Part shown: piece by piece, positions 1-64,000 of the stretch
How positions within the stretch are numbered: position 1 is the stretch's first letter
Layout of the letters: the number at the start of each line of letters is the position of its first letter
Source of the DNA: Pseudooceanicola onchidii
GTDB taxonomy: Bacteria > Pseudomonadota > Alphaproteobacteria > Rhodobacterales > Rhodobacteraceae
Reading direction: 5' to 3'
Length of the DNA: 64,000 nucleotides
Assembly: GCF_004959925.1 (NCBI RefSeq)
Contig: NZ_SPUW01000003.1
Coordinates: forward strand, 434,001 to 498,000
Notes under the pieces: generated by a model
What the model was told of the DNA's origin: nothing
The model's database searches: none
The model's input: the letters and a program-made list of their open reading frames with translations, nothing else
Program-made: the position numbers and the translations under genes

Positions 1-1203
1 AACGTGATGAACGCGCTCAAGCCTGACGCGATGACCTTCCACTGGGAATTCACGCTTGGGTCCGAGCGCGTGCAGGACCTGGTCGAGGGGCTGCCCTTTG
101 CCGCGCTTGGCCAGAACATCTTTGACGCCGAGTGGGACGAGCCGTCGGAGCTGTTCAAGCCCTACGAATGGTTCGAACGGGGCGGGGCGAAGATCGCCGT
201 GATCGGCCAGGCCTTCCCCTACATGCCGATCGCAAACCCGGGCTGGATGTTCCCGGAATTTTCCTTCGGCATCCGCGATGAACACATGCAGGCCATGGTC
301 GACGAGGTCCGGGCCGAGGGCGCCGATCTGGTGGTCGTGCTGTCGCACAACGGCTTCGACGTCGACAAGGCGATGGCGGGCAAGGTGACGGGCATCGACG
401 TGATCCTGTCGGGCCATACGCATGATGCGCTGCCCGAACCGGTGCAGGTCGGGCAGACCTTCATCATCGCCTCCGGCTCGAACGGCAAGTTCGTGTCGCG
501 CGTCGATCTGGACGTGCGCGACGGCAAGATGATGGGACTGCGGCACAAGCTGATCCCGATCTTTTCCGACGTGATCGCCCCGGATGCAGAAATCGCCCAA
601 CTGATCGACGCACAGCGCGCCCCCTATGAGGCGCAGCTGGCCGAGGTCATCGGCAAGACCGACAGCACGCTGTTCCGGCGCGGCAACTTCAACGGCACCT
701 GGGACGACCTGATCTGCGACGCGCTTCTGTCGGAACGGGACGCCGAGATCGCGATGTCCCCCGGGGTGCGGTGGGGCCCGTCGCTGGTGCCCGGCGACGA
801 CATCACCCGCGAAGACATCTTCAACGTCACCTCGATGTCCTATCCGAACGCCTATCGCACCGAAATGACAGGTGAATTCATCAAGGTGATCCTTGAAGAC
901 GTGGCCGACAACATCTTCAACCCCGACCCCTATTACCAGCAGGGCGGCGACATGGTGCGCACCGGGGGGCTGGGCTATTCCATCGATATCTCGAAGCCGC
1001 AGGGCAGCCGGATTTCCGACATGACGATGCTGGCCACGGGCGAAGCGGTCGATCCCGCCAAGACCTACGTCGTCGCGGGCTGGGCCAGCGTCAACGAAGG
1101 CACCGAAGGCCCGCCGATCTGGGACGTGGTCGAGGCGCACATTCGCAAGATGGGCACCGTCACCGTGGGTGACAACACCAGCGTGAAAGTCACGGGGATG
1201 TAA
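1..1203 (+). CDS. soxB: Thiosulfohydrolase SoxB, C-terminal part (5' end outside window)
   Basis: SoxB is a periplasmic dimanganese enzyme of the 5'-nucleotidase/metallophosphatase superfamily. It hydrolyses the sulfate off the thiosulfonate group carried by SoxYZ. The open frame enters the window at base 1 without a start, and about 400 residues are visible of a family that is usually about 560. Visible signatures are the HWEFT segment near the left edge, the metal-binding GHTHD motif at about residues 137-141 of the visible part, and a full 5'-nucleotidase C-terminal domain. soxC, soxD, soxE and soxF follow on the same strand, which supports the assignment. The stop is followed by a GC-rich hairpin before soxC. 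Confidence 0.95.
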   Translation, partial: NVMNALKPDAMTFHWEFTLGSERVQDLVEGLPFAALGQNIFDAEWDEPSELFKPYEWFERGGAKIAVIGQAFPYMPIANPGWMFPEFSFGIRDEHMQAMVDEVRAEGADLVVVLSHNGFDVDKAMAGKVTGIDVILSGHTHDALPEPVQVGQTFIIASGSNGKFVSRVDLDVRDGKMMGLRHKLIPIFSDVIAPDAEIAQLIDAQRAPYEAQLAEVIGKTDSTLFRRGNFNGTWDDLICDALLSERDAEIAMSPGVRWGPSLVPGDDITREDIFNVTSMSYPNAYRTEMTGEFIKVILEDVADNIFNPDPYYQQGGDMVRTGGLGYSIDISKPQGSRISDMTMLATGEAVDPAKTYVVAGWASVNEGTEGPPIWDVVEAHIRKMGTVTVGDNTSVKVTGM

Positions 1204-1210
1204 GCCCCCG

Positions 1211-1236
1211 GGCCGCGCGTCCTGCGGTGCGCGGCC
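1211..1236 (+). other. Hairpin after soxB
   Basis: An 8-bp perfect stem, GGCCGCGC/GCGCGGCC, encloses a 10-base loop just after the soxB stop. No T-run follows directly, so it is more likely a partial terminator or an mRNA-stabilising structure than a strong terminator. Confidence 0.5.
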
Positions 1237-1258
1237 TGACGTCTAAAAAATTTGTCTC

Positions 1259-1281
1259 ATGAATTCACACAGATGAATTCA
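1259..1281. promoter_or_regulatory. Candidate SqrR/BigR-type operator upstream of soxC
   Basis: ATGAATTCA occurs twice as a direct repeat (1259-1267 and 1273-1281), and each copy holds the palindrome TGAATTCA. The inner bases give ATTC (1263-1266), eight bases, then GAAT (1275-1278). This matches ATTC-N8-GAAT, the recognition sequence reported for the persulfide-responsive ArsR-family repressor SqrR of Rhodobacter. The site ends 10 bases before the soxC ribosome-binding site. Function is inferred from this match and from the sox context. Confidence 0.5.
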
Positions 1282-1303
1282 ATGATCTGAGGAGGAGAAG
1301 CTG

Positions 1304-2593
1304 ATGAGCGATGGCTTCGAAGGAAACACCACCTCTCGGCGCGGGTTCCTGAAAGGGGTCGCCGGCGGGGCAGGGGCTGCGGCCTTGGGCGCAGGTGCCG
1401 CGCGGGCCGAGGGCCCGGATCCGCTGATTATGGAGGTGCAGGAGTGGGCCAGCGGGCTGGGCGACGGCGTTGACGAGACGCCATATGGCCTGCCGATCAG
1501 GTTCGAATCCGACGTGGTGCGGCGCAATGTGCCTTGGCTGACGGCCGATCCGATCTCCTCGATCAACTTCACGCCGATCCATGCGCTGGACGGGACGATC
1601 ACGCCGCAGGGCTGCGCGTTCGAACGGCACCATTCCGGTGCGATCGAACTGGCCAAGGCCGATTACCGTCTGATGATCAACGGGTTGGTCGACCGGCCTC
1701 TGGTCTTCACCTACGCCGATCTGGAACGGTTCCCGCGCGAAAACCACGTCTATTTCTGCGAATGCGCCGCCAATACCGGCATGGAATGGGCAGGCGCGCA
1801 GCTGAACGGGGCGCAGTTCACCCACGGCATGATCCACAACATGGAATATTCCGGCATCCCCCTGCGCACCCTGCTGGAAGAAGCCGGGCTGGACGCGGCG
1901 GGCGATCTGGCGGGCAAGTGGGTCTATGTCGAGGGCGCGGATGCGTCGTCGAACGGCCGGTCGATCCCGATGGAAAAGGCGCTGGACGACGTGCTGGTGG
2001 CCTTCAAGGCCAATGGCGAGGCGCTGCGAAAGGAACACGGCTATCCCGTGCGGCTGGTCGTGCCCGGCTGGGAAGGCAACATGTGGATCAAGTGGCTGCG
2101 CCGGATCGAGGTGATGGACCAGCCGGTCGAAAGCCGCGAGGAGACCTCGAAATACACCGACACGCTGGCCGACGGCACCTCGCGCAAGTGGACCTGGGTG
2201 ATGGATGCGAAATCCGTCGTCACCAGCCCTAGCCCGCAGTCCCCGATCACCCATGGCAAGGGCCCGCTGGTCATCACCGGCCTCGCCTGGTCCGGTCGTG
2301 GCCGGATCACCCGCGTCGACGTGTCGAAGGACGGCGGCAAGACCTGGGAAACCGCGCGGCTGGGCCGGACGCAGGGCGACACCAAGGCGCTGACGCGGTT
2401 CTACCTTGATACCGAATGGAACGGCGAAGAGTGGCTGCTGCAATCGCGCGCCATGGACGAGACCGGCTATGTCCAGCCGACCAAGCACATGCTGCGCGAC
2501 GTGCGCGGCGAGAATTCGATCTACCACAACAACTGCATCCAGACGTGGTGGATCAAGGACACCGGAGAGGCGGAAAATGTCGAAGTTTCTTAA
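1304..2593 (+). CDS. soxC: Sulfane dehydrogenase molybdenum subunit SoxC
   Basis: SoxC is the molybdopterin subunit of the periplasmic sulfane dehydrogenase SoxCD, which oxidises the sulfane sulfur left on SoxY. The 429-residue product begins with a twin-arginine signal (SRRGFLKG, residues 11-18). It shows the sulfite-oxidase fold, with the cysteine-containing segment YFCECAANTG (Cys152 and Cys154, one expected to bind Mo), and ends in a dimerisation domain rich in W and G. The ATG has a strong GGAGGAG site at 1291-1297. Its last 17 bases overlap soxD, so the two subunits are probably translationally coupled. Length and gene order match known sox clusters. Confidence 0.96.
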   Translation: MSDGFEGNTTSRRGFLKGVAGGAGAAALGAGAARAEGPDPLIMEVQEWASGLGDGVDETPYGLPIRFESDVVRRNVPWLTADPISSINFTPIHALDGTITPQGCAFERHHSGAIELAKADYRLMINGLVDRPLVFTYADLERFPRENHVYFCECAANTGMEWAGAQLNGAQFTHGMIHNMEYSGIPLRTLLEEAGLDAAGDLAGKWVYVEGADASSNGRSIPMEKALDDVLVAFKANGEALRKEHGYPVRLVVPGWEGNMWIKWLRRIEVMDQPVESREETSKYTDTLADGTSRKWTWVMDAKSVVTSPSPQSPITHGKGPLVITGLAWSGRGRITRVDVSKDGGKTWETARLGRTQGDTKALTRFYLDTEWNGEEWLLQSRAMDETGYVQPTKHMLRDVRGENSIYHNNCIQTWWIKDTGEAENVEVS

Positions 2594-3881
2594 CATCTTT
2601 GCCCCGTCTCTGGGCGGGGCGGCGCTGGTGGCCGGGCTGGCCTACGGCGTGTCGACCCGCGATTACCGCGCAGCCGAGGCTGATCTGGCCATGGCACAAT
2701 CCGATCGTGCCCTGGCGCAGGTCGAGGCCGCCACGGCGCGCATCGCGGAACTGGAGGCTGCCGCCACGGCGGCGACCGACGCACAGGGCGCGGCCGAGGC
2801 CGAACTGGCCAGCCTGCGTGACCAGATGGCCGCCCGCGACAGCGCGCCGCGCGCCATGTCCGTATCGACGCAGGGCGCCTCGGCCCCGGGCCCCTTCGGT
2901 CTGGGCCGCGACGCCCTGCCCGAGGAAGTCGCCGCCTGGAACATCGACGTGCTGCCCGACGGCACCGGCCTGCCGGTCGGCTCGGGCGATGTCTGGACGG
3001 GGGACGAGGTCTTTGCCGAACACTGCGCGTCCTGCCACGGCGATTTCGCCGAAGGCCGGGGCAACTGGCCCAAGCTGGCCGGGGGGCAGGGCACGCTGGA
3101 TCACAAGGATCCGCTCAAGACCGTGGGATCCTACTGGCCCTACCTGTCGACGACCTTCGACTATGTCCGCCGGTCCATGCCCTTCGGCAATGCGCAGTCG
3201 CTGTCGGATGACGATGTCTATGCCATCGTGGCCTACATCCTTTATTCCAACGACCTTGTGGACGACGACTTTGTCCTGTCGAACGAGACCTTTCTGGATG
3301 TCGAGATGCCCAATGCCGAGGGTTTCATCATCGACGACCGCGACACAGCCGAGGCGCATTTCTGGACCGAACCCTGCATGGAGAACTGCAAGGACGCGGT
3401 CGAGATCACGATGCGCGCCGCCGTGCTGGACGTGACGCCGGAAGAAGAGGGCGCGGAAGAGGCCACGATGGACAGCGGAACCGAGGCCGCGACCGAAGCG
3501 CCCGCCGAAGAAGCCTCCGCCTCGGAGCCTGCCCCGGCGGGGGATGCGGCACCGGCTATCGACATGGCGCTGGCCTCGGAAGGCGAGGATGTCTTCAAGA
3601 AGTGCAAATCCTGCCACCAGGTCGGGGACGGTGCCAAGAACCGTACCGGTCCGGTGCTGAACGGTGTGGTCGGCGCGGTGATCGGGCATGTCGACGGGTT
3701 CAAGTATTCGAACGACATGGCGGCGCTTGGCGAAGAGGGGAAGGTCTGGACGGAAGAGGAGCTGTCCAAATTCCTTGAAAAGCCCAAGGGTTACCTGAGC
3801 AAGACCAAGATGAGCTTTGCCGGACTTCGCAAGGAAGATGATCGGAAAGCCGTGATAGAATACCTCAAGACCTTCAACTGA
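2577..3881 (+). CDS. soxD: Sulfane dehydrogenase cytochrome c subunit SoxD
   Basis: SoxD passes electrons from SoxC to the respiratory chain. The 434-residue protein starts with an N-terminal hydrophobic segment ending in GLAYGVSTRDYR, then an Ala-rich helical stretch (about 30-85). It carries two c-type haem motifs, CASCH at 150-154 and CKSCH at 343-347. The haem domains are joined by an acidic Ala/Glu/Pro-rich linker (about 285-330), which makes the protein longer than the roughly 385 residues of the Paracoccus protein. The second domain resembles mitochondrial-type cytochrome c (KTKMSFAGL). The chosen ATG lies inside soxC; an upstream in-frame ATG at 2406 would add 57 residues of shadow translation and was rejected. 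The N-terminus is clearly related to that of SoxE. Confidence 0.93.
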   Translation: MSKFLNIFAPSLGGAALVAGLAYGVSTRDYRAAEADLAMAQSDRALAQVEAATARIAELEAAATAATDAQGAAEAELASLRDQMAARDSAPRAMSVSTQGASAPGPFGLGRDALPEEVAAWNIDVLPDGTGLPVGSGDVWTGDEVFAEHCASCHGDFAEGRGNWPKLAGGQGTLDHKDPLKTVGSYWPYLSTTFDYVRRSMPFGNAQSLSDDDVYAIVAYILYSNDLVDDDFVLSNETFLDVEMPNAEGFIIDDRDTAEAHFWTEPCMENCKDAVEITMRAAVLDVTPEEEGAEEATMDSGTEAATEAPAEEASASEPAPAGDAAPAIDMALASEGEDVFKKCKSCHQVGDGAKNRTGPVLNGVVGAVIGHVDGFKYSNDMAALGEEGKVWTEEELSKFLEKPKGYLSKTKMSFAGLRKEDDRKAVIEYLKTFN

Positions 3882-3956
3882 CGGTCTGACCGGGGGTCCC
3901 GTACCGGGGCCCTCGGAAGCGTCGGATCAGGGCGTTGCGCGAACAGGGAGGAGTGA

Positions 3957-4004
3957 ATGCGACACACTGGATTTGCCGCATTCGGAACGGGGTTCACGAC
4001 ATGA
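3957..4004 (+). CDS. Possible 15-codon leader peptide upstream of soxE
   Basis: A short frame, MRHTGFAAFGTGFTT, starts 5 bases after a good GGGAGGAG site (3945-3951). Its TGA overlaps the soxE ATG as ATGA. The best ribosome-binding site in this gap belongs to this frame rather than to soxE, so ribosomes may reach soxE by coupled re-initiation. It could also be chance. An alternative reading starts soxE at the GTG at 3953, but its spacing to the ribosome site is too short. Confidence 0.3.
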   Translation: MRHTGFAAFGTGFTT

Positions 4005-4933
4005 GCACCGGGTCAGGCATCATGCTGGCCTTGGGCGGCGCGGCCTTGGTGGTTGGTGTGGCTTACGGTGTAAACACGCGCAGCTATCGTGACGCCGAAC
4101 TGCAGGTCATGACCGATCGGCTGGCCCGGGTCGAGGCCACCAACGCGGCCCTGCGTGCGGAGGCTGCGCAGACAGATGCGCTGACGGCGCGTGTTGCAGA
4201 GCTTGAGGCGGCGCTGACAGATGCGCAACGTCAGCCCGAGGTCAGTGCGGCCGCCGTCGAGGCCCCGCCGACACCACAGATCGACGCGGCGCAGCCCGGC
4301 CTGGGCAACGCGCAGGCCGGGGCGGATGTGTTTCGCAAATGCCAGTCCTGCCATTCCGTGGGCGCCGGGGCCGAGGATCGGGTTGGCCCGCACCTGAACG
4401 GAATCTTCGGGCGCAGGGCGGGGGCACACGCGGGGTTCCGCTATTCCGAGGACATGGCGATGATGGGGGCGGACGGGCTGACCTGGACGCTTGATACGCT
4501 TGACGCCTACCTGGAAAACCCCAAGGCGCTGGTGTCGCGGACGCGGATGAATTTCGCGGGCCTCAAGGCGGCGCAGGACAGGGCCGACGTGCTGGCCTTC
4601 CTGCGGCAGTATTCCGACCGGCCGCAGAACATTCCAGAAGCCGCGCCGACCGCCATGGCGCCCGAGGTCACGCTGTCCGACGACATCCTCGCCATCGTGG
4701 GGGATCCCGAATACGGCGCCTACCTCGCCTCGGAATGCGAAACCTGCCACCAGCGCAGTGGCGCGGACGACGGGATCCCGGCAATCACCGGCTGGCCCGA
4801 GGCGGATTTCGTCGTCGCGATGCATGCCTACAAGCAGAAGATCCGCCCGCATCCGGTCATGCAGATGATGGCCGGGCGGTTGTCGGACGAAGAAATCGCG
4901 GCCTTGGCCGCGTATTTCCGGGGCCTCGACTAG
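4001..4933 (+). CDS. soxE: Diheme c-type cytochrome SoxE
   Basis: SoxE is thought to be the cytochrome partner of the SoxF flavoprotein. The 310-residue product has an N-terminal hydrophobic anchor (about 5-25) that resembles the one in SoxD, a coiled Ala-rich segment, a first haem site CQSCH at 114-118 in a cytochrome c domain (RTRMNFAGL), and a second haem site CETCH at 246-250 in a domain like the FccA cytochrome of sulfide dehydrogenase. The ATG at 4001 overlaps the stop of a short upstream frame and has only a weak GGGG before it. soxF follows 48 bases downstream. Confidence 0.88.
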   Translation: MSTGSGIMLALGGAALVVGVAYGVNTRSYRDAELQVMTDRLARVEATNAALRAEAAQTDALTARVAELEAALTDAQRQPEVSAAAVEAPPTPQIDAAQPGLGNAQAGADVFRKCQSCHSVGAGAEDRVGPHLNGIFGRRAGAHAGFRYSEDMAMMGADGLTWTLDTLDAYLENPKALVSRTRMNFAGLKAAQDRADVLAFLRQYSDRPQNIPEAAPTAMAPEVTLSDDILAIVGDPEYGAYLASECETCHQRSGADDGIPAITGWPEADFVVAMHAYKQKIRPHPVMQMMAGRLSDEEIAALAAYFRGLD

Positions 4934-4981
4934 GGCACCGGGTCAGGGCCCGTCGTGGCCCGCATTCAGGGAGGAAACCCA

Positions 4982-6250
4982 ATGACTTTGAATAGAAGGA
5001 CATTTCTGGGCACCGGCGCGGCCGCGACCGTGGCCCTTTCCGCGCCCCGCGCGATCGGGGCCAGCCACGGACGGCCGCGTGTCGTCGTGGTGGGCGGTGG
5101 TGCAGGGGGCGCGACCGCCGCGCGCTATATCGCCAAGGACAGCCAGGGCGAGATCGACGTGACGCTGATCGAACCTTCGCGCAGCTATTACACCTGCTTC
5201 TTCTCGAACCTCTACATCGGCGGCTTCCGCGACCTGTCGTCGATCGCGCACAGCTACGGCACGCTGGCGTCCGAGTATGGCATCAACGTGGTGCACGATT
5301 GGGCCGTGGGCGTGGACCGCGACGCCAAGACGGTGGCGCTGGCAGGCGGCGGATCTGTGCCCTACGACCGGCTGATCCTGTCGCCGGGGATCGATTTCGT
5401 CGACGGTGCGGTTCCGGGCTGGGACGTGACCACTCAGAACAGGATGCCCCATGCCTACAAGGCCGGGTCGCAGTCCGAACTGCTCAAGGCGCAGATCGAA
5501 GCGATGCCCGAGGGCGGCGTCTTTGCCATGGTCGCCCCGCCCAACCCCTATCGCTGCCCGCCGGGACCGTATGAGCGGGTGTCGATGGTGGCGCATGTGC
5601 TGAAGGAAAAGAACCCGACCGCCAAGATCCTGATCGTCGACCCGAAAGAGAAGTTCTCGAAACAGGGTCTGTTCGAGGAAGGCTGGGCCAAGCACTACTC
5701 CGGCATGATCGACCGCATCGGGCCGGATTTCGGCGGCGACAAGGTGTCGGTCGATGCGGATGCGATGACGGTCACGATCGACGGCGCGGTCGAAAAGGTC
5801 GATGTCTGCAACGTCATTCCGGCGATGAAGGCCGGGTTGATCTGCGAACGCGCCGGGCTGACCGAAGGTAACTGGGCGCCCGTGATCCCCGCCACGATGC
5901 AAAGCCGACTGGACGAAAACATCCACATCCTCGGCGATGCCTCGGCGCAGGGCGACATGCCGAAGTCGGGCTTTTCCGCCAATTCGCAGGCCAAGGTGGC
6001 GGCGATGGCGGTGCGCGGCGCGCTCACCGGGTCCAGGATCTTCCCGGCCAAGTTCTCGAACACCTGCTGGTCGCTGATCGGCACTGACGACGGCGTGAAG
6101 GTCGGCGCGGCCTATGAGGCGACGGACGAAAAAATCGCCTCGGTGTCCAGCTTCGTCAGCCAGACCGGAGAGGACGCGGCCCTGCGCAAGGCGACCTACG
6201 AGGAGTCGATCGGCTGGTACGCCGGGATCACGGCGGACATGTTCGGGTGA
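4982..6250 (+). CDS. soxF: FAD flavoprotein SoxF (flavocytochrome c sulfide dehydrogenase type)
   Basis: SoxF is a periplasmic FAD protein related to FccB; it oxidises sulfide in vitro and speeds thiosulfate oxidation. The 422-residue product has a twin-arginine signal (RRTFLG at residues 5-10), an FAD-binding motif VVGGGAGG near residue 38, and the redox cysteine in the segment YYTCFFSN. The second redox cysteine is in NTCWSLIG. The ATG at 4982 is preceded by GGGAGG at 4969-4974. It closes the visible sox operon; the next gene has its own promoter and palindromic operator. Confidence 0.92.
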   Translation: MTLNRRTFLGTGAAATVALSAPRAIGASHGRPRVVVVGGGAGGATAARYIAKDSQGEIDVTLIEPSRSYYTCFFSNLYIGGFRDLSSIAHSYGTLASEYGINVVHDWAVGVDRDAKTVALAGGGSVPYDRLILSPGIDFVDGAVPGWDVTTQNRMPHAYKAGSQSELLKAQIEAMPEGGVFAMVAPPNPYRCPPGPYERVSMVAHVLKEKNPTAKILIVDPKEKFSKQGLFEEGWAKHYSGMIDRIGPDFGGDKVSVDADAMTVTIDGAVEKVDVCNVIPAMKAGLICERAGLTEGNWAPVIPATMQSRLDENIHILGDASAQGDMPKSGFSANSQAKVAAMAVRGALTGSRIFPAKFSNTCWSLIGTDDGVKVGAAYEATDEKIASVSSFVSQTGEDAALRKATYEESIGWYAGITADMFG

Positions 6251-6292
6251 CGTGACGGTCGGGCGCCCCTATCGTCGGGTGGGGGCGCTGGC

Positions 6293-6321
6293 TTGACTTG
6301 TACGCGATCGCGTACCACATT
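6293..6321 (+). promoter_or_regulatory. Toxin-antitoxin promoter with palindromic operator
   Basis: TTGACT at 6293-6298 is a good -35 box. CACATT at 6316-6321 is a weak -10 box at 17-base spacing. The spacer is filled by a perfect 16-base palindrome, GTACGCGATCGCGTAC (6300-6315). This placement suits autorepression. YefM-type antitoxins bind palindromes that contain TGTAC-like cores, and the left arm here reads TTGTACG. Confidence 0.7.
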
Positions 6322-6361
6322 GGCCTGGTGGCCATGGGGTCACGTCAGCGAGGGCCCCGCC

Positions 6362-6628
6362 TTGAACATCGTGACCTATTCCGACGCGCGCAAACACCTG
6401 AAAGACGTCATGGACCACGCGATCCATGACAAGACCGAGACGGTGATCACCCGCCCGGGCCGGGAGGCCGTGGTCGTGGTCGGCAAGGAGGAATGGGACG
6501 CGATCCAGGAAACCCTGTACCTGCTCAGCTCGCCTGCCAACGCCAAGCGGCTGCACGCCGCCGTGGCCGAGCTTGACAACGGCAAGGGGACAGAGCGGGT
6601 GCTGGACGATGAGGCTGATCTTTTCTGA
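6362..6628 (+). CDS. yefM: YefM/Phd-family antitoxin (TTG start)
   Basis: The 88-residue antitoxin would neutralise the downstream YoeB toxin and repress the operon. The N-terminal part (NIVTYSDARKHLKDVMD) is the Phd/YefM DNA-binding domain, followed by the typical TVITRPGREAVVVV strand and a KEEWDAIQETLYLLSSPAN helix. The protein family begins at this NIVTYS segment, so the TTG at 6362 is chosen. An ATG 69 bases upstream sits on the promoter -35 box and cannot be the start. Its last 20 bases overlap the toxin gene, the usual arrangement. Confidence 0.88.
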   Translation: MNIVTYSDARKHLKDVMDHAIHDKTETVITRPGREAVVVVGKEEWDAIQETLYLLSSPANAKRLHAAVAELDNGKGTERVLDDEADLF

Positions 6629-6875
6629 CCACGCCTGGCAGGATTACCATCACTGGCGGACAACGGATGCAAAGGTGTTCGATCGGCTGAATGCCCTGAT
6701 CCGCGAAGCGATGCGCACGCCGTTCACCGGCACGGGCACGCCTGAACCTCTGAAGGGCGATCTGAGCGGCTGGTGGTCGCGACGCATTACCAAGGCCGAC
6801 CGGCTGGTCTATCGCATCTCGGGGCCGCGCGACGCGCAGGCGATCGAGATTGCGCAATGCCGTTATCACTATTGA
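6609..6875 (+). CDS. yoeB: YoeB-family toxin, ribosome-dependent mRNA endonuclease
   Basis: YoeB cleaves mRNA in the ribosomal A site. The 88-residue protein matches the family in length and keeps the catalytic residues. It has the Glu in GTPEPLKG (near residue 46), the Arg in WWSRRITKADRLVY, and the terminal CRYHY containing the essential His and Tyr. It starts inside the antitoxin gene. Nothing suggests inactivation, so the pair is probably functional. Confidence 0.92.
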   Translation: MRLIFSDHAWQDYHHWRTTDAKVFDRLNALIREAMRTPFTGTGTPEPLKGDLSGWWSRRITKADRLVYRISGPRDAQAIEIAQCRYHY

Positions 6876-7042
6876 CCGACCGGAGCGGCGGGCTATCGGC
6901 ACGGTATCGGCCGCCCTGTTTCCGCCTCGTCATTTACCACCGGGTTACACTTTAACCCGCTGGCCCTTGCAGCCCGGGGAACGCGTAACTAAGACTCTGT
7001 TAGCCCCTGACAGGGTATGACTGACGGGTAGGACGAGCAGGG

Positions 7043-7678
7043 ATGGACATGAGCGACCTTTACGAAAATTACATGAATATGCTGGTGCCGATGGTGGTCG
7101 AACAGACCAGCCGTGGCGAACGGGCTTATGACATCTTCTCGCGCCTGCTGAAGGAACGGATCATCTTCGTTTCCGGCCCGGTGCATGACGGCATGTCTTC
7201 GCTGATCGTGGCGCAGCTTCTGCACCTCGAGGCCGAGAACCCGACCAAGGATATCTCGATGTACATCAACAGCCCCGGTGGCGTGGTGACCTCGGGTCTG
7301 TCGATCTACGACACGATGCAGTACATCCGGCCCAAGGTCGGGACGCTGGTGATCGGGCAGGCGGCCTCCATGGGCTCGCTGCTGCTGGCGGGCGGCGAAG
7401 CGGGGATGCGCTATGCGCTGCCCAATGCCGAGGTCATGGTGCACCAGCCCTCGGGCGGCTATCGGGGCCAGGCGACGGACATCATGATCCACGCCAAGCA
7501 CACCGAACGCCTGAAGGAACGGCTGAACAACATCTACGTCAAGCACACCGGCCAGGATTATGAAACGGTCGTCGACGCGCTTGAGCGGGACAACTTCATG
7601 ACCGCCGAGGAAGCCAAGGACTGGGGCCTGATCGACGAGATCTTTGCCGCACGTCCGAAAGAAGACGACGACAAGTAA
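7043..7678 (+). CDS. clpP: ATP-dependent Clp protease proteolytic subunit ClpP
   Basis: ClpP is the serine peptidase of the ClpXP and ClpAP proteases in the cytoplasm. The 211-residue protein has the catalytic triad Ser109 (GQAASMGS), His134 (VMVHQPSGG) and Asp183 (LERDNF). The spacing equals that of E. coli ClpP. Two ATGs are possible, at 7043 and 7049. The second has GCAGGG six bases before it and may be the true start; the difference is two residues. clpX follows after 185 bases with its own likely promoter. Confidence 0.97.
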
Positions 7679-7750
7679 CGAGGGTTGCGGCAAAAAGTGA
7701 CCGCGCGGCGACCTGTCGCGGCCCGGTCACGATCCCGTCGTGACAGATTT

Positions 7751-7780
7751 TTGACATTGTGGACAGCCGGGGCCTACCCT
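7751..7780 (+). promoter_or_regulatory. Candidate clpX promoter
   Basis: A perfect -35 box, TTGACA (7751-7756), is followed after 18 bases by TACCCT (7775-7780), which keeps three of six -10 consensus positions. It lies about 85 bases before the clpX ATG and downstream of clpP, so clpX can probably be transcribed separately from clpP. Confidence 0.55.
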
Positions 7781-7863
7781 AGGCTGATCACAAGGCCCGG
7801 CCCGCGTCCGCCCCTGGTGGACACCCGGGAAAGGATGATCCCCTTTGGGGGGAAAGGTGCGAG

Positions 7864-9132
<1,269 letters not shown>

Positions 9133-9158
9133 CCCGCCTTGGCATGAACTGACTGACA

Positions 9159-9184
9159 TGGGCGGGGTTTTTCCCGCCCATTTT
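9159..9184 (+). terminator. Rho-independent terminator after clpX
   Basis: An 8-bp perfect stem TGGGCGGG/CCCGCCCA (9159-9166 and 9173-9180) has a GTTTTT loop and is followed by TTTT. It sits 27 bases after the clpX stop. Confidence 0.85.
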
Positions 9185-9197
9185 CGTGGAGAGACCA

Positions 9198-9569
9198 ATG
9201 ACAATTCAACGCATTCACTCGGGCGGCGAGTTCGAGAAGAAGATCGGCTACTGCCGCGCCGTCGTGGCCGGGGGCTTCGTGCATGTCGCGGGCACCGTTG
9301 GCCAGGGCGACACGGTCGAGGACCAGTGCCGCGCTGCCTTGGGCACCATTGCGGATGCGCTGGAAAAGGCGGGTGCGTCGCTCGCCGATACGGTGCGGGT
9401 CGTTTATTACCTGCCCGACCGCAAGGACTTCGAAGCCTGCTGGCCGATCCTGGCGGACGCCTTCGAAGACAACCCGCCGGCCGCGACGATGATCGAATGC
9501 CGGTTGATCGACGACAAGTACAAGATCGAGATCGAGGTGACCGCGCTGGCGCCTCAGGCAAGCTCGTAA
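9198..9569 (+). CDS. RidA/YjgF-family protein
   Basis: Rid-family proteins form trimers and often deaminate reactive enamine/imine intermediates. The 123-residue product has the family fold signatures, including AGTVGQGDTVEDQCRAAL near residues 37-54 and a C-terminal MIECRLID segment with an arginine that may be the substrate-binding one. The ATG has GGAGAG at 9188-9193; the in-frame ATG 12 bases upstream lacks such spacing. The gene ends head-on with the next, with a 16-base overlap of coding ends. The exact Rid subfamily is not settled. Confidence 0.82.
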   Translation: MTIQRIHSGGEFEKKIGYCRAVVAGGFVHVAGTVGQGDTVEDQCRAALGTIADALEKAGASLADTVRVVYYLPDRKDFEACWPILADAFEDNPPAATMIECRLIDDKYKIEIEVTALAPQASS

Positions 9570-11308
9570 TTCGATCCCAGCAGCGCCTGCAGTTCAGACT
9601 GCGGGGGCTGCTGCCAGTCTGGGCCGTCGCGACGGATCAATCCGGCGCGGCGCAGGTCGGACTGGATCGCCGCGAAGTCCGGTTCGCTTATGTGCAACCG
9701 CTTGCGCGGCGTGTCCGTCCGTTTCCACGTCTGGCGCAGGTGGTCGATCCACAGCGGCGCGACCCCGGTGAAGCTTTCGATATGGGTCGAGATATGCTGC
9801 GTGGCCGCCGATTGCCGCCGCAGAAGCATGGCGATCTTCGCATCGGGACGCCCGGCAAAGGCATAGAGGTGCAGCGATGACCCCTCGGCGGCGATCACAT
9901 GGGTCGCGGCGCGGTAGCGGGCGATCTGAACCTCAAGGCTGTGATCCTGCGGGTGAAAGACCTCGTATCCCTCGGCCTCAAGGTAGGCGTCCAGGTAGGG
10001 TTCGCCCAGCAGCGCACCACGCTGCGGGCCAAGCCGCGAGCGGCTGATATAGATCTTCTCGGGGCCATGGGGCCGCACATCGACGGCAAAGCGGTTCTTC
10101 ACCGCCGCGCGGAATTCCACCGTGCCGCGGCTGATGTCGCCCAGGCCGAACCCCTGACCGGGCACGATCAGCCGTTCGGGCGCCAGCGGTTCACGCGCTT
10201 CGACAAGCGGCAGGTCGGTGCCCATAAGGCGGAAGAAGTCCTTCTGGAATCCCGGCGGCGGGTCCGTGTTGTCGGGGCTTTTGGGCACGAACAGGATCCC
10301 GGCCAGGTCCGATTGATCCAGCTGGTCCAGCGCCCAGAGACGTGTGATGCTTTCGGTCACGAAATGCGGGAAATACCGCCACATCACACCGCCCCACAGC
10401 CATGTGCCGGGCAGGGGTTTCGCTTCGGCGGGTTCTGCGGGGGCCTCGGTCAGCAGCCGGTGCCCGCGCCAGAGCGCGGCCTGGGGCACGGGCTGGCCAA
10501 GCGCGGTCAGAACGCCGGTGGTCTGGACATGCTTGCGTTCGGCGGGGGGCACCACGATCGCGCCATCGATGGTCACGATCCGGCGCGACCAGCCCGCATC
10601 GGGGTCGGGGGCGGCAAAGGCGGTGTCACTGCGCAGGCAGGTCCAGACAAAGCGGGTGGACTTCGACTTGACCGGCGTGAACCCCGCCCGGCGCAGCACG
10701 CGCTTGCAGGCCTTCATGCCGTCGACGCCATAGACGCCCGGGTGAAATTCGATCACCACCGCGCGGATCCCGTCGAGGTTGGCATTTTCCAGGAAGTCCA
10801 TCTCTCCGCCCTCGATGTCCATGATCAGCACGGTCGGGCGGAACTTGGTCCGGATCGCCTCGTAACCGACGGTCGGGATGGTGACGGGGGTGGTCCTGCG
10901 GTCCTCGCGGTCGATCAGCGATGAGCCGAGAAAGCTGTTGTGGACATGAAAGGTCAGCGTGTCGGGCCGGTCGGGCGCGGCGATCAGCAGCTGGTTGCGC
11001 ACCTCGATCCGGTCCTCGATGCCGTTCAGCGCATACAGCGCGCGGATGTGCGGGATCAGGTTGGGGTTGGCCTCGAACGACAGGATGGCCTGCGGCTTCG
11101 CGTTCATCGCCGTGACACCGCCAACCACGCCCAGACCCGCGCCCATTTCCAGCACGCGGTCCTTTTCCGTGACCACCGCCAGCGCGCCCGCGATTTCCTC
11201 GCCCTCATACCGCGCCTCTTCGATCCGCGCGATCCGCGTGTCGGTCAGGAAGGGCGAGGGGGGGATTTTCACGCCTTTGCAGATCGCGGCGTAGGGGGCA
11301 TCGGTCAT
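9554..11308 (-). CDS. Fused FkbM-type methyltransferase and GT61-type glycosyltransferase
   Basis: The 584-residue protein joins two enzymes. Residues about 40-220 are an FkbM-family SAM-dependent methyltransferase ([25 protein letters not shown]). Residues about 290-530 are a DUF563/GT61 glycosyltransferase, with [18 protein letters not shown] and later [26 protein letters not shown] and [14 protein letters not shown]. It has no signal peptide, so it probably acts in the cytoplasm on a cell-surface glycan or glycolipid. No other polysaccharide genes are nearby. The ATG at 11308 lacks a clear ribosome-binding site, so the start is less certain. Its 3' end overlaps the RidA gene by 16 bases. 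Confidence 0.8.
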
Positions 11309-11480
11309 GGGGGTCGGGGGCCTGCTGCGGTCACTTGGCGGGACCTTGCCACAGGATGTCTTGGAAAACAGCGGTTTTTCGGTAAATCCGGCGTCATGCC
11401 GGGGGGATGCGGCGCCGGGGCCACTGGACGAAGCGGCCCGCATTCGCCATAGAAGGGGGGACCGAATGACGGAGGCTTCC

Positions 11481-11864
11481 ATGGGCATTCTCAACACCCT
11501 CTTCCGCGCGACCACCTGGTGGCAGGGCGCGACCCTGAACACGCTGCTGTACACGCGGCGCAAGGGCACCAAGGTGGGCGAGGATGAATATGGCAACGTC
11601 TTCTATTCGGCCAATGATGGCAAGAAGCGTTGGGTCATCTACAACGGCGAGGTCGAGGCAAGCCGGATCGGCCCGGACTGGCACGGCTGGCTGCACCACA
11701 CCTTCAAGGAAATCCCGACCGAACGGCCGCTGGTTCACAAGGACTGGGAAAAGCCGCACCTGCCGAACCTGACCGGCACGCCCGAAGCCTATGCCCCCGC
11801 CGGATCCCTGCGCCGCCCCGAACCGGTGGTGCGCAAGGATTACGAGGCCTGGAGCCCCGAATAA
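11481..11864 (+). CDS. NADH:ubiquinone oxidoreductase accessory subunit NDUFA12
   Basis: This is the alphaproteobacterial homologue of the mitochondrial complex I subunit NDUFA12 (B17.2). The 127-residue product contains the family sequence [18 protein letters not shown] and RRWVIYNG-like [20 protein letters not shown]. The C-terminus is proline-rich. The ATG at 11481 has CGGAGG at 11470-11475. As in related genomes it is followed closely by mlaD (gap of 11 bases) and the DUF2155 gene, and not by the nuo operon. Confidence 0.92.
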
Positions 11865-11875
11865 GCGGAGCGCAC

Positions 11876-12328
11876 ATGTCGCACAGCACCACCGAAGTCG
11901 CCGTGGGCGGCGCCGTTCTGGCGCTGGCGATCGGCTTTGCCGTCTACGCGGGTCAGATCGCCGGGGTCGGCGGTGCGGCAGGGGGCTATCCGCTGTCGGC
12001 CTCTTTCCGGTCGGCCGAGGGCGTGAGCCTGGGCACAGACGTGCGGCTGGCGGGTGTCAAGGTGGGCACGGTGACGGGGATCGACCTGGATCCCCAAAGC
12101 TTCCGCGCCAGGACGACCTTTACCGTGCAGGACGGCGTGATGCTGCCTGACGACAGCCAGGTGGTGATATCCTCGGAAGGGCTGCTGGGCGGGAACTTCG
12201 TCGAGATCCTGCCGGGCGGATCGCCCTTCAATTACGAAGCCGGAGACGAGGTGCTGGACACCCAGGGCGCGGTCAGCCTGATCTCCCTGCTTCTCAAATT
12301 CGTGGCCGGCGGGGGCGACAGCGAATGA
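11876..12328 (+). CDS. mlaD: Phospholipid-transport substrate-binding protein MlaD
   Basis: MlaD is the MCE-domain component of the Mla system, which moves phospholipids between inner and outer membranes. The 150-residue protein has one N-terminal membrane segment (about 8-28) and one MCE domain (about 35-115: SAEGVSLGTDVRLAGVKVGTV, ISSEGLLGGNFVEILPGG). The ATG follows GCGGAG with short spacing. Other mla genes are not here. Its TGA overlaps the ATG of the next gene, which implies coupled translation. Confidence 0.9.
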   Translation: MSHSTTEVAVGGAVLALAIGFAVYAGQIAGVGGAAGGYPLSASFRSAEGVSLGTDVRLAGVKVGTVTGIDLDPQSFRARTTFTVQDGVMLPDDSQVVISSEGLLGGNFVEILPGGSPFNYEAGDEVLDTQGAVSLISLLLKFVAGGGDSE

Positions 12329-12696
12329 TGCGCAAGGTTCTGATGTCACTGGCCCTGTGCGGGGCCATGGTGTCGCCCGTGGCGGCGCAGGAAGACGTCT
12401 CGGTCGGCACCGGTGCGGTGCTGCGCGGGCTGGACAAGATGACCGGCCTGCGGACGGACGTGACCGTGCCTGCGGGATCGGCCGCCATGATCGGCAAGCT
12501 GTCGGTCACCATGTGGGAATGCCGCTATCCCGAGGGCAACGAGGCAGGCGATGCCTTTGCCTTCATGACGATCACCGAACCGGCCAAGTCTCCGGACCCG
12601 ATCTTCTCGGGCTGGATGGTGGCGTCATCCCCGGCGCTGAACGCGCTGGATCATTTCCGCTTCGATATCTGGGTATTGAGCTGCACGACCTCCTGA
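12325..12696 (+). CDS. DUF2155 secreted protein
   Basis: The 123-residue product has a signal peptide ending near SPVAAQ (residue 22) and a DUF2155 domain (VLRGLDKMTGLRTDVTVPAG, then WECRYP and FSGWMVASSPALNALDH). Two cysteines (in WECRYP and WVLSC) may form a disulfide. The function is unknown. It is translationally coupled to mlaD, which hints at an envelope role. Its last 46 bases overlap the end of aat on the other strand. Confidence 0.85.
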   Translation: MMRKVLMSLALCGAMVSPVAAQEDVSVGTGAVLRGLDKMTGLRTDVTVPAGSAAMIGKLSVTMWECRYPEGNEAGDAFAFMTITEPAKSPDPIFSGWMVASSPALNALDHFRFDIWVLSCTTS

Positions 12697-13313
12697 CCGC
12701 TGGCGGGCAGGGGCTGTGAGGTGAATTCGGCGGGCAGCATCAGCGCGTCGGCCAGCTGTGCGCGGTATTCACCCCGGCTGACCTCGATCGCGCCAAGCGT
12801 GGCCAGGTGCGGGGTCAGGAACTGCGCGTCGAACAGCCGATAGCCGCTGCGGTTCAGGTGCACCATCAGCCAGGCCAGGGCGATCTTCGACGCATCCGTC
12901 CGGCGCGAGAACATGCTTTCCCCGAAAAACGCAGCCCCGAGCGACACGCCGTAGACGCCGCCGATCAGCCCGAGGTCATCCCAGACCTCAAGCGAATGGG
13001 CATGGCCGCTGTCGTGCAGCTGGCCATACAGGTCCGTGATCTTGCCGCTGATCCATGTCTCGTCCCGGTCGGCGCAGCCCGCCACCGTGCCGTCGAAATC
13101 GCGGTTGATCGTGACGTGGTAGTCGTCGCGCCGCAGTGCCCGCGCCAGTGACCGCGAAATCCGGAACCCGTCCATCGGGATGATGCCGCGTCGGCGGGGT
13201 TCGACCCAGAAGACATCCGGGTCATTGCGATGTTCGGACATGGGAAAGATGCCCGCCGTATAGGCGTGCAGCAACAGGTCTGCTGTCAGATCCGCGCTGT
13301 CGTGGTCTTTCAT
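12651..13313 (-). CDS. aat: Leucyl/phenylalanyl-tRNA-protein transferase
   Basis: Aat adds Leu or Phe to N-terminal Arg or Lys of proteins, which makes them N-end-rule substrates for ClpAP. The 220-residue product carries the family signatures HAYTAGIFPMSE, FWVEPRRRGIIPMD, TWISGKITDLYGQLHDSGHAHSLEVWD and GGVYGVSLGAAFFGESMFSR. The ATG at 13313 gives the usual N-terminus. The gene converges on the DUF2155 gene with a 46-base overlap, in which both proteins keep family sequence. Confidence 0.95.
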   Translation of the reverse strand: MKDHDSADLTADLLLHAYTAGIFPMSEHRNDPDVFWVEPRRRGIIPMDGFRISRSLARALRRDDYHVTINRDFDGTVAGCADRDETWISGKITDLYGQLHDSGHAHSLEVWDDLGLIGGVYGVSLGAAFFGESMFSRRTDASKIALAWLMVHLNRSGYRLFDAQFLTPHLATLGAIEVSRGEYRAQLADALMLPAEFTSQPLPASGQEVVQLNTQISKRK

Positions 13314-13409
13314 CGTCTGCCCGCGCCCCTGGTCTTGGGGGCAGTGTGCCATGCAGGATGGGAAATTGCGAGGGGTTGCCAAGCGGTTGGCTTAACACTC
13401 GCGCAGTGG

Positions 13410-13426
13410 TGCGTGCAAAGCACGCA
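13410..13426. repeat. REP-like hairpin, TGCGTGC-N3-GCACGCA
   Basis: A perfect 7-bp inverted repeat with an AAA loop lies between aat and accC. It shares the GCGTGC-N3-GCACGC core with a hairpin at 22385-22399, so it may belong to a dispersed REP-like family. Confidence 0.5.
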
Positions 13427-13438
13427 GCCACCATCGGG

Positions 13439-13463
13439 AAAGCCCCGGCGCGCTGGCCGGGGC
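13439..13463 (-). terminator. Terminator after accC
   Basis: An 8-bp perfect GC stem (GCCCCGGC/GCCGGGGC, 13442-13449 and 13456-13463) is followed on the minus strand by TTT. It lies just beyond the accC stop. Confidence 0.6.
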
Positions 13464-13469
13464 GCAGGG

Positions 13470-14819
<1,350 letters not shown>

Positions 14820-14841
14820 GCGCTGGTCCTATTTCCGTGGC

Positions 14842-15345
14842 TTATTCGATGATCATCAGCGGGGCGCCGTATTCGACGGCGGCCTTGTCCTCGACGAGGA
14901 TACGCTTGACCGTGCCGGATACCGGAGCCGGGATCTGGTTCATGGTCTTCATCGCCTCGACGATCAGCAGGGTGTCGCCTTCGGACACCTGGTCGCCGAC
15001 CTTCACGAAGGGGGGCGTGCCCGGTTCGGCCTGCATGTAGACGGTGCCCACCATCGGAGAGGTCACGGCGCCGGGATGCTGGGCGGGATCTTCATCGGGT
15101 GCTGCGGAGGCTGCGGCGGCCGCGGGGGCGGCTGCGGCAGACGGGGCGGCTGCAGGTGCCGGAGCGGCGACGTGCACGGCCTGAGGCGCCGCGGCGACCT
15201 CGACCTTCTTCGAGACGCGGACGTTGATGCTGTCATCCTCGCCATAGTCCCGCTTGACCTGAATCTCGGTCAGTTCGTTGTCGCGCAGCAGTTCCGCCAG
15301 CGCCTTGATGAAGGCCACGTCGGCTTCGGTCGTCTTGTTGGTCAT
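14842..15345 (-). CDS. accB: Biotin carboxyl carrier protein of acetyl-CoA carboxylase
   Basis: AccB carries biotin between the two half-reactions of acetyl-CoA carboxylase. The 167-residue protein has an N-terminal helical region, an Ala/Pro-rich hinge (about 55-90), and a biotinyl domain with the biotin lysine in VEAMKTMNQ. The ATG at 15345 is preceded by GAGGA. accC follows in the same direction. Confidence 0.97.
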   Translation of the reverse strand: MTNKTTEADVAFIKALAELLRDNELTEIQVKRDYGEDDSINVRVSKKVEVAAAPQAVHVAAPAPAAAPSAAAAPAAAAASAAPDEDPAQHPGAVTSPMVGTVYMQAEPGTPPFVKVGDQVSEGDTLLIVEAMKTMNQIPAPVSGTVKRILVEDKAAVEYGAPLMIIE

Positions 15346-15509
15346 ATGGGTCCTCACCAGAGAAAGCGCGCCGGATCGGCCGCTGCTCGTTTCCAGACTG
15401 GGCCGCCTTATAGGCCAAGTCGTCCGGGGAGGAAAGGATTGACCTGCGACATTCTGTCTGGGGTGGTTTGGGGCATGCGGCGTAGGCATATGCCCGATCC
15501 GGATGGCGT

Positions 15510-16175
15510 CTACAGCGCGCCGATCATCAAAAGCGTGTCGGATTTCAGCGGCGTCGAGCTTTCGGGGCGGTATTCGCGCATCGCTTCCAGCTGGTCTTCG
15601 GTATAGCCCATGGCGGTCACGCGGTTGTTGCGGAACGACAGTTCGGTCACCGGCATCGCGACGTCGCGCTCTCCGATCCCCAGAAAACCGCCCACACCGA
15701 TGATGGCCATGGCTTCGCCCCGGATCATCACCACATCGTCGATCTGGCCGATATAGCGACCCTGGGCATTGGCCAGATGCTGCCCGACAAGCTCTCCGAC
15801 GGTTGTCTGGTTGTCGGGAAGTTGATCGGCAGGGATTGCGCGGGGGGGCGTGGACTTTTCCTTGGCCATTTCGCTACGTGCGGTGCCGGGGGCGTCGGCG
15901 GATGCGTTGGTCGCGACGCCTGCGGCCGCGCTGGCGCCACCGGCTGCGTTTGCACCACCGGCTGCGTTTGCACCACCGGCTGCACTGGCACCACCGAGAC
16001 CACCGGCGGCATTGGCCGCACCGGCCGCGCCACTCGCGGCACCGCTTGCTGCGGCCGAGGCCCCTGCGGCATTGGCAGAGCCGTTGGCGGATTGCGCCGT
16101 CACTGGAAGGGACAGGGCAACCATCGTCACCCCAGAGAGCATGCTTGACATAATCTTGGTTGTGAACTGGCTCAT
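15510..16175 (-). CDS. Secreted PRC-barrel protein with Ala/Gly-rich repeats
   Basis: The 221-residue product has a signal peptide (cleavage near PVTAQ), a low-complexity Ala/Gly/Asn region (about 30-95), and a C-terminal PRC-barrel domain (VGQHLANAQGRYIGQIDDVV to about residue 200). PRC-barrel proteins of this kind are probably periplasmic; their role is unknown. The ATG has GGAGAG with good spacing. The low-complexity part is encoded by 18-base tandem repeats. Confidence 0.82.
   Translation of the reverse strand: MSQFTTKIMSSMLSGVTMVALSLPVTAQSANGSANAAGASAAASGAASGAAGAANAAGGLGGASAAGGANAAGGANAAGGASAAAGVATNASADAPGTARSEMAKEKSTPPRAIPADQLPDNQTTVGELVGQHLANAQGRYIGQIDDVVMIRGEAMAIIGVGGFLGIGERDVAMPVTELSFRNNRVTAMGYTEDQLEAMREYRPESSTPLKSDTLLMIGAL
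15924..15995. repeat. Four 18-base tandem repeats inside the PRC-barrel gene
   Basis: Units read GGCTGCGTTTGCACCACC (15942-15959 and 15960-15977, identical), with diverged copies on each side (15924-15941, 15978-15995). Each unit encodes one six-residue Gly/Ala/Asn block. Copy number is likely to vary between strains. Confidence 0.8.
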
Positions 16176-16280
16176 GTCTCTCTCCTTTCCCATACGGTTG
16201 CGAAGAACCAACAAGGGACCGGGTGAAACTGTTCCGTCGTTAACCATGAATGCGGCGCATTGTTGCCATTCCGCACGCGA

Positions 16281-16304
16281 AAGGCCGCCCCGGGGGACGG
16301 CCCT
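16281..16304 (-). terminator. Terminator after acs
   Basis: On the minus strand a GGGCCG/CGGCC stem with an inner CCC/GGG pairing ends in TTTC. It lies 20-45 bases after the acs stop. Confidence 0.55.
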
Positions 16305-16325
16305 TGCGATGTCTGACCGGCAGGA

Positions 16326-18275
16326 TCAGCGGTTGGCGCGGTTTTCGATCAGCTCGTCCACCACCGATGGATCGGCGAGGGTCGAGGTGTCGCCAAGCGC
16401 GCCATAGTCGTTTTCCGCGATCTTGCGCAGGATGCGGCGCATGATCTTGCCCGACCGGGTCTTGGGCAGGCCGGGGGCCCACTGGATCAGGTCGGGGCTG
16501 GCGATCGGGCCGATCTCGGTCCGGACCCAGGTGCGGAGTTCCTTCTTCAGCTCGTCCGACGGGTCGACCCCGTTCATCAGCGTGACGTAGCAGTAGATGC
16601 CCTGTCCCTTGACCTCGTGCGGGTAGCCGACGACAGCCGCTTCGGCGACCTTGGCGTGGGCGACAAGTGCGGATTCGACCTCGGCCGTGCCCATGCGGTG
16701 GCCCGAGACGTTGATGACGTCATCGACCCGGCCGGTGATCCAGTAGTAGCCGTCCGCGTCGCGGCGGCAGCCGTCACCGGCAAAATAGTAGCCCTTGTAG
16801 TCGCTGAAATAGGTCTTTTCGAACCGGTCGTGATCGCCCCAGACGGTGCGCATCTGGCCGGGCCAGCTGTCCTTGATGGCCAGAACGCCTTCGGCCGTGG
16901 TGTCGTGGATTTCCTCACCCGAGGTCGGTTCCAGCACGACCGGCTGCACGCCGAAGAAAGGCGTGGTGGCCGAGCCGGGCTTGGTGGGCGTCGCGCCGGG
17001 CAGGGGGGTGATCATGTGGCCGCCGGTTTCGGTCTGCCACCAGGTGTCGACGATTGGCAGTTTTCCCTTGCCGATCTTGTCGTTGTACCAGTTCCAGGCC
17101 TCGGGGTTGATCGGTTCGCCCACGGTGCCCAGCACCTTGAGGTCGCTCAGATCCACGCCTTCGACAAAGCTGTCGCCCTGGCCCATCAGGGCCCGGATGG
17201 CGGTCGGGGCGGTGTAGAACTGGTTCACCTTGTGCTTTTCGCAGACCTGCCAGAAGCGCGAAGCGTCTGGGTAGGTCGGCACGCCTTCGAACATCAGCGT
17301 GGTCGCGCCGTTCGCGAGGGGGCCGTAGATGATATAGCTGTGGCCGGTCACCCAGCCCACGTCCGCCGAACACCAGAAGATGTCGCCGTCGTGGTAGTCG
17401 AAGGTGATCTGCTGGGTCATTGCGGCATAGAGCAGGTAACCGCCCGAGGAATGCACCACGCCCTTCGGCTTGCCGGTCGAGCCCGAGGTATAGAGGATGA
17501 ACAGCGGATCCTCGGCGTTGACGGGCACGGCGGGGCAGTCGGCCGAGGCGGCCTCCATCTCGGCCTTGACGTCGACATCGCGGTCCTCGACCCAGGTGGT
17601 CTGGTCGCCGGTATGCTTGACCACCAGGCATTTCACGCTGTCCTTGCAGTGCAGCAGGGCCGCGTCGGCATTGGATTTCAGCGCGGTGCGACGGCCGCCA
17701 CGGGGGGCGGTGTCTGCGGTGATGACGCATTTGGCGTCGCAGTCGTTGATCCGGTTGGCCAGCGCGTCAGGGCTGAAGCCCGCGAAGACGACCGAATGGA
17801 TCGCGCCGATGCGGGCGCAGGCCAGCATGGCATAGGCGGCTTCGGGGATCATCGGCAGGTAGATGATGACCCGGTCACCTTTGCCGACGCCATGGGCCTT
17901 GTAGACATTGGCCAGGCGGCTGACCTTGTCGTGCAGCTGGGCATAGGTGATGTGCTGCGCCGGGTCCTTGGGATCGTCCGGTTCGAAGATGATCGCGGTC
18001 TGGTCGCCGCGCGTGTCCAGGTGGCGGTCGATACAGTTGGCCGCGACGTTCAGCTCTCCGTCCTCGAACCACTTGATCGCGACCTGGCCCAGGGTGAAAT
18101 CGGTGTTCTTCACGCGTGTGAAGGGCGTGCTCCAGTCCAGACGCTTGCGCGCCTCGTCTGCCCAGAAGCTGTCCGGGTCGGCGACAGAGGCCTTGTACAT
18201 CGCATCGTATTTCGCCGCATCCACATGGGCGTTCGACACCATGTCGGCAGAGGGCGGATAGGTCTGATCGGTCAT
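16326..18275 (-). CDS. acs: Acetyl-CoA synthetase (AMP-forming)
   Basis: Acs activates acetate with ATP and CoA; close relatives also use propionate. The 649-residue protein has the family length. It carries the P-loop-like [20 protein letters not shown], the [18 protein letters not shown] motif and the C-terminal acetylation-site segment [16 protein letters not shown]. The ATG is preceded by AAGGAG at proper spacing. It is the last gene of a series that starts with a Liv-type binding protein, with a 222-base gap and a strong hairpin before it. It may have its own promoter as well. Confidence 0.96.
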
Positions 18276-18450
18276 GATCACTCCTTCGGTACTGGAACAT
18301 CCGATGGCCGTGCGGGCCAGCGGGTCGTCGATGGCAGGGGCGGTGGCGTGGCGGGCCGAGACCCGGGTCCGGCTGGCGTCGTCCGGCCCCTCCTTCGGGA
18401 CGTCGCCAGGGTATTGGTTGGCCCAGCTATCGGAAATCACTGGGTTTCCT

Positions 18451-18482
18451 GCAAGGGCGACAAAGGTCGTGGTCGCCCTTGC
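18451..18482. repeat. Hairpin between livF-like gene and acs
   Basis: A perfect 11-bp inverted repeat (GCAAGGGCGAC/GTCGCCCTTGC) with a 10-base loop starts about 16 bases after the stop of the ABC ATPase gene. There is no T-run on the minus strand. It may stabilise the upstream mRNA or partly stop transcription before acs. Confidence 0.6.
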
Positions 18483-18497
18483 GGGGATCGAAGCCGA

Positions 18498-19253
18498 TCA
18501 GATGGCCAGATATTCGGCGCGCAGCTCGGCGTTGCCAAGCACTTCCTTCGCAGAGCCGTCAAAGACCACCGACCCGGTGTCCAGGATCACCGACCGGTCG
18601 GCCAGTTCCAGCGCGCGCACGGCGTTCTGTTCCACCAGGATCGTGGTGATGCCCTGTTCCTTGATGATGCGCAGCGTCTTCTCGATCTCGTCGACGATGA
18701 CGGGGGCAAGGCCCTCATAGGGTTCGTCCAGCAGCAGCACCTTGATGTCGCGCGACAGGGCGCGGGCGATGGCCAGCATCTGCTGTTCCCCGCCCGACAG
18801 CGTGACGCCTTCCTGCTGGCGGCGTTCGCCGAGGCGCGGGAAGAGTTCATAGAGACGATCGAGCGACCAGCCGATCGGCGGGGCGATCTGGGCCAGCTTG
18901 ATGTTCTCTTCGACCGTGAGGCCGGGGATGATGCAGCGATCCTCGGGCACAAGGCCGATCCCGGCCTGCGCGGCCTCGTGGCTTTTCATCTTGTGCAGCG
19001 GCTGGTGGTCCAGCCAGATCTCGCCATGGGTGACCTGCGGATCGTCCATCCGCGCGATCGACCGCAGGGTCGAGGTCTTGCCGGCGCCGTTCCGGCCCAG
19101 CAGCGCCAGGATCTCGCCCTCGTGCACGTTGAAGCTGATGTTCTGCACGATGTAGCTTTCGCCGTAATAGGCCTCCATGTTCCAGACGGACAGGAAGGCC
19201 GGGGCGGTTTCGGCAAAGTTGTGGCCCTTGGAGAAGTCGGGTTTGACGTTCAT
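18498..19253 (-). CDS. Liv-type ABC transporter ATP-binding protein (LivF-like)
   Basis: This is one of two ATPases of a branched-chain-amino-acid-type (HAAT) importer. The 251-residue product has Walker A (LGRNGAGKTS), signature TLSGGEQQMLAIARAL and Walker B LLLDEPYEGLAP, and is of the short LivF type. It carries about 20 extra residues at the N-terminus before VWNMEAYYGESYIV. The genes run binding protein, two permeases, LivG, LivF, acs. The true substrate is unknown; association with acs and an ScfR-type regulator suggests a short carboxylic acid rather than leucine. Confidence 0.9.
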   Translation of the reverse strand: MNVKPDFSKGHNFAETAPAFLSVWNMEAYYGESYIVQNISFNVHEGEILALLGRNGAGKTSTLRSIARMDDPQVTHGEIWLDHQPLHKMKSHEAAQAGIGLVPEDRCIIPGLTVEENIKLAQIAPPIGWSLDRLYELFPRLGERRQQEGVTLSGGEQQMLAIARALSRDIKVLLLDEPYEGLAPVIVDEIEKTLRIIKEQGITTILVEQNAVRALELADRSVILDTGSVVFDGSAKEVLGNAELRAEYLAI

Positions 19254-19277
19254 GGTAACGGTCCTTTTTCCGGGAGC

Positions 19278-19334
19278 GGCGGGGTGAACCCCGCCCTACG
19301 GGTGGTGTTGGCGTAGGGCGGGGTTCACCCCGCC
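19278..19334. repeat. REP-like 23-bp perfect inverted repeat
   Basis: Arms 19278-19300 and 19312-19334 are perfectly complementary over 23 bases around an 11-base spacer. The core reads GTAGGGCGGGGTTCACCCCG. It lies in the gap between the two ABC ATPase genes. A similar GGCGGGGTTCACCCCGCC sequence is, to my knowledge, common between genes in Rhodobacteraceae. It lacks a T-run, so a REP-like or mRNA-protecting element fits better than a terminator. Confidence 0.75.
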
Positions 19335-19344
19335 ACAGCCCGTG

Positions 19345-20109
19345 TCACGCAGCGACCTGGGTTTCACCAAGATACGCTTCGCGCACCTTCGGGTGGCCCT
19401 TGATGTTTTCCGGCGTGTCCTCGACCAGGGGCGTGCCCTGCGCCAGCACCGTGATCCGTTCCGCCAAGGAGAAGACGACGTGCATGTCGTGTTCGATGAT
19501 CGCGATGGTGATGTCGCGTTCGTCCTTGATCTTCTTGAGCAGATCGATGGTGTTGTTGGTGTCGGCACGCGCCATGCCCGCAGTCGGTTCGTCCAGCAGA
19601 AGCAGGCGCGGCTCCTGCGCCAGACACATGGCGATTTCCATCCGGCGTTTGTCGCCGCGCGACATGGAAGCCGTATGCATCTCGCGCTTGTCGGCCAGGT
19701 TCATGCTTTCCAGCATGTGCTCGGCTTTGTCGACGACCTCTTTCTCCTTCATCATGTTGCCGATGGCTTGCAGGGTGAAGGCGCCGTCGCGCTTTGCAAA
19801 GCAGGCGATCATCATGTTTTCCATGACGGTCAGGTCGCCGAAGATCTCGGGCGTCTGGAACACCCGCGAAATCCCCATTTGGTTGATCTCATAGGCGTTG
19901 CGGCCCAGCACCGACTGGCCGTCGAACATGACCGACCCGGTGTCGGGGATCAGCTTGCCGACCAGGCAGTTCAGCAGCGTCGACTTGCCCGCGCCGTTCG
20001 GCCCGATGATCGCGTGGACCGAGTTTTCCTCGACGCTCAGGTTGACCTCGGACAGGGCCTTGAGGCCACCGAACCGCTTGTTGACGTTCTTGACTTCGAG
20101 AATTCCCAT
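19345..20109 (-). CDS. Liv-type ABC transporter ATP-binding protein (LivG-like)
   Basis: The second ATPase of the importer, 254 residues, has Walker A IGPNGAGKST near residue 35, a signature segment SMSRGDKRRMEIAMCLA, Walker B LLLDEPTAGMA and the LivG-type C-terminus (VVFSLAERITVLAQG). The signature reads SRGDKR in place of the usual SGGxQR, a noticeable departure also seen in some urea-type relatives. It overlaps nothing and lies 11 bases after the permease gene. Confidence 0.9.
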   Translation of the reverse strand: MGILEVKNVNKRFGGLKALSEVNLSVEENSVHAIIGPNGAGKSTLLNCLVGKLIPDTGSVMFDGQSVLGRNAYEINQMGISRVFQTPEIFGDLTVMENMMIACFAKRDGAFTLQAIGNMMKEKEVVDKAEHMLESMNLADKREMHTASMSRGDKRRMEIAMCLAQEPRLLLLDEPTAGMARADTNNTIDLLKKIKDERDITIAIIEHDMHVVFSLAERITVLAQGTPLVEDTPENIKGHPKVREAYLGETQVAA

Positions 20110-20120
20110 TGCTCCAGTCC

Positions 20121-21317
20121 TTATTCCGCAGGTTCGGTCTTGGTCTGCGTCTGGGCGCGCTTGCGCCCGAACAGACCGGTGAGTTTCTGGCCGCCCTCAA
20201 CCAGCCCGCCGGGCAGGAAGATGATGACCAGCATGAACAGCAGGCCCTGGGTCATGTGCCAGCCTTCGCCGGTGAACCAGGTGGCCACCCAGACGACCGC
20301 GTGCTGCAGCCAGTCGGGCAGGAAGGCGAACCAGGAGTCCAGCAGGCTTTCGTTCATCTTGGAGATGATGTTTTCCATGTACTTGATGGTGCCTGCGCCC
20401 AGGATCGGGCCGATCAGGGTGCCGACGCCGCCGAGGATGGTCATGATCACCACCGCGCCGGATTCGGTCCAGTACATCCGCTCGGCGCCTGCCAGCGGGT
20501 CCATCGCCGCCAGCAGACCGCCCGCGAGACCCGCGTACATGCCCGAGATGACGAAGGCGGCCAGCGTGTAGGGCTTGGCGTTCAGGCCGGTGTACATCAT
20601 CCGCGTCTGGTTCGACTTGATCGCGCGCAGCATCAGGCCGAAGGGCGAGCGGAAGATGCGGATCGACAGGTAGAAGGCCAGGATCAGCAGGATCGCACAC
20701 AGGTAGTAGCCGACCGGGAAAGTGAAGTTCCACGGGCCAAGCGCCAGGTCGACCTTCGAGCGCATCTCGAGCCCGAAGAGGTGCGGCACGTTCGGTCCGT
20801 TGCCCAGCAGGATCTGCGGATCGTCGTTGTAGATCTGCAGGCCGGTTTCGCCGTTGGTGATGGTGGTGCCCAGCCAGCGGCCCAGAAGGTCCGAATAGGC
20901 GATGGCGTACATCATCTGCGCGAAGGCCAGCGTCAGGATCGAGAAGTAGATCCCCGACCGGCGCAGAGAGATATAGCCGATCAGCACCGACAGCAGGCCC
21001 GCGGCGATCACCGACAGCACCAGGCCCGGCAGGATGTTGAAGTTCAGCAGTTTGAACATCCACACCGCCGCATAGGATCCGACACCCAGAAAGGCAGCGT
21101 GACCGAAGGACAGGTACCCGGTCAGGCCAAACAGGATGTTGAAGCCGATGGCGAAGATGCCGAAGATGGCAAACCGCTGCATCAGGTCGGGATAGCCGCC
21201 GTTGAAGAAGGCCATGCCGGAGTTGGTCGGGAAGAGGTTGAGGATGAAGGGTGCAAACAGCGCCAGCACCACCACGACGAGCAGGAGCCCGGTGTCTTTC
21301 TTATCGAGACCCAGCAT
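20121..21317 (-). CDS. Liv-type ABC transporter permease (LivM-like)
   Basis: The 398-residue integral membrane protein is of the LivM type, with about nine hydrophobic segments and the family motif [20 protein letters not shown] near residue 70. A long polar insertion lies between about residues 145 and 190. The C-terminus is charged. It is 3 bases downstream of the LivH-like gene, so the two are coupled. Confidence 0.9.
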
Positions 21318-21320
21318 GAG

Positions 21321-22352
21321 TTAGTCCTCCATCACGCCTTTTTTGCCCATCAGGCCGCGCGGGCGGGTGAGCAGAATGATAATTGCAACGAGGTAGATGA
21401 TGATCTGGTCGATCCCGTCGAGCACCTCTTTCACCGCTGTCATCGAGGCGAAGCTTTCCAGGATACCCAGCAGGAAGCCCGCGGCGACCGCTCCGGGCAG
21501 GGAGCCCATTCCGCCGACGACGACCACGACGAAGGACAGCACAAGGAAGTCCATGCCCATGTGATAGTTCGGCGCGTTGATCGGTGCGTACATCACGCCC
21601 GCCCAGCCCGCGACAACGGCGGCGATGGCGAACATGATGGTGAAGCGGCGGTCGATGTTGATGCCCAGAAGGCCCACGGTGGCGCGGTCTGCCATTCCGG
21701 CGCGGACGACCATGCCGAAGGTGGTGAACTGCAGGAAGGCAAAGACACCGCCGATGACCACGGCTGAGAAGAAGAAGTAGATCATCCGCCAGTAGGGATA
21801 GATGATGACGTTCGGGTCAAAGCCGAAGGCCGCGCCGAAATCGACCGATCCCTTGAAGGCGTCGGGGGCGGGGGTCTGGATCGGGTTGGCACCGTAGATG
21901 CCGCGCACCAGTTCCTGCAGGATGATCGCCAGACCGAAGGTCACGAGGATCTGGTCAGCGTGCGGACGCTTGTAGAAGTGCTTGATCAGCCCGCGTTCCA
22001 TGACCAGACCCACCACGATCATGATCGGGATGGAAAAGAGGATGGCGAGCGGCACGGACCAGTCGATGATCGCGCCGCCCACCTCGGGACCGAACCAGGA
22101 TTCGACGTAGGGCGTTTCCACCTTGAGAGGGTTGCCCAGGAAGTCCTTCTGGGTCGGGTCTTCGGTCACGTAGCTGACCGACAGCAGCTTGGACAGCGCC
22201 ACCGAACAGAAGGCGCCGATCATGAACAGCGCGCCATGGGCGAAGTTGACCACGCCGAGCGTGCCGAAGATCAGTGTCAGGCCAAGGGCGATCAGCGCAT
22301 AGGCCGATCCCTTGTCCAGGCCGTTCAGAATTTGTGGAATGATGACGTCCAT
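21321..22352 (-). CDS. Liv-type ABC transporter permease (LivH-like)
   Basis: The 343-residue permease begins MDVIIPQILNGLDKGSAYAL and has the LivH hallmark GTLGVVNFAHGALFMIGAF. About eight membrane segments are visible, and a hydrophilic insertion (about 55-95) is longer than in E. coli LivH. The ATG at 22352 follows GAGGGACGGG. It is separated from the binding-protein gene by a hairpin-rich gap, typical where the binding protein is made in excess. Confidence 0.9.
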   Translation of the reverse strand: MDVIIPQILNGLDKGSAYALIALGLTLIFGTLGVVNFAHGALFMIGAFCSVALSKLLSVSYVTEDPTQKDFLGNPLKVETPYVESWFGPEVGGAIIDWSVPLAILFSIPIMIVVGLVMERGLIKHFYKRPHADQILVTFGLAIILQELVRGIYGANPIQTPAPDAFKGSVDFGAAFGFDPNVIIYPYWRMIYFFFSAVVIGGVFAFLQFTTFGMVVRAGMADRATVGLLGINIDRRFTIMFAIAAVVAGWAGVMYAPINAPNYHMGMDFLVLSFVVVVVGGMGSLPGAVAAGFLLGILESFASMTAVKEVLDGIDQIIIYLVAIIILLTRPRGLMGKKGVMED

Positions 22353-22384
22353 GTCCCGTCCCTCTGGATGAGAAAAGCCAAGGC

Positions 22385-22459
22385 GCGTGCATGGCACGCA
22401 CCCTGCCGGTCCCCTTGGGGACCAGGGTGTCGATGTGGGGTGCGCGACGTGCACGCACC
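22385..22459. repeat. Hairpin-rich gap between binding-protein and permease genes
   Basis: Three structures lie in tandem: GCGTGC-N3-GCACGC (22385-22399), a GGTCCCC-TT-GGGGACC stem (22408-22423) extended by flanking ACCCT/AGGGT, and GGGGTGCG/CGCACCCC with a 9-base loop (about 22437-22461). The first shares its core with 13410-13426. Such arrays usually protect the upstream binding-protein mRNA from 3' decay. Confidence 0.6.
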
Positions 22460-22473
22460 CCAGGTGTCATGGC

Positions 22474-23817
22474 TTAGGCGCCCGGGTTGCATTCACCCAG
22501 ATCGCCGCCGGCGAACATCGGGTGATCCGGTGCGTATTCGACCTGCGCGCGCGGAGTGACTTCGACGATTTCCAGCGTGTCGTACTGGTTCGTCGGGTTT
22601 TCCTTGCCGCGCATGACCAGCACGTCCTTGAAGCACTGGTGGTCGGCGCCGCGATAGGTGGTCGGGCCGTTGCCCATGCCGTCGAATTCGAAGTCCTCGA
22701 GGGCTTCGGCCACGGCGCAGGGGTTGAAGGACCCGGCACGTTCCACGGCGTCTGCGTAAAGCAGGGTCTGCACATAGCAGGTGTGCGCCGAGTTCGACGG
22801 CGGACGGCCGTACTTTTCACCGAAGGACTTGGTGAAGGCCTTGGAGCCCTCGTCCTGCAGCTGCCAGTTCCAGTTCATCGACCCGATGACGCCCTGCACG
22901 TTTTCACCTGCACCGGCGGCCATCAGTTCCGAATACAGCGGAACGACGATCTCGAACTTCTTGCCGTTGACCATCTTGTCCAGCAGGCCGAACTGAACGG
23001 CGTTGGTGAGCGAGTTCACCATGTTTCCGCCGTAGTGGTTCAGGACCAGCACGTCTGCGCCGGAGTTCAGGACCGGCGTGATGTAGGACGAGAAGTCCGT
23101 GGAGGCGAGCGGCGTCAGCACGTTGTTGACGGTTTCCCAGCCCATGGCCTCGGTGGCGGCTGCCATCGATTCCTGCTGCGTCCAGCCCCAGGTGTAGTCG
23201 GCGGTCAGGTGATAGGCGCGACGGTCCTTGCCGTATTCCTTCGCCAGCACCGGTGCGAGTGCTGCACCCGACATGTAGGCGTTGAAGAAGTGACGGAACC
23301 CGTTGGCCTTCTTGTCCTTGCCGGTGGTGTCGTTCGAGTGGGTCAGACCGGCCATGAAGATCACGCCGGCTTCCTGGCAGAGGCCCTGAACAGCCACGGC
23401 CACGCCCGAGGACGAGCCGCCGTTGATCATGACCGCGCCGTCTTTTTCGATCATCGACTTCGCGGATGCGCGGGCGGCGTCGGATTTGGTCTGGGTGTCA
23501 CCGGTGACGTACTTCACCTGCTTGCCCATGATGCCGTTCCCTTTCAGCGCCTTTGAGCTGAAGGTGTTCATCATGCCGCCATCGCCTTCACCGTTCAGGT
23601 GCTGGACGGCAAGTTCCTGCGCGCGCAGTTCGTCAAGGCCTTCCTCTGCGTAGGGGCCGGTCTGCGGCACGTTGAAGCCAAGCGTGACAGTGCTGCCCGT
23701 CGGTTCGTTTGTGAAGGCCGCCGCGGAAGACGCGGTGAAGATCGTGGGCAATGCAACACCGGCGCCGGCTACGGCACCTGTTTTCAGCACGCCACGACGC
23801 GACAGAGTCTTGGTCAT
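22474..23817 (-). CDS. Tat-exported substrate-binding protein of the Liv-type ABC transporter
   Basis: The 447-residue periplasmic protein begins with a twin-arginine signal (SRRGVLKTG) and has the type I binding-protein fold (LGFNVPQTGPYAEEG; VMINGGSSSGVAVAVQGLCQ). Tat export of such a protein is less usual and is seen in the urea/amide (FmdD/UrtA) branch. The ligand cannot be read from sequence. It is the first gene of the transporter set that ends with acs, and diverges from the ScfR-type regulator gene. Confidence 0.88.
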   Translation of the reverse strand: MTKTLSRRGVLKTGAVAGAGVALPTIFTASSAAAFTNEPTGSTVTLGFNVPQTGPYAEEGLDELRAQELAVQHLNGEGDGGMMNTFSSKALKGNGIMGKQVKYVTGDTQTKSDAARASAKSMIEKDGAVMINGGSSSGVAVAVQGLCQEAGVIFMAGLTHSNDTTGKDKKANGFRHFFNAYMSGAALAPVLAKEYGKDRRAYHLTADYTWGWTQQESMAAATEAMGWETVNNVLTPLASTDFSSYITPVLNSGADVLVLNHYGGNMVNSLTNAVQFGLLDKMVNGKKFEIVVPLYSELMAAGAGENVQGVIGSMNWNWQLQDEGSKAFTKSFGEKYGRPPSNSAHTCYVQTLLYADAVERAGSFNPCAVAEALEDFEFDGMGNGPTTYRGADHQCFKDVLVMRGKENPTNQYDTLEIVEVTPRAQVEYAPDHPMFAGGDLGECNPGA

Positions 23818-24038
23818 GAGTTTCCTCCCATATGTATGGATGCGGGGTGCGCGTCTCCTCTAGCGCGCCTCGCAGGCACATGTGTGCAAAGTCACTATCG
23901 CAGAGGGAAAGAAAACAAATCAACAACGGCCTTTAATCGTTAAACTTTTTTGTAAACAAATGCACAATGCCGTGGTATGGGATGTAAAGAAATTATTTCG
24001 CACTGCAGAAAGCCCTTGAAACGGCGGAGGAATTGGCG
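23818..24038. promoter_or_regulatory. AT-rich divergent control region between transporter and regulator
   Basis: These 221 bases contain the only clearly AT-rich stretch nearby (about 23895-24000). They hold TGTGCAAA (23883-23890) and TTTGTAAA (23949-23956). Each differs at one position from TTTGCAAA, the half-site reported for the ScfR regulator PccR of Rhodobacter sphaeroides. TGTGCA and TGCACA also form an inverted pair around them. The likely user is the regulator encoded at 24039. Confidence 0.5.
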
Positions 24039-25367
24039 ATGGCGCGCAGCTCACTTGCCGGCAGTCGGATCCGCGAAAGGCGGGTGATGCTGGGCCTCAG
24101 GCAGGCAGAACTGGCGCGGAGGGCCGGGATCTCGGCCTCCTACCTCAACCTGATCGAACACAACCGGCGCAGAATCGGCGGAAAACTGCTGCTGGATATC
24201 GCGCAGGTACTGGGGGTCGAGGCCGCGCTGCTGTCGGAGGGGGCCGAGGCCGCGCTGACCGGCACCCTGCGCGAGGCAGCCGCGGACGGGGCCCTGGCCG
24301 CCGCCGAGGTCGAGGCCGTCGATGAATTTGCCGGGCGGTTCCCGGGGTGGGCGCAGCTGCTGTCGACGCAGCACGGCCGGATCGGGCAGCTGGAGCAATC
24401 GGTCGAGGCGCTGACCGACCGGCTGGCCCATGACCCGCATCTGGCCGCGTCGCTGCACGAGGTGCTGTCGACCGTCACCGCCATCCATGCCTCCTCCTCG
24501 ATCCTCGTGGATACGAAAGAGCTTGAGCCCGAATGGCGCGACCGCTTTCACCGCAATATCCACGAAGACAGCGCCCGGCTGGCCGAAGGGGCGCAGCGGC
24601 TGGTGGATGAACTGGACGCCGGGCAGGCCCGCGACGCCACCGTGAACTCTCCGCAAGAGGAGGTGGACGCCTTCCTCGATGCCGCCGGTCATGCCTTTCC
24701 CGACCTGGAACGCGGGGCGGCCCCGGACGCGGTGATCGCGGCCGCAAACCTGACATCGGTCTCGGCGCAGGGGCTGGCGCGCGACCGGCTGGGCCGGATG
24801 GCGGCGGATGTGGCGGCGCTGCCCATGGCGCGGCTTGTCGAAGCGCTGCGCGGGCTGCGCTCCGAGGACAGGGCGGATCCGGTCCGGCTGGCCGCCGCGC
24901 TTGGGCTGGGTGTGGCACTGGTGATGCGGCGGCTGGTGAGCCTGCCGCGCGAGGTGACGGACGATCTGCTGCCCGCCGCGCCGGGGCTGGTGATCGCCGA
25001 TGCTTCGGGCACGTTCCTTTATCGTCGCGACCTGCCGGGGTTTCCGCTGCCCCGGTTCGGCGCGGCCTGTCCGCTGTGGCCGCTGTTCACCGCCCTGCAG
25101 CGACCGATGTACCCGGTGCGGGCGCGGGTGCAGATGGCCGGGCGCAGCGACGGGGTTTTCGACGCCTACGCGATTGCCGAAGCTGATGGCGCGGCGCCGG
25201 GCTGGGACGAGCCTATCCTGCGGACGCACATGCTGCTCTGGCCGGCCGAGGGGGCGGGCGAGGGCGCGAACACCCCGGTGCGCGGTGTGGGCGTGACCTG
25301 CCGCATCTGCCCGCGCGAAGACTGCGCGGCGCGGCGCGAGCCGTCGATCATGGCGCGGGGGGCGTGA
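24039..25367 (+). CDS. XRE-family short-chain fatty acyl-CoA regulator (ScfR/PccR-like)
   Basis: The 442-residue protein has an N-terminal XRE helix-turn-helix (about 9-63: RQAELARRAGISASYLNLIEHNRR). It ends with the ScfR-type C-terminal motif TCRICPREDCAARREP. Members of this family (PccR, RamB, PrpR) sense acyl-CoAs and control acetate or propionate use. The middle part lacks the HExxH of an IrrE-type peptidase domain and contains a helical stretch with HASSSILVDT. The ATG at 24039 has GGAGG at 24026-24030. Its position opposite the acs-linked transporter suggests it controls that operon. Confidence 0.82.
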   Translation: MARSSLAGSRIRERRVMLGLRQAELARRAGISASYLNLIEHNRRRIGGKLLLDIAQVLGVEAALLSEGAEAALTGTLREAAADGALAAAEVEAVDEFAGRFPGWAQLLSTQHGRIGQLEQSVEALTDRLAHDPHLAASLHEVLSTVTAIHASSSILVDTKELEPEWRDRFHRNIHEDSARLAEGAQRLVDELDAGQARDATVNSPQEEVDAFLDAAGHAFPDLERGAAPDAVIAAANLTSVSAQGLARDRLGRMAADVAALPMARLVEALRGLRSEDRADPVRLAAALGLGVALVMRRLVSLPREVTDDLLPAAPGLVIADASGTFLYRRDLPGFPLPRFGAACPLWPLFTALQRPMYPVRARVQMAGRSDGVFDAYAIAEADGAAPGWDEPILRTHMLLWPAEGAGEGANTPVRGVGVTCRICPREDCAARREPSIMARGA

Positions 25368-25449
25368 GTTGTCTTTGACTTGGAAGTTTCAATCGGGCAG
25401 GTTGACCCACCACGGGTAACCGGGGTTTCGTGCCGTAGGGGGAGACGGG

Positions 25450-25818
25450 ATGGACAAGACGGTTCTGGTCATCGAGGACGAACCAAACATCATCGAGGCG
25501 ATCAGCTTTATCCTGTCGCGGGATGGCTGGCGGGTGGCGACCCATTCCAACGGGGTGGATGCCGTGTCGGCGGTCGGCGCGCGCAAGCCCGACCTCGTGA
25601 TTTTGGACGTGATGCTGCCGGGGCGGTCGGGCTATGACATCCTGCGCGACCTGCGGGCCGCGACCGAGACGGCCGATCTGCCGGTGCTGATGCTGACCGC
25701 GCGCGGGCAGACCAAGGACCGCGAGATGGCCGAATCGCTTGGCGCCAGCCGGTTCATGGCCAAGCCCTTCTCGAACTCCGAAGTGCTGGAGGCCGTCCGG
25801 GACCTCGTCCGGCCATGA
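25450..25818 (+). CDS. Single-domain response regulator
   Basis: The 122-residue product is a receiver domain only. The phosphorylation site is Asp53 (VILDVMLPGRSG), with the acidic pair EDE at residues 9-11, the conserved Thr in LMLTARG and the Lys in AKPFS. There is no DNA-binding output domain. Its TGA overlaps the ATG of the next gene, and a symporter-kinase is encoded right after, so it is probably that kinase's partner. Confidence 0.9.
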   Translation: MDKTVLVIEDEPNIIEAISFILSRDGWRVATHSNGVDAVSAVGARKPDLVILDVMLPGRSGYDILRDLRAATETADLPVLMLTARGQTKDREMAESLGASRFMAKPFSNSEVLEAVRDLVRP

Positions 25819-26108
25819 GCGATCTGCGCAATCGCCTGTTCCTGGGGCGCGGCAGTTACCGCCAGCGGCGGCTTGCGGATGCGGCGCGTCTGATGCCGAT
25901 CCTGGGCGGCGTGCTGCTGATGCTGCCACTGCTCTGGCCGCGTCAGGGCATCGGCGAGGCGTCCGAGGTGCCGCCGACCTCCTCTGCGATGATCTATATC
26001 TTCGGGGTCTGGGTGGCGCTGGTGCTGGCCTCTCTCTACCTGTCGCACAACCTGGACCCCACAGAAACAGAGGCGCGGGGGGATGACGACCCGTCGCGGG
26101 GCGGCTGA
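25815..26108 (+). CDS. Small two-helix membrane protein
   Basis: The 97-residue protein has a basic N-terminus and two membrane segments (about 28-42 and 58-78), then an acidic tail. It overlaps the response regulator (ATGA) and shares one base with the kinase ATG, so the three genes are tightly coupled. No family is recognised with confidence. The arrangement recalls the small membrane partners (DUF485/DUF4212) encoded next to acetate symporters, and an accessory subunit of the downstream symporter domain is a reasonable inference. Confidence 0.7.
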   Translation: MSDLRNRLFLGRGSYRQRRLADAARLMPILGGVLLMLPLLWPRQGIGEASEVPPTSSAMIYIFGVWVALVLASLYLSHNLDPTETEARGDDDPSRGG

Positions 26109-28789
26109 TGGCGTCGCTGAACCTGCTGGTCTTCGTCTGCCTGGGCTACGTGGCGGTGCTGTTCCTGGTGGCCTTCGGGGCGGAACGCGCGGCGATGCGG
26201 GGGCAGGCGGCCTGGTTGCGATCCCCCATGGTCTACACGCTGTCGCTGTCGATCTACTGCACGGCCTGGACCTTTTACGGGGCGGTCGGCTATGCGGCGC
26301 GGTCGGGGATGGAGTACCTGACGATCTACATCGGCCCGTCGCTGATGATGATCGGCTGGTTCTGGGCGGTGCGCAAGCTGGTGCGGATCGGGCGCAGCCA
26401 GAACATCACCTCGATCGCCGACCTGATCTCGTCGCGCTATGGCAAGTCGACGCTGCTGGGGGTGCTGGTGACCGGCCTCGCCGTGGTCGGCACGACCCCC
26501 TATATCGCGCTTCAACTTCAGTCCGTAACCCTTTCCGTGGCCAGCTTTTCCGTCGCCGACGCCACGGTGCGCCCGCTGGATGACCAGAACTCTACCGCGC
26601 TGTGGGTGGCCGTGGGGCTGGCGTTCTTCACCGTGCTCTTCGGCACGCGCAACCTGGATGCCAACGAACGCCACCACGGCGTCGTCATGGCCATCGCGGT
26701 CGAGGCGGTGGTGAAGCTTTTTGCACTGCTGGCAGTCGGGGTCTTCGTCGTCTGGGGGATCGGCGGCGGCATCGGGGCCACGATGGACCGGATCGACGCG
26801 TCCTCCCTTGGGGACTGGCAGGTGCAGCCTGACCGCTGGATGGCGCTGTCGGCGCTGTCGGCGGCGGCCTTCCTGTGCCTGCCGCGGATGTTCCAGGTCT
26901 TGGTGGTCGAGAACGAGGACGAACGCCACCTGCGCACCGCCGCCTGGGCCTTCCCGCTGTACCTGCTGGCCATGTCGCTGTTCGTCGTGCCGATCGCGGT
27001 CGTGGGGCTGGACCTGATGCCCGCGGGCACGAACCCCGACCTTTTCGTGCTGTCGGTGCCGCTGGCCGAGGGGCGCAACGGGCTGGCGCTTCTGTCTTTC
27101 CTGGGGGGCTTTTCCTCGGCCACGTCGATGGTCATCGTCGCCTCGATCGCGCTGTCGACCATGGTGTCGAACCACATCGTCATGCCGATCTGGCTGTCGC
27201 GGCAGCAGGCGGGGGCGATGGTGTCTGGCGACGTGCGCAACATCGTCATCCTGTCGCGCCGGTTTTCCATCGTGGGGGTCCTGGCGCTTGGATACCTGTA
27301 TTACCGCATCTCGGGCGGCAGCACGGCGCTGGCGGCGATCGGCCTGATCTCGTTCTCGGGGGTGGCGCAGTTCCTGCCCGCGCTGATCGGCGGCATCTTC
27401 TGGCGCGGCGCGAACCGGGTCGGTGCGCTGGCGGGGCTGGTGACGGGCGGCCTGGTCTGGCTTTGGTGCCTGTTCCTGCCCAGCTTCGGTCCCGACGTGG
27501 TGATCCCTGCGGGCACCATGGCCGAGGGGCCGTTTGGCATGGGGTGGCTGAAGCCCTATGCGCTGTTCGGCATCCCGGGGCTCGACCCGCTGGTGCACGG
27601 GGTCTTCTGGTCGCTGTCGCTGAATGCGTTGGTCTTCGTCACGGCCTCGGTCTTTACCTTCCCGACGCCGCTGGAACGGCTGCAGGGCGCGCAGTTCGTC
27701 AATGTCTTCGACCACACCGCCCCGACGCGGGGCTGGTCCGGGGGGATGGCGCAAAGCGAAGACCTGATGATCATGGCACAGCGCATCCTTGGCGCGACCG
27801 AGGCGCAGGACCTGTTCCGTCGCGCCGCCCTGGACCAGGGGCTTGAGGGGTACCTGCCCGAACCCACACCGGCCTTCCTGCTGCAGCTTGAGCGTGAACT
27901 GGCCGGGTCGGTCGGGGCCGCGACGGCGCATGCGATGATCGCGCAGATCACCGGGGGGGCCAATATCTCGGTCGAGGATCTGCTGGCCGTGGCGGATGAG
28001 ACCGCGCAGATCATGGAACATTCCAGCCAGCTTGAGGCGAAATCAGCCGAGCTGACCCGCACCGCGCGACAGCTTCGCACGGCCAACGAAAAGCTGACCG
28101 CATTGTCGGTGCAGAAGGACGCGTTTCTCAGCCAGATCAGCCATGAATTGCGCACACCCATGACCTCGATCCGGGCGTTTTCGGAAATCCTGCGCGACGC
28201 CGAGGATCTGGAGGGCGAGGCCAAGGCGAAATACGCGGGCATCATCCACGGAGAGGCGATCCGCCTGACGCGACTTCTGGACGATCTGCTGGACCTGTCG
28301 GTTTTGGAAAATGGGCAGGTGCGGATGAATATCGCGCCGGGACGGCTGTCGGATTTCCTGGACCACGCGGTGGCGGCGACGGGGGCCGACCGGGGCAAGC
28401 TGCGCCTGCACCGCGAGGGGCGCGAGGATACGGTTCTGGTGACTGATGGCGACCGGCTGGCGCAGGTCTTCATCAACCTCATCGCGAATGCCCAGAAATA
28501 CTGCGACGCGCCTGAGCCGACGCTGACCATCGGGGCGCGGGCGGTCGACGGGCTGCTGATGATCGATTTCGTCGACAACGGCACCGGGGTCGCGCCGGAT
28601 CAGCAGGACATGATCTTCGAGAAATTCGCTCGCGTCGGCGAACAGCAGGCCGGTGGCGCGGGGCTGGGCCTTGCCATCTGTCGCGAGATCATGGCGCGCC
28701 TGGGCGGGTCGATCACCTATCTGCCGGGACAGCAGGGGGCCGCGTTCCGGGTCACCCTGCCGCTTCGGGATGCAATGGCCGCGCAATAG
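26108..28789 (+). CDS. Sodium/solute symporter-histidine kinase fusion (CrbS/CbrA-like)
   Basis: The 893-residue protein starts with an SLC5-type transporter domain of about 13 membrane segments (1 to about 520). A STAC-like linker follows (about 555-640), then a coiled region and a histidine kinase. The kinase shows the H-box SQISHELRTPM (His679), N-box FINLIANAQKY, and ATP-site segments DNGTGVAPDQ and GGAGLGLAICREIM. Related CrbS kinases control acs in Vibrio and Pseudomonas, and CbrA controls carbon use. Here acs and its linked transporter lie 2-10 kb away. The domain set is clear; the ligand is inferred to be a carboxylate or amino acid. Confidence 0.88.
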   Translation: MASLNLLVFVCLGYVAVLFLVAFGAERAAMRGQAAWLRSPMVYTLSLSIYCTAWTFYGAVGYAARSGMEYLTIYIGPSLMMIGWFWAVRKLVRIGRSQNITSIADLISSRYGKSTLLGVLVTGLAVVGTTPYIALQLQSVTLSVASFSVADATVRPLDDQNSTALWVAVGLAFFTVLFGTRNLDANERHHGVVMAIAVEAVVKLFALLAVGVFVVWGIGGGIGATMDRIDASSLGDWQVQPDRWMALSALSAAAFLCLPRMFQVLVVENEDERHLRTAAWAFPLYLLAMSLFVVPIAVVGLDLMPAGTNPDLFVLSVPLAEGRNGLALLSFLGGFSSATSMVIVASIALSTMVSNHIVMPIWLSRQQAGAMVSGDVRNIVILSRRFSIVGVLALGYLYYRISGGSTALAAIGLISFSGVAQFLPALIGGIFWRGANRVGALAGLVTGGLVWLWCLFLPSFGPDVVIPAGTMAEGPFGMGWLKPYALFGIPGLDPLVHGVFWSLSLNALVFVTASVFTFPTPLERLQGAQFVNVFDHTAPTRGWSGGMAQSEDLMIMAQRILGATEAQDLFRRAALDQGLEGYLPEPTPAFLLQLERELAGSVGAATAHAMIAQITGGANISVEDLLAVADETAQIMEHSSQLEAKSAELTRTARQLRTANEKLTALSVQKDAFLSQISHELRTPMTSIRAFSEILRDAEDLEGEAKAKYAGIIHGEAIRLTRLLDDLLDLSVLENGQVRMNIAPGRLSDFLDHAVAATGADRGKLRLHREGREDTVLVTDGDRLAQVFINLIANAQKYCDAPEPTLTIGARAVDGLLMIDFVDNGTGVAPDQQDMIFEKFARVGEQQAGGAGLGLAICREIMARLGGSITYLPGQQGAAFRVTLPLRDAMAAQ

Positions 28790-28815
28790 TCCGACGGCAT
28801 GGTTTCGATAAAGAA

Positions 28816-28835
28816 GATGGTAACCATCCTTGACT
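28816..28835 (+). promoter_or_regulatory. Dyad and -35-like box before the FliM/FliN-like gene
   Basis: GATGGT-A-ACCATC (28816-28828) is a perfect 6-base dyad, followed directly by TTGACT (28830-28835). No convincing -10 box follows. It may be a regulator site for the downstream gene. Confidence 0.3.
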
Positions 28836-28863
28836 AGTCTGCTCTCCAGTCAGTGGGGTCAGT

Positions 28864-30048
28864 GTGTCGGAGGCGATGGAAAGCGCTAGCCCAAAATCAA
28901 TCTTGCGCCGCAAGGCAAGCGTGGCGAAGGAGGTCTGGCAGGCACGTGCGATGTCGCCAGCCAAGGCCCTTCGTCTGTCCATTGCCCGCGCCGCAGAGGA
29001 CCTGTGGGATCTTCCCGCGGCGGCCAGCGGAATCTCGGTTTCCGAGGAAACGCTGGACGCGGCGGTCGAGTCGATTCCCGACGGCGGGCTGATCCTTCTG
29101 CTCGAAGGTCCTGAAGGGCTTGTCGGGGCGGCGCATCTGCCGTTTCCCCTGGTGGCGGGATTGGTCGAAGCACAGACGATTGGGCAGGTGGCGGCCAACG
29201 CGCCCGACACCCGGCGCGTGACCCGGACCGACGCCGCCATGGTCGCGCCGCTGATCGACGACATGCTGGAACGGTTCGAGGACCTGCTGGACGAAGGCGG
29301 TATCGCGCCCTGGGCGCGCGGCTTTCGCTTCGGCACGATGATGGACTCGGCGCGGATGCTGTCGCTGGCGCTGAAGGCCACGGATTTCCACGTGATCCGC
29401 TATTCGCTTGACCTGGCCGCGCGCCGCGAGGGCGAGGCGATGATCATGATGCCCGTCGTCGAAGAGGTCGCCATTGGACCGGTGGGCGGCGGCACGGATG
29501 TCTCAGGTGCGCTCGAGCCGCAGATATTGCAGGCCCCGACCGAATTGCGCGCGGTGCTGCATCGCGTGTCGATGCCACTGTCCGCCGTCAGCAAGCTTGA
29601 AGTCGGAGAGGTGCTGACCATCCCGCGGGATGCGCTGGCCCGGACCGAGGTCGAGGTCGGGCCGCAGACGGTGATCGGGACGACGAAACTGGGTCAGGTC
29701 AACGGGATGCGTGCGCTCCGCCTGCATCTGCCCGGCGCCCCCGAGGCGAGGATTGCGCAGATTGCGGGCGATGTCGCGCCGCCCGATGCCCCCGGGGCCG
29801 ATCCTGTCGCGGTTTCCGCCGCTGCAAGACCCGCGCCCGAGCCGGAGCCCGACCCCGCGCCGCTGCCGCAGATCGACATCGGCGCGGTCGGGGCCGAGCC
29901 CGATTTCGCCCCGGCCCCCGTCGAACAGCAGGATGATCTGCTGGGGGACCTGCCGGATCTTGGGGATCTGCCGGGCATGGACGACGACGAGGATGACCTA
30001 CCTGACCTGGGCGCGATGCCTATGGCGACCCTGCCGATCATCGACTGA
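28864..30048 (+). CDS. FliM/FliN-family (SpoA-domain) protein with acidic tail
   Basis: The 394-residue product has a helical N-terminus, a middle domain like FliM, and a SpoA-type domain at about 235-300 (MPLSAVSKLEVGEVLTIPRDAL). A Pro/Ala-rich segment follows, then a strongly acidic tail with DLGDLPGMDDDEDDLPDLG. SpoA domains build the flagellar C-ring or type III secretion sorting platform. No flagellar genes are nearby. The start is the GTG at 28864; an ATG at 28876 has a GGAGG only 2 bases away, which is too close. Confidence 0.75.
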   Translation: MSEAMESASPKSILRRKASVAKEVWQARAMSPAKALRLSIARAAEDLWDLPAAASGISVSEETLDAAVESIPDGGLILLLEGPEGLVGAAHLPFPLVAGLVEAQTIGQVAANAPDTRRVTRTDAAMVAPLIDDMLERFEDLLDEGGIAPWARGFRFGTMMDSARMLSLALKATDFHVIRYSLDLAARREGEAMIMMPVVEEVAIGPVGGGTDVSGALEPQILQAPTELRAVLHRVSMPLSAVSKLEVGEVLTIPRDALARTEVEVGPQTVIGTTKLGQVNGMRALRLHLPGAPEARIAQIAGDVAPPDAPGADPVAVSAAARPAPEPEPDPAPLPQIDIGAVGAEPDFAPAPVEQQDDLLGDLPDLGDLPGMDDDEDDLPDLGAMPMATLPIID

Positions 30049-30064
30049 GCTTGGGTCCAAAGAA

Positions 30065-30089
30065 AAACCGGCCACAGCGCGGCCGGTTT
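30065..30089. terminator. Bidirectional terminator
   Basis: A perfect 9-bp stem AAACCGGCC/GGCCGGTTT (30065-30073 and 30081-30089) with a 7-base loop lies between two convergent genes. It gives a T-run on each strand. Confidence 0.85.
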
Positions 30090-30121
30090 CAGAACGTCGG
30101 ATCGTCGGTCGGACGGGCCTG

Positions 30122-30541
30122 TCAGCCCTGTTCCAGCCGGGGGCGCAGACCCGACAGGTCATAGCCTGCCTCGGCGGCGGTCTTCAGGATCTCGTCTGCC
30201 GACATCCCCTCGGCCGCGCGGGCCAGGGACCAGATCACCGTGCTGCGGGTGCCCGAAGCGCAATAGGCCAGCGTCGGTCCATCGGATCCGGTGACCGCGG
30301 CATCCTGCCGGGCGATGTTGTCCGGCGTCATCGTCTGATGGGTCAGCGGGATGACCACGAAGTCGAGCCCCGCAGCCTTCGCGGCCTCGGCCATGGCGGC
30401 AGCCTGCCAATCCGGCGGATTTTCCTCGTCCGGGCGGTTGCAGATCACGGTGGTGAAGCCGTGGGCGCGGATGGCCTCCATATCCTCGGGCGCGATTTGC
30501 GGCGAGACGGAGTAGCGGGGGGTGACCTGACGTATTTGCAT
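30122..30541 (-). CDS. TIGR01244 family (DUF442) sulfur transferase/phosphatase-like protein
   Basis: The 139-residue protein is of the DUF442 family, often fused or linked to Blh-type metallo-hydrolases. It has the phosphatase/rhodanese-like loop CASGTRS (Cys94 to Arg99) and the family segment FTTVICNRPDEE. It is the last gene of an operon with two YeeE/YedE proteins and a Blh-type protein, so it probably handles persulfide or sulfane sulfur. The actual reaction is unproven. Confidence 0.85.
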   Translation of the reverse strand: MQIRQVTPRYSVSPQIAPEDMEAIRAHGFTTVICNRPDEENPPDWQAAAMAEAAKAAGLDFVVIPLTHQTMTPDNIARQDAAVTGSDGPTLAYCASGTRSTVIWSLARAAEGMSADEILKTAAEAGYDLSGLRPRLEQG

Positions 30542-30551
30542 GACGCTAGCC

Positions 30552-30986
30552 TTATTCTGCGGGAACAGCCCTGTCCAGTCGCGCCTTCACGCCGGGCGCC
30601 AGCAGCATTCCGCCCGCCATGGCCGCGACGAAGACGATGCCAGACACGCCACCGAAGGACAGCGAGGCGATGGCCGGCCCGGGGCACAGCCCGGCCAGGC
30701 CCCAGCCCATCCCGAACAGCACCGACCCGATGACCAGACGACGGTCAATCTCGGGCATGGGGGCAGGGGGGAACTGGCCGCCAGACACCGGCCGCCGCGC
30801 CACGCGGGTCAGCCGCCAGGCGATGGTCATCGGAATGATCGCGCCACCCATGACGAAGGCCAGCGTCGGGTCCCAGTTGCCGAAGACGTCCAGCCAGCCC
30901 TGCACCTTGGTGGTGTCGGTCATGCCGGACAGATACAGGCCCGTGCCAAACAGCGCGCCCGAGATCAGAGAGATGAGAAGCGACAT
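30552..30986 (-). CDS. YeeE/YedE-family membrane protein (PmpB-like)
   Basis: The 144-residue protein has about four membrane helices and the family segment GMGWGLAGLCPGPAIASL with a conserved cysteine. YeeE/YedE proteins import thiosulfate or other sulfur species. Together with the upstream gene it makes a split transporter like PmpA/PmpB of the bigR operon. Its ATG and the upstream TGA share one base (TGATG), so translation is coupled. Confidence 0.85.
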   Translation of the reverse strand: MSLLISLISGALFGTGLYLSGMTDTTKVQGWLDVFGNWDPTLAFVMGGAIIPMTIAWRLTRVARRPVSGGQFPPAPMPEIDRRLVIGSVLFGMGWGLAGLCPGPAIASLSFGGVSGIVFVAAMAGGMLLAPGVKARLDRAVPAE

Positions 30987-31411
30987 CAGATCACCCCCAG
31001 GATATGGCGGAACAGGACCATCGAAAGGCCGCCCGCGAGAATGTAGAAGACCGTGGCGATGATGCCCCGGAACGAGAACCGGGAAATCCCGCAGACCCCG
31101 TGGCCGGATGTGCAGCCATTGGCGATCCGCGTGCCGAGGCCGACAAGAAGCCCCGCGGCGATCAGGATGACCCAGTTTCCGGTGGCGTTTGTTTCGGGCG
31201 TGCCCACGAAGGGCATCGCGAGCAACGGCATCAGGAAAACCCCGGCGAGGAAGACCACGCGGTCCCACTTGTCGCCGAAGCCCGATCCGTCGACGAGCCC
31301 GCCGATGATGCCCGAAGCCCCCATGATGCGGCCGTTGCCCAGAAGCAGGACGGCGCCGCCCAGGCCGATCAGCAGTCCGCCGATCAGGCCCATGATCCAG
31401 TCAGGTTGCAT
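30986..31411 (-). CDS. YeeE/YedE-family membrane protein (PmpA-like)
   Basis: The 141-residue protein has four membrane segments and the sulfur-transporter motif NGCTSGHGVCG (Cys100 and Cys107). The start follows AAGGAAA. It lies 72 bases after the Blh-type gene and is coupled to the second half. Thiosulfate or persulfide transport is inferred from the motif and the neighbours. Confidence 0.87.
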   Translation of the reverse strand: MQPDWIMGLIGGLLIGLGGAVLLLGNGRIMGASGIIGGLVDGSGFGDKWDRVVFLAGVFLMPLLAMPFVGTPETNATGNWVILIAAGLLVGLGTRIANGCTSGHGVCGISRFSFRGIIATVFYILAGGLSMVLFRHILGVI

Positions 31412-31483
31412 GTGCGTTTCCTTGAAGTCCTGGTGGTGGTTGACCCCGTCCGGCGGTTCGCGCGCCGGGCAGGGCGGGTGCGG

Positions 31484-32347
<864 letters not shown>

Positions 32348-32372
32348 GGGACTCTCCTGCTTGCTTCGGTAT

Positions 32373-32401
32373 ACATATAGCAATTTACGAATGTATTGCA
32401 A
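32373..32401 (-). promoter_or_regulatory. Promoter and dyad upstream of the sulfur-detoxification operon
   Basis: On the minus strand TTGCAA (32396-32401) could be a -35 box and TATATG (32374-32379) a -10 box at 16-base spacing. Between them is a partial dyad, GCAAT ten bases ATTGC (32380-32399). The AT-rich dyad in the spacer suggests repression by an ArsR-type regulator such as BigR, but the exact ATTC-N8-GAAT site seen upstream of soxC is absent here. Confidence 0.45.
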
Positions 32402-32691
32402 GCCCCGTTGTGACGGGCCGTGCGATGGGGCTTTGCGCGGCCCGATCGGCGGCCTGCCGCCGCCCGTTTGCCAATGATTAGGCATGCAGCTGCAAAAACG
32501 GTGGATAACCGCAATCCGCGTTTGGACTCTGTCCTCCGCTTCGCTAAAGTGACGTTACGTCGCACGCCCTTCGGGAGGACGGGTGCGTGGCGGTTCCGAC
32601 ACGACGTCGGCTTGCCTGCAAGGGGGCAGCGGGCCGTTGCCGGGATGGCAGGGATGCCACCCCATGGGAACCTATCGGGAGGAGACCGATC
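32402..32691. other. Non-coding gap with dyads
   Basis: No gene is supported in the stretch from 32348 to 32691. Beyond the blh promoter it holds the palindrome TGCAGCTGCA (32485-32494), the dyad GACGT-T-ACGTC (32551-32561), and outer arms GTCCTCC/GGAGGAC (32531-32537, 32574-32580) that enclose it. These could be the promoter and leader of the small gene at 32692. Confidence 0.4.
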
Positions 32692-32907
32692 ATGACGACC
32701 GAAGAACTCGACTTTGAAACCCGTCGGCTGATAGCGGACATTGCAAATCAGGTTCCGGGAAAGCGGCACAAGGATCTGGACCGCGTGCATAAGGTCATGG
32801 CGGCCTATTCCCGCGCCGGTCGTGCCAGCCCCGTGACCCTGCGTCGCCTGCTTGATGAACTGACCGACGAAGCCGTCGAAGCCCGGTTCGAGAACATGCC
32901 CGTCTGA
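32692..32907 (+). CDS. Small conserved-looking hypothetical protein
   Basis: The 71-residue product is hydrophilic and mostly helical, with many Arg and Glu residues. A strong GGGAGGAG (32678-32685) sits at proper distance before the ATG. No domain is recognised. The good ribosome site and a codon pattern with GC-rich third positions support a real gene. Its function cannot be inferred. Confidence 0.65.
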   Translation: MTTEELDFETRRLIADIANQVPGKRHKDLDRVHKVMAAYSRAGRASPVTLRRLLDELTDEAVEARFENMPV

Positions 32908-33081
32908 CACAATTCCGAACGCCCTTGGGTTCACGTCGACGTGGATTCAGGATCTTGTTGGGGTATACTGCATGGAATGGGCATATGTTGTGTCCATCCC
33001 GACGAAGAATCGCCGGGCGTATGAGTTGCCTCCAAGCTGGCGCCAGACCGGCAAGGCAGAGGAACATCGGGAATCCGTTTC

Positions 33082-35112
33082 ATGGCCTTTGAGGTCGTCG
33101 TCACCGGTGCGAGCAGGATCGCCGTCATCCGGATCGTGAATCCGCCGGTCAACGCGGTATCGGCGCCCGTGCGCCGCATGCTGGTTGAAGCGTTCGAGGC
33201 GGTTGAAGCCGACGATACGATCAAGGCCGTGGTGCTGTGTGGCGCGGGTCGGCATTTCGCCTCGGGCATCCCGCTTGGCGAAGTGGATCGGGGGATCGAG
33301 CTGCCCAGCCTGGGCGAGGTCTGCCAACGCATCGAAATGGCGTCGAAACCGGTGGTCGCCCTGATGGACGGCCACGTCGCCGCAGCGGGGCTTGAGATCG
33401 CGCTGGCTGCCCATGCTCGTGTCACGACCGAGGTGGCAAAACTGGGGATGCCGGATTTTCGCCTGGGCCTGTCGCCTGGGGGCGGGGCCACGCAACGGCT
33501 GCCGCGCCTGATCGGGGCAGGTGGCGCGCTTGAGATGCTGCTTGAGGCCGAGCCGCATTTTGCCCCGTCATCGATCTGCGCGCCGCTGATCGACCGGCTG
33601 GTCAAGGGGTCGGCGGCGATGGAGGATGCGCTGCGCCTTGCCGCCGAGCTGGCCGAGACGGGCCAATGGGTCCGCACCCGCGACCGCCATGACGGGTTGG
33701 GCGATCCGATCACCTTCCAGCGTCACGTCAAATCGTGGCGCGACCGGTTCGCCGATGTGCGCGACGACACGGTCACCCGCATCATCGAAGCGGTCGAGGC
33801 TGCGCAATTGCTGCCGTTCGAGGCCGGGCTGGCGATGGAAAGCGCGTGTTTCCAGGATCTTCTGCAGTCGCCCCGGTCGAAGGGCCTGCGCCGGTCGCGG
33901 CATGCGGAACAGCAGTCGAACCGGCTGACTGCCGTGCCGGGGCCGCAGATTTCGCGGATCGCGGTCATGGGGCAGGCGTCGGGCATGATCCGCACCGGCG
34001 GCGCGGCGCTTTTCAGTGGCGCGCACGTGGTGATGTACGATCCCGATCCGGCCTGTGCCGCGCAGGCGCGTGACGATCTTCTGGCGCGGTCCCGGACGGC
34101 GCTGGCGGCACGCGGGGCCTCGGCCATCAGCGCCGCGGCAGACCGGCTGAGCGCGGCGCGTGCCCCCTCGGATCTGGCATCCGCGCAGGTGATCTTCCTG
34201 ACCCAGACCGCATCGGCCGAAAAGCTGACCGAGGACCTGACACGGATTGCCGATCACGTGGCGGCCGACGCGGTGATCCTGTGCCAGACCGAACTGCCGG
34301 ACGTGCCGTCGCTGGCGCCCGCGCGTTTGCTGGGCCGGGTCTTCGGCCTGGCCATGGCCGATCGCAATTTCCCGGCCCGCGCGGCCGAGGTGTCGGCCCC
34401 AGAAGACGCGCTGCGCCCGGCCCTGGCCACCGCCCAGGCGGCGCTGTGGAGGCTGAACCGGCTGGTCCTGCGCGGCGTGGCGGGGCGATCGATGATGACG
34501 CCCGCGCTGTTCGACACGATCATGTCGGCCGCCGATGCGCTGGTGCGCCACGGCGTGGCGCCCAGCCGGATCGAAAAGGTGATGCTGGCACATGGGTTCG
34601 CACGCGGCCCCTACGGGTTGCTTCTGCAAGCCAGCAGCGCGGCCTACCTGACCCGCACCCTGTCGCGGCGGTCGCGCATGGGGCTGTCACACCGCATCCT
34701 GGCCGAAGGCATCGCGCCCATGTCCGAGGGACGGACCAGCCTGACGCTGGATTACGTCGCGACCGAAATGGTCGAAGTCGGGGGCACGCCGCCGGATGAT
34801 GCCATGGTGATCGGCGCCATGACGGCGGCGCTGGCCAACACGGGCTGTCGACTTCTGGCCGAGGGGGCAGCGTTCCGCCCGATGCTGATCGATGCGCTGA
34901 TGCTGCACGGCTTCGGCTATCCCCGTGCGCAGGGCGGCCCGATGGCCGAGGCCGACATGACTGGGCTGGCCAACGTGCTGGACCGGTGCCGACGGTTCGA
35001 AAACCTGGACGCGCAGGTTTGGACGCCGCACCCGATGCTGCGGGATTTCGTCACCAACGGGCTGAATTTTCTGGACCTCGACCAGAGCGACCCGGGTGTC
35101 CGCGCCGCCTGA
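33082..35112 (+). CDS. Degenerate FadJ/FadB-like protein (crotonase plus hydroxyacyl-CoA dehydrogenase domains)
   Basis: The 676-residue protein has the domain order of trifunctional beta-oxidation enzymes: enoyl-CoA hydratase (1 to about 190), NAD-binding (about 288-460) and C-terminal dehydrogenase domains (about 470-665). Key residues differ. The first hydratase Glu is kept (Glu105 in GLEIALAAHARV), but the second, 20 residues on, is Asp125 (MPDFRLG). The Rossmann loop reads VMGQASGMIRTGG in place of GxGxMG. The HFFxP segment holding the dehydrogenase His is missing (VFGLAMADRNFP). The frame is intact. It may be an enzyme with altered chemistry or a non-catalytic relative. Its start has only a weak GGGAA. 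Confidence 0.8.
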   Translation: MAFEVVVTGASRIAVIRIVNPPVNAVSAPVRRMLVEAFEAVEADDTIKAVVLCGAGRHFASGIPLGEVDRGIELPSLGEVCQRIEMASKPVVALMDGHVAAAGLEIALAAHARVTTEVAKLGMPDFRLGLSPGGGATQRLPRLIGAGGALEMLLEAEPHFAPSSICAPLIDRLVKGSAAMEDALRLAAELAETGQWVRTRDRHDGLGDPITFQRHVKSWRDRFADVRDDTVTRIIEAVEAAQLLPFEAGLAMESACFQDLLQSPRSKGLRRSRHAEQQSNRLTAVPGPQISRIAVMGQASGMIRTGGAALFSGAHVVMYDPDPACAAQARDDLLARSRTALAARGASAISAAADRLSAARAPSDLASAQVIFLTQTASAEKLTEDLTRIADHVAADAVILCQTELPDVPSLAPARLLGRVFGLAMADRNFPARAAEVSAPEDALRPALATAQAALWRLNRLVLRGVAGRSMMTPALFDTIMSAADALVRHGVAPSRIEKVMLAHGFARGPYGLLLQASSAAYLTRTLSRRSRMGLSHRILAEGIAPMSEGRTSLTLDYVATEMVEVGGTPPDDAMVIGAMTAALANTGCRLLAEGAAFRPMLIDALMLHGFGYPRAQGGPMAEADMTGLANVLDRCRRFENLDAQVWTPHPMLRDFVTNGLNFLDLDQSDPGVRAA

Positions 35113-35115
35113 TCC

Positions 35116-35331
35116 TCAGCCCAGGAAGATCCCCAGGATCACCATCATCAGGCCGATCACCGACAGGAACAGTGCCGCAAGGTTTATCGGCACCACCTTG
35201 GCCACGGCGGCGCGCAGGGCGTCGTCGTCCGCTGCGGTCTTCTTGGCCTTGAGCACGCGCAGGATGCAGTAGACCAGCCCACACAGCCCCGCGACCGAAA
35301 TCGCCGCGCCGATCCAGATAAGCGTTTCCAT
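35116..35331 (-). CDS. Small two-helix membrane protein
   Basis: The 71-residue product has two hydrophobic helices (about 4-24 and 50-70) around a basic, then Asp/Ala-rich loop (RVLKAKKTAADDDALRAAVAKVV). It resembles small conserved Rhodobacteraceae membrane proteins of unknown role. It converges on the FadJ-like gene with 3 bases between the stops. Confidence 0.65.
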   Translation of the reverse strand: METLIWIGAAISVAGLCGLVYCILRVLKAKKTAADDDALRAAVAKVVPINLAALFLSVIGLMMVILGIFLG

Positions 35332-35464
35332 GCTGTGGTCCCTTTCCGATGCCCCAAGCTTGCCGCGCCCCGCCTAAGCCATCGCCGCCCGCTTGCCAAG
35401 TCCCGGCCCGGGCGCTAGTCAGAGGGCCTTCCAGGGCGATGCAGTGAGAGCAGGAGCAAGGCCA

Positions 35465-35743
35465 ATGACCGACAGTCCCGACGTGATGGAATCCAGTGCC
35501 GAGGCGAACTACCGAGTGACAGCCGGAGAGCTGCGCCAGTTCATCGAACGGATCGAACGGCTGGATGCCGAGAAAAAGGACCTCGCCGAACAGCAGAAAG
35601 AGGTCATGGCCGAAGCCAAGGCGCGCGGCTACGACACCAAGGTGATGCGCAAGGTGATCGCGCTGCGCAAGCGCGACAAGGACGACATCGCCGAGGAAGA
35701 GGCGGTTCTTGAGATGTACAAGGAAGCGCTCGGGATGACCTGA
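35465..35743 (+). CDS. gapR: GapR-family (DUF2312) nucleoid-associated protein
   Basis: GapR binds AT-rich, overtwisted DNA and helps replication and gyrase in Caulobacter. The 92-residue protein has the full DUF2312 sequence: ELRQFIERIERLDAEKKDLAEQ, then KEVMAEAKARGYDTKVMRKV and the acidic EEEAVLEMYKEALG end. It is a coiled-coil protein. The ATG at 35465 has AGGAGCAAGG before it. A terminator follows directly. Confidence 0.93.
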   Translation: MTDSPDVMESSAEANYRVTAGELRQFIERIERLDAEKKDLAEQQKEVMAEAKARGYDTKVMRKVIALRKRDKDDIAEEEAVLEMYKEALGMT

Positions 35744-35768
35744 GCGTCCTGAGCGACCTCAGTGACGG

Positions 35769-35797
35769 GGCCGGCCGGAAGGTCGGCCTTTTCTTTT
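35769..35797 (+). terminator. Terminator after gapR
   Basis: Stem GGCCGGCC/GGTCGGCC (one G-T pair) with a GGAA loop is followed by TTTTCTTTT. It lies 26 bases after the gapR stop. Confidence 0.85.
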
Positions 35798-35835
35798 GGG
35801 GCAGGGCGAAGCTGGGTCAGGACGGCCCGCGCAGC

Positions 35836-36717
35836 CTAGCCCAGGGGCGTCAGCAGGCGCACGCCGTCGATCTTCGCGATGGCTTCCGCGTCTTCCTCGT
35901 AGGCGTCGGTCAGGTATTCGAAGACCTCGATCGGCCAGTCGGGCAACTCCAGATCCTCCTCGACCTTGTCCTCGATCGCGTATTTCTTGAGGAACGCGGT
36001 CATGGCGCGCTGTTTCTGCGCCTCGGTCATGGTGGGGTTCTGGGCGAAATAGGCGCGGAAGCGTTTCATCCCCTCGGTCGACATGATGTCGGACAGAAGA
36101 TCGAACGCCCCCTTCAGCTTCGCGTTCTCGGGCAGGCCCGCCATGGTGCGGATCAGGTGCCCGAAGATCAGCGGGCTGTCTTCGTTGCTCCAGACGGTGA
36201 TCGGCACCTCGGGCTCGGCCGCGCGCAGGCGGGTGATCAGGTGCGACCAGCGCAGTGTGCCGGGGTCGGTCTGGTTCAGCAGCACCTCGAACGGGGCCTT
36301 GTTGGCCGTGGCATGGATCGCGGGAATGAAGGTGCCCGGATCGCGGATGGCCAGGAACAGCTCGATCTCGCAATCGGGCAGAAGCTGGCGCAGGGCGCCG
36401 ACCCGGTCCTCGGCCTCGGGGTAGAACTGGCCCTGCTGCATGGTCATGCGCGGCGTGCCGAAGAAATTGTCGTTGGTCAGGATGATCCTGTCGGCCTCGT
36501 CCTGCTGCAGGATGGTGTCCAGCAGGACCTCCTGGCTGTCCTCGGCAGGGGCGCTGCGGTCCAGCGCATGGATCGCCTCGCGCAGCAAGACCGTATAGTT
36601 CGACTGCGGCGGGACAGAGATGCGGTCGGCCAGGAAATCGGGGCGGTTGCGCAGCAACGTGCGGGCGATGCGCCCTTCGTCCGTGCAATGGGCCCCGGCG
36701 TGCAGGACGATTTTCAT
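35836..36717 (-). CDS. Hypothetical protein with sulfotransferase-like features
   Basis: The 293-residue protein begins MKIVLHAGAHCTDEGRIAR. This resembles the PAPS-binding N-terminus of sulfotransferases (LHxGxHKTGTT) but lacks the lysine. A later LAIRDPGTFIPAIHA segment resembles the 3'-phosphate-binding region. The acidic C-terminus is helical. It may be a diverged sulfotransferase or a related P-loop protein. No partner genes are nearby. Confidence 0.7.
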   Translation of the reverse strand: MKIVLHAGAHCTDEGRIARTLLRNRPDFLADRISVPPQSNYTVLLREAIHALDRSAPAEDSQEVLLDTILQQDEADRIILTNDNFFGTPRMTMQQGQFYPEAEDRVGALRQLLPDCEIELFLAIRDPGTFIPAIHATANKAPFEVLLNQTDPGTLRWSHLITRLRAAEPEVPITVWSNEDSPLIFGHLIRTMAGLPENAKLKGAFDLLSDIMSTEGMKRFRAYFAQNPTMTEAQKQRAMTAFLKKYAIEDKVEEDLELPDWPIEVFEYLTDAYEEDAEAIAKIDGVRLLTPLG

Positions 36718-36741
36718 GGCCAGCCTCCTTGATCGGTCAGC

Positions 36742-36757
36742 ATTCCGGGATCGGAAT
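36742..36757. promoter_or_regulatory. Dyad in a divergent promoter region
   Basis: ATTCCG-GGAT-CGGAAT is a perfect 6-base dyad in the 89-base gap between the divergent hypothetical gene and the ABC permease gene. It may be an operator for one or both. Confidence 0.4.
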
Positions 36758-36806
36758 ATAGGGGATCGTCTGGACAGTAAAACATGTTTCGGGCAGGAGG
36801 CTTGGC

Positions 36807-38492
36807 ATGACAGATCTCACCTCAGCCTCGCGGCGCGGATATCGGGTGCGGATGCCGTCGGCCTGGTCCGTCGGCGCCGTGGTGATTGCCGCCGTGGTTC
36901 TGGGCCCCGTGCTGGCGGTGGTCTGGATCGCGCTGGCGCCGGTCGTGGCGGGCAACGGCGGGGGCACGTGGGGGCAGTTGTGGGCGACGACGCTGCCGCG
37001 CTATCTCTCTACCACGATCAAGTTGATGTTTGGTGTAGGGCTGCTGACGGCGATGGTCGGCACGGGTGCCGCCTGGCTGATCGCGCGCTACCGCTTTCCC
37101 GGCGCGCGCTGGATCGAATGGGCGCTGCTGATGCCATTGGCGGTGCCGGCCTACGTGGGGGCCTATGCGCTGGTCGATTTCCTGGAATACGCGGGGCCGG
37201 TGCAGACCTTCCTGCGCGGTGTCTTCGGCTGGCAGACCGCCCGGGATTACTGGTTCCCCGAGATCCGGTCGCTTGGCGCGGCGATCCTGGTGCTGGCGGC
37301 CGCGCTTTATCCCTACGTCTACCTGCTGACCCGCGCGGCGCTGCGCGAACAGTCGGGCGGGGGCGAAGAGGTCGCGATGTCCCTGGGCGTCGGCCCGTTC
37401 CGCCGGTTCTGGCGCGTCGGCCTGCCGCTGGCGCGCCCGGCGATCGCCGCGGGCGTGGCCATCGTGATGATGGAATCGGTCAACGATTTCGGCACGGTGG
37501 ACTATTTCGCCGTGCAGACGCTGACGACCGGCATCTTCACCACCTGGCTCGAGGCGAACTCGGCCTCGGGTGCTGCGCAGATCGCCGGCGTGGTGCTGGC
37601 GCTGGTGGTCGCCCTGGTGCTGATCGAAAAGGCCTCGCGCCGCCGGTCACGGTTCTACATGCTGTCCAGCCGCCACCGCCCCGTCACCAAGCGCGACCTG
37701 ACCGGGGTCGGCGGATGGGTGGCGACGGCGCTGTGCCTGGTGCCGATCCTGATGGGCTTCGTGTTGCCTGCGGGCGTCATCCTGAACCACGCCCTGGGCC
37801 AGGCCGAGCTCTGGGCCGATCCCGCGCTTCTGCTGGCGCTGTGGCACACGCTGGCGGTCGGAGGGATCGCGGCGGTCGTGACGGTGCTGGCGGCGGTTTT
37901 CCTTGTCTACGGCGTGCGCCTGTCGGGGCGGGCGCTGCCGCGACGGCTGATGCCACTGACAACCATCGGCTACGCCGCGCCGGGCGCGGTGCTGGGGGTC
38001 GGCATCCTGATCCCGCTGGCCCGCGCCGATCATGCGCTGGCCGACGGAATCGAGGCGCTGACCGGCACCGACATCGGCCTGATCCTGACGGGATCGGCCT
38101 TTGCGCTTGTGCTGGCCTATTCGGTGCGATTCTTCGCCATTGCGCAGGGCGCGGCGGATGCTGCCTTTGGCCGGGTCTCTCCGTCGTTGCCGCTGGCGGC
38201 CCGGTCGCTTGGGCGTACCAAGGGGCAGGTGCTGCGCGCGATCTATGCTCCGCTGGTCCGGGGCACGCTGGCTTCGGCGCTGCTGCTGGTCTTTGTCGAC
38301 TGCGTGAAGGAACTGCCCGCGACCCTGCTGCTGCGCCCGTTCAACTATGACACGCTGGCCACCCGGGTGCACGAGCAGGCCAGCCTTGAACAGCTGTCCC
38401 GCGCGGCACCGGGGGCGGTGATGATCATGCTGGTCGGCCTTGTCGCGGTCGCCTTCCTGGCCCGCGCCAATCACAACGCGGAAACCGCTTGA
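36807..38492 (+). CDS. Iron-type ABC transporter permease (FbpB-like, duplicated)
   Basis: The 561-residue protein has two permease halves with about twelve membrane helices, as in Fe3+ (FbpB/SfuB) and thiamine (ThiP) importers. Two EAA loops are visible: EEVAMSLGVGPFRRFWRVGLP (about 190-210) and AARSLGRTKGQVLRAIYAP (near 470). The ATG has GCAGGAGG upstream. No binding protein or ATPase gene lies beside it, so its partners must be elsewhere or it is a remnant of a larger locus. The iron substrate is inferred from the family. Confidence 0.88.
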   Translation: MTDLTSASRRGYRVRMPSAWSVGAVVIAAVVLGPVLAVVWIALAPVVAGNGGGTWGQLWATTLPRYLSTTIKLMFGVGLLTAMVGTGAAWLIARYRFPGARWIEWALLMPLAVPAYVGAYALVDFLEYAGPVQTFLRGVFGWQTARDYWFPEIRSLGAAILVLAAALYPYVYLLTRAALREQSGGGEEVAMSLGVGPFRRFWRVGLPLARPAIAAGVAIVMMESVNDFGTVDYFAVQTLTTGIFTTWLEANSASGAAQIAGVVLALVVALVLIEKASRRRSRFYMLSSRHRPVTKRDLTGVGGWVATALCLVPILMGFVLPAGVILNHALGQAELWADPALLLALWHTLAVGGIAAVVTVLAAVFLVYGVRLSGRALPRRLMPLTTIGYAAPGAVLGVGILIPLARADHALADGIEALTGTDIGLILTGSAFALVLAYSVRFFAIAQGAADAAFGRVSPSLPLAARSLGRTKGQVLRAIYAPLVRGTLASALLLVFVDCVKELPATLLLRPFNYDTLATRVHEQASLEQLSRAAPGAVMIMLVGLVAVAFLARANHNAETA

Positions 38493-38533
38493 TCGCCCGA
38501 AGCCTTGCGCGTAGACACGCGCCACCATGGAAT

Positions 38534-38609
38534 GCCCCTATAGCTCAGCTGGTAGAGCAACTGATTTGTAATCAGTAGGTCCGCGGTTCGAGTCCGTGTG
38601 GGGGCACCA
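38534..38609 (+). tRNA. tRNA-Thr (anticodon TGT)
   Basis: A 76-base cloverleaf is visible, with acceptor stem GCCCCTA/TGGGGGC, D-arm AGCTCAGCTGGTAGAGC, and anticodon arm ACTGA-TTTGTAA-TCAGT with TGT as the anticodon. The T-arm reads CGCGG-TTCGAGT-CCGTG, and CCA is encoded. It lies between an ABC permease gene and a small gene on the other strand. Confidence 0.97.
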
Positions 38610-38664
38610 TGGCTTTCCGGCCTTGGCAAGATCCGGTGCTCTCCCCCATATAGCCCGTCTTCTC

Positions 38665-38829
38665 TCAGTCCTTCTTGTTCTTCTCGGCAGCCGCTTTCAT
38701 GCGGGCCAGAAGCTCGGCCTTGGGTTGCTGCTGGCCGAAGGGGTTCTTGCGCGATCCCTTGGCGTTGTGTTCCGAATGGCGGGGTTTGTTCTTGCCCTTT
38801 TGCGGGGCGCCCGATTTGCCGTAATCCAT
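38665..38829 (-). CDS. Small basic protein of 54 residues
   Basis: The frame encodes MDYGKSGAPQKGKNKPRHSE, continuing to a Lys-rich end (AAAEKNKKD). It has many Lys, Gly, Asn and Gln residues and no hydrophobic segment. The composition and ordinary codon use suggest a real small gene, possibly nucleic-acid binding. It is near the tRNA gene but on the other strand. No family name can be given with confidence. Confidence 0.6.
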   Translation of the reverse strand: MDYGKSGAPQKGKNKPRHSEHNAKGSRKNPFGQQQPKAELLARMKAAAEKNKKD

Positions 38830-38962
38830 CTGTCTGTCCCGAAGTCGGTTGATCTGCGCCTGTCATGCCGGCATTTCCCGCGTCGCCGCAAGAGGCAGGT
38901 GAGGTCGCGGCCCCGCGCGATCGGCAGATGTCTGCCCCGCATATCGGCGCCAACGGACATCT

Positions 38963-38974
38963 ATGGTATACCAT
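38963..38974. promoter_or_regulatory. Perfect palindrome ATGGTATACCAT, likely GntR-type operator
   Basis: The 12-base palindrome lies about 75 bases before the start of the alcohol dehydrogenase operon. TGGT-AT-ACCA is the kind of site used by FadR/VanR-type GntR regulators. No GntR gene is in the window. Confidence 0.5.
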
Positions 38975-39049
38975 TGCCAGCACCTTCGGTCTTTGCCTAT
39001 GGTTTCCCAGGAGAAGCGGGAGGAGGAGCCCGCGTCGAGGGAGGACATC

Positions 39050-40192
39050 ATGACAGTAACGTGCAAGGGGCTTGTTCTGCGCGAACTGGGGCTGCCTGCG
39101 CCCTATGCGGACAGCCGACCGCTGAAGCTGGAAACCGTGACGCTGGCATCGCCGAAGCCCACGGATCTTGTGGTCAAGGTGCGCGGCGGGGGGCTGTGCC
39201 ATTCGGACCTGTCGGTGATCAACGGATCGCGCGGACGGATGGTGCCGATGCTGCTGGGCCACGAAGGCGCGGGCGAGGTGGTCGAGATCGGGGCCGGGAT
39301 CGACGACGTGAAGGTCGGCGACAAGGTGGTATTCCAATTCGCGCCGTCCTGCGGGCGATGCGAGATGTGCCAGTCGGGGCGGCCGCAGATCTGCAGCGCC
39401 GCCGCCAAGGCCCGGGCCGAGGGCGGGCTGCTGTCGGGCGGCACGCGGATCACCGACGAAGACGGCGCGCCGATGTATCACCACACCGGGATCTCGTGCT
39501 TTGCCGAATATGCCGTGGTCAACCGGGGGTCGGTCGTGGTGGTGGATGACCCGATCTCGATGGTGGATGCGGCGGTCTTCGGCTGCGCGGTGATGACCGG
39601 CACGGGGGCGGTGATGAACACCGCGAAGATCCAGCCGGGCGAAACCGTTGCGATCTTCGGGTTGGGCGGCGTGGGCCTGTGCGGGATCATGGGGGCGAAG
39701 GCCTCGGGCGCCGAGGTGGTGATCGGGGTCGATCTGGAAGAGACCAAGCGCACCAAGGCGCTTGAGCTGGGGGCGACCCATGTCTTCGACGCCCGCGATC
39801 CCGAGCTGGCGACCAAGGTGGCCGATCTGACCCGGGGCGGCGTCGATTGCGCGGTCGAACTGGCGGGCGCGGTCGCGGCGATGAACGGCGCCTATGCGGT
39901 GTTGCGTCGGGGCGGGCGGCTGGTCACGGCGGGGCTGTCGCCGGCGGGGGCGCAGTTCGGCTTTGAACACGCGGACCTCGTCAGCAACGAAAAGGCGGTG
40001 ATCGGGTCCTACATGGGATCGTCGGTGCCGGTGCGTGACATCCCGCGGTTCCTGCGGATGTTCCATGCCGGGCAGCTGCCGGTGGATAGCCTGATCGACG
40101 GCTATCTTGGTTTTGACGAGGTGAACGCCGGTTTCGACAAATTGAACGAGGGCAAGGCCTTGCGCCAGATCCTCGCCCCACATGGCACCTGA
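39050..40192 (+). CDS. Zinc-dependent alcohol dehydrogenase
   Basis: The 380-residue medium-chain dehydrogenase has catalytic zinc ligands Cys50 (GLCHSDLS) and His71-Glu72 (GHEGAG). Structural zinc cysteines are at 101, 104, 107 and 115 (CGRCEMC through C115), with an NAD-binding GLGGVGLCG near residue 205. It resembles the class III-like alcohol dehydrogenases. The ATG has GGGAGG before it. The operon continues 9 bases later with an old yellow enzyme and a metallo-hydrolase, so the alcohol it oxidises is probably part of one unknown degradation route. Confidence 0.9.
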   Translation: MTVTCKGLVLRELGLPAPYADSRPLKLETVTLASPKPTDLVVKVRGGGLCHSDLSVINGSRGRMVPMLLGHEGAGEVVEIGAGIDDVKVGDKVVFQFAPSCGRCEMCQSGRPQICSAAAKARAEGGLLSGGTRITDEDGAPMYHHTGISCFAEYAVVNRGSVVVVDDPISMVDAAVFGCAVMTGTGAVMNTAKIQPGETVAIFGLGGVGLCGIMGAKASGAEVVIGVDLEETKRTKALELGATHVFDARDPELATKVADLTRGGVDCAVELAGAVAAMNGAYAVLRRGGRLVTAGLSPAGAQFGFEHADLVSNEKAVIGSYMGSSVPVRDIPRFLRMFHAGQLPVDSLIDGYLGFDEVNAGFDKLNEGKALRQILAPHGT

Positions 40193-40201
40193 GGAGACCT
40201 G

Positions 40202-41347
40202 ATGACGGTCAAGCTTTTCACCCCGCTCACCCTGCGCGGGGTCACCATCCCCAACCGCGTCGCGATCCCGCCGATGGACATGTATTGCGCCGAGGACGGG
40301 CATGCGACCGACTTTCACCGCACGCATTATGGCAAGTTCGCCTTCGGCGGCGCGGGGCTTGTCTTTGTCGAGGCGACGGGCGTGACCCGGACGGGGCGGA
40401 TCACCAACGGCTGCATGGGCATCTATTACGACAGCCACGTGGATGCTTTGCGGCCCATCACCCGGCAGATCCGCGACATGGGGTTCAAGTCCTGCCTGCA
40501 GCTGGCGCATGGTGGGCGCAAGGCCTCGACCCAACGGGCGTGGCAGGGCAACGGGCCGCTTCGCCAAGACAACATCGACGCAGGCGACGAACGCTGGCAG
40601 CCGCTGGCGCCCTCGGCCTTGCCCTTCACCGACGGTTGGGAGATGCCGAAGGAAATGACCCGCGCCGACATGGACGAGGTGCGCGATGCCTTCGTCACGG
40701 GCGTCGGCCGGGCGCTGGATGCGGGTTTCGACATGGTCGAGATCCACATGGCCCATGGCTACCTGTTGCAAAGCTTCCTGACGCCCTTGGCGAACCAGCG
40801 CACCGACGACTACGGCGGGTCACTGGAAAACCGGATGCGCTATCCGCTCGAGGTCGCACGCGCGGTCCGGGCGGCGCTGCCCGATGACGTGCCGCTGCTG
40901 TGCCGGATCTCGGCCACCGACTGGATCGACGGCGGCTGGGAGCCGGAGGACAGCGTCGTCCTGGCGCGCGCGCTGAAAGAGGCCGGGGTCGACCTGGTCG
41001 ACTGTTCCTCGGGCGGGAACATGCTGCATGGCGCGACGAATTCGAACCTCGCACGCGGGCCGGCCTACCAGGCGCATTTCGCCAAGCTGCTGCGCGAAGA
41101 GGTCGGCATCATGACCCAGGCCGTCGGTCTGATCCGTACACCGGAACTGGCCGAGCAGCTGTTGCAGGACGGGCAGACCGACCTGATCGCCATCGGGCGG
41201 CAGGCGCTGTTCAATCCCTACTGGGCGCATCATGCGGCCGAAAAGCTCGGCGTCGCCGACTGGGATGTCTGGCCGCCCCAATATGCCTGGTGGCTGTCCA
41301 AGTGGAAGCGCGGGCTGGGATCCATGGACGAGGAGCCATTGGTGTGA
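40202..41347 (+). CDS. NADH:flavin oxidoreductase of the old yellow enzyme family
   Basis: The 381-residue FMN protein is closest to the YqjM/NamA class of ene-reductases (LQLAHGGRKAS, DMVEIHMAHGYLLQSFL, NQRTDDYGGSLENRMRYPLE). The redox-tuning cysteine of YqjM (Cys26, in PMCMY) is replaced here by Asp26 in PPMDMYC, with a Cys at 29. That suggests altered flavin chemistry. It follows the alcohol dehydrogenase gene by 9 bases, and its TGA overlaps the GTG of the next gene. Confidence 0.9.
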   Translation: MTVKLFTPLTLRGVTIPNRVAIPPMDMYCAEDGHATDFHRTHYGKFAFGGAGLVFVEATGVTRTGRITNGCMGIYYDSHVDALRPITRQIRDMGFKSCLQLAHGGRKASTQRAWQGNGPLRQDNIDAGDERWQPLAPSALPFTDGWEMPKEMTRADMDEVRDAFVTGVGRALDAGFDMVEIHMAHGYLLQSFLTPLANQRTDDYGGSLENRMRYPLEVARAVRAALPDDVPLLCRISATDWIDGGWEPEDSVVLARALKEAGVDLVDCSSGGNMLHGATNSNLARGPAYQAHFAKLLREEVGIMTQAVGLIRTPELAEQLLQDGQTDLIAIGRQALFNPYWAHHAAEKLGVADWDVWPPQYAWWLSKWKRGLGSMDEEPLV

Positions 41348-42231
41348 CCACAGGGGTCGACATCGGGGCGATCCGCGTCGATCTGGTGCCCGAGGTCAAA
41401 TATCGGCTGATGCCGAAGGCGTTCCTGTTCAACGACCTGACGCAGGACGACGCGGCACGCAATGCCGACTGGCTGGGTCCGCGCCACCTGCATCCCGACA
41501 CGCTGGCGGTCGGGATGGCGTTTCAATCCGTGCTGATCCGGGCGCGGGGGCAGAACATCCTCGTCGACACCTGCAACGGCAATCACAAGCCGCGCCCTCA
41601 TGCGCCCTGGCAGCACGACATGCGGTCCCACGCCTTCCTGACCGCGCTGGCCGATCTGGGGCTGCGGCCCGAAGACATCCATGTCGTGCTCTGCACCCAT
41701 CTGCACACCGACCATGTCGGCTGGAACACGCGGCTGGTGAACGGCGCATGGGTGCCGACCTTTCCGAACGCGCGCTACGTGATGAACCGGGCCGAGTTCG
41801 ACCATTTCCACGCGCTGCTGGGGCAAGGCGGCACCCGGTTCGCGCATATCGAGGATTCGGTGCTGCCCGTGGTCGAGGCCGGGCAGGCCGATTTCGTCAG
41901 CGATACCCACGCCGTGCTGACCGAGATCGGAGAGGAGGTCTTCCTGTCGCCGTCTCCCGGCCATTCGCCCGGCCACGTCTGCGTTCACGCCAGGGCGCAA
42001 GGGGCCGAGGCGGTGATCGCGGGCGATGCGATCCACAATGCGGTGCAGTTCGACATGCCCGATCTGGTGATGCGGGCGGATTGGGATCCGGCGATGGCCG
42101 CGCGGTCGCGTCGCAGCCTGATGGAGCATTGCGCGGGCACCGGCGCCTTGCTGTGTGCGGGTCACATCCCCGACTGGTCCATCGGCCGGGTCAGCGAAGG
42201 CGGGCGGGCGTTCCGGCTGGCACCGGTTTAG
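41344..42231 (+). CDS. MBL-fold metallo-hydrolase (GTG start)
   Basis: The 295-residue protein has the zinc motif HLHTDH followed by VGWN, then a His in the PSPGHSPGH segment and an Asp in IAGDAIHN. It belongs to the branch whose members carry WVPTFPNARYVMNRAEFDHF. The GTG start overlaps the upstream TGA (GTGA), so it is translationally coupled to the old yellow enzyme. The substrate is unknown; an ester or lactone made by the two upstream enzymes is a fair guess. Confidence 0.88.
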   Translation: MTTGVDIGAIRVDLVPEVKYRLMPKAFLFNDLTQDDAARNADWLGPRHLHPDTLAVGMAFQSVLIRARGQNILVDTCNGNHKPRPHAPWQHDMRSHAFLTALADLGLRPEDIHVVLCTHLHTDHVGWNTRLVNGAWVPTFPNARYVMNRAEFDHFHALLGQGGTRFAHIEDSVLPVVEAGQADFVSDTHAVLTEIGEEVFLSPSPGHSPGHVCVHARAQGAEAVIAGDAIHNAVQFDMPDLVMRADWDPAMAARSRRSLMEHCAGTGALLCAGHIPDWSIGRVSEGGRAFRLAPV

Positions 42232-42284
42232 CTGGCCCCCGATCTAGCGGACCCCCACTGGCCGAACCCGGTCTGTCGATGCAC

Positions 42285-43748
42285 CTAGTTCTTGACCGGC
42301 ACGATCCGGCGGGCTCCGACGGGCGGGGTGCGGCGACCGCGCGGGGCGTCGGTATCCCCGATTTCGCTTGCCACCAGGAAGCCGTTGAATTCGGCGTTGC
42401 CCCGGGTGGCAATCCGGCCAGCCTCGATCGCCAGGTCGACCTCTTCGGTCTTCAGCTTCAGCCGGGTCGGGATGTCGTCCAGCCTGCGCTTCATGCCCGT
42501 CGGAACGTCGCGAAAGCTGATCAGCCCGATGAAGAACTTCAGATCCTTGCAATCCCAACCGGCCGCCGTCCCGCGCATCCGGGCCACCTGCGCCCGGCTG
42601 AGCGAACAGCGGTAATCGACCAGGTCGCGTTGCCATTTGTCCAGCTGCAGCCGCATCGCGTCGAACCCGGTGCGCGAGGCCGCCGACATGGCCGACGACG
42701 CGATCGACATGGCCAGGTTCACGCCGCCCGGTCCGCGCAGTTTTTCGGTCCAGGAATTGTCGCGCTGGACCCCCGCATCAGCGACGAGGAACAGAAGGCG
42801 CTTCATCCGGACGGCCTCGGTTTCGGTCAGTGGCGCGAAGGGAACCTGCGCCCGCGCGCGTTCGACAGCCAGGCCCGTGGTGCCGAAATTGTCGGTGATC
42901 CCGCCATCCAGCAGTTTCACATACTTGACATCCTTTGCCTGTGCATAACTTTCCAGCGCCGCCGCGTGTGCGCGCATGGCATAGGAGGCCTCGGGGTTGT
43001 ACCTGGCCGATGTCAGCCACTCAGGTTCTTGATAATCACACTTTTTCTGGTGCGCTTCGATCACGATCGGAGAGAAGACAAGAGGGAAGGCAGCCGATGC
43101 GGCAACGGCATCCGAGATCGGGAAGCTTGCCAAATCCGAACATAAGGCATCGAACGTCTCGGGCGAGAACAGAAAGGTCGTCTGGTTCGCCACGTCGCTG
43201 GCGTTGATCCAGGTCTTGATCCTTGATCGCTTGCGCAGGTCGCCGAAGGTCGCGCCGTGAAACAGCGTCTCGTCCAGGAACCGGCCGAAGGTCTTGCGCC
43301 CGTTTGCACCGCCCGAAAGGCCCTTGGCGATGGTGACCGGGTTGATCGGGCTGTTCGCCATGTATGTCTCGGCGTTCCGGGTCAGGTAGATGTCGCGGTA
43401 CCGGCTGACGCCCGCAGGTCCGTGCAGGCCGAAATAGGCCGCCGTGACCGATCCGCCCGACACGCCGGTGACCAACCGCACGTCATCGAGCAACCCGTTC
43501 GGATCGCCGGCGGAGGCGGTGGCGGCTCGGATCTCCTCCAACATGCCGTGCGCAAAGGCCGAGGCGCGCATGCCGCCGCCGGAAAATGCCAGGCCGACCC
43601 AGGTTTCGCCGCTTTGGTCCGCCACGCGATCCATATCGACCAGCGGCGCATTGGTCCCGCTGTCCAGCACCTCGTTCAAAGGCGGGTTCAGCGCGGCGCA
43701 GCCGGGCAGGGCTGCCAGCAGCGCCAGCATTTTCAAATGTGTCCGCAC
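42285..43748 (-). CDS. Patatin-like phospholipase lipoprotein
   Basis: The 487-residue protein has a lipoprotein signal (LLAALPGCAAL, lipid Cys17), so it is probably membrane-anchored and exported. Patatin motifs are present: oxyanion hole SGGGMR (56-61), nucleophile Ser97 in GVSGGS, and DGG near residue 284 for the catalytic Asp. It lies 43 bases after a sensor kinase gene in an operon with an HtrA-like protease, which suggests an envelope-stress or lipid-remodelling role. Confidence 0.87.
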   Translation of the reverse strand: MRTHLKMLALLAALPGCAALNPPLNEVLDSGTNAPLVDMDRVADQSGETWVGLAFSGGGMRASAFAHGMLEEIRAATASAGDPNGLLDDVRLVTGVSGGSVTAAYFGLHGPAGVSRYRDIYLTRNAETYMANSPINPVTIAKGLSGGANGRKTFGRFLDETLFHGATFGDLRKRSRIKTWINASDVANQTTFLFSPETFDALCSDLASFPISDAVAASAAFPLVFSPIVIEAHQKKCDYQEPEWLTSARYNPEASYAMRAHAAALESYAQAKDVKYVKLLDGGITDNFGTTGLAVERARAQVPFAPLTETEAVRMKRLLFLVADAGVQRDNSWTEKLRGPGGVNLAMSIASSAMSAASRTGFDAMRLQLDKWQRDLVDYRCSLSRAQVARMRGTAAGWDCKDLKFFIGLISFRDVPTGMKRRLDDIPTRLKLKTEEVDLAIEAGRIATRGNAEFNGFLVASEIGDTDAPRGRRTPPVGARRIVPVKN

Positions 43749-43791
43749 GTCCTGTCCCCCCGGTCAGGTGGCCCCTATCAGGTGGTCCCTG

Positions 43792-45153
43792 TCAGGCCCG
43801 GGGCAGCTTAGGCCAGAGGATTTCGATTCTGAAACCTTTTTGCGTGCTTGGAAGGTCGATCTTGGCCCCATGGCGCAGGGCGATGGCGCGGACCAAGGCA
43901 AGGCCCAGCCCGTGACCGTCCTTGTCGGCGTCGCGGTCCGCCCGGCTGAACAGGTCGAAGGGATCGAACCCCTCGGGCACGCCGGGGCCGGTGTCGGCAA
44001 CGCTCAGCCGCCAGCGGTCGGGGGTCTCGGTCAGCGCCACGGTGATCGCATCGCCGGGGGCGCAGTATTTGATCGCGTTGCCGATCAGGTTGGTCAGCGC
44101 CTGCGCCGCAAGGTTGCGGTCACCCAGGATCATCGCGCCGGGCGTGATCTGCGTGTCCAGCGTCATACCGCTGTCCTCGGCCAGCGGCGCGTAAAGCTCG
44201 GCCACCTCGTCGGTCAGGGTCGACAGGTCGACGGGGACAAGCCCGGGGCGCTGGCCACGCGCGGCCTCGGCCGAGGAGATGTCGAGCAGGCTGTCGAAGA
44301 TCCGCAGGGTCGAGGCCATGTCGGCGTCGATCTGGGCCACGGCCTCCGCGTCACCGTCCAGCGCGCCAAGCCGCTGCCGGACGCGGTTCAGCGGCGTGCG
44401 CAACTCATGCGCGATCATGTCCGACAGGCGGGTGCGGGCGCGGTCGAGCGTTTCGATCCGGTCGAGCATCTGGTGGACGTGGGCCTCCAACGCGCCGAAT
44501 TCGTCGTCGCTGCGCGGCCCCGGCAGGCGGGCCGACAGATCGCCCGCCGCCACCCGGTCGGCCAGCGCATTGACCCGGGTGATCCGGCCAAGCGTCGCGC
44601 GGCTGACCAGCCAGCCTGCCGCCAACGACAGCACGATCAGGCCAAGCGTCACCTGCCAGATCAGCGCGCGCAGGTCCGCCAAGGTCGCCAGCGCCGGGGT
44701 TTCGGCCCGCGCGGCGAGGAAGGGGAAGCCGCCGGGCAGGGTGCGCGCAACCCCACGATAGCTGACCCCGTCGACCGTGTATGTCTGCTGCGGATCGGGG
44801 GCGAAGCCGTCGTCGGTCGCGGTGATCCCTGGTGGCCAGCGCGTGGTGTTCCCGGCCAGAACGGTGCCCGCGCGATCCTGTAGCAGGTAGAGCGCGGTGC
44901 CCTCGGGCGTGGCGGCGGCGCGAAATTCGATGGCCTCGCGCAGGGCGGGGATGCGGCGCTGTTCATAGATCGCCTCGAAGCTCGCCAGATCGGCGGCCAG
45001 CAGTTCCGCCTGCCGCGTGGCCAGCGAAGCCGCCGTCACCCGGTATTGCAGCGCCATGGCGCCAAGCGACAGCAGGATGATCCCCGCCGCCACCGCGAGT
45101 GTCATGCGCAGGCTGGCGCGGGCCAGACGGGGGCGTCTAACGGGCCGGGTCAA
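43792..45153 (-). CDS. Two-component sensor histidine kinase
   Basis: The 453-residue kinase has two membrane segments (about 18-38 and 185-205) around a periplasmic sensor region, a HAMP domain, and the H-box MIAHELRTPLNRV (His249). N-box ALTNLIGNAIKY and G-boxes DTGPGVPEG and GHGLGLALV follow. The TTG at 45153 is preferred because GAAGGA lies 8 bases before it and the Arg-rich start precedes the first membrane segment. An ATG at 45105 is an alternative. It overlaps the response regulator gene by 17 bases. Confidence 0.87.
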   Translation of the reverse strand: MTRPVRRPRLARASLRMTLAVAAGIILLSLGAMALQYRVTAASLATRQAELLAADLASFEAIYEQRRIPALREAIEFRAAATPEGTALYLLQDRAGTVLAGNTTRWPPGITATDDGFAPDPQQTYTVDGVSYRGVARTLPGGFPFLAARAETPALATLADLRALIWQVTLGLIVLSLAAGWLVSRATLGRITRVNALADRVAAGDLSARLPGPRSDDEFGALEAHVHQMLDRIETLDRARTRLSDMIAHELRTPLNRVRQRLGALDGDAEAVAQIDADMASTLRIFDSLLDISSAEAARGQRPGLVPVDLSTLTDEVAELYAPLAEDSGMTLDTQITPGAMILGDRNLAAQALTNLIGNAIKYCAPGDAITVALTETPDRWRLSVADTGPGVPEGFDPFDLFSRADRDADKDGHGLGLALVRAIALRHGAKIDLPSTQKGFRIEILWPKLPRA

Positions 45154-45838
45154 AGATGTATCCTTCGCCGCGCGCCGTGTGGATCGCGGGCTGGCCAAGC
45201 GCCTGTTCCAGCTTGCGCCGCAGCCGGCCGACATGGACATCGACGACATTTGTGCCGGGGTCGAAATGCAGGTTCCAGACAGTCTCCAGCAGCTGCATGC
45301 GCGTCACGACCTCGCCTGCGTTGCGGGCGAAAAAGGTGATCAGCTCGAATTCTTTCGGGCTGACGGCGATGTGGGTCTGTCCGGCGTGGACGGTGCGGGC
45401 CTTCATCCGGATTTGCAACGCGCCAAAGGCGATCAGATCGTTGTCGAGCACCTGCATCGACTGCCGCCGCAGCAGGGCCCGCAAACGCGCGCGCAGCTCG
45501 TCCGGGTCGAAAGGTTTGGCAAGGTAGTCGTCGGCGCCCTTCTCCAACCCCTCGATCTTGTTCGCCGCGCGGCCAAGGGCCGAGACGACCATGACCAGCG
45601 CCGTCGATCCGGCGGCGCGCAGCTTGGCGATGGCGTCGATCCCGTCGCCGCCGGGTAGCATCCGGTCAAAGACGATCACGGCATATGCGCCGCTTTCGGC
45701 CTCGGTCAGCCCGTCGGCATAAGAGGTGCGCGTGACGGGTCGGGCGCCGATATCGGTGACGGCATGGGCGATGGCGTCGGCGGCAACGGCGTCGTCCTCG
45801 ACGATCAGGATCTTGGGCAGGGTCTCGGGGTTGGTCAT
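45137..45838 (-). CDS. OmpR-family response regulator
   Basis: The 233-residue protein has a receiver domain with phosphorylation Asp in VIVFDRMLPGGDG and the Lys in AKPFD, and a winged-helix DNA-binding domain (VSPKEFELITFFARNAGEVV, DVHVGRLRRKLEQ). It is encoded between an HtrA-like protease and its sensor kinase in one transcript. It probably controls this operon or envelope genes. Confidence 0.92.
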   Translation of the reverse strand: MTNPETLPKILIVEDDAVAADAIAHAVTDIGARPVTRTSYADGLTEAESGAYAVIVFDRMLPGGDGIDAIAKLRAAGSTALVMVVSALGRAANKIEGLEKGADDYLAKPFDPDELRARLRALLRRQSMQVLDNDLIAFGALQIRMKARTVHAGQTHIAVSPKEFELITFFARNAGEVVTRMQLLETVWNLHFDPGTNVVDVHVGRLRRKLEQALGQPAIHTARGEGYIFDPAR

Positions 45839-45844
45839 GGGGCC

Positions 45845-47110
45845 TCAGAACGGGATGACATCGGGGTCGATCGCATTGGCGCCGCCAAGCGGACGCAGGC
45901 GGCGACTGGCGGGATCGATCAGCACATGCAGGGTGTCCTGCCCGCGCGTGACAAGCAACAGCGTCGGCGGCGTGACCTGCGCATCGGGGCCGGGGAAGGC
46001 CGCGCCGTCGATGCGCCGGATGACATCCCCGGCGCTCAGCCCGCTGACATAGGCCGGACCGGTCTCATTGATCGTCTGAACGGTGCCATCGGGGGCGAGG
46101 GTCAGGCCCAGATCCGTGATCGGGACGGGCCCGGGGGCCGGGACAGCGCGGGCGGCACGCGGGGATGGATCATCGGCGGGCAGGGACAGGGCGAGCGTGC
46201 GGCGTTGGCCGTCGCGCAGGATCGTCAGGTCGATCGGCGGCGCGGGGGGTTGCGCCAGTGCCATGGCCATGTCGCCGGGGGTGTGCAGGGTCTGGCCTGC
46301 CGCCGACAAAAGAAGGTCACCGGCGGTAAGCCCCGCCTCGGCAGCCGCGCCGCCGACCTCGACGCTGTCGACCAGCAGGCCCTGTCTCGGCGGCTGCGAC
46401 AGCGCGCGTCCGATCGCCGGGTGGATGACGCGCAGGGCCAGGCCAAGCTGCGGGACGGGGCGCAGGCGGCCCGCGACGAAATCGGTCAGCAGATCGGCGG
46501 GGATGGCGTAGCTGAGGCCGACGTAGAACCGCGATCCGTCGGCGATGCGGGTGTTCATGCCGATCAGCCCGCCCTGAGGATCCACCAGCGGGCCGCCAGA
46601 TGAGCCGGGATTGATGGCCGCGTCGTGCTGCAAGAACCGGACCGGCACCGCAGGCAGCACCTGGCGGGTGGCCGAGACGATGCCGCGTGTCACGGTCCAT
46701 CCGGCCTCGAGCGGGGCACCGACGGCCAGCACCGGGGATCCGATGGCGGGCGGATCGACCGCCTGCAGGCCGGGACCCAGGTGCTCGTCCAGCTCCAGTT
46801 GCGCCAGATCGCGGGCCGGGTCCACGGCGGTGACGCGGGCGAGAACGCGGTGATCGTCGCGCGTGGTCAGCTGCACCTGCGTCTCGCCCGTCAAAAGGTG
46901 GTGGTTGGTCAATGCCACCCGCCCCTCGCCCCACAGCAGCGCCGAGCCGAGGAACCGGGCACCGTCGGCGCTATGGACGACCAGCGTTGCCTCAAGCGTG
47001 CGGTCGATGGCGCGATCGGTCGGGGCGTCGGCGGGCATCGCCCAAAGCGCCACCAGCACGGTCAGCAGGCTGGCAAGCGCCGCGGCGATCCAGGGGCGGA
47101 ATGGGGTCAT
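45845..47110 (-). CDS. HtrA/DegP-like serine protease with PDZ domains
   Basis: The 421-residue protein has an N-terminal membrane or signal segment (about 7-26) and a trypsin-like domain. The triad is His in ALTNHHLL (about 70), Asp in PARDLAQLEL, and Ser171 in NPGSSGGPL. Two PDZ-like regions follow (about 235-290 and 335-400). It acts in the periplasm, probably in protein quality control. It is the first gene of an operon with a response regulator, kinase and patatin lipoprotein. Confidence 0.87.
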   Translation of the reverse strand: MTPFRPWIAAALASLLTVLVALWAMPADAPTDRAIDRTLEATLVVHSADGARFLGSALLWGEGRVALTNHHLLTGETQVQLTTRDDHRVLARVTAVDPARDLAQLELDEHLGPGLQAVDPPAIGSPVLAVGAPLEAGWTVTRGIVSATRQVLPAVPVRFLQHDAAINPGSSGGPLVDPQGGLIGMNTRIADGSRFYVGLSYAIPADLLTDFVAGRLRPVPQLGLALRVIHPAIGRALSQPPRQGLLVDSVEVGGAAAEAGLTAGDLLLSAAGQTLHTPGDMAMALAQPPAPPIDLTILRDGQRRTLALSLPADDPSPRAARAVPAPGPVPITDLGLTLAPDGTVQTINETGPAYVSGLSAGDVIRRIDGAAFPGPDAQVTPPTLLLVTRGQDTLHVLIDPASRRLRPLGGANAIDPDVIPF

Positions 47111-47261
47111 GCGGCTGTCCGTCGTTTTTCGGAAGGCTTAGCGGATCGGGCGCCGCCGTTCATGTGACAAAGATCGTCATCGGGTCGCGACGCGCGGCTT
47201 TTTGCTTTGAAATCCGTCTTCTCCCCCGCAATATCGCCAAAGCTGACCCGGAGGAAACCGT

Positions 47262-47912
47262 ATGTGCCGTCATAAATCCACCCTTTCCGCGCTTGGTCTT
47301 GCGCTGATCATGGGCCTGCCCGCCGGGGCACGGGCCGACAACCCGGTGCGCAACGCCGAACTGTCGGCGCGTCTGTTCGAGGCGGCGGTGGATCAGCAGG
47401 ATCCGATGCTGGCCATCGCGGCGGCGCGGCTGCGCAAGTCCGTGCTGGCGCGGCGGGTGGATATCGAACCCCAGAAGGACGGCGCCGCGCCCGAGGATGC
47501 GGGCTATGACCGGCTGATGTCCTGGCAGGACATGATCGCCTTTGCCCTGCAGGTTGCGCCGAACGACCCGGTGATCGAAAAGCTGGCCCAGGACGTCAAG
47601 TTCGCCGGCACCAAGGGGGTGACGTCTGGTCAGGTCTATTCGATCACGACCATCCGGGGCGGTGGCACGGACACCTATCCGCCGATGACCTATACGGGCG
47701 GCCAATATGCGGATGTCTACGTCGAAGGTGCCCAGAGCTCGGCCGATCTGAACGTCTTCGTCAAGGACGCCAAGGGGCGGCTGGTCTGTTCGGACACCGA
47801 CATTTCGGCCATTGCCTATTGCGGCTGGCGGCCCTCGGCCTCGGAAGGGTTCACGGTGGTCGTGACCAACAAAAGCGGTGCGGCGACTTCCTATTCGCTG
47901 ATCACGAACTAG
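47262..47912 (+). CDS. Secreted hypothetical protein with C-terminal pre-peptidase-like domain
   Basis: The 216-residue product has a signal peptide (cleavage near ARAD, residue 26), a helical middle part and a beta-rich C-terminal part (GQYADVYVEGAQSSADLNVF, TVVVTNKSGAATSYSLITN) like bacterial pre-peptidase C-terminal domains. Two cysteines in the C-terminal part may pair. The ATG follows CGGAGG. It diverges from the protease operon and may be its substrate or be co-controlled, which is inference. Confidence 0.72.
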   Translation: MCRHKSTLSALGLALIMGLPAGARADNPVRNAELSARLFEAAVDQQDPMLAIAAARLRKSVLARRVDIEPQKDGAAPEDAGYDRLMSWQDMIAFALQVAPNDPVIEKLAQDVKFAGTKGVTSGQVYSITTIRGGGTDTYPPMTYTGGQYADVYVEGAQSSADLNVFVKDAKGRLVCSDTDISAIAYCGWRPSASEGFTVVVTNKSGAATSYSLITN

Positions 47913-47945
47913 ACGGCGGGTCAGGGTGCCCCTGCGTCACCTTTT

Positions 47946-47997
47946 GCCAAATTCCGCAGTTCCGGGGTCCCTCCAATTCTGCCAAGCGGAATTTGGC
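47946..47997. promoter_or_regulatory. Inverted repeat and AATTCYGC dyad upstream of the TRAP operon
   Basis: GCCAAATTCCGC (47946-47957) and GCGGAATTTGGC (47986-47997) form a perfect 12-base inverted repeat 28 bases apart. The second arm is also half of a tighter dyad, AATTCTGC-CAA-GCGGAATT (47975-47993). The same dyad recurs at 53926-53944 and, diverged, at 61689-61707. It lies about 195 bases before the TRAP binding-protein gene. Confidence 0.55.
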
Positions 47998-48188
47998 CGA
48001 GGCGCAAGTCCTCTCATTCATTGAACAATTTGGCGTCATGACCGCTTTGAGCGTGTTGACGCCCCCGGGGAACCGTGGTCTGCTTGGGCCAGGGCAAGTG
48101 GTGGACAGGAGCACGCTTGCGACCAACGGGAGGAACCGGGGGCCGTTTGGCCCTTCCTCTCGCACGTTCAATGTTCTGGGAGGACAAC

Positions 48189-49229
48189 ATGACGAAATCG
48201 AACAATGTGAACCGCCGCGCGCTGCTGCGTGGGGCAGGGGTCGCGGCGCTGGCCGCACCGGCGCTGGTCGGCAAGGGTATCGCGCAGGGCAAGGTGACCT
48301 GGCGGGTGCAGTCGCACTGGCCCAAGGCCTCCGGGTCGTTCGACGACAGCCTCGGCGTTCTGGCGACCGAGCTTGAGGCGCGCACCGAAGGCGCGTTCAA
48401 GCTTGAACTGTTCGGCGCCGGCGAATTCGCCAAGGGCCCCGACATCTACAACCTGATCCGCAAGGGCGTTGTCCCCATGGGGACCATCTCTCCGTCCTAC
48501 ATCCTCGACAAGGCGCAGGCGGCGAGCTTCCTGATGGGCATTCCCGGCACCTTCCGCGAGAACTGGGAACCGCAGCACGCGGCCAAGAACCTTGGCATCG
48601 AGGACATGGTCAACGAAGAGCTGATCCCCGACGGCGTGCGGATGATGTCCGAAAAGGCCTACCCGACCGAGCTTGTGACCTCGAAAAAGATCGAGACCGC
48701 AGAAGACTTCGCGGGCATCAAGCTGCGGTCCTCGGGCACGCTGCTGGACTACCTGGCCGCGGCCGGTGCCGCGCCGCAGTACATCCCCGGCTCGGAACTC
48801 TACCAGTCGCTGTCCTCGGGCGTCGTCGACGGCGCACACTGGGGCGCGGCCATCGGGGCCAAGTCGATGTCCCTGTGGGAAGTTTGCAAATACCACTACA
48901 AGCCCGCGCTCGGCTTCACCATCGACGCCTTCATCGTCAACGAAGACCAGCTTCAGGGTCTCGATGACGATCTGAAGACCGCGATCCTCGACCTGATGGA
49001 AATCCGTTTCTTCCGCCGCTCTGCGGAATACATGCACAAGGAAGCCATCGCGCTGACCGCGGGCGTGAACGAGAACGGCGTCGAAGTGATGCAGTTCCCG
49101 CAGGAAGTCCTGGACATGTTCGCATCCGCCTCGACCAACATCCTGGAAGAGGAAAAGGCGAAGGGCGAGATCGCCGCGCGGGCCCATGCGGCCTATACCG
49201 GCCTGATGTCCGACCTGGGCTACGTCTGA
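48189..49229 (+). CDS. TRAP transporter substrate-binding protein (DctP family)
   Basis: The 346-residue periplasmic protein has a twin-arginine signal (NRRALLRGAG) and the DctP fold of the 7-type family (LFGAGEFAKGPDIYNLIRKGVVPMG, KLRSSGTLLDYLAAAGAAPQYIPGSELYQSL). This branch often binds monocarboxylic 2-oxoacids or similar compounds, but the ligand here is not known. The ATG has GGGAGGA before it. The two membrane subunits follow after a hairpin. Confidence 0.93.
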   Translation: MTKSNNVNRRALLRGAGVAALAAPALVGKGIAQGKVTWRVQSHWPKASGSFDDSLGVLATELEARTEGAFKLELFGAGEFAKGPDIYNLIRKGVVPMGTISPSYILDKAQAASFLMGIPGTFRENWEPQHAAKNLGIEDMVNEELIPDGVRMMSEKAYPTELVTSKKIETAEDFAGIKLRSSGTLLDYLAAAGAAPQYIPGSELYQSLSSGVVDGAHWGAAIGAKSMSLWEVCKYHYKPALGFTIDAFIVNEDQLQGLDDDLKTAILDLMEIRFFRRSAEYMHKEAIALTAGVNENGVEVMQFPQEVLDMFASASTNILEEEKAKGEIAARAHAAYTGLMSDLGYV

Positions 49230-49240
49230 TCCAACATCGG

Positions 49241-49263
49241 CGCGACCCGGGGCACGGGTCGCG
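49241..49263. other. Hairpin between TRAP binding-protein and membrane-subunit genes
   Basis: A perfect 9-bp stem CGCGACCCG/CGGGTCGCG with a 5-base loop follows the binding-protein stop by 11 bases. No T-run is present. It probably stabilises the binding-protein mRNA. Confidence 0.6.
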
Positions 49264-49360
49264 TCACACTCACAATCAACTGTCAGGCCACGGTCATCAC
49301 CCCGACGCGACGGGTTTCGCGACGGCACCGTGACGGGTCTGTTTTTCGGGGGCGTCCGGC

Positions 49361-49921
49361 ATGTTTGAGGTCGCGCGCGCGATCACGCGCTTAAATCGCT
49401 GGATCGGAAGGTGGGTTTCGCTCGCCGTTCTGATCCTGTTCGTCTTTCTGCTGGCCGATGTGGTCATGCGCTACCTTGTCGGGGCCCCGGCGATCTGGAC
49501 GTCCGAACTGGCGGTCCTGATCTTCGGCGTCTACGCGATCATGGGCGGTGGCTATCTTCTGGCCGAACGCGGGCATGTGAACGTCGACATCTTCTATGGC
49601 GGGTTCAGCCAGAAGCGTAAGGCGCTGATCGACCTGGTGACCTGGCCGATGTTCGTCTTCTTCGTCGGCATCCTGTTCTGGGAAGGCTTCAAGCTGGCGA
49701 TGGAATCCATCCAGGACATGGAACGGTCGAATTCGCTGTGGAAACCGTACCTCTGGCCGACCAAATCCTTCATCCCGGTGGCGGCGGGGCTGCTGCTGTT
49801 GCAGGGCTGCGTGCGGCTTTGGGGGGATATCCGCATCCTGATGGGACTGCCGGTGCCCGAAGACATCTTTGGCGTGCAGGCGCCTGACGAAACACCTCAT
49901 GGCGAGGAGGCCGAAGTATGA
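49361..49921 (+). CDS. TRAP transporter small membrane subunit (DctQ family)
   Basis: The 186-residue protein has four membrane segments and the DctQ pattern (DVVMRYLVGAPAIWTSELAVLIFGVYAIMGGGY). It is the small membrane subunit that works with DctM. Its stop overlaps the ATG of the next gene (ATGA), so translation is coupled. Confidence 0.92.
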   Translation: MFEVARAITRLNRWIGRWVSLAVLILFVFLLADVVMRYLVGAPAIWTSELAVLIFGVYAIMGGGYLLAERGHVNVDIFYGGFSQKRKALIDLVTWPMFVFFVGILFWEGFKLAMESIQDMERSNSLWKPYLWPTKSFIPVAAGLLLLQGCVRLWGDIRILMGLPVPEDIFGVQAPDETPHGEEAEV

Positions 49922-51234
49922 GCGTTGAACTTCTGACGCTGATCTTTTTCGGCGCGCTTCTTTTCTTCGTGCTGCTGGGCACGCCGCTGGTCTTCGTGCT
50001 GGGCGGCATCTCGGCCGCGTTCCTGTGGTACGAAATGGGGACGATCGGCTTCTACCTGATCGGGTCCAAGATGTGGGATGCCATGGCGAACCCCACGTTG
50101 ATGGCCATCCCGCTCTTTGTCTTCATGGCGATCCTTTTGGAAAAATCAGGGGTCGCCAATGACTTGTATGACATGATGCACGTCTGGTGGGGCGGCCTTC
50201 GTGGCGGTCTGGCCATCGGCACCGTGCTGATCTGCGTGATCTTCGCGGCCATGTCCGGGATTTCCGGCGCGGCGGTCGTCACCATGGGCACCATCGCCCT
50301 GCCCAAGATGCTGGAGCGGGGTTACGATAAAAAACTTGCCTTGGGGGCCATCAACGCCGGCGGGGGCTGGGGCATCCTGATCCCGCCGTCGATCCTGATG
50401 GTGCTCTATTCGCTGCTGACCGAGGTGTCGGTCGGGCGTCTCTTCGCCGCCGGCATCGGGCCGGGGCTGACGCTGTTCATCCTCGTGTCGATCTACATCG
50501 GCGTGCGCTGCTGGCTGCAGCCGGAAATGGGCCCGGCGCTGCCGAAGGAAGAACGCGCGGGCTGGGGGCCGAAGCTGCGGTCGCTCAAGGCGGTGATCCT
50601 GCCGATCCTGATCGTGGTCATCGTTCTGGGCGCGATCTTCGGCGGCTTTGCCACCCCGACCGAAGCGGCCGCCGTGGGCGTCTTCGGCGCGCTTTTCGCG
50701 ACGGCCGTGAACCGGCAGCTGAGCTGGAAGGTCATCCACGAGGCCGCCATTGCGACGCTCAAGCTGACGGCGCTGGTGATGTGGATCCTGTTTGCGGCAC
50801 ATGCGTTCTCGACCGCCTACACGGCGCTTGGGGCACAGTCGCTGATTTCGGACCTGATGACCTATATCCCCGGCGGCAAATGGGGCGCGCTGGTCTTCAT
50901 GCTGTTCGTGCTGTTCCTGTTCGGGATGGTGCTGGACCCGGTCGGCATCATGCTGATCACGCTGCCGGTCTTCCTGCCGGTGGTCGAGGCCTACGGCTTC
51001 GATCCGATCTGGTTCGGCATCCTTTTCATCATCATGATGGAGGTCGGCTACATGACCCCGCCCTTCGGCTTCAACCTCTTCTATCTCAAGGGGGTGGCGC
51101 CTGCGGGGGTGACCATGGGCGACATCTATGCCTCGGTCATACCTTACGTGATCGTGACGCTGGTGGGGGTGCTTCTGATCATCCTCTTCCCGGGCATCGC
51201 GCTCTATCTACCCGAGGTCTTCTTCGCCAGATGA
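49918..51234 (+). CDS. TRAP transporter large permease subunit (DctM family)
   Basis: The 438-residue protein has about twelve membrane helices and family motifs ALPKMLERGYDKKLALG, AINAGGGWGILIPPSILMV and GFATPTEAAAVGVFGAL. It is the sodium-dependent permease of the TRAP system. It is coupled to the small subunit by a 4-base overlap and completes the three-gene transporter. Confidence 0.94.
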   Translation: MSVELLTLIFFGALLFFVLLGTPLVFVLGGISAAFLWYEMGTIGFYLIGSKMWDAMANPTLMAIPLFVFMAILLEKSGVANDLYDMMHVWWGGLRGGLAIGTVLICVIFAAMSGISGAAVVTMGTIALPKMLERGYDKKLALGAINAGGGWGILIPPSILMVLYSLLTEVSVGRLFAAGIGPGLTLFILVSIYIGVRCWLQPEMGPALPKEERAGWGPKLRSLKAVILPILIVVIVLGAIFGGFATPTEAAAVGVFGALFATAVNRQLSWKVIHEAAIATLKLTALVMWILFAAHAFSTAYTALGAQSLISDLMTYIPGGKWGALVFMLFVLFLFGMVLDPVGIMLITLPVFLPVVEAYGFDPIWFGILFIIMMEVGYMTPPFGFNLFYLKGVAPAGVTMGDIYASVIPYVIVTLVGVLLIILFPGIALYLPEVFFAR

Positions 51235-51444
51235 CCCTGACCGCCGCCCCCGACCCGGGGCGGCGGTTTGCCTTCGGGCCGATGCCGGGCGTCCTGCCTT
51301 GTCGCGCGCCCGGCCTCCTGCCGAAGGTTTCGGCATCTTGCCCCGATGCACAGGCGCAGTGGCGATCTGTGCAGGGCGCGCGGGTTTGACGGCCCCGCCG
51401 ATATGACTAACCTCACGCTGCGCCGCGCGAGCAAGGAGTCCCCC

Positions 51445-53748
51445 ATGAGCCAGCAGACAGCCCCCCGTATCGGACGGGTCGAAGACCATCGCCTCACCAC
51501 CGGGCAGGGACGCTACACCGACGACCTTCAGGTGGACGGCGCGCTCTGGTCCGTCTTCGTGCGCTCGCCCTATGCCGCCGCCACGATCGGCGACATCGAC
51601 TGCGACGACGCGCGGGACATGTCGGGTGTGGTGGCGATCTACACGGCGGCGGATCTGGCGGCGGCTGGCATCGGCCCGGTGCAGGCGGCCATGGCGCTTG
51701 AAGGGCCGGACGGGCGCAAGTGGACTGAAACGCCCCGCCCGCTGCTGGCGGAAGGCGCGGTCCGGTTCATCGGCGAACCGATCGCCATGGTGGTGGCCGA
51801 GACGCGCGAACAGGCGATGGATGCGGCCGAGGCGGTGATGCCCGACCTCGATGAACAGGCGGCGGTGGTCAGCATCGCCGACGCCCGGGCCGAGGGCGCG
51901 CGGGCGGTGCATGACGACCGGCCCGGCAATGTCGCGGCGGAATGGGAACGCGGCGACTGGGCCGAGGCCGAGGCTGCGCTCGCCGCCTCCGCGCATCGCA
52001 TCCGCCTGTCCGCCCCGATCACCCGCGTCGCCGCCGCCACGATGGAGCCGCGCGTGGCGCTGGCCCGTCCCGAACCCGGTGGACGGCACGGGCTATATGC
52101 CAGCCACCAGAACCCGCCCGCGATGCGCGGCGCCCTGGCCGAGGCCTTTGCGATGGAACCTGCACAGATCCGTGTCGTCGGCGGCGACGTGGGCGGGGCC
52201 TTCGGGATGAAATCTGGCCCCCTGCGGGAAGAGATGCTGGTCTTCTGGGCCGCGATGCAACTGGATCGTCCGGTGCGCTGGCGCGCCGACCGGGGCGAGG
52301 CGCTGCTGTCGGACGAAGGGGGCCGCGCGATGGAGTTCGAGGCCGAACTGGGGCTGGACGCCGAGGGGCGCTTTACCGCGCTGACGGTGCTGCAACGGTT
52401 GGACGCGGGCGCCTATGCTTCGGGGCGGACCCTGCCGCCGGTGCTGAATTTCGGCGGTGTGGCGGGCGTTTACACCACCCCGGTGATCGCCGGCCGGCTT
52501 GAGGCCTATCTGACCAACACCGTGCCCGTCGCGCCCTATCGGGGGGCCGGGCGACCCGAGGCGACCTTCATCATCGAAGGGCTGATCGACAAGGCCGCGC
52601 GTGATCTTGGGATCGACCGGATCGACCTGCGTCGGCGCAACCTGATCGGCGAAGACCAGATGCCCTGGCCCGCCAACTGGTACTTCGGCTACGACAGCGG
52701 CGCGTTTGAAAAGGTCATGGACGCCGGGATCGCCCGCGCCCATCTGGACGGGTACGCGGCGCGCAAGGCCGACAGCGCCGCCCGTGGGCGGGTGCGGGGG
52801 CTTGGCCTCGCGCTGTGTATCGAGACGGCGGGCGGCATGTGGGGACGGCGCGGCGCCGACTGGACCAATGTGGAACTGCACGGCGACGGCTCGATCTCGA
52901 TCGCGGCGGGGGCGTTTTCCGCAGGCCAAGGGGTCGAGACCGCGTTGATCGACCTGGCCGCCGAAGGGTTCGAAATCGCGCCGGACCAAATCAGCTATGC
53001 CCAGGGCGACACGGATGTGATCGCCAAGGGCGGCGGCATGGGCGGTTCGGGCGCGATGATCAAATGCGGCTCGGCGCTGAAGGGCGCGGTCGATACGATC
53101 CTGGCGGATGCCAGGGGGCTGGCCGGCGAAGAGCTTGAGGCCGACGTGGCCGACATCGAATACGAGGGCGGCGTGTTCCGCATTGCCGGGACCGACCGCG
53201 AGATCACGCTGCAACAGGTGGCCAAGGTTGCGGGCGAAAAGGGCATCCCCCTGGCCGCGAACGGCGAATTCTCGCCCGAGGCGCCGACCTTCCCCAATGG
53301 CTGCCACGTCTGCGAGGTCGAACTGGACCCGGAGACCGGCCGGTTCGAGATCCTTGGCTACGCGGCCGTCGAAGACATCGGCCGCGTGCTGCAACCCCAG
53401 ATCGCCGAAGGCCAGATCCAGGGTGGCGTGGCGCAGGCGCTTGGGCAGATCTTCATGGAGGAGATCGCTTATGGTGCCGATGACGGCCAGCTGCTGACCG
53501 GGTCCTTCATGGATTACGCGATGCCGCGTGCCAGCGACCTGCCCAATTACGACTGCGGCTTCTACCAGGTGCCGACGGGCATGAACCCGCTTGGGGTCAA
53601 GGGCGTGGGCGAGGCCGGGTCGGTCGGCGGCCTGGCGGCGGGGATGAGCGCGGTGCTGGATGCGCTGGCGCAGGTCGGTGTCACCGACTTCCACATGCCC
53701 GCCACGCCCGGCCGGGTCTGGGCCGCGATCGACGCTGCAAGGGCCTGA
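51445..53748 (+). CDS. Xanthine dehydrogenase-family molybdopterin-binding subunit
   Basis: The 767-residue protein is the large Mo subunit of the xanthine/aldehyde/CO dehydrogenase superfamily. It has RIGRVEDHRLTTGQGRYTDD at the start, the Moco-binding GGDVGGAFGMK and VAPYRGAGRPEATF segments, and the catalytic Glu723 in KGVGEAGSVGG. AAGGAG precedes the ATG. The usual FAD and 2Fe-2S partner subunits are not encoded beside it. It follows a TRAP transporter, so it may hydroxylate the imported compound. Substrate and partners are unknown. Confidence 0.9.
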   Translation: MSQQTAPRIGRVEDHRLTTGQGRYTDDLQVDGALWSVFVRSPYAAATIGDIDCDDARDMSGVVAIYTAADLAAAGIGPVQAAMALEGPDGRKWTETPRPLLAEGAVRFIGEPIAMVVAETREQAMDAAEAVMPDLDEQAAVVSIADARAEGARAVHDDRPGNVAAEWERGDWAEAEAALAASAHRIRLSAPITRVAAATMEPRVALARPEPGGRHGLYASHQNPPAMRGALAEAFAMEPAQIRVVGGDVGGAFGMKSGPLREEMLVFWAAMQLDRPVRWRADRGEALLSDEGGRAMEFEAELGLDAEGRFTALTVLQRLDAGAYASGRTLPPVLNFGGVAGVYTTPVIAGRLEAYLTNTVPVAPYRGAGRPEATFIIEGLIDKAARDLGIDRIDLRRRNLIGEDQMPWPANWYFGYDSGAFEKVMDAGIARAHLDGYAARKADSAARGRVRGLGLALCIETAGGMWGRRGADWTNVELHGDGSISIAAGAFSAGQGVETALIDLAAEGFEIAPDQISYAQGDTDVIAKGGGMGGSGAMIKCGSALKGAVDTILADARGLAGEELEADVADIEYEGGVFRIAGTDREITLQQVAKVAGEKGIPLAANGEFSPEAPTFPNGCHVCEVELDPETGRFEILGYAAVEDIGRVLQPQIAEGQIQGGVAQALGQIFMEEIAYGADDGQLLTGSFMDYAMPRASDLPNYDCGFYQVPTGMNPLGVKGVGEAGSVGGLAAGMSAVLDALAQVGVTDFHMPATPGRVWAAIDAARA

Positions 53749-53763
53749 GCGGTGCTGGCGTTG

Positions 53764-53806
53764 ACCGACCGTTCCGCTACGTGATTTCCGTAGCGGAACG
53801 ATCGGT
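53764..53806. promoter_or_regulatory. 18-bp inverted repeat, possible TetR-type operator or hairpin
   Basis: Arms 53764-53781 and 53789-53806 match at 17 of 18 positions around a 7-base spacer. The outer parts read ACCGACCGTTC and GAACGATCGGT, like the TetR-family sites of acyl-CoA and phenylacetate regulators. There is no T-run. It lies 16 bases after the molybdenum enzyme and about 280 bases before the acyl-CoA ligase gene. Confidence 0.45.
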
Positions 53807-53925
53807 TCGTCCGGTCGTCACACCCCGTCAAATAACCCCCTTCGCCAGTTTTGCTAACCTCCCGGTCAATGGCCATTGACGGCCCGCGCGGGCTTGGACT
53901 AGCCTGCGATAAGAGCGTGAAACTC

Positions 53926-53944
53926 AATTCTGCAAGGCGGAATT
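53926..53944. promoter_or_regulatory. AATTCTGC-N3-GCGGAATT dyad upstream of acyl-CoA ligase
   Basis: AATTCTGC (53926-53933) and GCGGAATT (53937-53944) are identical to the arms of the site at 47975-47993; only the 3-base centre differs (AAG here, CAA there). It lies 144 bases before the ligase start. Confidence 0.55.
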
Positions 53945-54087
53945 TCGCGCAGGGAGGACATCGCAAGCGTCACGGGGTCTCCGTCTTGATGGACGGCGGG
54001 GCCGGGGTCATTGGGACTGGCGATCTGCCGGTCCCGATGACGTCTGCCGTTAAGCCCGGGCGGTGCGTGCGTCGAAGGGAGGACGAC

Positions 54088-55758
54088 ATGATGAGGCCGG
54101 AACGCCCGTGGTTCAATTGGTACGCAGAGGGGGTCGATCCGCGCTTTACCCCGGTGCCGCAGACGGTGAACGACCGGATGGCGCACAGTTTCGCGACCTG
54201 GCCCGACACGGTCATGATCGAATACTACGGCCAGGAATTCACCTTCGCGCAGATGCACGGGCTGGTCAGCCAGGTCGCGCGGGCGCTGAAGGCCGCCGGC
54301 ATCGAAAAGGGTGACCGGATCGCGCTGCACCTGCCGAACTGTCCCTGGCATCCGATCTTCTTTTTCGGCGCGCTCTGGGCCGGGGCCGCGGTGACGCACC
54401 TGTCGCCGCTGGATGCGGAACAGGAACTGGCGCACAAGCTGACCGACAGCGGTGCGAAGCTGGTGATATCCCTGACCACGCCGGAATTCTCGGGCCGGTT
54501 CCCGCGGCTTCTGGCCAATGGCACCTGTCCCACGCTCTACCTCTGCCCGGACCCAGTGTCGGCGCAGGGGCGCGATTGCCCGGTGATCGAAGGCGCCCAT
54601 GCGGTCGAGGATCTGCTGGGCGGCCATAGCGCCGCGCCGATGGATGCAGCCCCGACCACGCCGGAAGACCTTGCACTTTTGCAATATACTGGCGGCACAA
54701 CCGGGGTTCCCAAGGCCGCGCAGTTGACACATTCGAACCTTGCGACTGCATCGCAGATGTATTCGGAAATGGGCAAGGGCGAGGCCTCGCAGCAGCCCGG
54801 CAAGCCCGCGCTTGGCTATTCGCCGCTGTTCCACATCATGGGGCTCAGCTCGGGCATGATCAAACGCGCCTCCGAAGGGGGGACGCTGTGCCTGCGGTTG
54901 CGGTTCGACGCCGCCAGCGCCATCGACGAGATCGAAAAGAAGGGCATCGTATCGCTTGGCGGGGTGCCGACCACCTGGATCGCGATCCTCGCCCTGCCGG
55001 ACATCGACAAGCGCGATCTGTCGTCGCTGGATTACGTCGCCTCGGGCGGCGCACCGCTGCCGATGGAGGTCTACACCCGGGTCAAGCAACTGACCGGGCT
55101 CAAGCTGCGCGGCGGCTGGGGCATGACCGAAACCTCGCCCGCCGGAACGACCGTTCCGCGCGGTATGCCCGACAACAAGCTGGGGACCATCGGCATCCCG
55201 GTGCCGGGCGTCGACATGAAGATCGTCGACGTGGACGATTGTGAAAAGGACCTGGCGCCGGGCCAGTCGGGCGAGATGGTCATCAAGGGGCCGAACGTCA
55301 CGGCGGGCTACTGGAACCGGTCCGATGAGGAAAACGCGGCGTGCTACACCCGTGACGGATACTTCCTGACCGGCGACATCGGCTACATGGACGAAGACGG
55401 CTGGTTCTACATCGTGGACCGCAAGAAGGACATGATCCTATCGGGCGGCTTCAACGTCTATCCGCTGACGATCGAGAACGCGATCCACCAGCATCCCGAC
55501 GTGCTGGAAGCGATGGTGATCGGCGTGCCGGATGCCTATCGCGGCGAAAGCGCCAAGGCCTTCGTCATGCTGAACCCAGGCGCCGGGGCCTTCACGCTTG
55601 AGGACCTGCAGGCTTTCCTTGAGGACAAGCTGGGGCGACACGAGATCCCCCGACATCTTGAGTTCCGCAGCGAACTGCCGCGTACGGCGGTCGGCAAGGC
55701 ATCCCGCAAGATGCTGAAGGAACAGGAACTGGCCCGCGCGGCCGAAGAGACGGCCTGA
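54088..55758 (+). CDS. AMP-dependent acyl-CoA synthetase/ligase
   Basis: The 556-residue enzyme activates a carboxylic acid with ATP and CoA. Motifs are the P-loop LLQYTGGTTGVPKAAQLTHSN (near 190-210), GGWGMTETSPAG, and YFLTGDIGYMDEDGWFYIVDRKKDMI. It is of the medium/long-chain or aryl type. A strong GGGAGGA lies before two adjacent ATGs (54088, 54091). Two acyl-CoA dehydrogenase genes follow 9 and 7 bases apart, so the acid it activates is degraded by beta-oxidation-like steps. Confidence 0.9.
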   Translation: MMRPERPWFNWYAEGVDPRFTPVPQTVNDRMAHSFATWPDTVMIEYYGQEFTFAQMHGLVSQVARALKAAGIEKGDRIALHLPNCPWHPIFFFGALWAGAAVTHLSPLDAEQELAHKLTDSGAKLVISLTTPEFSGRFPRLLANGTCPTLYLCPDPVSAQGRDCPVIEGAHAVEDLLGGHSAAPMDAAPTTPEDLALLQYTGGTTGVPKAAQLTHSNLATASQMYSEMGKGEASQQPGKPALGYSPLFHIMGLSSGMIKRASEGGTLCLRLRFDAASAIDEIEKKGIVSLGGVPTTWIAILALPDIDKRDLSSLDYVASGGAPLPMEVYTRVKQLTGLKLRGGWGMTETSPAGTTVPRGMPDNKLGTIGIPVPGVDMKIVDVDDCEKDLAPGQSGEMVIKGPNVTAGYWNRSDEENAACYTRDGYFLTGDIGYMDEDGWFYIVDRKKDMILSGGFNVYPLTIENAIHQHPDVLEAMVIGVPDAYRGESAKAFVMLNPGAGAFTLEDLQAFLEDKLGRHEIPRHLEFRSELPRTAVGKASRKMLKEQELARAAEETA

Positions 55759-55767
55759 GGAGCACCC

Positions 55768-56970
55768 ATGGAGCTGACATTCACCCCCGAGGAAGAGGCG
55801 TTTCGCAAGGAGGTCCGCGACTTCATCGACGCGAACCTGCCGGACGAGACGCGCGATTACCTGAAACGCGGCAACCCGCCGACGAAAGAGATGACGGTGC
55901 AGTGGCACAAGACCCTGCATGCCAAGGGCTGGGCCACGCCGCGCTGGCCTGCCGAATGGGGCGGGCCGGGCTGGTCGGTCACGCAGATGTACATCTTCCA
56001 GCAGGAAAACCAGAAGGCCGGGGCGCCGGACCCGCAGGGGTTCAACGTCGGCATGATCGGCCCGGTGCTGATCCAGTTCGCCAGCGACGAGATGAAGAAG
56101 GAATTTCTGCCCAAGATCGCGTCGTTGGACTACTGGTTCTGTCAGGGGTTCTCTGAACCCGGCGCCGGGTCCGACCTTGCCTCGCTCAAGTGCAAGGCGG
56201 AATGGGACGAGGCGGGCCAGCAGTGGATCGTCAACGGGCAGAAGACCTGGACGACCTATGCCCAGCACGCCGACTGGATCTTCCTGTTGGTGCGGACCTC
56301 GACCGAGGGCAAGAAGCAGGAGGGGATTTCCTTCCTGCTGGTCGACATGACATCCCCGGGCGTCGAGGTGCATCCGATTCAGACCATGGACGGCGCGCAC
56401 GAGATCAACTCGGTCTTCTTCACCGACGTCAAGGTGCCCGCGAAGAACCTGATCGGTGAGGTCAACAAGGGCTGGACCTATGCCAAGTTCCTGCTGGGCA
56501 ACGAACGTCTGGGCGCGCCGCGTGTCGGCGCGAGCCAGGCCAAGCTTGAAGAGCTGAAAGAGATCGCCAAGACCCGGATCGTGCGTGGCAAGCCGCTGTG
56601 GGATCATCCCCGGTTCCGCGACAAGTTCGTCGAGGCGCAGGTCGAGCTCAAGGCGCTTGAGATGACGACCATGCGCGTGCTGTCGTCGATGGAGGCGGGG
56701 GCGGACCAGTCGAAACCCGATCCGGCGACCAGCGTCATCAAGATCAAGGGCGCGCAGATGGTGCAGCGGATGACCGAGCTTTTCGTCGAGGTCGCGGGCG
56801 AACAGGCCATGCCCTGGACGGACGGAGAGCTGGGCGACAATGCCCGGATCGGCGATCCCTGGGTCGAACGGGCGGCGCCGAACTACTTCAACTTCCGCAA
56901 ATCCTCGATCTATGGCGGGTCGGACCAGGTGCAGAAGGGCATCATCTCGAAGGCAATTCTGGGGCTGTGA
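55768..56970 (+). CDS. Acyl-CoA dehydrogenase, first of a pair
   Basis: The 400-residue FAD enzyme has the family fold, with GFSEPGAGSDLASLKCKAE near residue 130 and a C-terminal SSIYGGSDQVQKGIISKAIL. The catalytic Glu of ordinary YEGT-type dehydrogenases is Gly here (IYGGS). It resembles one subunit of the alpha2beta2 acyl-CoA dehydrogenases known from steroid and bile-acid side-chain degradation. It is 7 bases from the second dehydrogenase gene. Confidence 0.9.
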   Translation: MELTFTPEEEAFRKEVRDFIDANLPDETRDYLKRGNPPTKEMTVQWHKTLHAKGWATPRWPAEWGGPGWSVTQMYIFQQENQKAGAPDPQGFNVGMIGPVLIQFASDEMKKEFLPKIASLDYWFCQGFSEPGAGSDLASLKCKAEWDEAGQQWIVNGQKTWTTYAQHADWIFLLVRTSTEGKKQEGISFLLVDMTSPGVEVHPIQTMDGAHEINSVFFTDVKVPAKNLIGEVNKGWTYAKFLLGNERLGAPRVGASQAKLEELKEIAKTRIVRGKPLWDHPRFRDKFVEAQVELKALEMTTMRVLSSMEAGADQSKPDPATSVIKIKGAQMVQRMTELFVEVAGEQAMPWTDGELGDNARIGDPWVERAAPNYFNFRKSSIYGGSDQVQKGIISKAILGL

Positions 56971-56977
56971 GGACGAA

Positions 56978-58084
56978 ATGAACTTTGAACTGAATGACGA
57001 ACAGCGGATGCTCTCGGACAGCCTGACACGGTTTCTGGGCGACAAGTACGACTTCGAGGCGCGCCGCAGGTACATGGCGAAGGATGGCGGGTACGATCCG
57101 GCGATCTGGCGCGGTTATGCCGATCTGGGCATCTTCGCGCTGCCGTTTTCGGAAGACGAAGGCGGCCTTGGCGGCAGCTCGGTCGAGACGATGATCGTGG
57201 GCCAGGCCATGGGCTATGCGCTGACCAACGAACCCTGGGCCGAGGCGATGGCCATCGCGCCCTCGCTTTTGCAGGCGGGGTCAGCCGATCAGCGGGCGAG
57301 CGTGGCCGAAGGCATCATCGGCGGAGACACCCTGCCGACCTGGGCGCATCTGGAACCGGGCATGATCGACCGGGGCGAGGATATCGCGACCACAGCCACG
57401 GCCGACGGCGCGCTGTCGGGCACCAAGACGGTCGTGTCCTTCGGGGCCGAGGCCAACCTGATCTTCGTCACGGCCAAGGGCCCGGAGGGGCTGGGGCTTT
57501 ATATGGTGAAGGGCGGGGCCAAGGGCGTGGAGGCGCGGGCCTACAAGACCCAGGACGGCAAACGTGCGGCAGAGCTGAGCTTTGACGGCACGCCCTCGGA
57601 GAAGCTGACGGGCGGTATCGCGGCGGCCGAAGCGATTGCCCTGGCCGAGGCGCGGGCGCTGTCGGCGGTGATGGCAGAGTCACTTGGGTGCATGGAGAAG
57701 GCCATCGAAGAAACGGTCGAGTACATCAAGGGCCGCGAACAGTTCGGCCGTGCCATCGGGTCGTTCCAGGCGCTGCAACATATCGCGGCGGGCGCGGTGG
57801 TCGAGAAGGAACAGGTCAAGTCGATGGCGATGTATGCCAGCGTCATGTGCGACGACACGGACGCGCAGGCGCGCGACCTGGCGCTGTCGGCGGCCAAGGT
57901 GAAGATGTGCGATGCCTCGCGCGAGGTGGGGCAGATGTCGATCCAGCTGCATGGCGGGGTCGGCATGACGATGGAATATGCCATCGGGCATTACTTCAAA
58001 CGGCTGACGATGCTTGAGATTGCCCATGGCGACCGGGATTTCCACATGGACCGGCTGTGCGAGGCGGGTGGCCTGGCGGCCTGA
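56978..58084 (+). CDS. Acyl-CoA dehydrogenase, second of a pair
   Basis: The 368-residue protein keeps the C-terminal family motif LHGGVGMTMEYAIGHYFKRL, but the N-terminal part is shorter and FAD-binding segments are less typical (TWAHLEPGM). There is no YEG-type Glu. A short, divergent partner encoded directly after a regular subunit is the pattern of heterotetrameric FadE pairs. GAGGA precedes the ATG. A REP-like terminator follows. Confidence 0.87.
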   Translation: MNFELNDEQRMLSDSLTRFLGDKYDFEARRRYMAKDGGYDPAIWRGYADLGIFALPFSEDEGGLGGSSVETMIVGQAMGYALTNEPWAEAMAIAPSLLQAGSADQRASVAEGIIGGDTLPTWAHLEPGMIDRGEDIATTATADGALSGTKTVVSFGAEANLIFVTAKGPEGLGLYMVKGGAKGVEARAYKTQDGKRAAELSFDGTPSEKLTGGIAAAEAIALAEARALSAVMAESLGCMEKAIEETVEYIKGREQFGRAIGSFQALQHIAAGAVVEKEQVKSMAMYASVMCDDTDAQARDLALSAAKVKMCDASREVGQMSIQLHGGVGMTMEYAIGHYFKRLTMLEIAHGDRDFHMDRLCEAGGLAA

Positions 58085-58085
58085 T

Positions 58086-58126
58086 CGCCCCCGAGGGGCG
58101 CGATGCCTCCGGCGGGAGTATTTTTT
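58086..58126 (+). terminator. Hairpins with T-run after the dehydrogenase operon
   Basis: CGCCCC-CGA-GGGGCG (58086-58100) is followed by CCTCCGGCGGGAGTATTTTTT (from 58106), a short stem with a T-run. The second sequence, with the following GCAAGATGAAGA, is a pattern I recall as widespread after genes in Rhodobacteraceae. Confidence 0.7.
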
Positions 58127-58184
58127 GCAAGATGAAGATGGGGCGCGGCGCGGGCCGTGCCCCTGACACCAAAGGGAGAGAGTG

Positions 58185-58904
58185 ATGGATCTGGTCAAGG
58201 CGATGCGCGACAGGCGGTCGATCCGGGGGTTCACGGATGAACCGATCAGCCGGGAGCTGATGGAGGAGCTGCTGGCGGTGGCCAACATGGCGCCGTCGTC
58301 GATGAACACGCAGCCCTGGCATTTCCACGTGCTGACGGGCGAGGTGCTGGAAAACGTGCGACGCGGCAATTCGGAGAGGATGCTGGGCGGCGTGCCGCCA
58401 AGTCGCGAGATCCCGGCGCACGGGGCCTATGAAGGCGTGCACCGCGAGCGGCAGGTCGAGATCGCCAAGCAGCTTTTCGCCGCCATGGGCATCGCCCGCG
58501 AGGACAAGGAGATGCGGCAGGACTGGGTCATGCGCGGGTTCCGGCAGTTTGATGCGCCGGTGTCGGTCGTGGTGACCTATGATCGCGCGCTGGACGATCA
58601 CGGGCCGGTCGCGATCTTCGACGCGGGCGCTGCGGTCTATGGGCTGGTGCTGGCGGCCTGGGACAAGGGGCTGGGCGCGGTGATCAACGGGCAGGGGATC
58701 ATGCAGTCACCTGTCGTGCGCGAATGCGCCGAGATCCCCGAGGACCAGGTGATCCTGACCTGCGTGGCGCTTGGCTGGCCGGACGAGGATTTTGCCGCCA
58801 ACGGGGTGAAATCGCACCGCCGCGCCGTCACCGAGAACTGTTCGTTCCAGGGCTTTGACGACGCGGGGCAGGGACGGCGCATCACCGCGAAGGCTGCGGA
58901 GTAG
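58185..58904 (+). CDS. Nitroreductase-family protein
   Basis: The 239-residue flavoprotein begins MDLVKAMRDRRSIRGFTDEP and has the FMN-binding RRSIRGF segment and MNTQPWHFHVL. A C-terminal GWPDEDFAANGVKSHR is typical of oxygen-insensitive nitroreductases. The substrate is unknown. GGGAGAG precedes the ATG; a GTG three bases earlier is the alternative. Confidence 0.88.
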   Translation: MDLVKAMRDRRSIRGFTDEPISRELMEELLAVANMAPSSMNTQPWHFHVLTGEVLENVRRGNSERMLGGVPPSREIPAHGAYEGVHRERQVEIAKQLFAAMGIAREDKEMRQDWVMRGFRQFDAPVSVVVTYDRALDDHGPVAIFDAGAAVYGLVLAAWDKGLGAVINGQGIMQSPVVRECAEIPEDQVILTCVALGWPDEDFAANGVKSHRRAVTENCSFQGFDDAGQGRRITAKAAE

Positions 58905-58922
58905 ATGGCGCGCGGCGCGGGG

Positions 58923-60059
58923 TCACACCCGCGCCAGCAGATCCATCGAGGGATCGCCCGTGACCGCCAGCCCGTTCGCCTGCTGGTAGGCCCGGATCGC
59001 GGCGCGGCTTTTCGGGCCGATCACACCCGAGGTGCCGCCGGTGTCATAGCCGGCCGCGGTCAGGCGTTTCTGCAGGGCGATCCGGTCACGCAGGGTCATG
59101 CCGTAGCGGTCGGGCGGGAAGCTGCCGCGCAGCGGGCCCGCGCCCGCCAGCCGGTCAGACAGGTGCCCGATGCCGATCGCGTAGAGATCCGAGTTGTTGT
59201 AGCGCTTGATCGCGTCGAAATTCGAGGTGACGGTAAAGGTCGGCCCGCCTGGCTGCGGCGCGATCACGCGCCCCGATGGTGTGCCCGGCGCGCCGGTTTC
59301 CCCGCCCCATTTCAGCCCTGGCGTCCAGCCGGACTTCGCGAGGTAGGCAGCCGTGGAGGCCAGTGCATCGGTCGGGTCATCCGACCAGATGTCGCGCCGG
59401 CCGTCGCCGGTGAAGTCGACCGCATAGGCGAGGTAGGAGGTCGGGATGAACTGCGTGTGCCCCATGGCGCCGGCCCAGCTGCCCACCATGTTGGCGGGCG
59501 TGACATCGCCCGATTGCAGGATGCGCAGGGCGGCGATCAGCTGTTTTTCGAAGAACGCGCCGCGCCGACCGTCGTAGGCCAGCGTCGCGGTGGCGGAAAT
59601 CACCGGCACGGTGCCGCGCTTTTCCCCGTACTGGCTTTCCAGCCCCCAGACCGCGCAGAGGATTTCGGCCGGAACGCCATAGCGGCGCTCAAGGGCGCTC
59701 AGCGTGCCGCGCTGGCGGGCAAAGGCCGCGCGGCCCTTGGCAACGCGGTCGTCCGAGGCGGCGATCTGAAGGTAGTCTTCCAGTGAATAGGAGCTTTCAG
59801 GCTGTGACCGGTCGCGGGTCACCACGCCGGGGATGAAGCCCGCGCCCCGGAAGGCGGCGTCCAGAGTGCGCGGCGTGATCCCTGCGGCCTGCGCGCGGGG
59901 GCGGAAGGCGGTGACCCAGGCATCGAAGCCGCTGTTGCGCACCGGGCGCAGGTCATCGGGGGTGTCGGGGCTGCTGCGACCGGGCAGGCTGGGGGCCGCG
60001 CCGCAGGCCGTCAGGGTGGCCGCGCCGGTCAGGGCCATGAAGGTGCGTCTGGGGATCAT
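58923..60059 (-). CDS. Lytic murein transglycosylase (MltB family) with peptidoglycan-binding domain
   Basis: The 378-residue lipoprotein (LTACGAAP, Cys near residue 19) cleaves peptidoglycan. The catalytic Glu is in AVWGLESQYGEKRG, and the fold shows GAMGHTQFIPTSYLAYAVDFTGDGRRDIW. Residues about 320-378 are a peptidoglycan-binding domain. A strong GGAGGAG precedes the ATG. Confidence 0.93.
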   Translation of the reverse strand: MIPRRTFMALTGAATLTACGAAPSLPGRSSPDTPDDLRPVRNSGFDAWVTAFRPRAQAAGITPRTLDAAFRGAGFIPGVVTRDRSQPESSYSLEDYLQIAASDDRVAKGRAAFARQRGTLSALERRYGVPAEILCAVWGLESQYGEKRGTVPVISATATLAYDGRRGAFFEKQLIAALRILQSGDVTPANMVGSWAGAMGHTQFIPTSYLAYAVDFTGDGRRDIWSDDPTDALASTAAYLAKSGWTPGLKWGGETGAPGTPSGRVIAPQPGGPTFTVTSNFDAIKRYNNSDLYAIGIGHLSDRLAGAGPLRGSFPPDRYGMTLRDRIALQKRLTAAGYDTGGTSGVIGPKSRAAIRAYQQANGLAVTGDPSMDLLARV

Positions 60060-60149
60060 TCTGCTCTCCTCCCACTGGTTTGCGAGGAGTAGAGCACAGC
60101 CGACCAAGGGCGGGAAGGGCGGCACAGGCGATGAGCGGCCCGCTGCGGG

Positions 60150-60563
60150 TCACGCCGTCGTGAGCGTGATTGCGGGGGCCGTGCGGTCGGTGATGCGTTC
60201 GTCGACCTTGGCCTCAAGGTTGTTGCCGTCAGGATCCAGCAGGAAGGCCGCGTAGTAGCCCGGATGGTAATCGCGCAGGCCCGGCGCACCATTGTCGCGG
60301 CCGCCATGGGCCAGGCCCGCCGCGTGGAAGGCCGCGACCTGCGCGCGGGTGGCGGCCTGGAAGCACAGGTGCAGATCGCGCGTCACCCGGCCGGTGTTCC
60401 CGGATGCGGTGACATAGACCTCGTCACAGTTGATGGCATCCTCCAGCGCCTCGACCTGATGGCCGAGGGCGGTGAAGATCGCGCGGTAGAAGGGCAGGGA
60501 GACGGCCGGATCGCTCACCCGGATGTCCAGGTGATCGATCAGCCGCCCGACCGTATAGCTCAC
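60150..60563 (-). CDS. VOC/glyoxalase-family protein (GTG start)
   Basis: The 137-residue protein begins VSYTVGRLIDHLDIRVSDP and has the metal-binding layout of the vicinal oxygen chelate family (His12, ending with FLLDPDGNNLEAK). The GTG overlaps the TGA of the upstream gene (GTGA), so the two are coupled. It may act with the neighbouring flavin enzyme; its substrate is unknown. Confidence 0.85.
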   Translation of the reverse strand: MSYTVGRLIDHLDIRVSDPAVSLPFYRAIFTALGHQVEALEDAINCDEVYVTASGNTGRVTRDLHLCFQAATRAQVAAFHAAGLAHGGRDNGAPGLRDYHPGYYAAFLLDPDGNNLEAKVDERITDRTAPAITLTTA

Positions 60564-61564
60564 TCTGCCGCCTTGGCGACGCCGGGCCAGCCGATGGTGG
60601 CGGCCAGGCGCTGTTGCGCGGCGTGATATTCCGCTGCCAGCTGGTCGACGACTTGGGCCGTCGGACGGATGTCCTTGACCGCGCCGATGCCCTGGCCCGA
60701 GCCCCAGATATCCTTCCACTTCTTGGCCTTGGACGCGCCGCCGCCAAAGTTCATCGCCGAGGGGTCCGAGCGTTCCAGCGCCTCGGGGTCCATGCCTGCC
60801 GCCGCGATCGACGGCTTGAGGTAGTTGCCCCAGACCCCAGTGAAGAGGTTCGAATAGACGATGTCCGACGCGCCATGGTCCGCGATCATCTGCTTGTAGT
60901 CGGGCTGGGCGTTGGCCTCTTCGGTGGCGATGAAGATCGACCCGGCATAGCCGCCGTCCGCGCCCATGGCCTGTGCGGCAAGGATGCTGTCGCCCTTGCC
61001 GATCGCACCGGACAGGAACAGCGGGCCGTCGAACCATTCGCGGATTTCCTGCACCAGCGCCAGCGGCGACAGGGCGCCTGCGTGACCACCGGCCCCGGCC
61101 GCCACGGCGATCAGACCGTCGGCCCCCTTGGCGATGGCCTTGCGGGCGAACATGTCGTTGATGATGTCGTGCAGGACGATGGCGCCGACGGAATGCGCGG
61201 CCTCGTAGACCCATTCCTGCGCCCCGAGCGAGGTGATCCAGACCGGAACCTTGTGCTTGACGCAGATCTCAACGTCGCGCTCAAGGCGGGCGTTCGACTT
61301 GTGCACGATCTGGTTGACCGCATAGGGCGCGGCGGGCTGATCGGGGTTGGCCTGGTTGTGGGCGTCCAGTTCCTCGGTGATGCGGGTCAGCCACTTGTCC
61401 AGTTCGATCTCTTCGCCCGCGGCCTCGCGCGCGTTGAGCGCGGGGAAGGATCCGACGATGCCGGACTTGCACTGGGCCAGAACGAGGTCGGGGTTCGAGA
61501 TGATGAAAAGCGGGCTGCCGATCAGCGGGATCCGCAGGTTCTGCAACTGGGCTGGCATGGTCAT
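60560..61564 (-). CDS. Nitronate monooxygenase-family flavoprotein
   Basis: The 334-residue FMN enzyme oxidises alkyl nitronates in characterised relatives. Motifs are LIGSPLFIISNPDLVLAQCK at the start and GLIAVAAGAGGHAGALS, including the conserved His near residue 160. GGGAGGAT lies 8 bases before the ATG at 61564; a second ATG six bases on is possible. A VOC-family gene overlaps its stop. The divergent gene is ogt. Confidence 0.9.
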   Translation of the reverse strand: MTMPAQLQNLRIPLIGSPLFIISNPDLVLAQCKSGIVGSFPALNAREAAGEEIELDKWLTRITEELDAHNQANPDQPAAPYAVNQIVHKSNARLERDVEICVKHKVPVWITSLGAQEWVYEAAHSVGAIVLHDIINDMFARKAIAKGADGLIAVAAGAGGHAGALSPLALVQEIREWFDGPLFLSGAIGKGDSILAAQAMGADGGYAGSIFIATEEANAQPDYKQMIADHGASDIVYSNLFTGVWGNYLKPSIAAAGMDPEALERSDPSAMNFGGGASKAKKWKDIWGSGQGIGAVKDIRPTAQVVDQLAAEYHAAQQRLAATIGWPGVAKAAE

Positions 61565-61688
61565 GGTGGTATCCTCCCTTGGGCCTGTGGCGGGGCTTCG
61601 GGACGAAGCGCCGGTCCGACACGCGTTACCCATGTTTGAAGCATGGATTCGAAGGCGCTCCAAGAGGTGACGCGGCAAGTCGTTACGT

Positions 61689-61707
61689 CAATCCGCCTTG
61701 CGGAATT
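61689..61707. promoter_or_regulatory. Diverged copy of the AATTCYGC dyad
   Basis: CAATCCGC-CTT-GCGGAATT keeps a full right arm and the inner part of the left arm seen at 47975 and 53926. It lies in the 168-base gap between the divergent nitronate monooxygenase and ogt genes. Confidence 0.45.
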
Positions 61708-61732
61708 TGACCGGGCCGGGCAGCGTGGCGCC

Positions 61733-62194
61733 ATGGCTGATCCGGTGCATTCCTTCGACACGCCGCTTGGGCGGTTTTCGGTCCGCGACGGCGGCGGCGC
61801 GATCGTGGAGGCCGGGTGGCGGGCGATGACGGGCGCAGAGCCCACGCCGCTTCTGATCGAGGCCGAGGCGCAGGTCCGCGCCTATTGGGCCGGAGAGCGG
61901 GAGGCGTTCGACCTGCCGGTGCGTGTCGATGCCGGGCCACTGGTGCAGGACGTCTGCGCCCTGTTGCAGGCGATCCCCTTTGGCGAGACGCGCACCTACG
62001 GCGATCTGGCCCGGGCACTTGGCCGTCCTGCGCAGGCCGTGGGTCAGGCCTGCGGTCAGAATCCGATCCCGCTGATTGTGCCCTGCCACCGGATCCTGTC
62101 AGCCACCGGGCTGGGCGGATTTTCCGCCCCCGGCGGGGTGGAGAGCAAGGTGATCCTGCTGCGGCACGAGGGGGCGGCGGGGCTGCTGATCTGA
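61733..62194 (+). CDS. ogt: Methylated-DNA-protein cysteine methyltransferase
   Basis: Ogt repairs O6-methylguanine by transferring the methyl group to its own cysteine. The 153-residue protein has the active site VPCHRIL and the upstream FGETRTYGDLARALG DNA-binding segment. There is no good ribosome-binding site before the ATG; a start at 61643 would add 30 atypical residues and overlap the upstream promoter region. Confidence 0.92.
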   Translation: MADPVHSFDTPLGRFSVRDGGGAIVEAGWRAMTGAEPTPLLIEAEAQVRAYWAGEREAFDLPVRVDAGPLVQDVCALLQAIPFGETRTYGDLARALGRPAQAVGQACGQNPIPLIVPCHRILSATGLGGFSAPGGVESKVILLRHEGAAGLLI

Positions 62195-62314
62195 AGGGGA
62201 CGAGGCCTTATTGGCGTCCGTTTGTGCGGATCCTGGCTGTGGCTGACTGACCCAGCAGGGGCCGACGGTCCCACGGCCCCCTCCGGCCCGACCATCCTGT
62301 GCAGGTTTGCCGGC

Positions 62315-62363
62315 CGACATGAAAAACCCTGCGCTGGTGTCAGCGCAGGGTTTTTTCATGTCG
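62315..62363. terminator. Bidirectional terminator between ogt and phaZ
   Basis: A near-perfect 22-bp stem (62315-62336 and 62341-62363) has a GTGT loop. It carries A5 and T6 runs, so it can stop both converging transcripts. Confidence 0.88.
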
Positions 62364-62402
62364 ATTGTTTTTCTTGTGGTCCGTCAGCGACTGACGCCGT
62401 GC

Positions 62403-63704
62403 TCAGACCGCCTTCAGGTTCGGCGTGGCGCTGTCCTTCGTCGCCTTGCCCTTGCGCTTGGTCGTCTTGCGCTCGCCCGTGTTGGCGTCGATGAAATCCA
62501 GCACCAGGGGGCGGATGTTGTTGCGCCAGGACGACCCGGCGAAAATGCCGTAGTGGCCCGCGCCGGGTTCCAGGTGGGATGCCTTCATCTCGTCCGGCAG
62601 GCCGGTGCAGAGGTCAAGCGCGGCGACGCACTGGCCGGGGGCCGAGATATCGTCGTTCTCGCCCTCGACCGTCTTGACGGCGACGGTGGTGATCTTGCCG
62701 ATATCGACCTTGTGGCCGTCGACGACAAATTCATTGGCGGCGATTTCGGCTTTCTTGAAGACGCGATCGACCGTGGTCAGGTAGAATTCCGCCGTCATGT
62801 CCATGACCGCGAGGTATTCATCGTAGAACCGGTTGTGGTGGTCGTGGTCCGAGGCTTCGCCGCGCATGACGCGCATGATCTGGTCCTGAAAGGCCTTGGA
62901 ATGCTTGTCCGCGTTCATCGAGATGAACGAGGTCAGCTGCAGCAGGCCCGGATAGACGCGGCGCCCGATGCCCTTGTAGGACGCGCCGACGCGCTGGATC
63001 ATCATCTCTTCCAGCTGGCCCATGGTGACCGAATGGCCGAAATCGGTCACCTCGGTCGGGGTGGCGTTCGGGTCGATCGGGCCGCCGATCAGGGTCAGGG
63101 TGCGCGGCTGCGCGTCCGGGTCGATCTCGGCCAGGTAGGCGGTGGCGGCGAGCGTCAGGGGCGCGGGCTGGCAGACGGCGATGACGTTGGTGTCGGGGCC
63201 CAGTTCCTTCATGAAATCGACAAGGTAGAGGGTGTAGTCCTCGATATCGAACTTGCCTTCGGAGACGGGGATGTCACGGGCGTTGTGCCAGTCGGTGATA
63301 TAGACGTCCGCATCGGGCAGAAGCGAAATCACGGTCGACCGGAGGAGGGTCGCATAATGCCCGGACATCGGCGCGACGAGCAGGATCTTGCGATCCATCG
63401 GCTCGCGGCCCTTCACGTCGAAATGGATCAGGTCGCCGAAGGGGCGCTGGACCACCTTTTCGACCGTGACGATGTGGTCGCGTCCGTCATCGCAGGGGAC
63501 CGAATGGATGCCCCAGTCGGGTTTGACGACCATGCGGCTGTACGACCGCTCGGCGACTTCGCCCCAGGCGGCCATGAAGTTGAGGGCCGGGTTGGGGATC
63601 AATTGGAAGGCAGGGTAGGATGCCATCGACAGCGCCGTCGCGCCCATCCATTGCTGGGTGTTGCGGAACGACTCCATAAGGTCGTAAGTTGCCATATAGC
63701 GCAT
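62403..63704 (-). CDS. phaZ: Intracellular polyhydroxyalkanoate depolymerase
   Basis: The 433-residue enzyme breaks down stored PHB. It is of the PhaZ1 type, with a cysteine nucleophile (Cys178 in VIAVCQPAPLTLAA). It has no signal peptide; the C-terminus is Lys-rich. The ATG at 63704 has GGGAG before it. phaC lies divergently, with a PhaR-type palindrome between them. Confidence 0.93.
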   Translation of the reverse strand: MRYMATYDLMESFRNTQQWMGATALSMASYPAFQLIPNPALNFMAAWGEVAERSYSRMVVKPDWGIHSVPCDDGRDHIVTVEKVVQRPFGDLIHFDVKGREPMDRKILLVAPMSGHYATLLRSTVISLLPDADVYITDWHNARDIPVSEGKFDIEDYTLYLVDFMKELGPDTNVIAVCQPAPLTLAATAYLAEIDPDAQPRTLTLIGGPIDPNATPTEVTDFGHSVTMGQLEEMMIQRVGASYKGIGRRVYPGLLQLTSFISMNADKHSKAFQDQIMRVMRGEASDHDHHNRFYDEYLAVMDMTAEFYLTTVDRVFKKAEIAANEFVVDGHKVDIGKITTVAVKTVEGENDDISAPGQCVAALDLCTGLPDEMKASHLEPGAGHYGIFAGSSWRNNIRPLVLDFIDANTGERKTTKRKGKATKDSATPNLKAV

Positions 63705-63817
63705 GTGCGTCTCCCGGAGGATCATTTTGGCCAGTTTATCAACGGCCTCGCGGTCCTGCATCCTGTGCCTTGGTATTACCACAAGGCATCTGGGTGGTCT
63801 CCGGGGGCAGCTGACTA

Positions 63818-63832
63818 TGCTGCATAGCAGCA
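63818..63832. promoter_or_regulatory. PhaR-type operator between phaZ and phaC
   Basis: TGCTGC-ATA-GCAGCA is a perfect palindrome. PhaR repressors bind CTGC-N3/4-GCAG sites near pha genes. It lies 22 bases before the phaC ATG and about 115 bases before the phaZ start. Confidence 0.7.
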
Positions 63833-63853
63833 ATTTAGGGGGGAACGATTAAC

Positions 63854-64000
63854 ATGGCAACAAAAGATAACAATTCCGGTGAATCAGGTGCTGACAGTGT
63901 CACGGATGCCGCGCTTGAACGCCTGAACGCCAACCTCCGGCGTGTCGATGATCTGACGCAGCGGCTGACTGCTGCACTTGCGAAACGCACGCCGTCCAAT
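63854..64000 (+). CDS. phaC: Class I polyhydroxyalkanoate synthase, N-terminal part (runs out of window)
   Basis: PhaC polymerises 3-hydroxyacyl-CoA to PHA. Only 49 codons are visible, ending ALAKRTPSN. The hydrophilic N-terminus with LERLNANLRRVDDLTQRL is like other Rhodobacteraceae PhaC starts. GGGGGGAACG precedes the ATG. The call rests on this N-terminus, the divergent phaZ and the PhaR-type site; the catalytic part lies beyond the window. Confidence 0.75.
   Translation, partial: MATKDNNSGESGADSVTDAALERLNANLRRVDDLTQRLTAALAKRTPSN

Follow-up and report, generated by a model that had tools for sequence, protein, structure and literature searches.

The window analysed here is a stretch of 64,000 nucleotides from Pseudooceanicola onchidii (contig NZ_SPUW01000003.1, positions 434,001 to 498,000), and the locus of interest occupies positions 16326..28789 of it. 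The minus strand carries a complete Liv-type (HAAT) importer in one gene run, whose first gene, sbp (22474..23817; PF13458, 239 bits), encodes a binding protein of the Peripla_BP_6 family with a twin-arginine leader. Then come two BPD_transp_2 permeases matching PF02653, one livH-type (21321..22352, starting with ATG) and one livM-type (20121..21317), and two ATPases, livG-type (19345..20109; PF00005 and PF12399) and livF-type (18498..19253; PF00005). The run is followed on the same strand by acs (16326..18275, ATG start), an AMP-forming acetate--CoA ligase gene whose product passes TIGR02188, the equivalog profile for AMP-forming acetyl-CoA synthetase, with 1012.7 bits against a cut-off of 724.95. 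On the plus strand lie an ScfR-family regulator (24033..25367, with the ATG at 24039 as an alternative start), a stand-alone receiver (25450..25818), a small protein with two hydrophobic stretches that is CbrX-like by position (25815..26108), and an SLC5-STAC-histidine kinase, or transceptor (26108..28789). Between sbp and scfR are two putative operator boxes, each reading TTTACA on the sense (minus) strand of sbp, with box 1 (23983..23988) placed 32 bases 5' of box 2 (23951..23956). Every gene named in the first-pass annotation was found where it had been placed; as to the overlapping starts and stops described there for the plus-strand genes, the receiver and small protein genes do overlap (4 bases), as do those of the small protein and the kinase (1 base), whereas scfR and the receiver gene are about 80 bases apart.

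The grouping of genes at this locus is more than chance. The binding protein is present in 175 of 248 family genomes, and orthologs of livH and livM were found in 80/80 loci, of livG in 79/80 and of livF in 78/80, the remaining two ending before livF (the livF count leaves out a 33% match in L046). Neighbours upstream of the binding protein were counted by tblastn (above 40 bits) in the 75 named loci that hold 6 kb or more of DNA on that side, giving a match to scfR in 65, to the receiver in 65, to the symporter-kinase in 64 and to the small two-stretch protein in 56. Conservation confined to one strain, which the first-pass annotation had named as fatal to its reading, is therefore not what was found, and the block recurs across loci. 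On the other side of the operon, 34/80 loci have a downstream acs gene of at least 60% identity in the same orientation, as do 25 of the 66 loci that extend 2.5 kb past livF. Within the leader of the binding protein, R7 and R8 are invariant across 33 aligned proteins, and the Pfam TAT_signal model scores 22.5 bits, slightly below its cut-off of 22.7.

The regulator belongs to the ScfR family, with 45.6 bits for PF09856 (cut-off 24) and an HTH domain (HTH_3), and it matches the PrpR structure 6cyy (E 1.3e-9), the alignment taking in the C-x2-C-x4-C region. It scores 104.5 bits against the RamB equivalog NF038139, whose cut-off is 700, and is therefore a member of the family but not RamB by that model. 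Within the conserved block no other protein carries a DNA-binding domain; the receiver beside the kinase shows PF00072 only, with no output domain. The small protein, with 19-residue hydropathy peaks of 1.75 and 2.22, had no family in the Pfam or NCBIfam profile searches. The fusion of SLC5, STAC and histidine kinase proposed earlier is borne out by a match to PDB chain 10ed_A, titled 'histidine kinase' (E 2.6e-70; profile E 1.3e-88 over positions 3-613), and by HisKA and HATPase_c, although the Pfam SSF model does not recognise the SLC5 part; the STAC domain is predicted by homology. 10ed is presumably the CbrA structure described in the available text of PMC13022988, because Y51, S53 and K196 sit at those numbers in it. 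The place of CbrA K196 is held by Lys in the kinase and that of S53 by Thr, both invariant among 30 aligned orthologs. The predicted structure of the kinase is weak (pTM 0.56), with Foldseek leading to kinase cores and human SGLT chains, and the SLC5 assignment therefore relies on the sequence match to 10ed.

Alignment of the promoters revealed a two-box element. The exact pair TTTACA-N26-TTTACA, with starts 32 bases apart, occurs in 50 of 66 sbp/scfR intergenic regions (65 loci and the window; L075 and L077 were left out for length), and dinucleotide shuffles of these promoters contained a mean of 0.1 and a maximum of 1 pair in 20 rounds. A matrix built from the 50 exact importer promoters, with a cut-off of 15 chosen after the first scores were seen, located the element upstream of acs, in sense orientation, in 26 of 30 cases where acs does not lie beside the importer, with both boxes exact in 16 of the 26; its median distance is 156 bases to the acs match and 139 to sbp. 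For comparison, a score of at least 15 is reached by 4 of 3693 random stretches of 560 bases. Some acs sites are weak, that of L176 scoring exactly 15.0 and that of L179 having also a score of 15.6 on the opposite strand. Where acs adjoins the importer, the element was found in none of 34 livF-acs gaps of 50-226 bases (33 of the 34 adjacent loci and the window; best score 6.7), and there acs would be co-transcribed with the importer.

A scan of 24 genomes for the exact pattern returned 36 places, of which 22 precede sbp (three assigned through contig coordinates), 9 precede acs, 2 precede a symporter operon and 3 are unassigned; in both Ruegeria pomeroyi genomes (G248, and G255, taken as strain DSS-3) the pattern occurs only at sbp and acs. 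Symporter genes apart from acs have the element in 5 of 13 cases, within 1.5 kb upstream, some loci holding less upstream DNA than that. A looser pattern matched in 26 of 38 genomes and disclosed no recurrent new target. The two pattern scans left seven other places unexplained or due to chance, in L125, L137, L144, L219, L220 and L221 and, at a contig end, in L218, where the pattern may precede a second acs. TTTACA itself resembles a -35 hexamer. The sequence TTTGCAAA, which we take to be the ScfR box, was also considered: it matches the window exactly at two places, both outside the sbp-scfR interval, and with one mismatch at 18 (9.6 expected), of which two fall in that interval, one overlapping box 2. 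A 7-base part of it was present in 1 of 67 intergenic regions, and it was replaced by the element from the alignment.

The same mark on the importer and on a distant acs suggests a single acid-sensing switch over both, and judged by their promoters the two look like one regulon, which is probably that of ScfR. In six genomes where no ScfR match reached E 1e-15 (five Hoeflea and one Hyphomicrobiales MAG), 0/6 sbp and 0/3 acs promoters scored at least 15, whereas in five Ruegeria genomes with the importer away from scfR the element was kept in four, the fifth scoring only 13.5. As the first set is nearly one clade and the second is all Ruegeria, each may represent one or two events. The earlier proposal that importer, acs and ScfR block are linked thus gains from an element that separate promoters share and whose presence tracks ScfR in the tested genomes. 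The boxes might instead belong to another transcription factor or form a -35 promoter region, leaving ScfR some other role; the hexamer-like sequence and the phylogenetic distance of the ScfR-less genomes agree with this, and ScfR travels with the receiver and the kinase, so that co-occurrence cannot tell them apart. Nevertheless we hold it unlikely, since a direct repeat of 32 bases is not promoter geometry, ScfR alone in the block has a DNA-binding domain, a pair of near-identical boxes is common in ScfR sites according to the available text of PMC10370305, and the element is missing from the tested ScfR-less genomes and in most cases survives relocation of the importer.

What the importer carries is less readily read from the locus. 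A non-acid ligand such as urea, an amide or an amino acid, with acs co-regulated under general carbon limitation, would fit the NCBIfam search, in which the nearest profiles are those of urea UrtA-E, but these all fall below cut-off and no urea or Liv equivalog profile reached it. The predicted binding protein structure (pLDDT 84.1) has 3i09 as its nearest fold, and UrtA and AmiC are among the near folds, but so are aromatic-acid and amino-acid binders, the fold class being alike whatever is bound. In R. pomeroyi, moreover, urea has its own named operon, SPO1707-1710, in the available text, and a non-acid ligand seems to us quite improbable. Deduction of the ligand from the fold was dropped, as the titles of the nearest chains (3i09, 4maa and 3n0w) name none and neighbouring folds bind diverse ligands.

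Among acids, lactate is more likely than acetate. A Liv-type system of Phaeobacter inhibens was reportedly assigned to D-lactate from mutant fitness, which would favour an importer of D- or L-lactate only, with acs co-induced because lactate and acetate would both signal fermentation products in the surroundings. The R. pomeroyi operon SPO1017-1021, taken to be the counterpart of the window importer, goes by the name of a lactic acid transporter in the available text of two papers, one of which cites the mutant phenotypes of Price et al. 2018 as a source of annotation. In a reading by eye of the genes listed for nine unusual importer neighbourhoods, however, we noticed no gene for a lactate enzyme, and acs and the symporter, as partners, suggest acids that need CoA activation at least as strongly. 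As the whole explanation, pure lactate import thus falls a little short of an even chance, while as the likeliest single cargo lactate stands at about even. The first-pass annotation had the imported acid as the one that Acs activates, and this did not find support, because the R. pomeroyi operon is named for lactic acid and other loci, SPO1810 ('acetate, putative') and SPO2963, are named for acetate in the available text, acetate appearing in one paper among the transporter substrates verified by experiment. A dedicated acetate or propionate importer, at least in genomes without an SSF symporter, would nevertheless suit the placing of acs within the importer operon or under the same mark, and the window genome, in which an E limit as loose as 10 gives no SSF match. 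Across 248 genomes, with weak importer matches in G085, G159 and G184 entered as absent, the importer and VC_2705-type symporters tend not to occur together (odds ratio 0.31, p 5e-5): 64 have both, 108 the importer only, 50 the symporter only and 26 neither, the corresponding figures for any SSF being 73/99/52/24 (odds ratio 0.34, p 2e-4); this statistic ignores descent, and the VC_2705 type was assigned by the author among the matches listed. The idea that acs joins the importer upon loss of an SSF symporter was rejected, adjacency being unrelated to symporter presence (13/9/18/10 of 50 genomes, p 0.77), and both this explanation and acetate as the cargo appear unlikely. The genome taken as DSS-3 has its acs next to a VC_2705-family symporter, at a distance of about 0.86 Mb from the importer. 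A common regulon is favoured by a co-culture in which, as far as the available text goes, SPO1017-1021 rose 3.6-6.6 fold and the symporter SPO1810 2.9 fold, along with many other genes; against it, acs (SPO1813) was not induced in a diel study (0.9, n.s.).

The best explanation, which we hold with moderate confidence, is that the locus forms the core of a Rhodobacterales regulon for short monocarboxylates, in which an ScfR two-box switch governs importer and acs. ScfR, probably answering to an acyl-CoA, would bind the two TTTACA boxes, with starts 31-32 bases apart, and would turn on the Liv-type importer together with acs, as well as the VC_2705-type symporter in some genomes; we infer activation rather than repression. 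The importer would take in a small monocarboxylic acid, with acs expressed from the importer promoter where it lies behind livF and from its own copy of the boxes elsewhere. The symporter-kinase may tune ScfR through the lone receiver. A stricter version, in which the kinase reads the outside acid, the output-less receiver signals straight to an acyl-CoA-reading ScfR, both must agree before importer and acs are expressed, and the Liv-type importer is the main high-affinity acetate-type uptake system in genomes without SSF, is speculative and we doubt it.

Algae supply marine bacteria with carbon compounds that include short acids, and many transporters for their uptake have been assigned only through homology. 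The host group of this importer is large and consists mostly of marine bacteria. An element marking importer, acs and sometimes a symporter offers a direct way to define a regulon across much of the order, and substrate and regulator become testable with simple mutants. If true, the proposal would add a further wiring of an SLC5-STAC kinase, one with no DNA-binding response regulator beside it.

Several known systems invite comparison. In the acetate system CrbS/CrbR of Vibrio and Pseudomonas, CrbR is a LuxR-type regulator. CrbS is likewise an SLC5-STAC-kinase and, in the available text, controls acs there, whereas the window kinase adjoins an output-less receiver, together with ScfR and an ABC importer. 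RpuS of Sinorhizobium fredii, also an SLC5-STAC kinase, is described in the available text as regulating a pyruvate transporter through an imperfect direct repeat; the target there is a symporter and RpuR is annotated as a transcription factor, in contrast to the output-less receiver and ABC importer of the window. CbrX-CbrA of Pseudomonas resembles the window, in the available part of PMC13022988, in having an overlapping two-helix protein before the kinase, in its SLC5-STAC homology and in the proton-site Lys and carboxylate-side Ser/Thr, which the window kinase keeps; unlike it, the window has neighbours that do not suggest histidine use and a block without a CbrB-like regulator, and Pfam found no PAS domain in the kinase. 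The ScfR family (PccR, RamB, MccR/PrpR) shares the HTH, the PF09856 C-terminus and, as in RamB, the two-box logic, but its boxes and spacing differ from the window element (the RamB spacer is 18 bp in the available text of PMC10370305). Unlike the compared members, the window ScfR is joined to a two-component block, and the same source has Pden_1785 clustering with a two-component system. SPO1017-1021 has the same gene order as the window importer, with proteins 69-87% identical at the matching place of the genome taken as DSS-3, but acs does not adjoin it, and the available text does not describe its regulation. What is new here is the two-box element common to importer and acs promoters.

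All genes of the locus are present with open reading frames. On the minus strand, the gene for a binding protein that carries a twin-arginine leader (sbp, 22474-23817) is followed head to tail by two permease genes, two ATPase genes and acs (16326-18275). Divergently from the importer, the plus strand encodes a regulator of the ScfR family (24033-25367), then a receiver lacking an output domain (25450-25818), a small protein of 97 residues that has two hydrophobic stretches (25815-26108) and, last, the symporter-kinase, of 893 residues (26108-28789). The receiver gene overlaps the small-protein gene by 4 bases, which in turn overlaps the kinase gene by 1 base, with no overlap between scfR and the receiver. 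After the kinase comes a gene for a FliMN_C (SpoA) protein (28864-30048), matched (24-42% identity) at 57 of 80 named loci; its occurrence in the same gene run as the lone CheY-like receiver upstream is a curious pairing. The genome spans 3.67 Mb in 8 contigs, and the nearest named locus among the best 80 of at least 583, judged on kinase (85%) and acs (87%) identity, is that of Pseudooceanicola batsensis (L085).

At a cut-off of E <= 1e-60, the binding protein occurs in 175 of 248 genomes from 247 genera of the family, 3 of the 175 being weak. In this set of 80 named loci, livH and livM are found at 80 of 80 loci each, livG at 79 and livF at 78, the absences falling at contig ends. At the 75 loci with 6 kb or more of sequence ahead of the binding-protein gene, scfR and the receiver are each matched at 65, the kinase at 64 and the small protein at 56. 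The acs gene follows livF at 34 of the 80 loci, or 25 of the 66 reaching 2.5 kb past livF, and does not do so in Ruegeria, Sulfitobacter and Leisingera loci. In a Hyphomicrobiales MAG (L097), a distant symporter-kinase (42%) lies downstream of the importer, and the genome gives no match to ScfR.

Alignment of 66 sbp/scfR intergenic regions (65 loci and the window, with L075 and L077 excluded on length) revealed two TTTACA boxes. The exact pair at a 32-base distance is found in 50 of the 66, against a mean of 0.1 and a maximum of 1 for pairs 30-34 bases apart in 20 rounds of dinucleotide shuffling. A position matrix built on these 50 regions gives 19.2 or more in every one of the 66, including the 16 outside training; of 3693 stretches of 560 bases taken at random from the loci after masking of the sbp promoter, 4 reach 15. 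The leader of the binding-protein gene also holds a conserved palindrome, GCAC-N4-GTGC (23876-23887), possibly a site for a second regulator.

The same sbp-only matrix was applied to 30 acs loci from 29 genomes in which acs lies away from the importer. It scores at least 15, a cut-off chosen after the first matrix scores of promoters were known, on the acs sense strand at 26 of the 30 (exactly 15.0 at L176; at L179 the opposite strand also reaches 15.6). Both boxes are exact at 16 of these 26 sites, the box starts are 31 (17 sites), 32 (8) or 33 (1) bases apart, and the element lies a median of 156 bases from where the acs match begins (139 for sbp). The four acs genes scoring below 15 are three from Hoeflea (67% identical) and the second copy of one R. 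pomeroyi strain. When acs adjoins the importer (33 loci and the window), the top score in the livF-acs gap of 50-226 bases is only 6.7. Thus, with a copy of its own when remote and none in the gap when adjacent, acs seems subject to the element in both arrangements. Two acs copies deserve mention: one (L199, 3243-5378) is the second in its genome, where the first lies after the importer, and bears a separate two-box element, and one from Hoeflea olei (L180) has a single in-frame TAA and lies close to a contig end.

When 24 genomes were scanned for the exact pattern, it occurred at 36 places: 22 ahead of sbp (19 from tblastn, three from contig coordinates), nine ahead of acs, two ahead of the symporter (in one case via an adk-like gene) and three that are unassigned. 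The reversed pattern gave 16 in the same genomes, so that about 16 chance matches are expected in total, and the evidence therefore lies in the position before acs, not in the number of places. The two genomes of R. pomeroyi, G248 and a second one (G255) that is taken as DSS-3, show the exact pattern at only two places each, at sbp and acs. The first-pass annotation was right to link importer, acs and regulator block, and the shared promoter element supports this independently of gene order.

ScfR was searched for in 17 genomes, six of which (five Hoeflea, one Hyphomicrobiales MAG) gave no match at E 1e-15; in these the element occurs at none of six sbp promoters and none of three acs promoters. 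Five Ruegeria genomes have the importer operon away from scfR, and the element is kept at four of these moved importers (27.6-36.5; the fifth scores 13.5) and before acs in all three such genomes whose acs was fetched. In the four whose scfR locus was inspected, the block of scfR, receiver, small protein and kinase adjoins accBC, as it also does at other loci, where the importer has stayed. The element thus seems to track ScfR, not the neighbourhood. Because the element follows ScfR, ScfR has the sole DNA-binding domain in the block, and ScfR sites commonly comprise two near-identical boxes (PMC10370305), ScfR is the putative binder of the TTTACA boxes; this falls short of proof, as the independent evolutionary events are few and ScfR travels with the receiver and kinase.

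The earlier proposal that the importer carries acetate lacks proof, and lactate is the likelier cargo. R. pomeroyi has a matching operon between accBC and the scfR block, with proteins 69-87% identical and in the same order, which should be SPO1017-1021, since it lies about 67 kb, or 62 tags, before a sulfatase taken as SPO1083. At the R. pomeroyi locus L078, between livF and accB (15354-20458), are glycosyltransferase-like, dehydrogenase, acyl-CoA ligase, thiolase-like and LuxR-like genes, the dehydrogenase and ligase assigned by Pfam and the remainder by eye. Price et al. 2018 reportedly assigned a Phaeobacter operon to D-lactate. Tables in two papers label SPO1017-1021 a lactic acid transporter and give SPO1810 ("acetate, putative") and SPO2963 as the acetate loci; one updated its annotations from Price et al. 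2018, among others, and the text of one includes acetate in a group of transporters whose substrates were verified by experiment. The R. pomeroyi acs (SPO1813) is followed by adk, a small symporter subunit (both by eye) and a VC_2705-family symporter (TIGR03648, 819 bits). As a counterweight, the window's genome has no SSF match even at E 10. Among the 248 genomes, counted as they stand with descent ignored, 64 have both importer and VC_2705-type symporter, 108 the importer only, 50 the symporter only and 26 neither, a negative association (p 5e-5) that is also seen with any SSF (73/99/52/24, p 2e-4) and is expected if the substrates overlap. Adjacency of acs does not depend on symporter presence (p 0.77, 50 genomes), and a fold search of the binding protein did not settle its ligand. 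Lactate is the likeliest cargo, with acetate or another small monocarboxylate possible.

The membrane half of the symporter-kinase aligns with PDB 10ed, taken to be the CbrA SLC5-STAC structure. According to a preprint (PMC13022988), CbrA K196 occupies the sodium site, as would suit transport driven by protons, and S53 touches the ligand carboxylate. The aligned kinase residues, K203 and T52, respectively, are invariant in 30 aligned orthologs, and from this match a carboxylate is the probable ligand of the sensor, which may also be coupled to protons. The scfR block contains no DNA-binding response regulator, and the receiver might reach transcription via a proposed contact with ScfR. The element common to importer, acs and symporter appears new, as does the combination of an ScfR with a transceptor kinase and lone receiver; neither was found in the open-licence literature searched, where one possible relative, Pden_1785, lies beside a two-component system (PMC10370305). 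The overlapping two-helix protein is alike in place and form to Pseudomonas CbrX, which co-purifies with CbrA and is dispensable for growth on histidine (PMC13022988).
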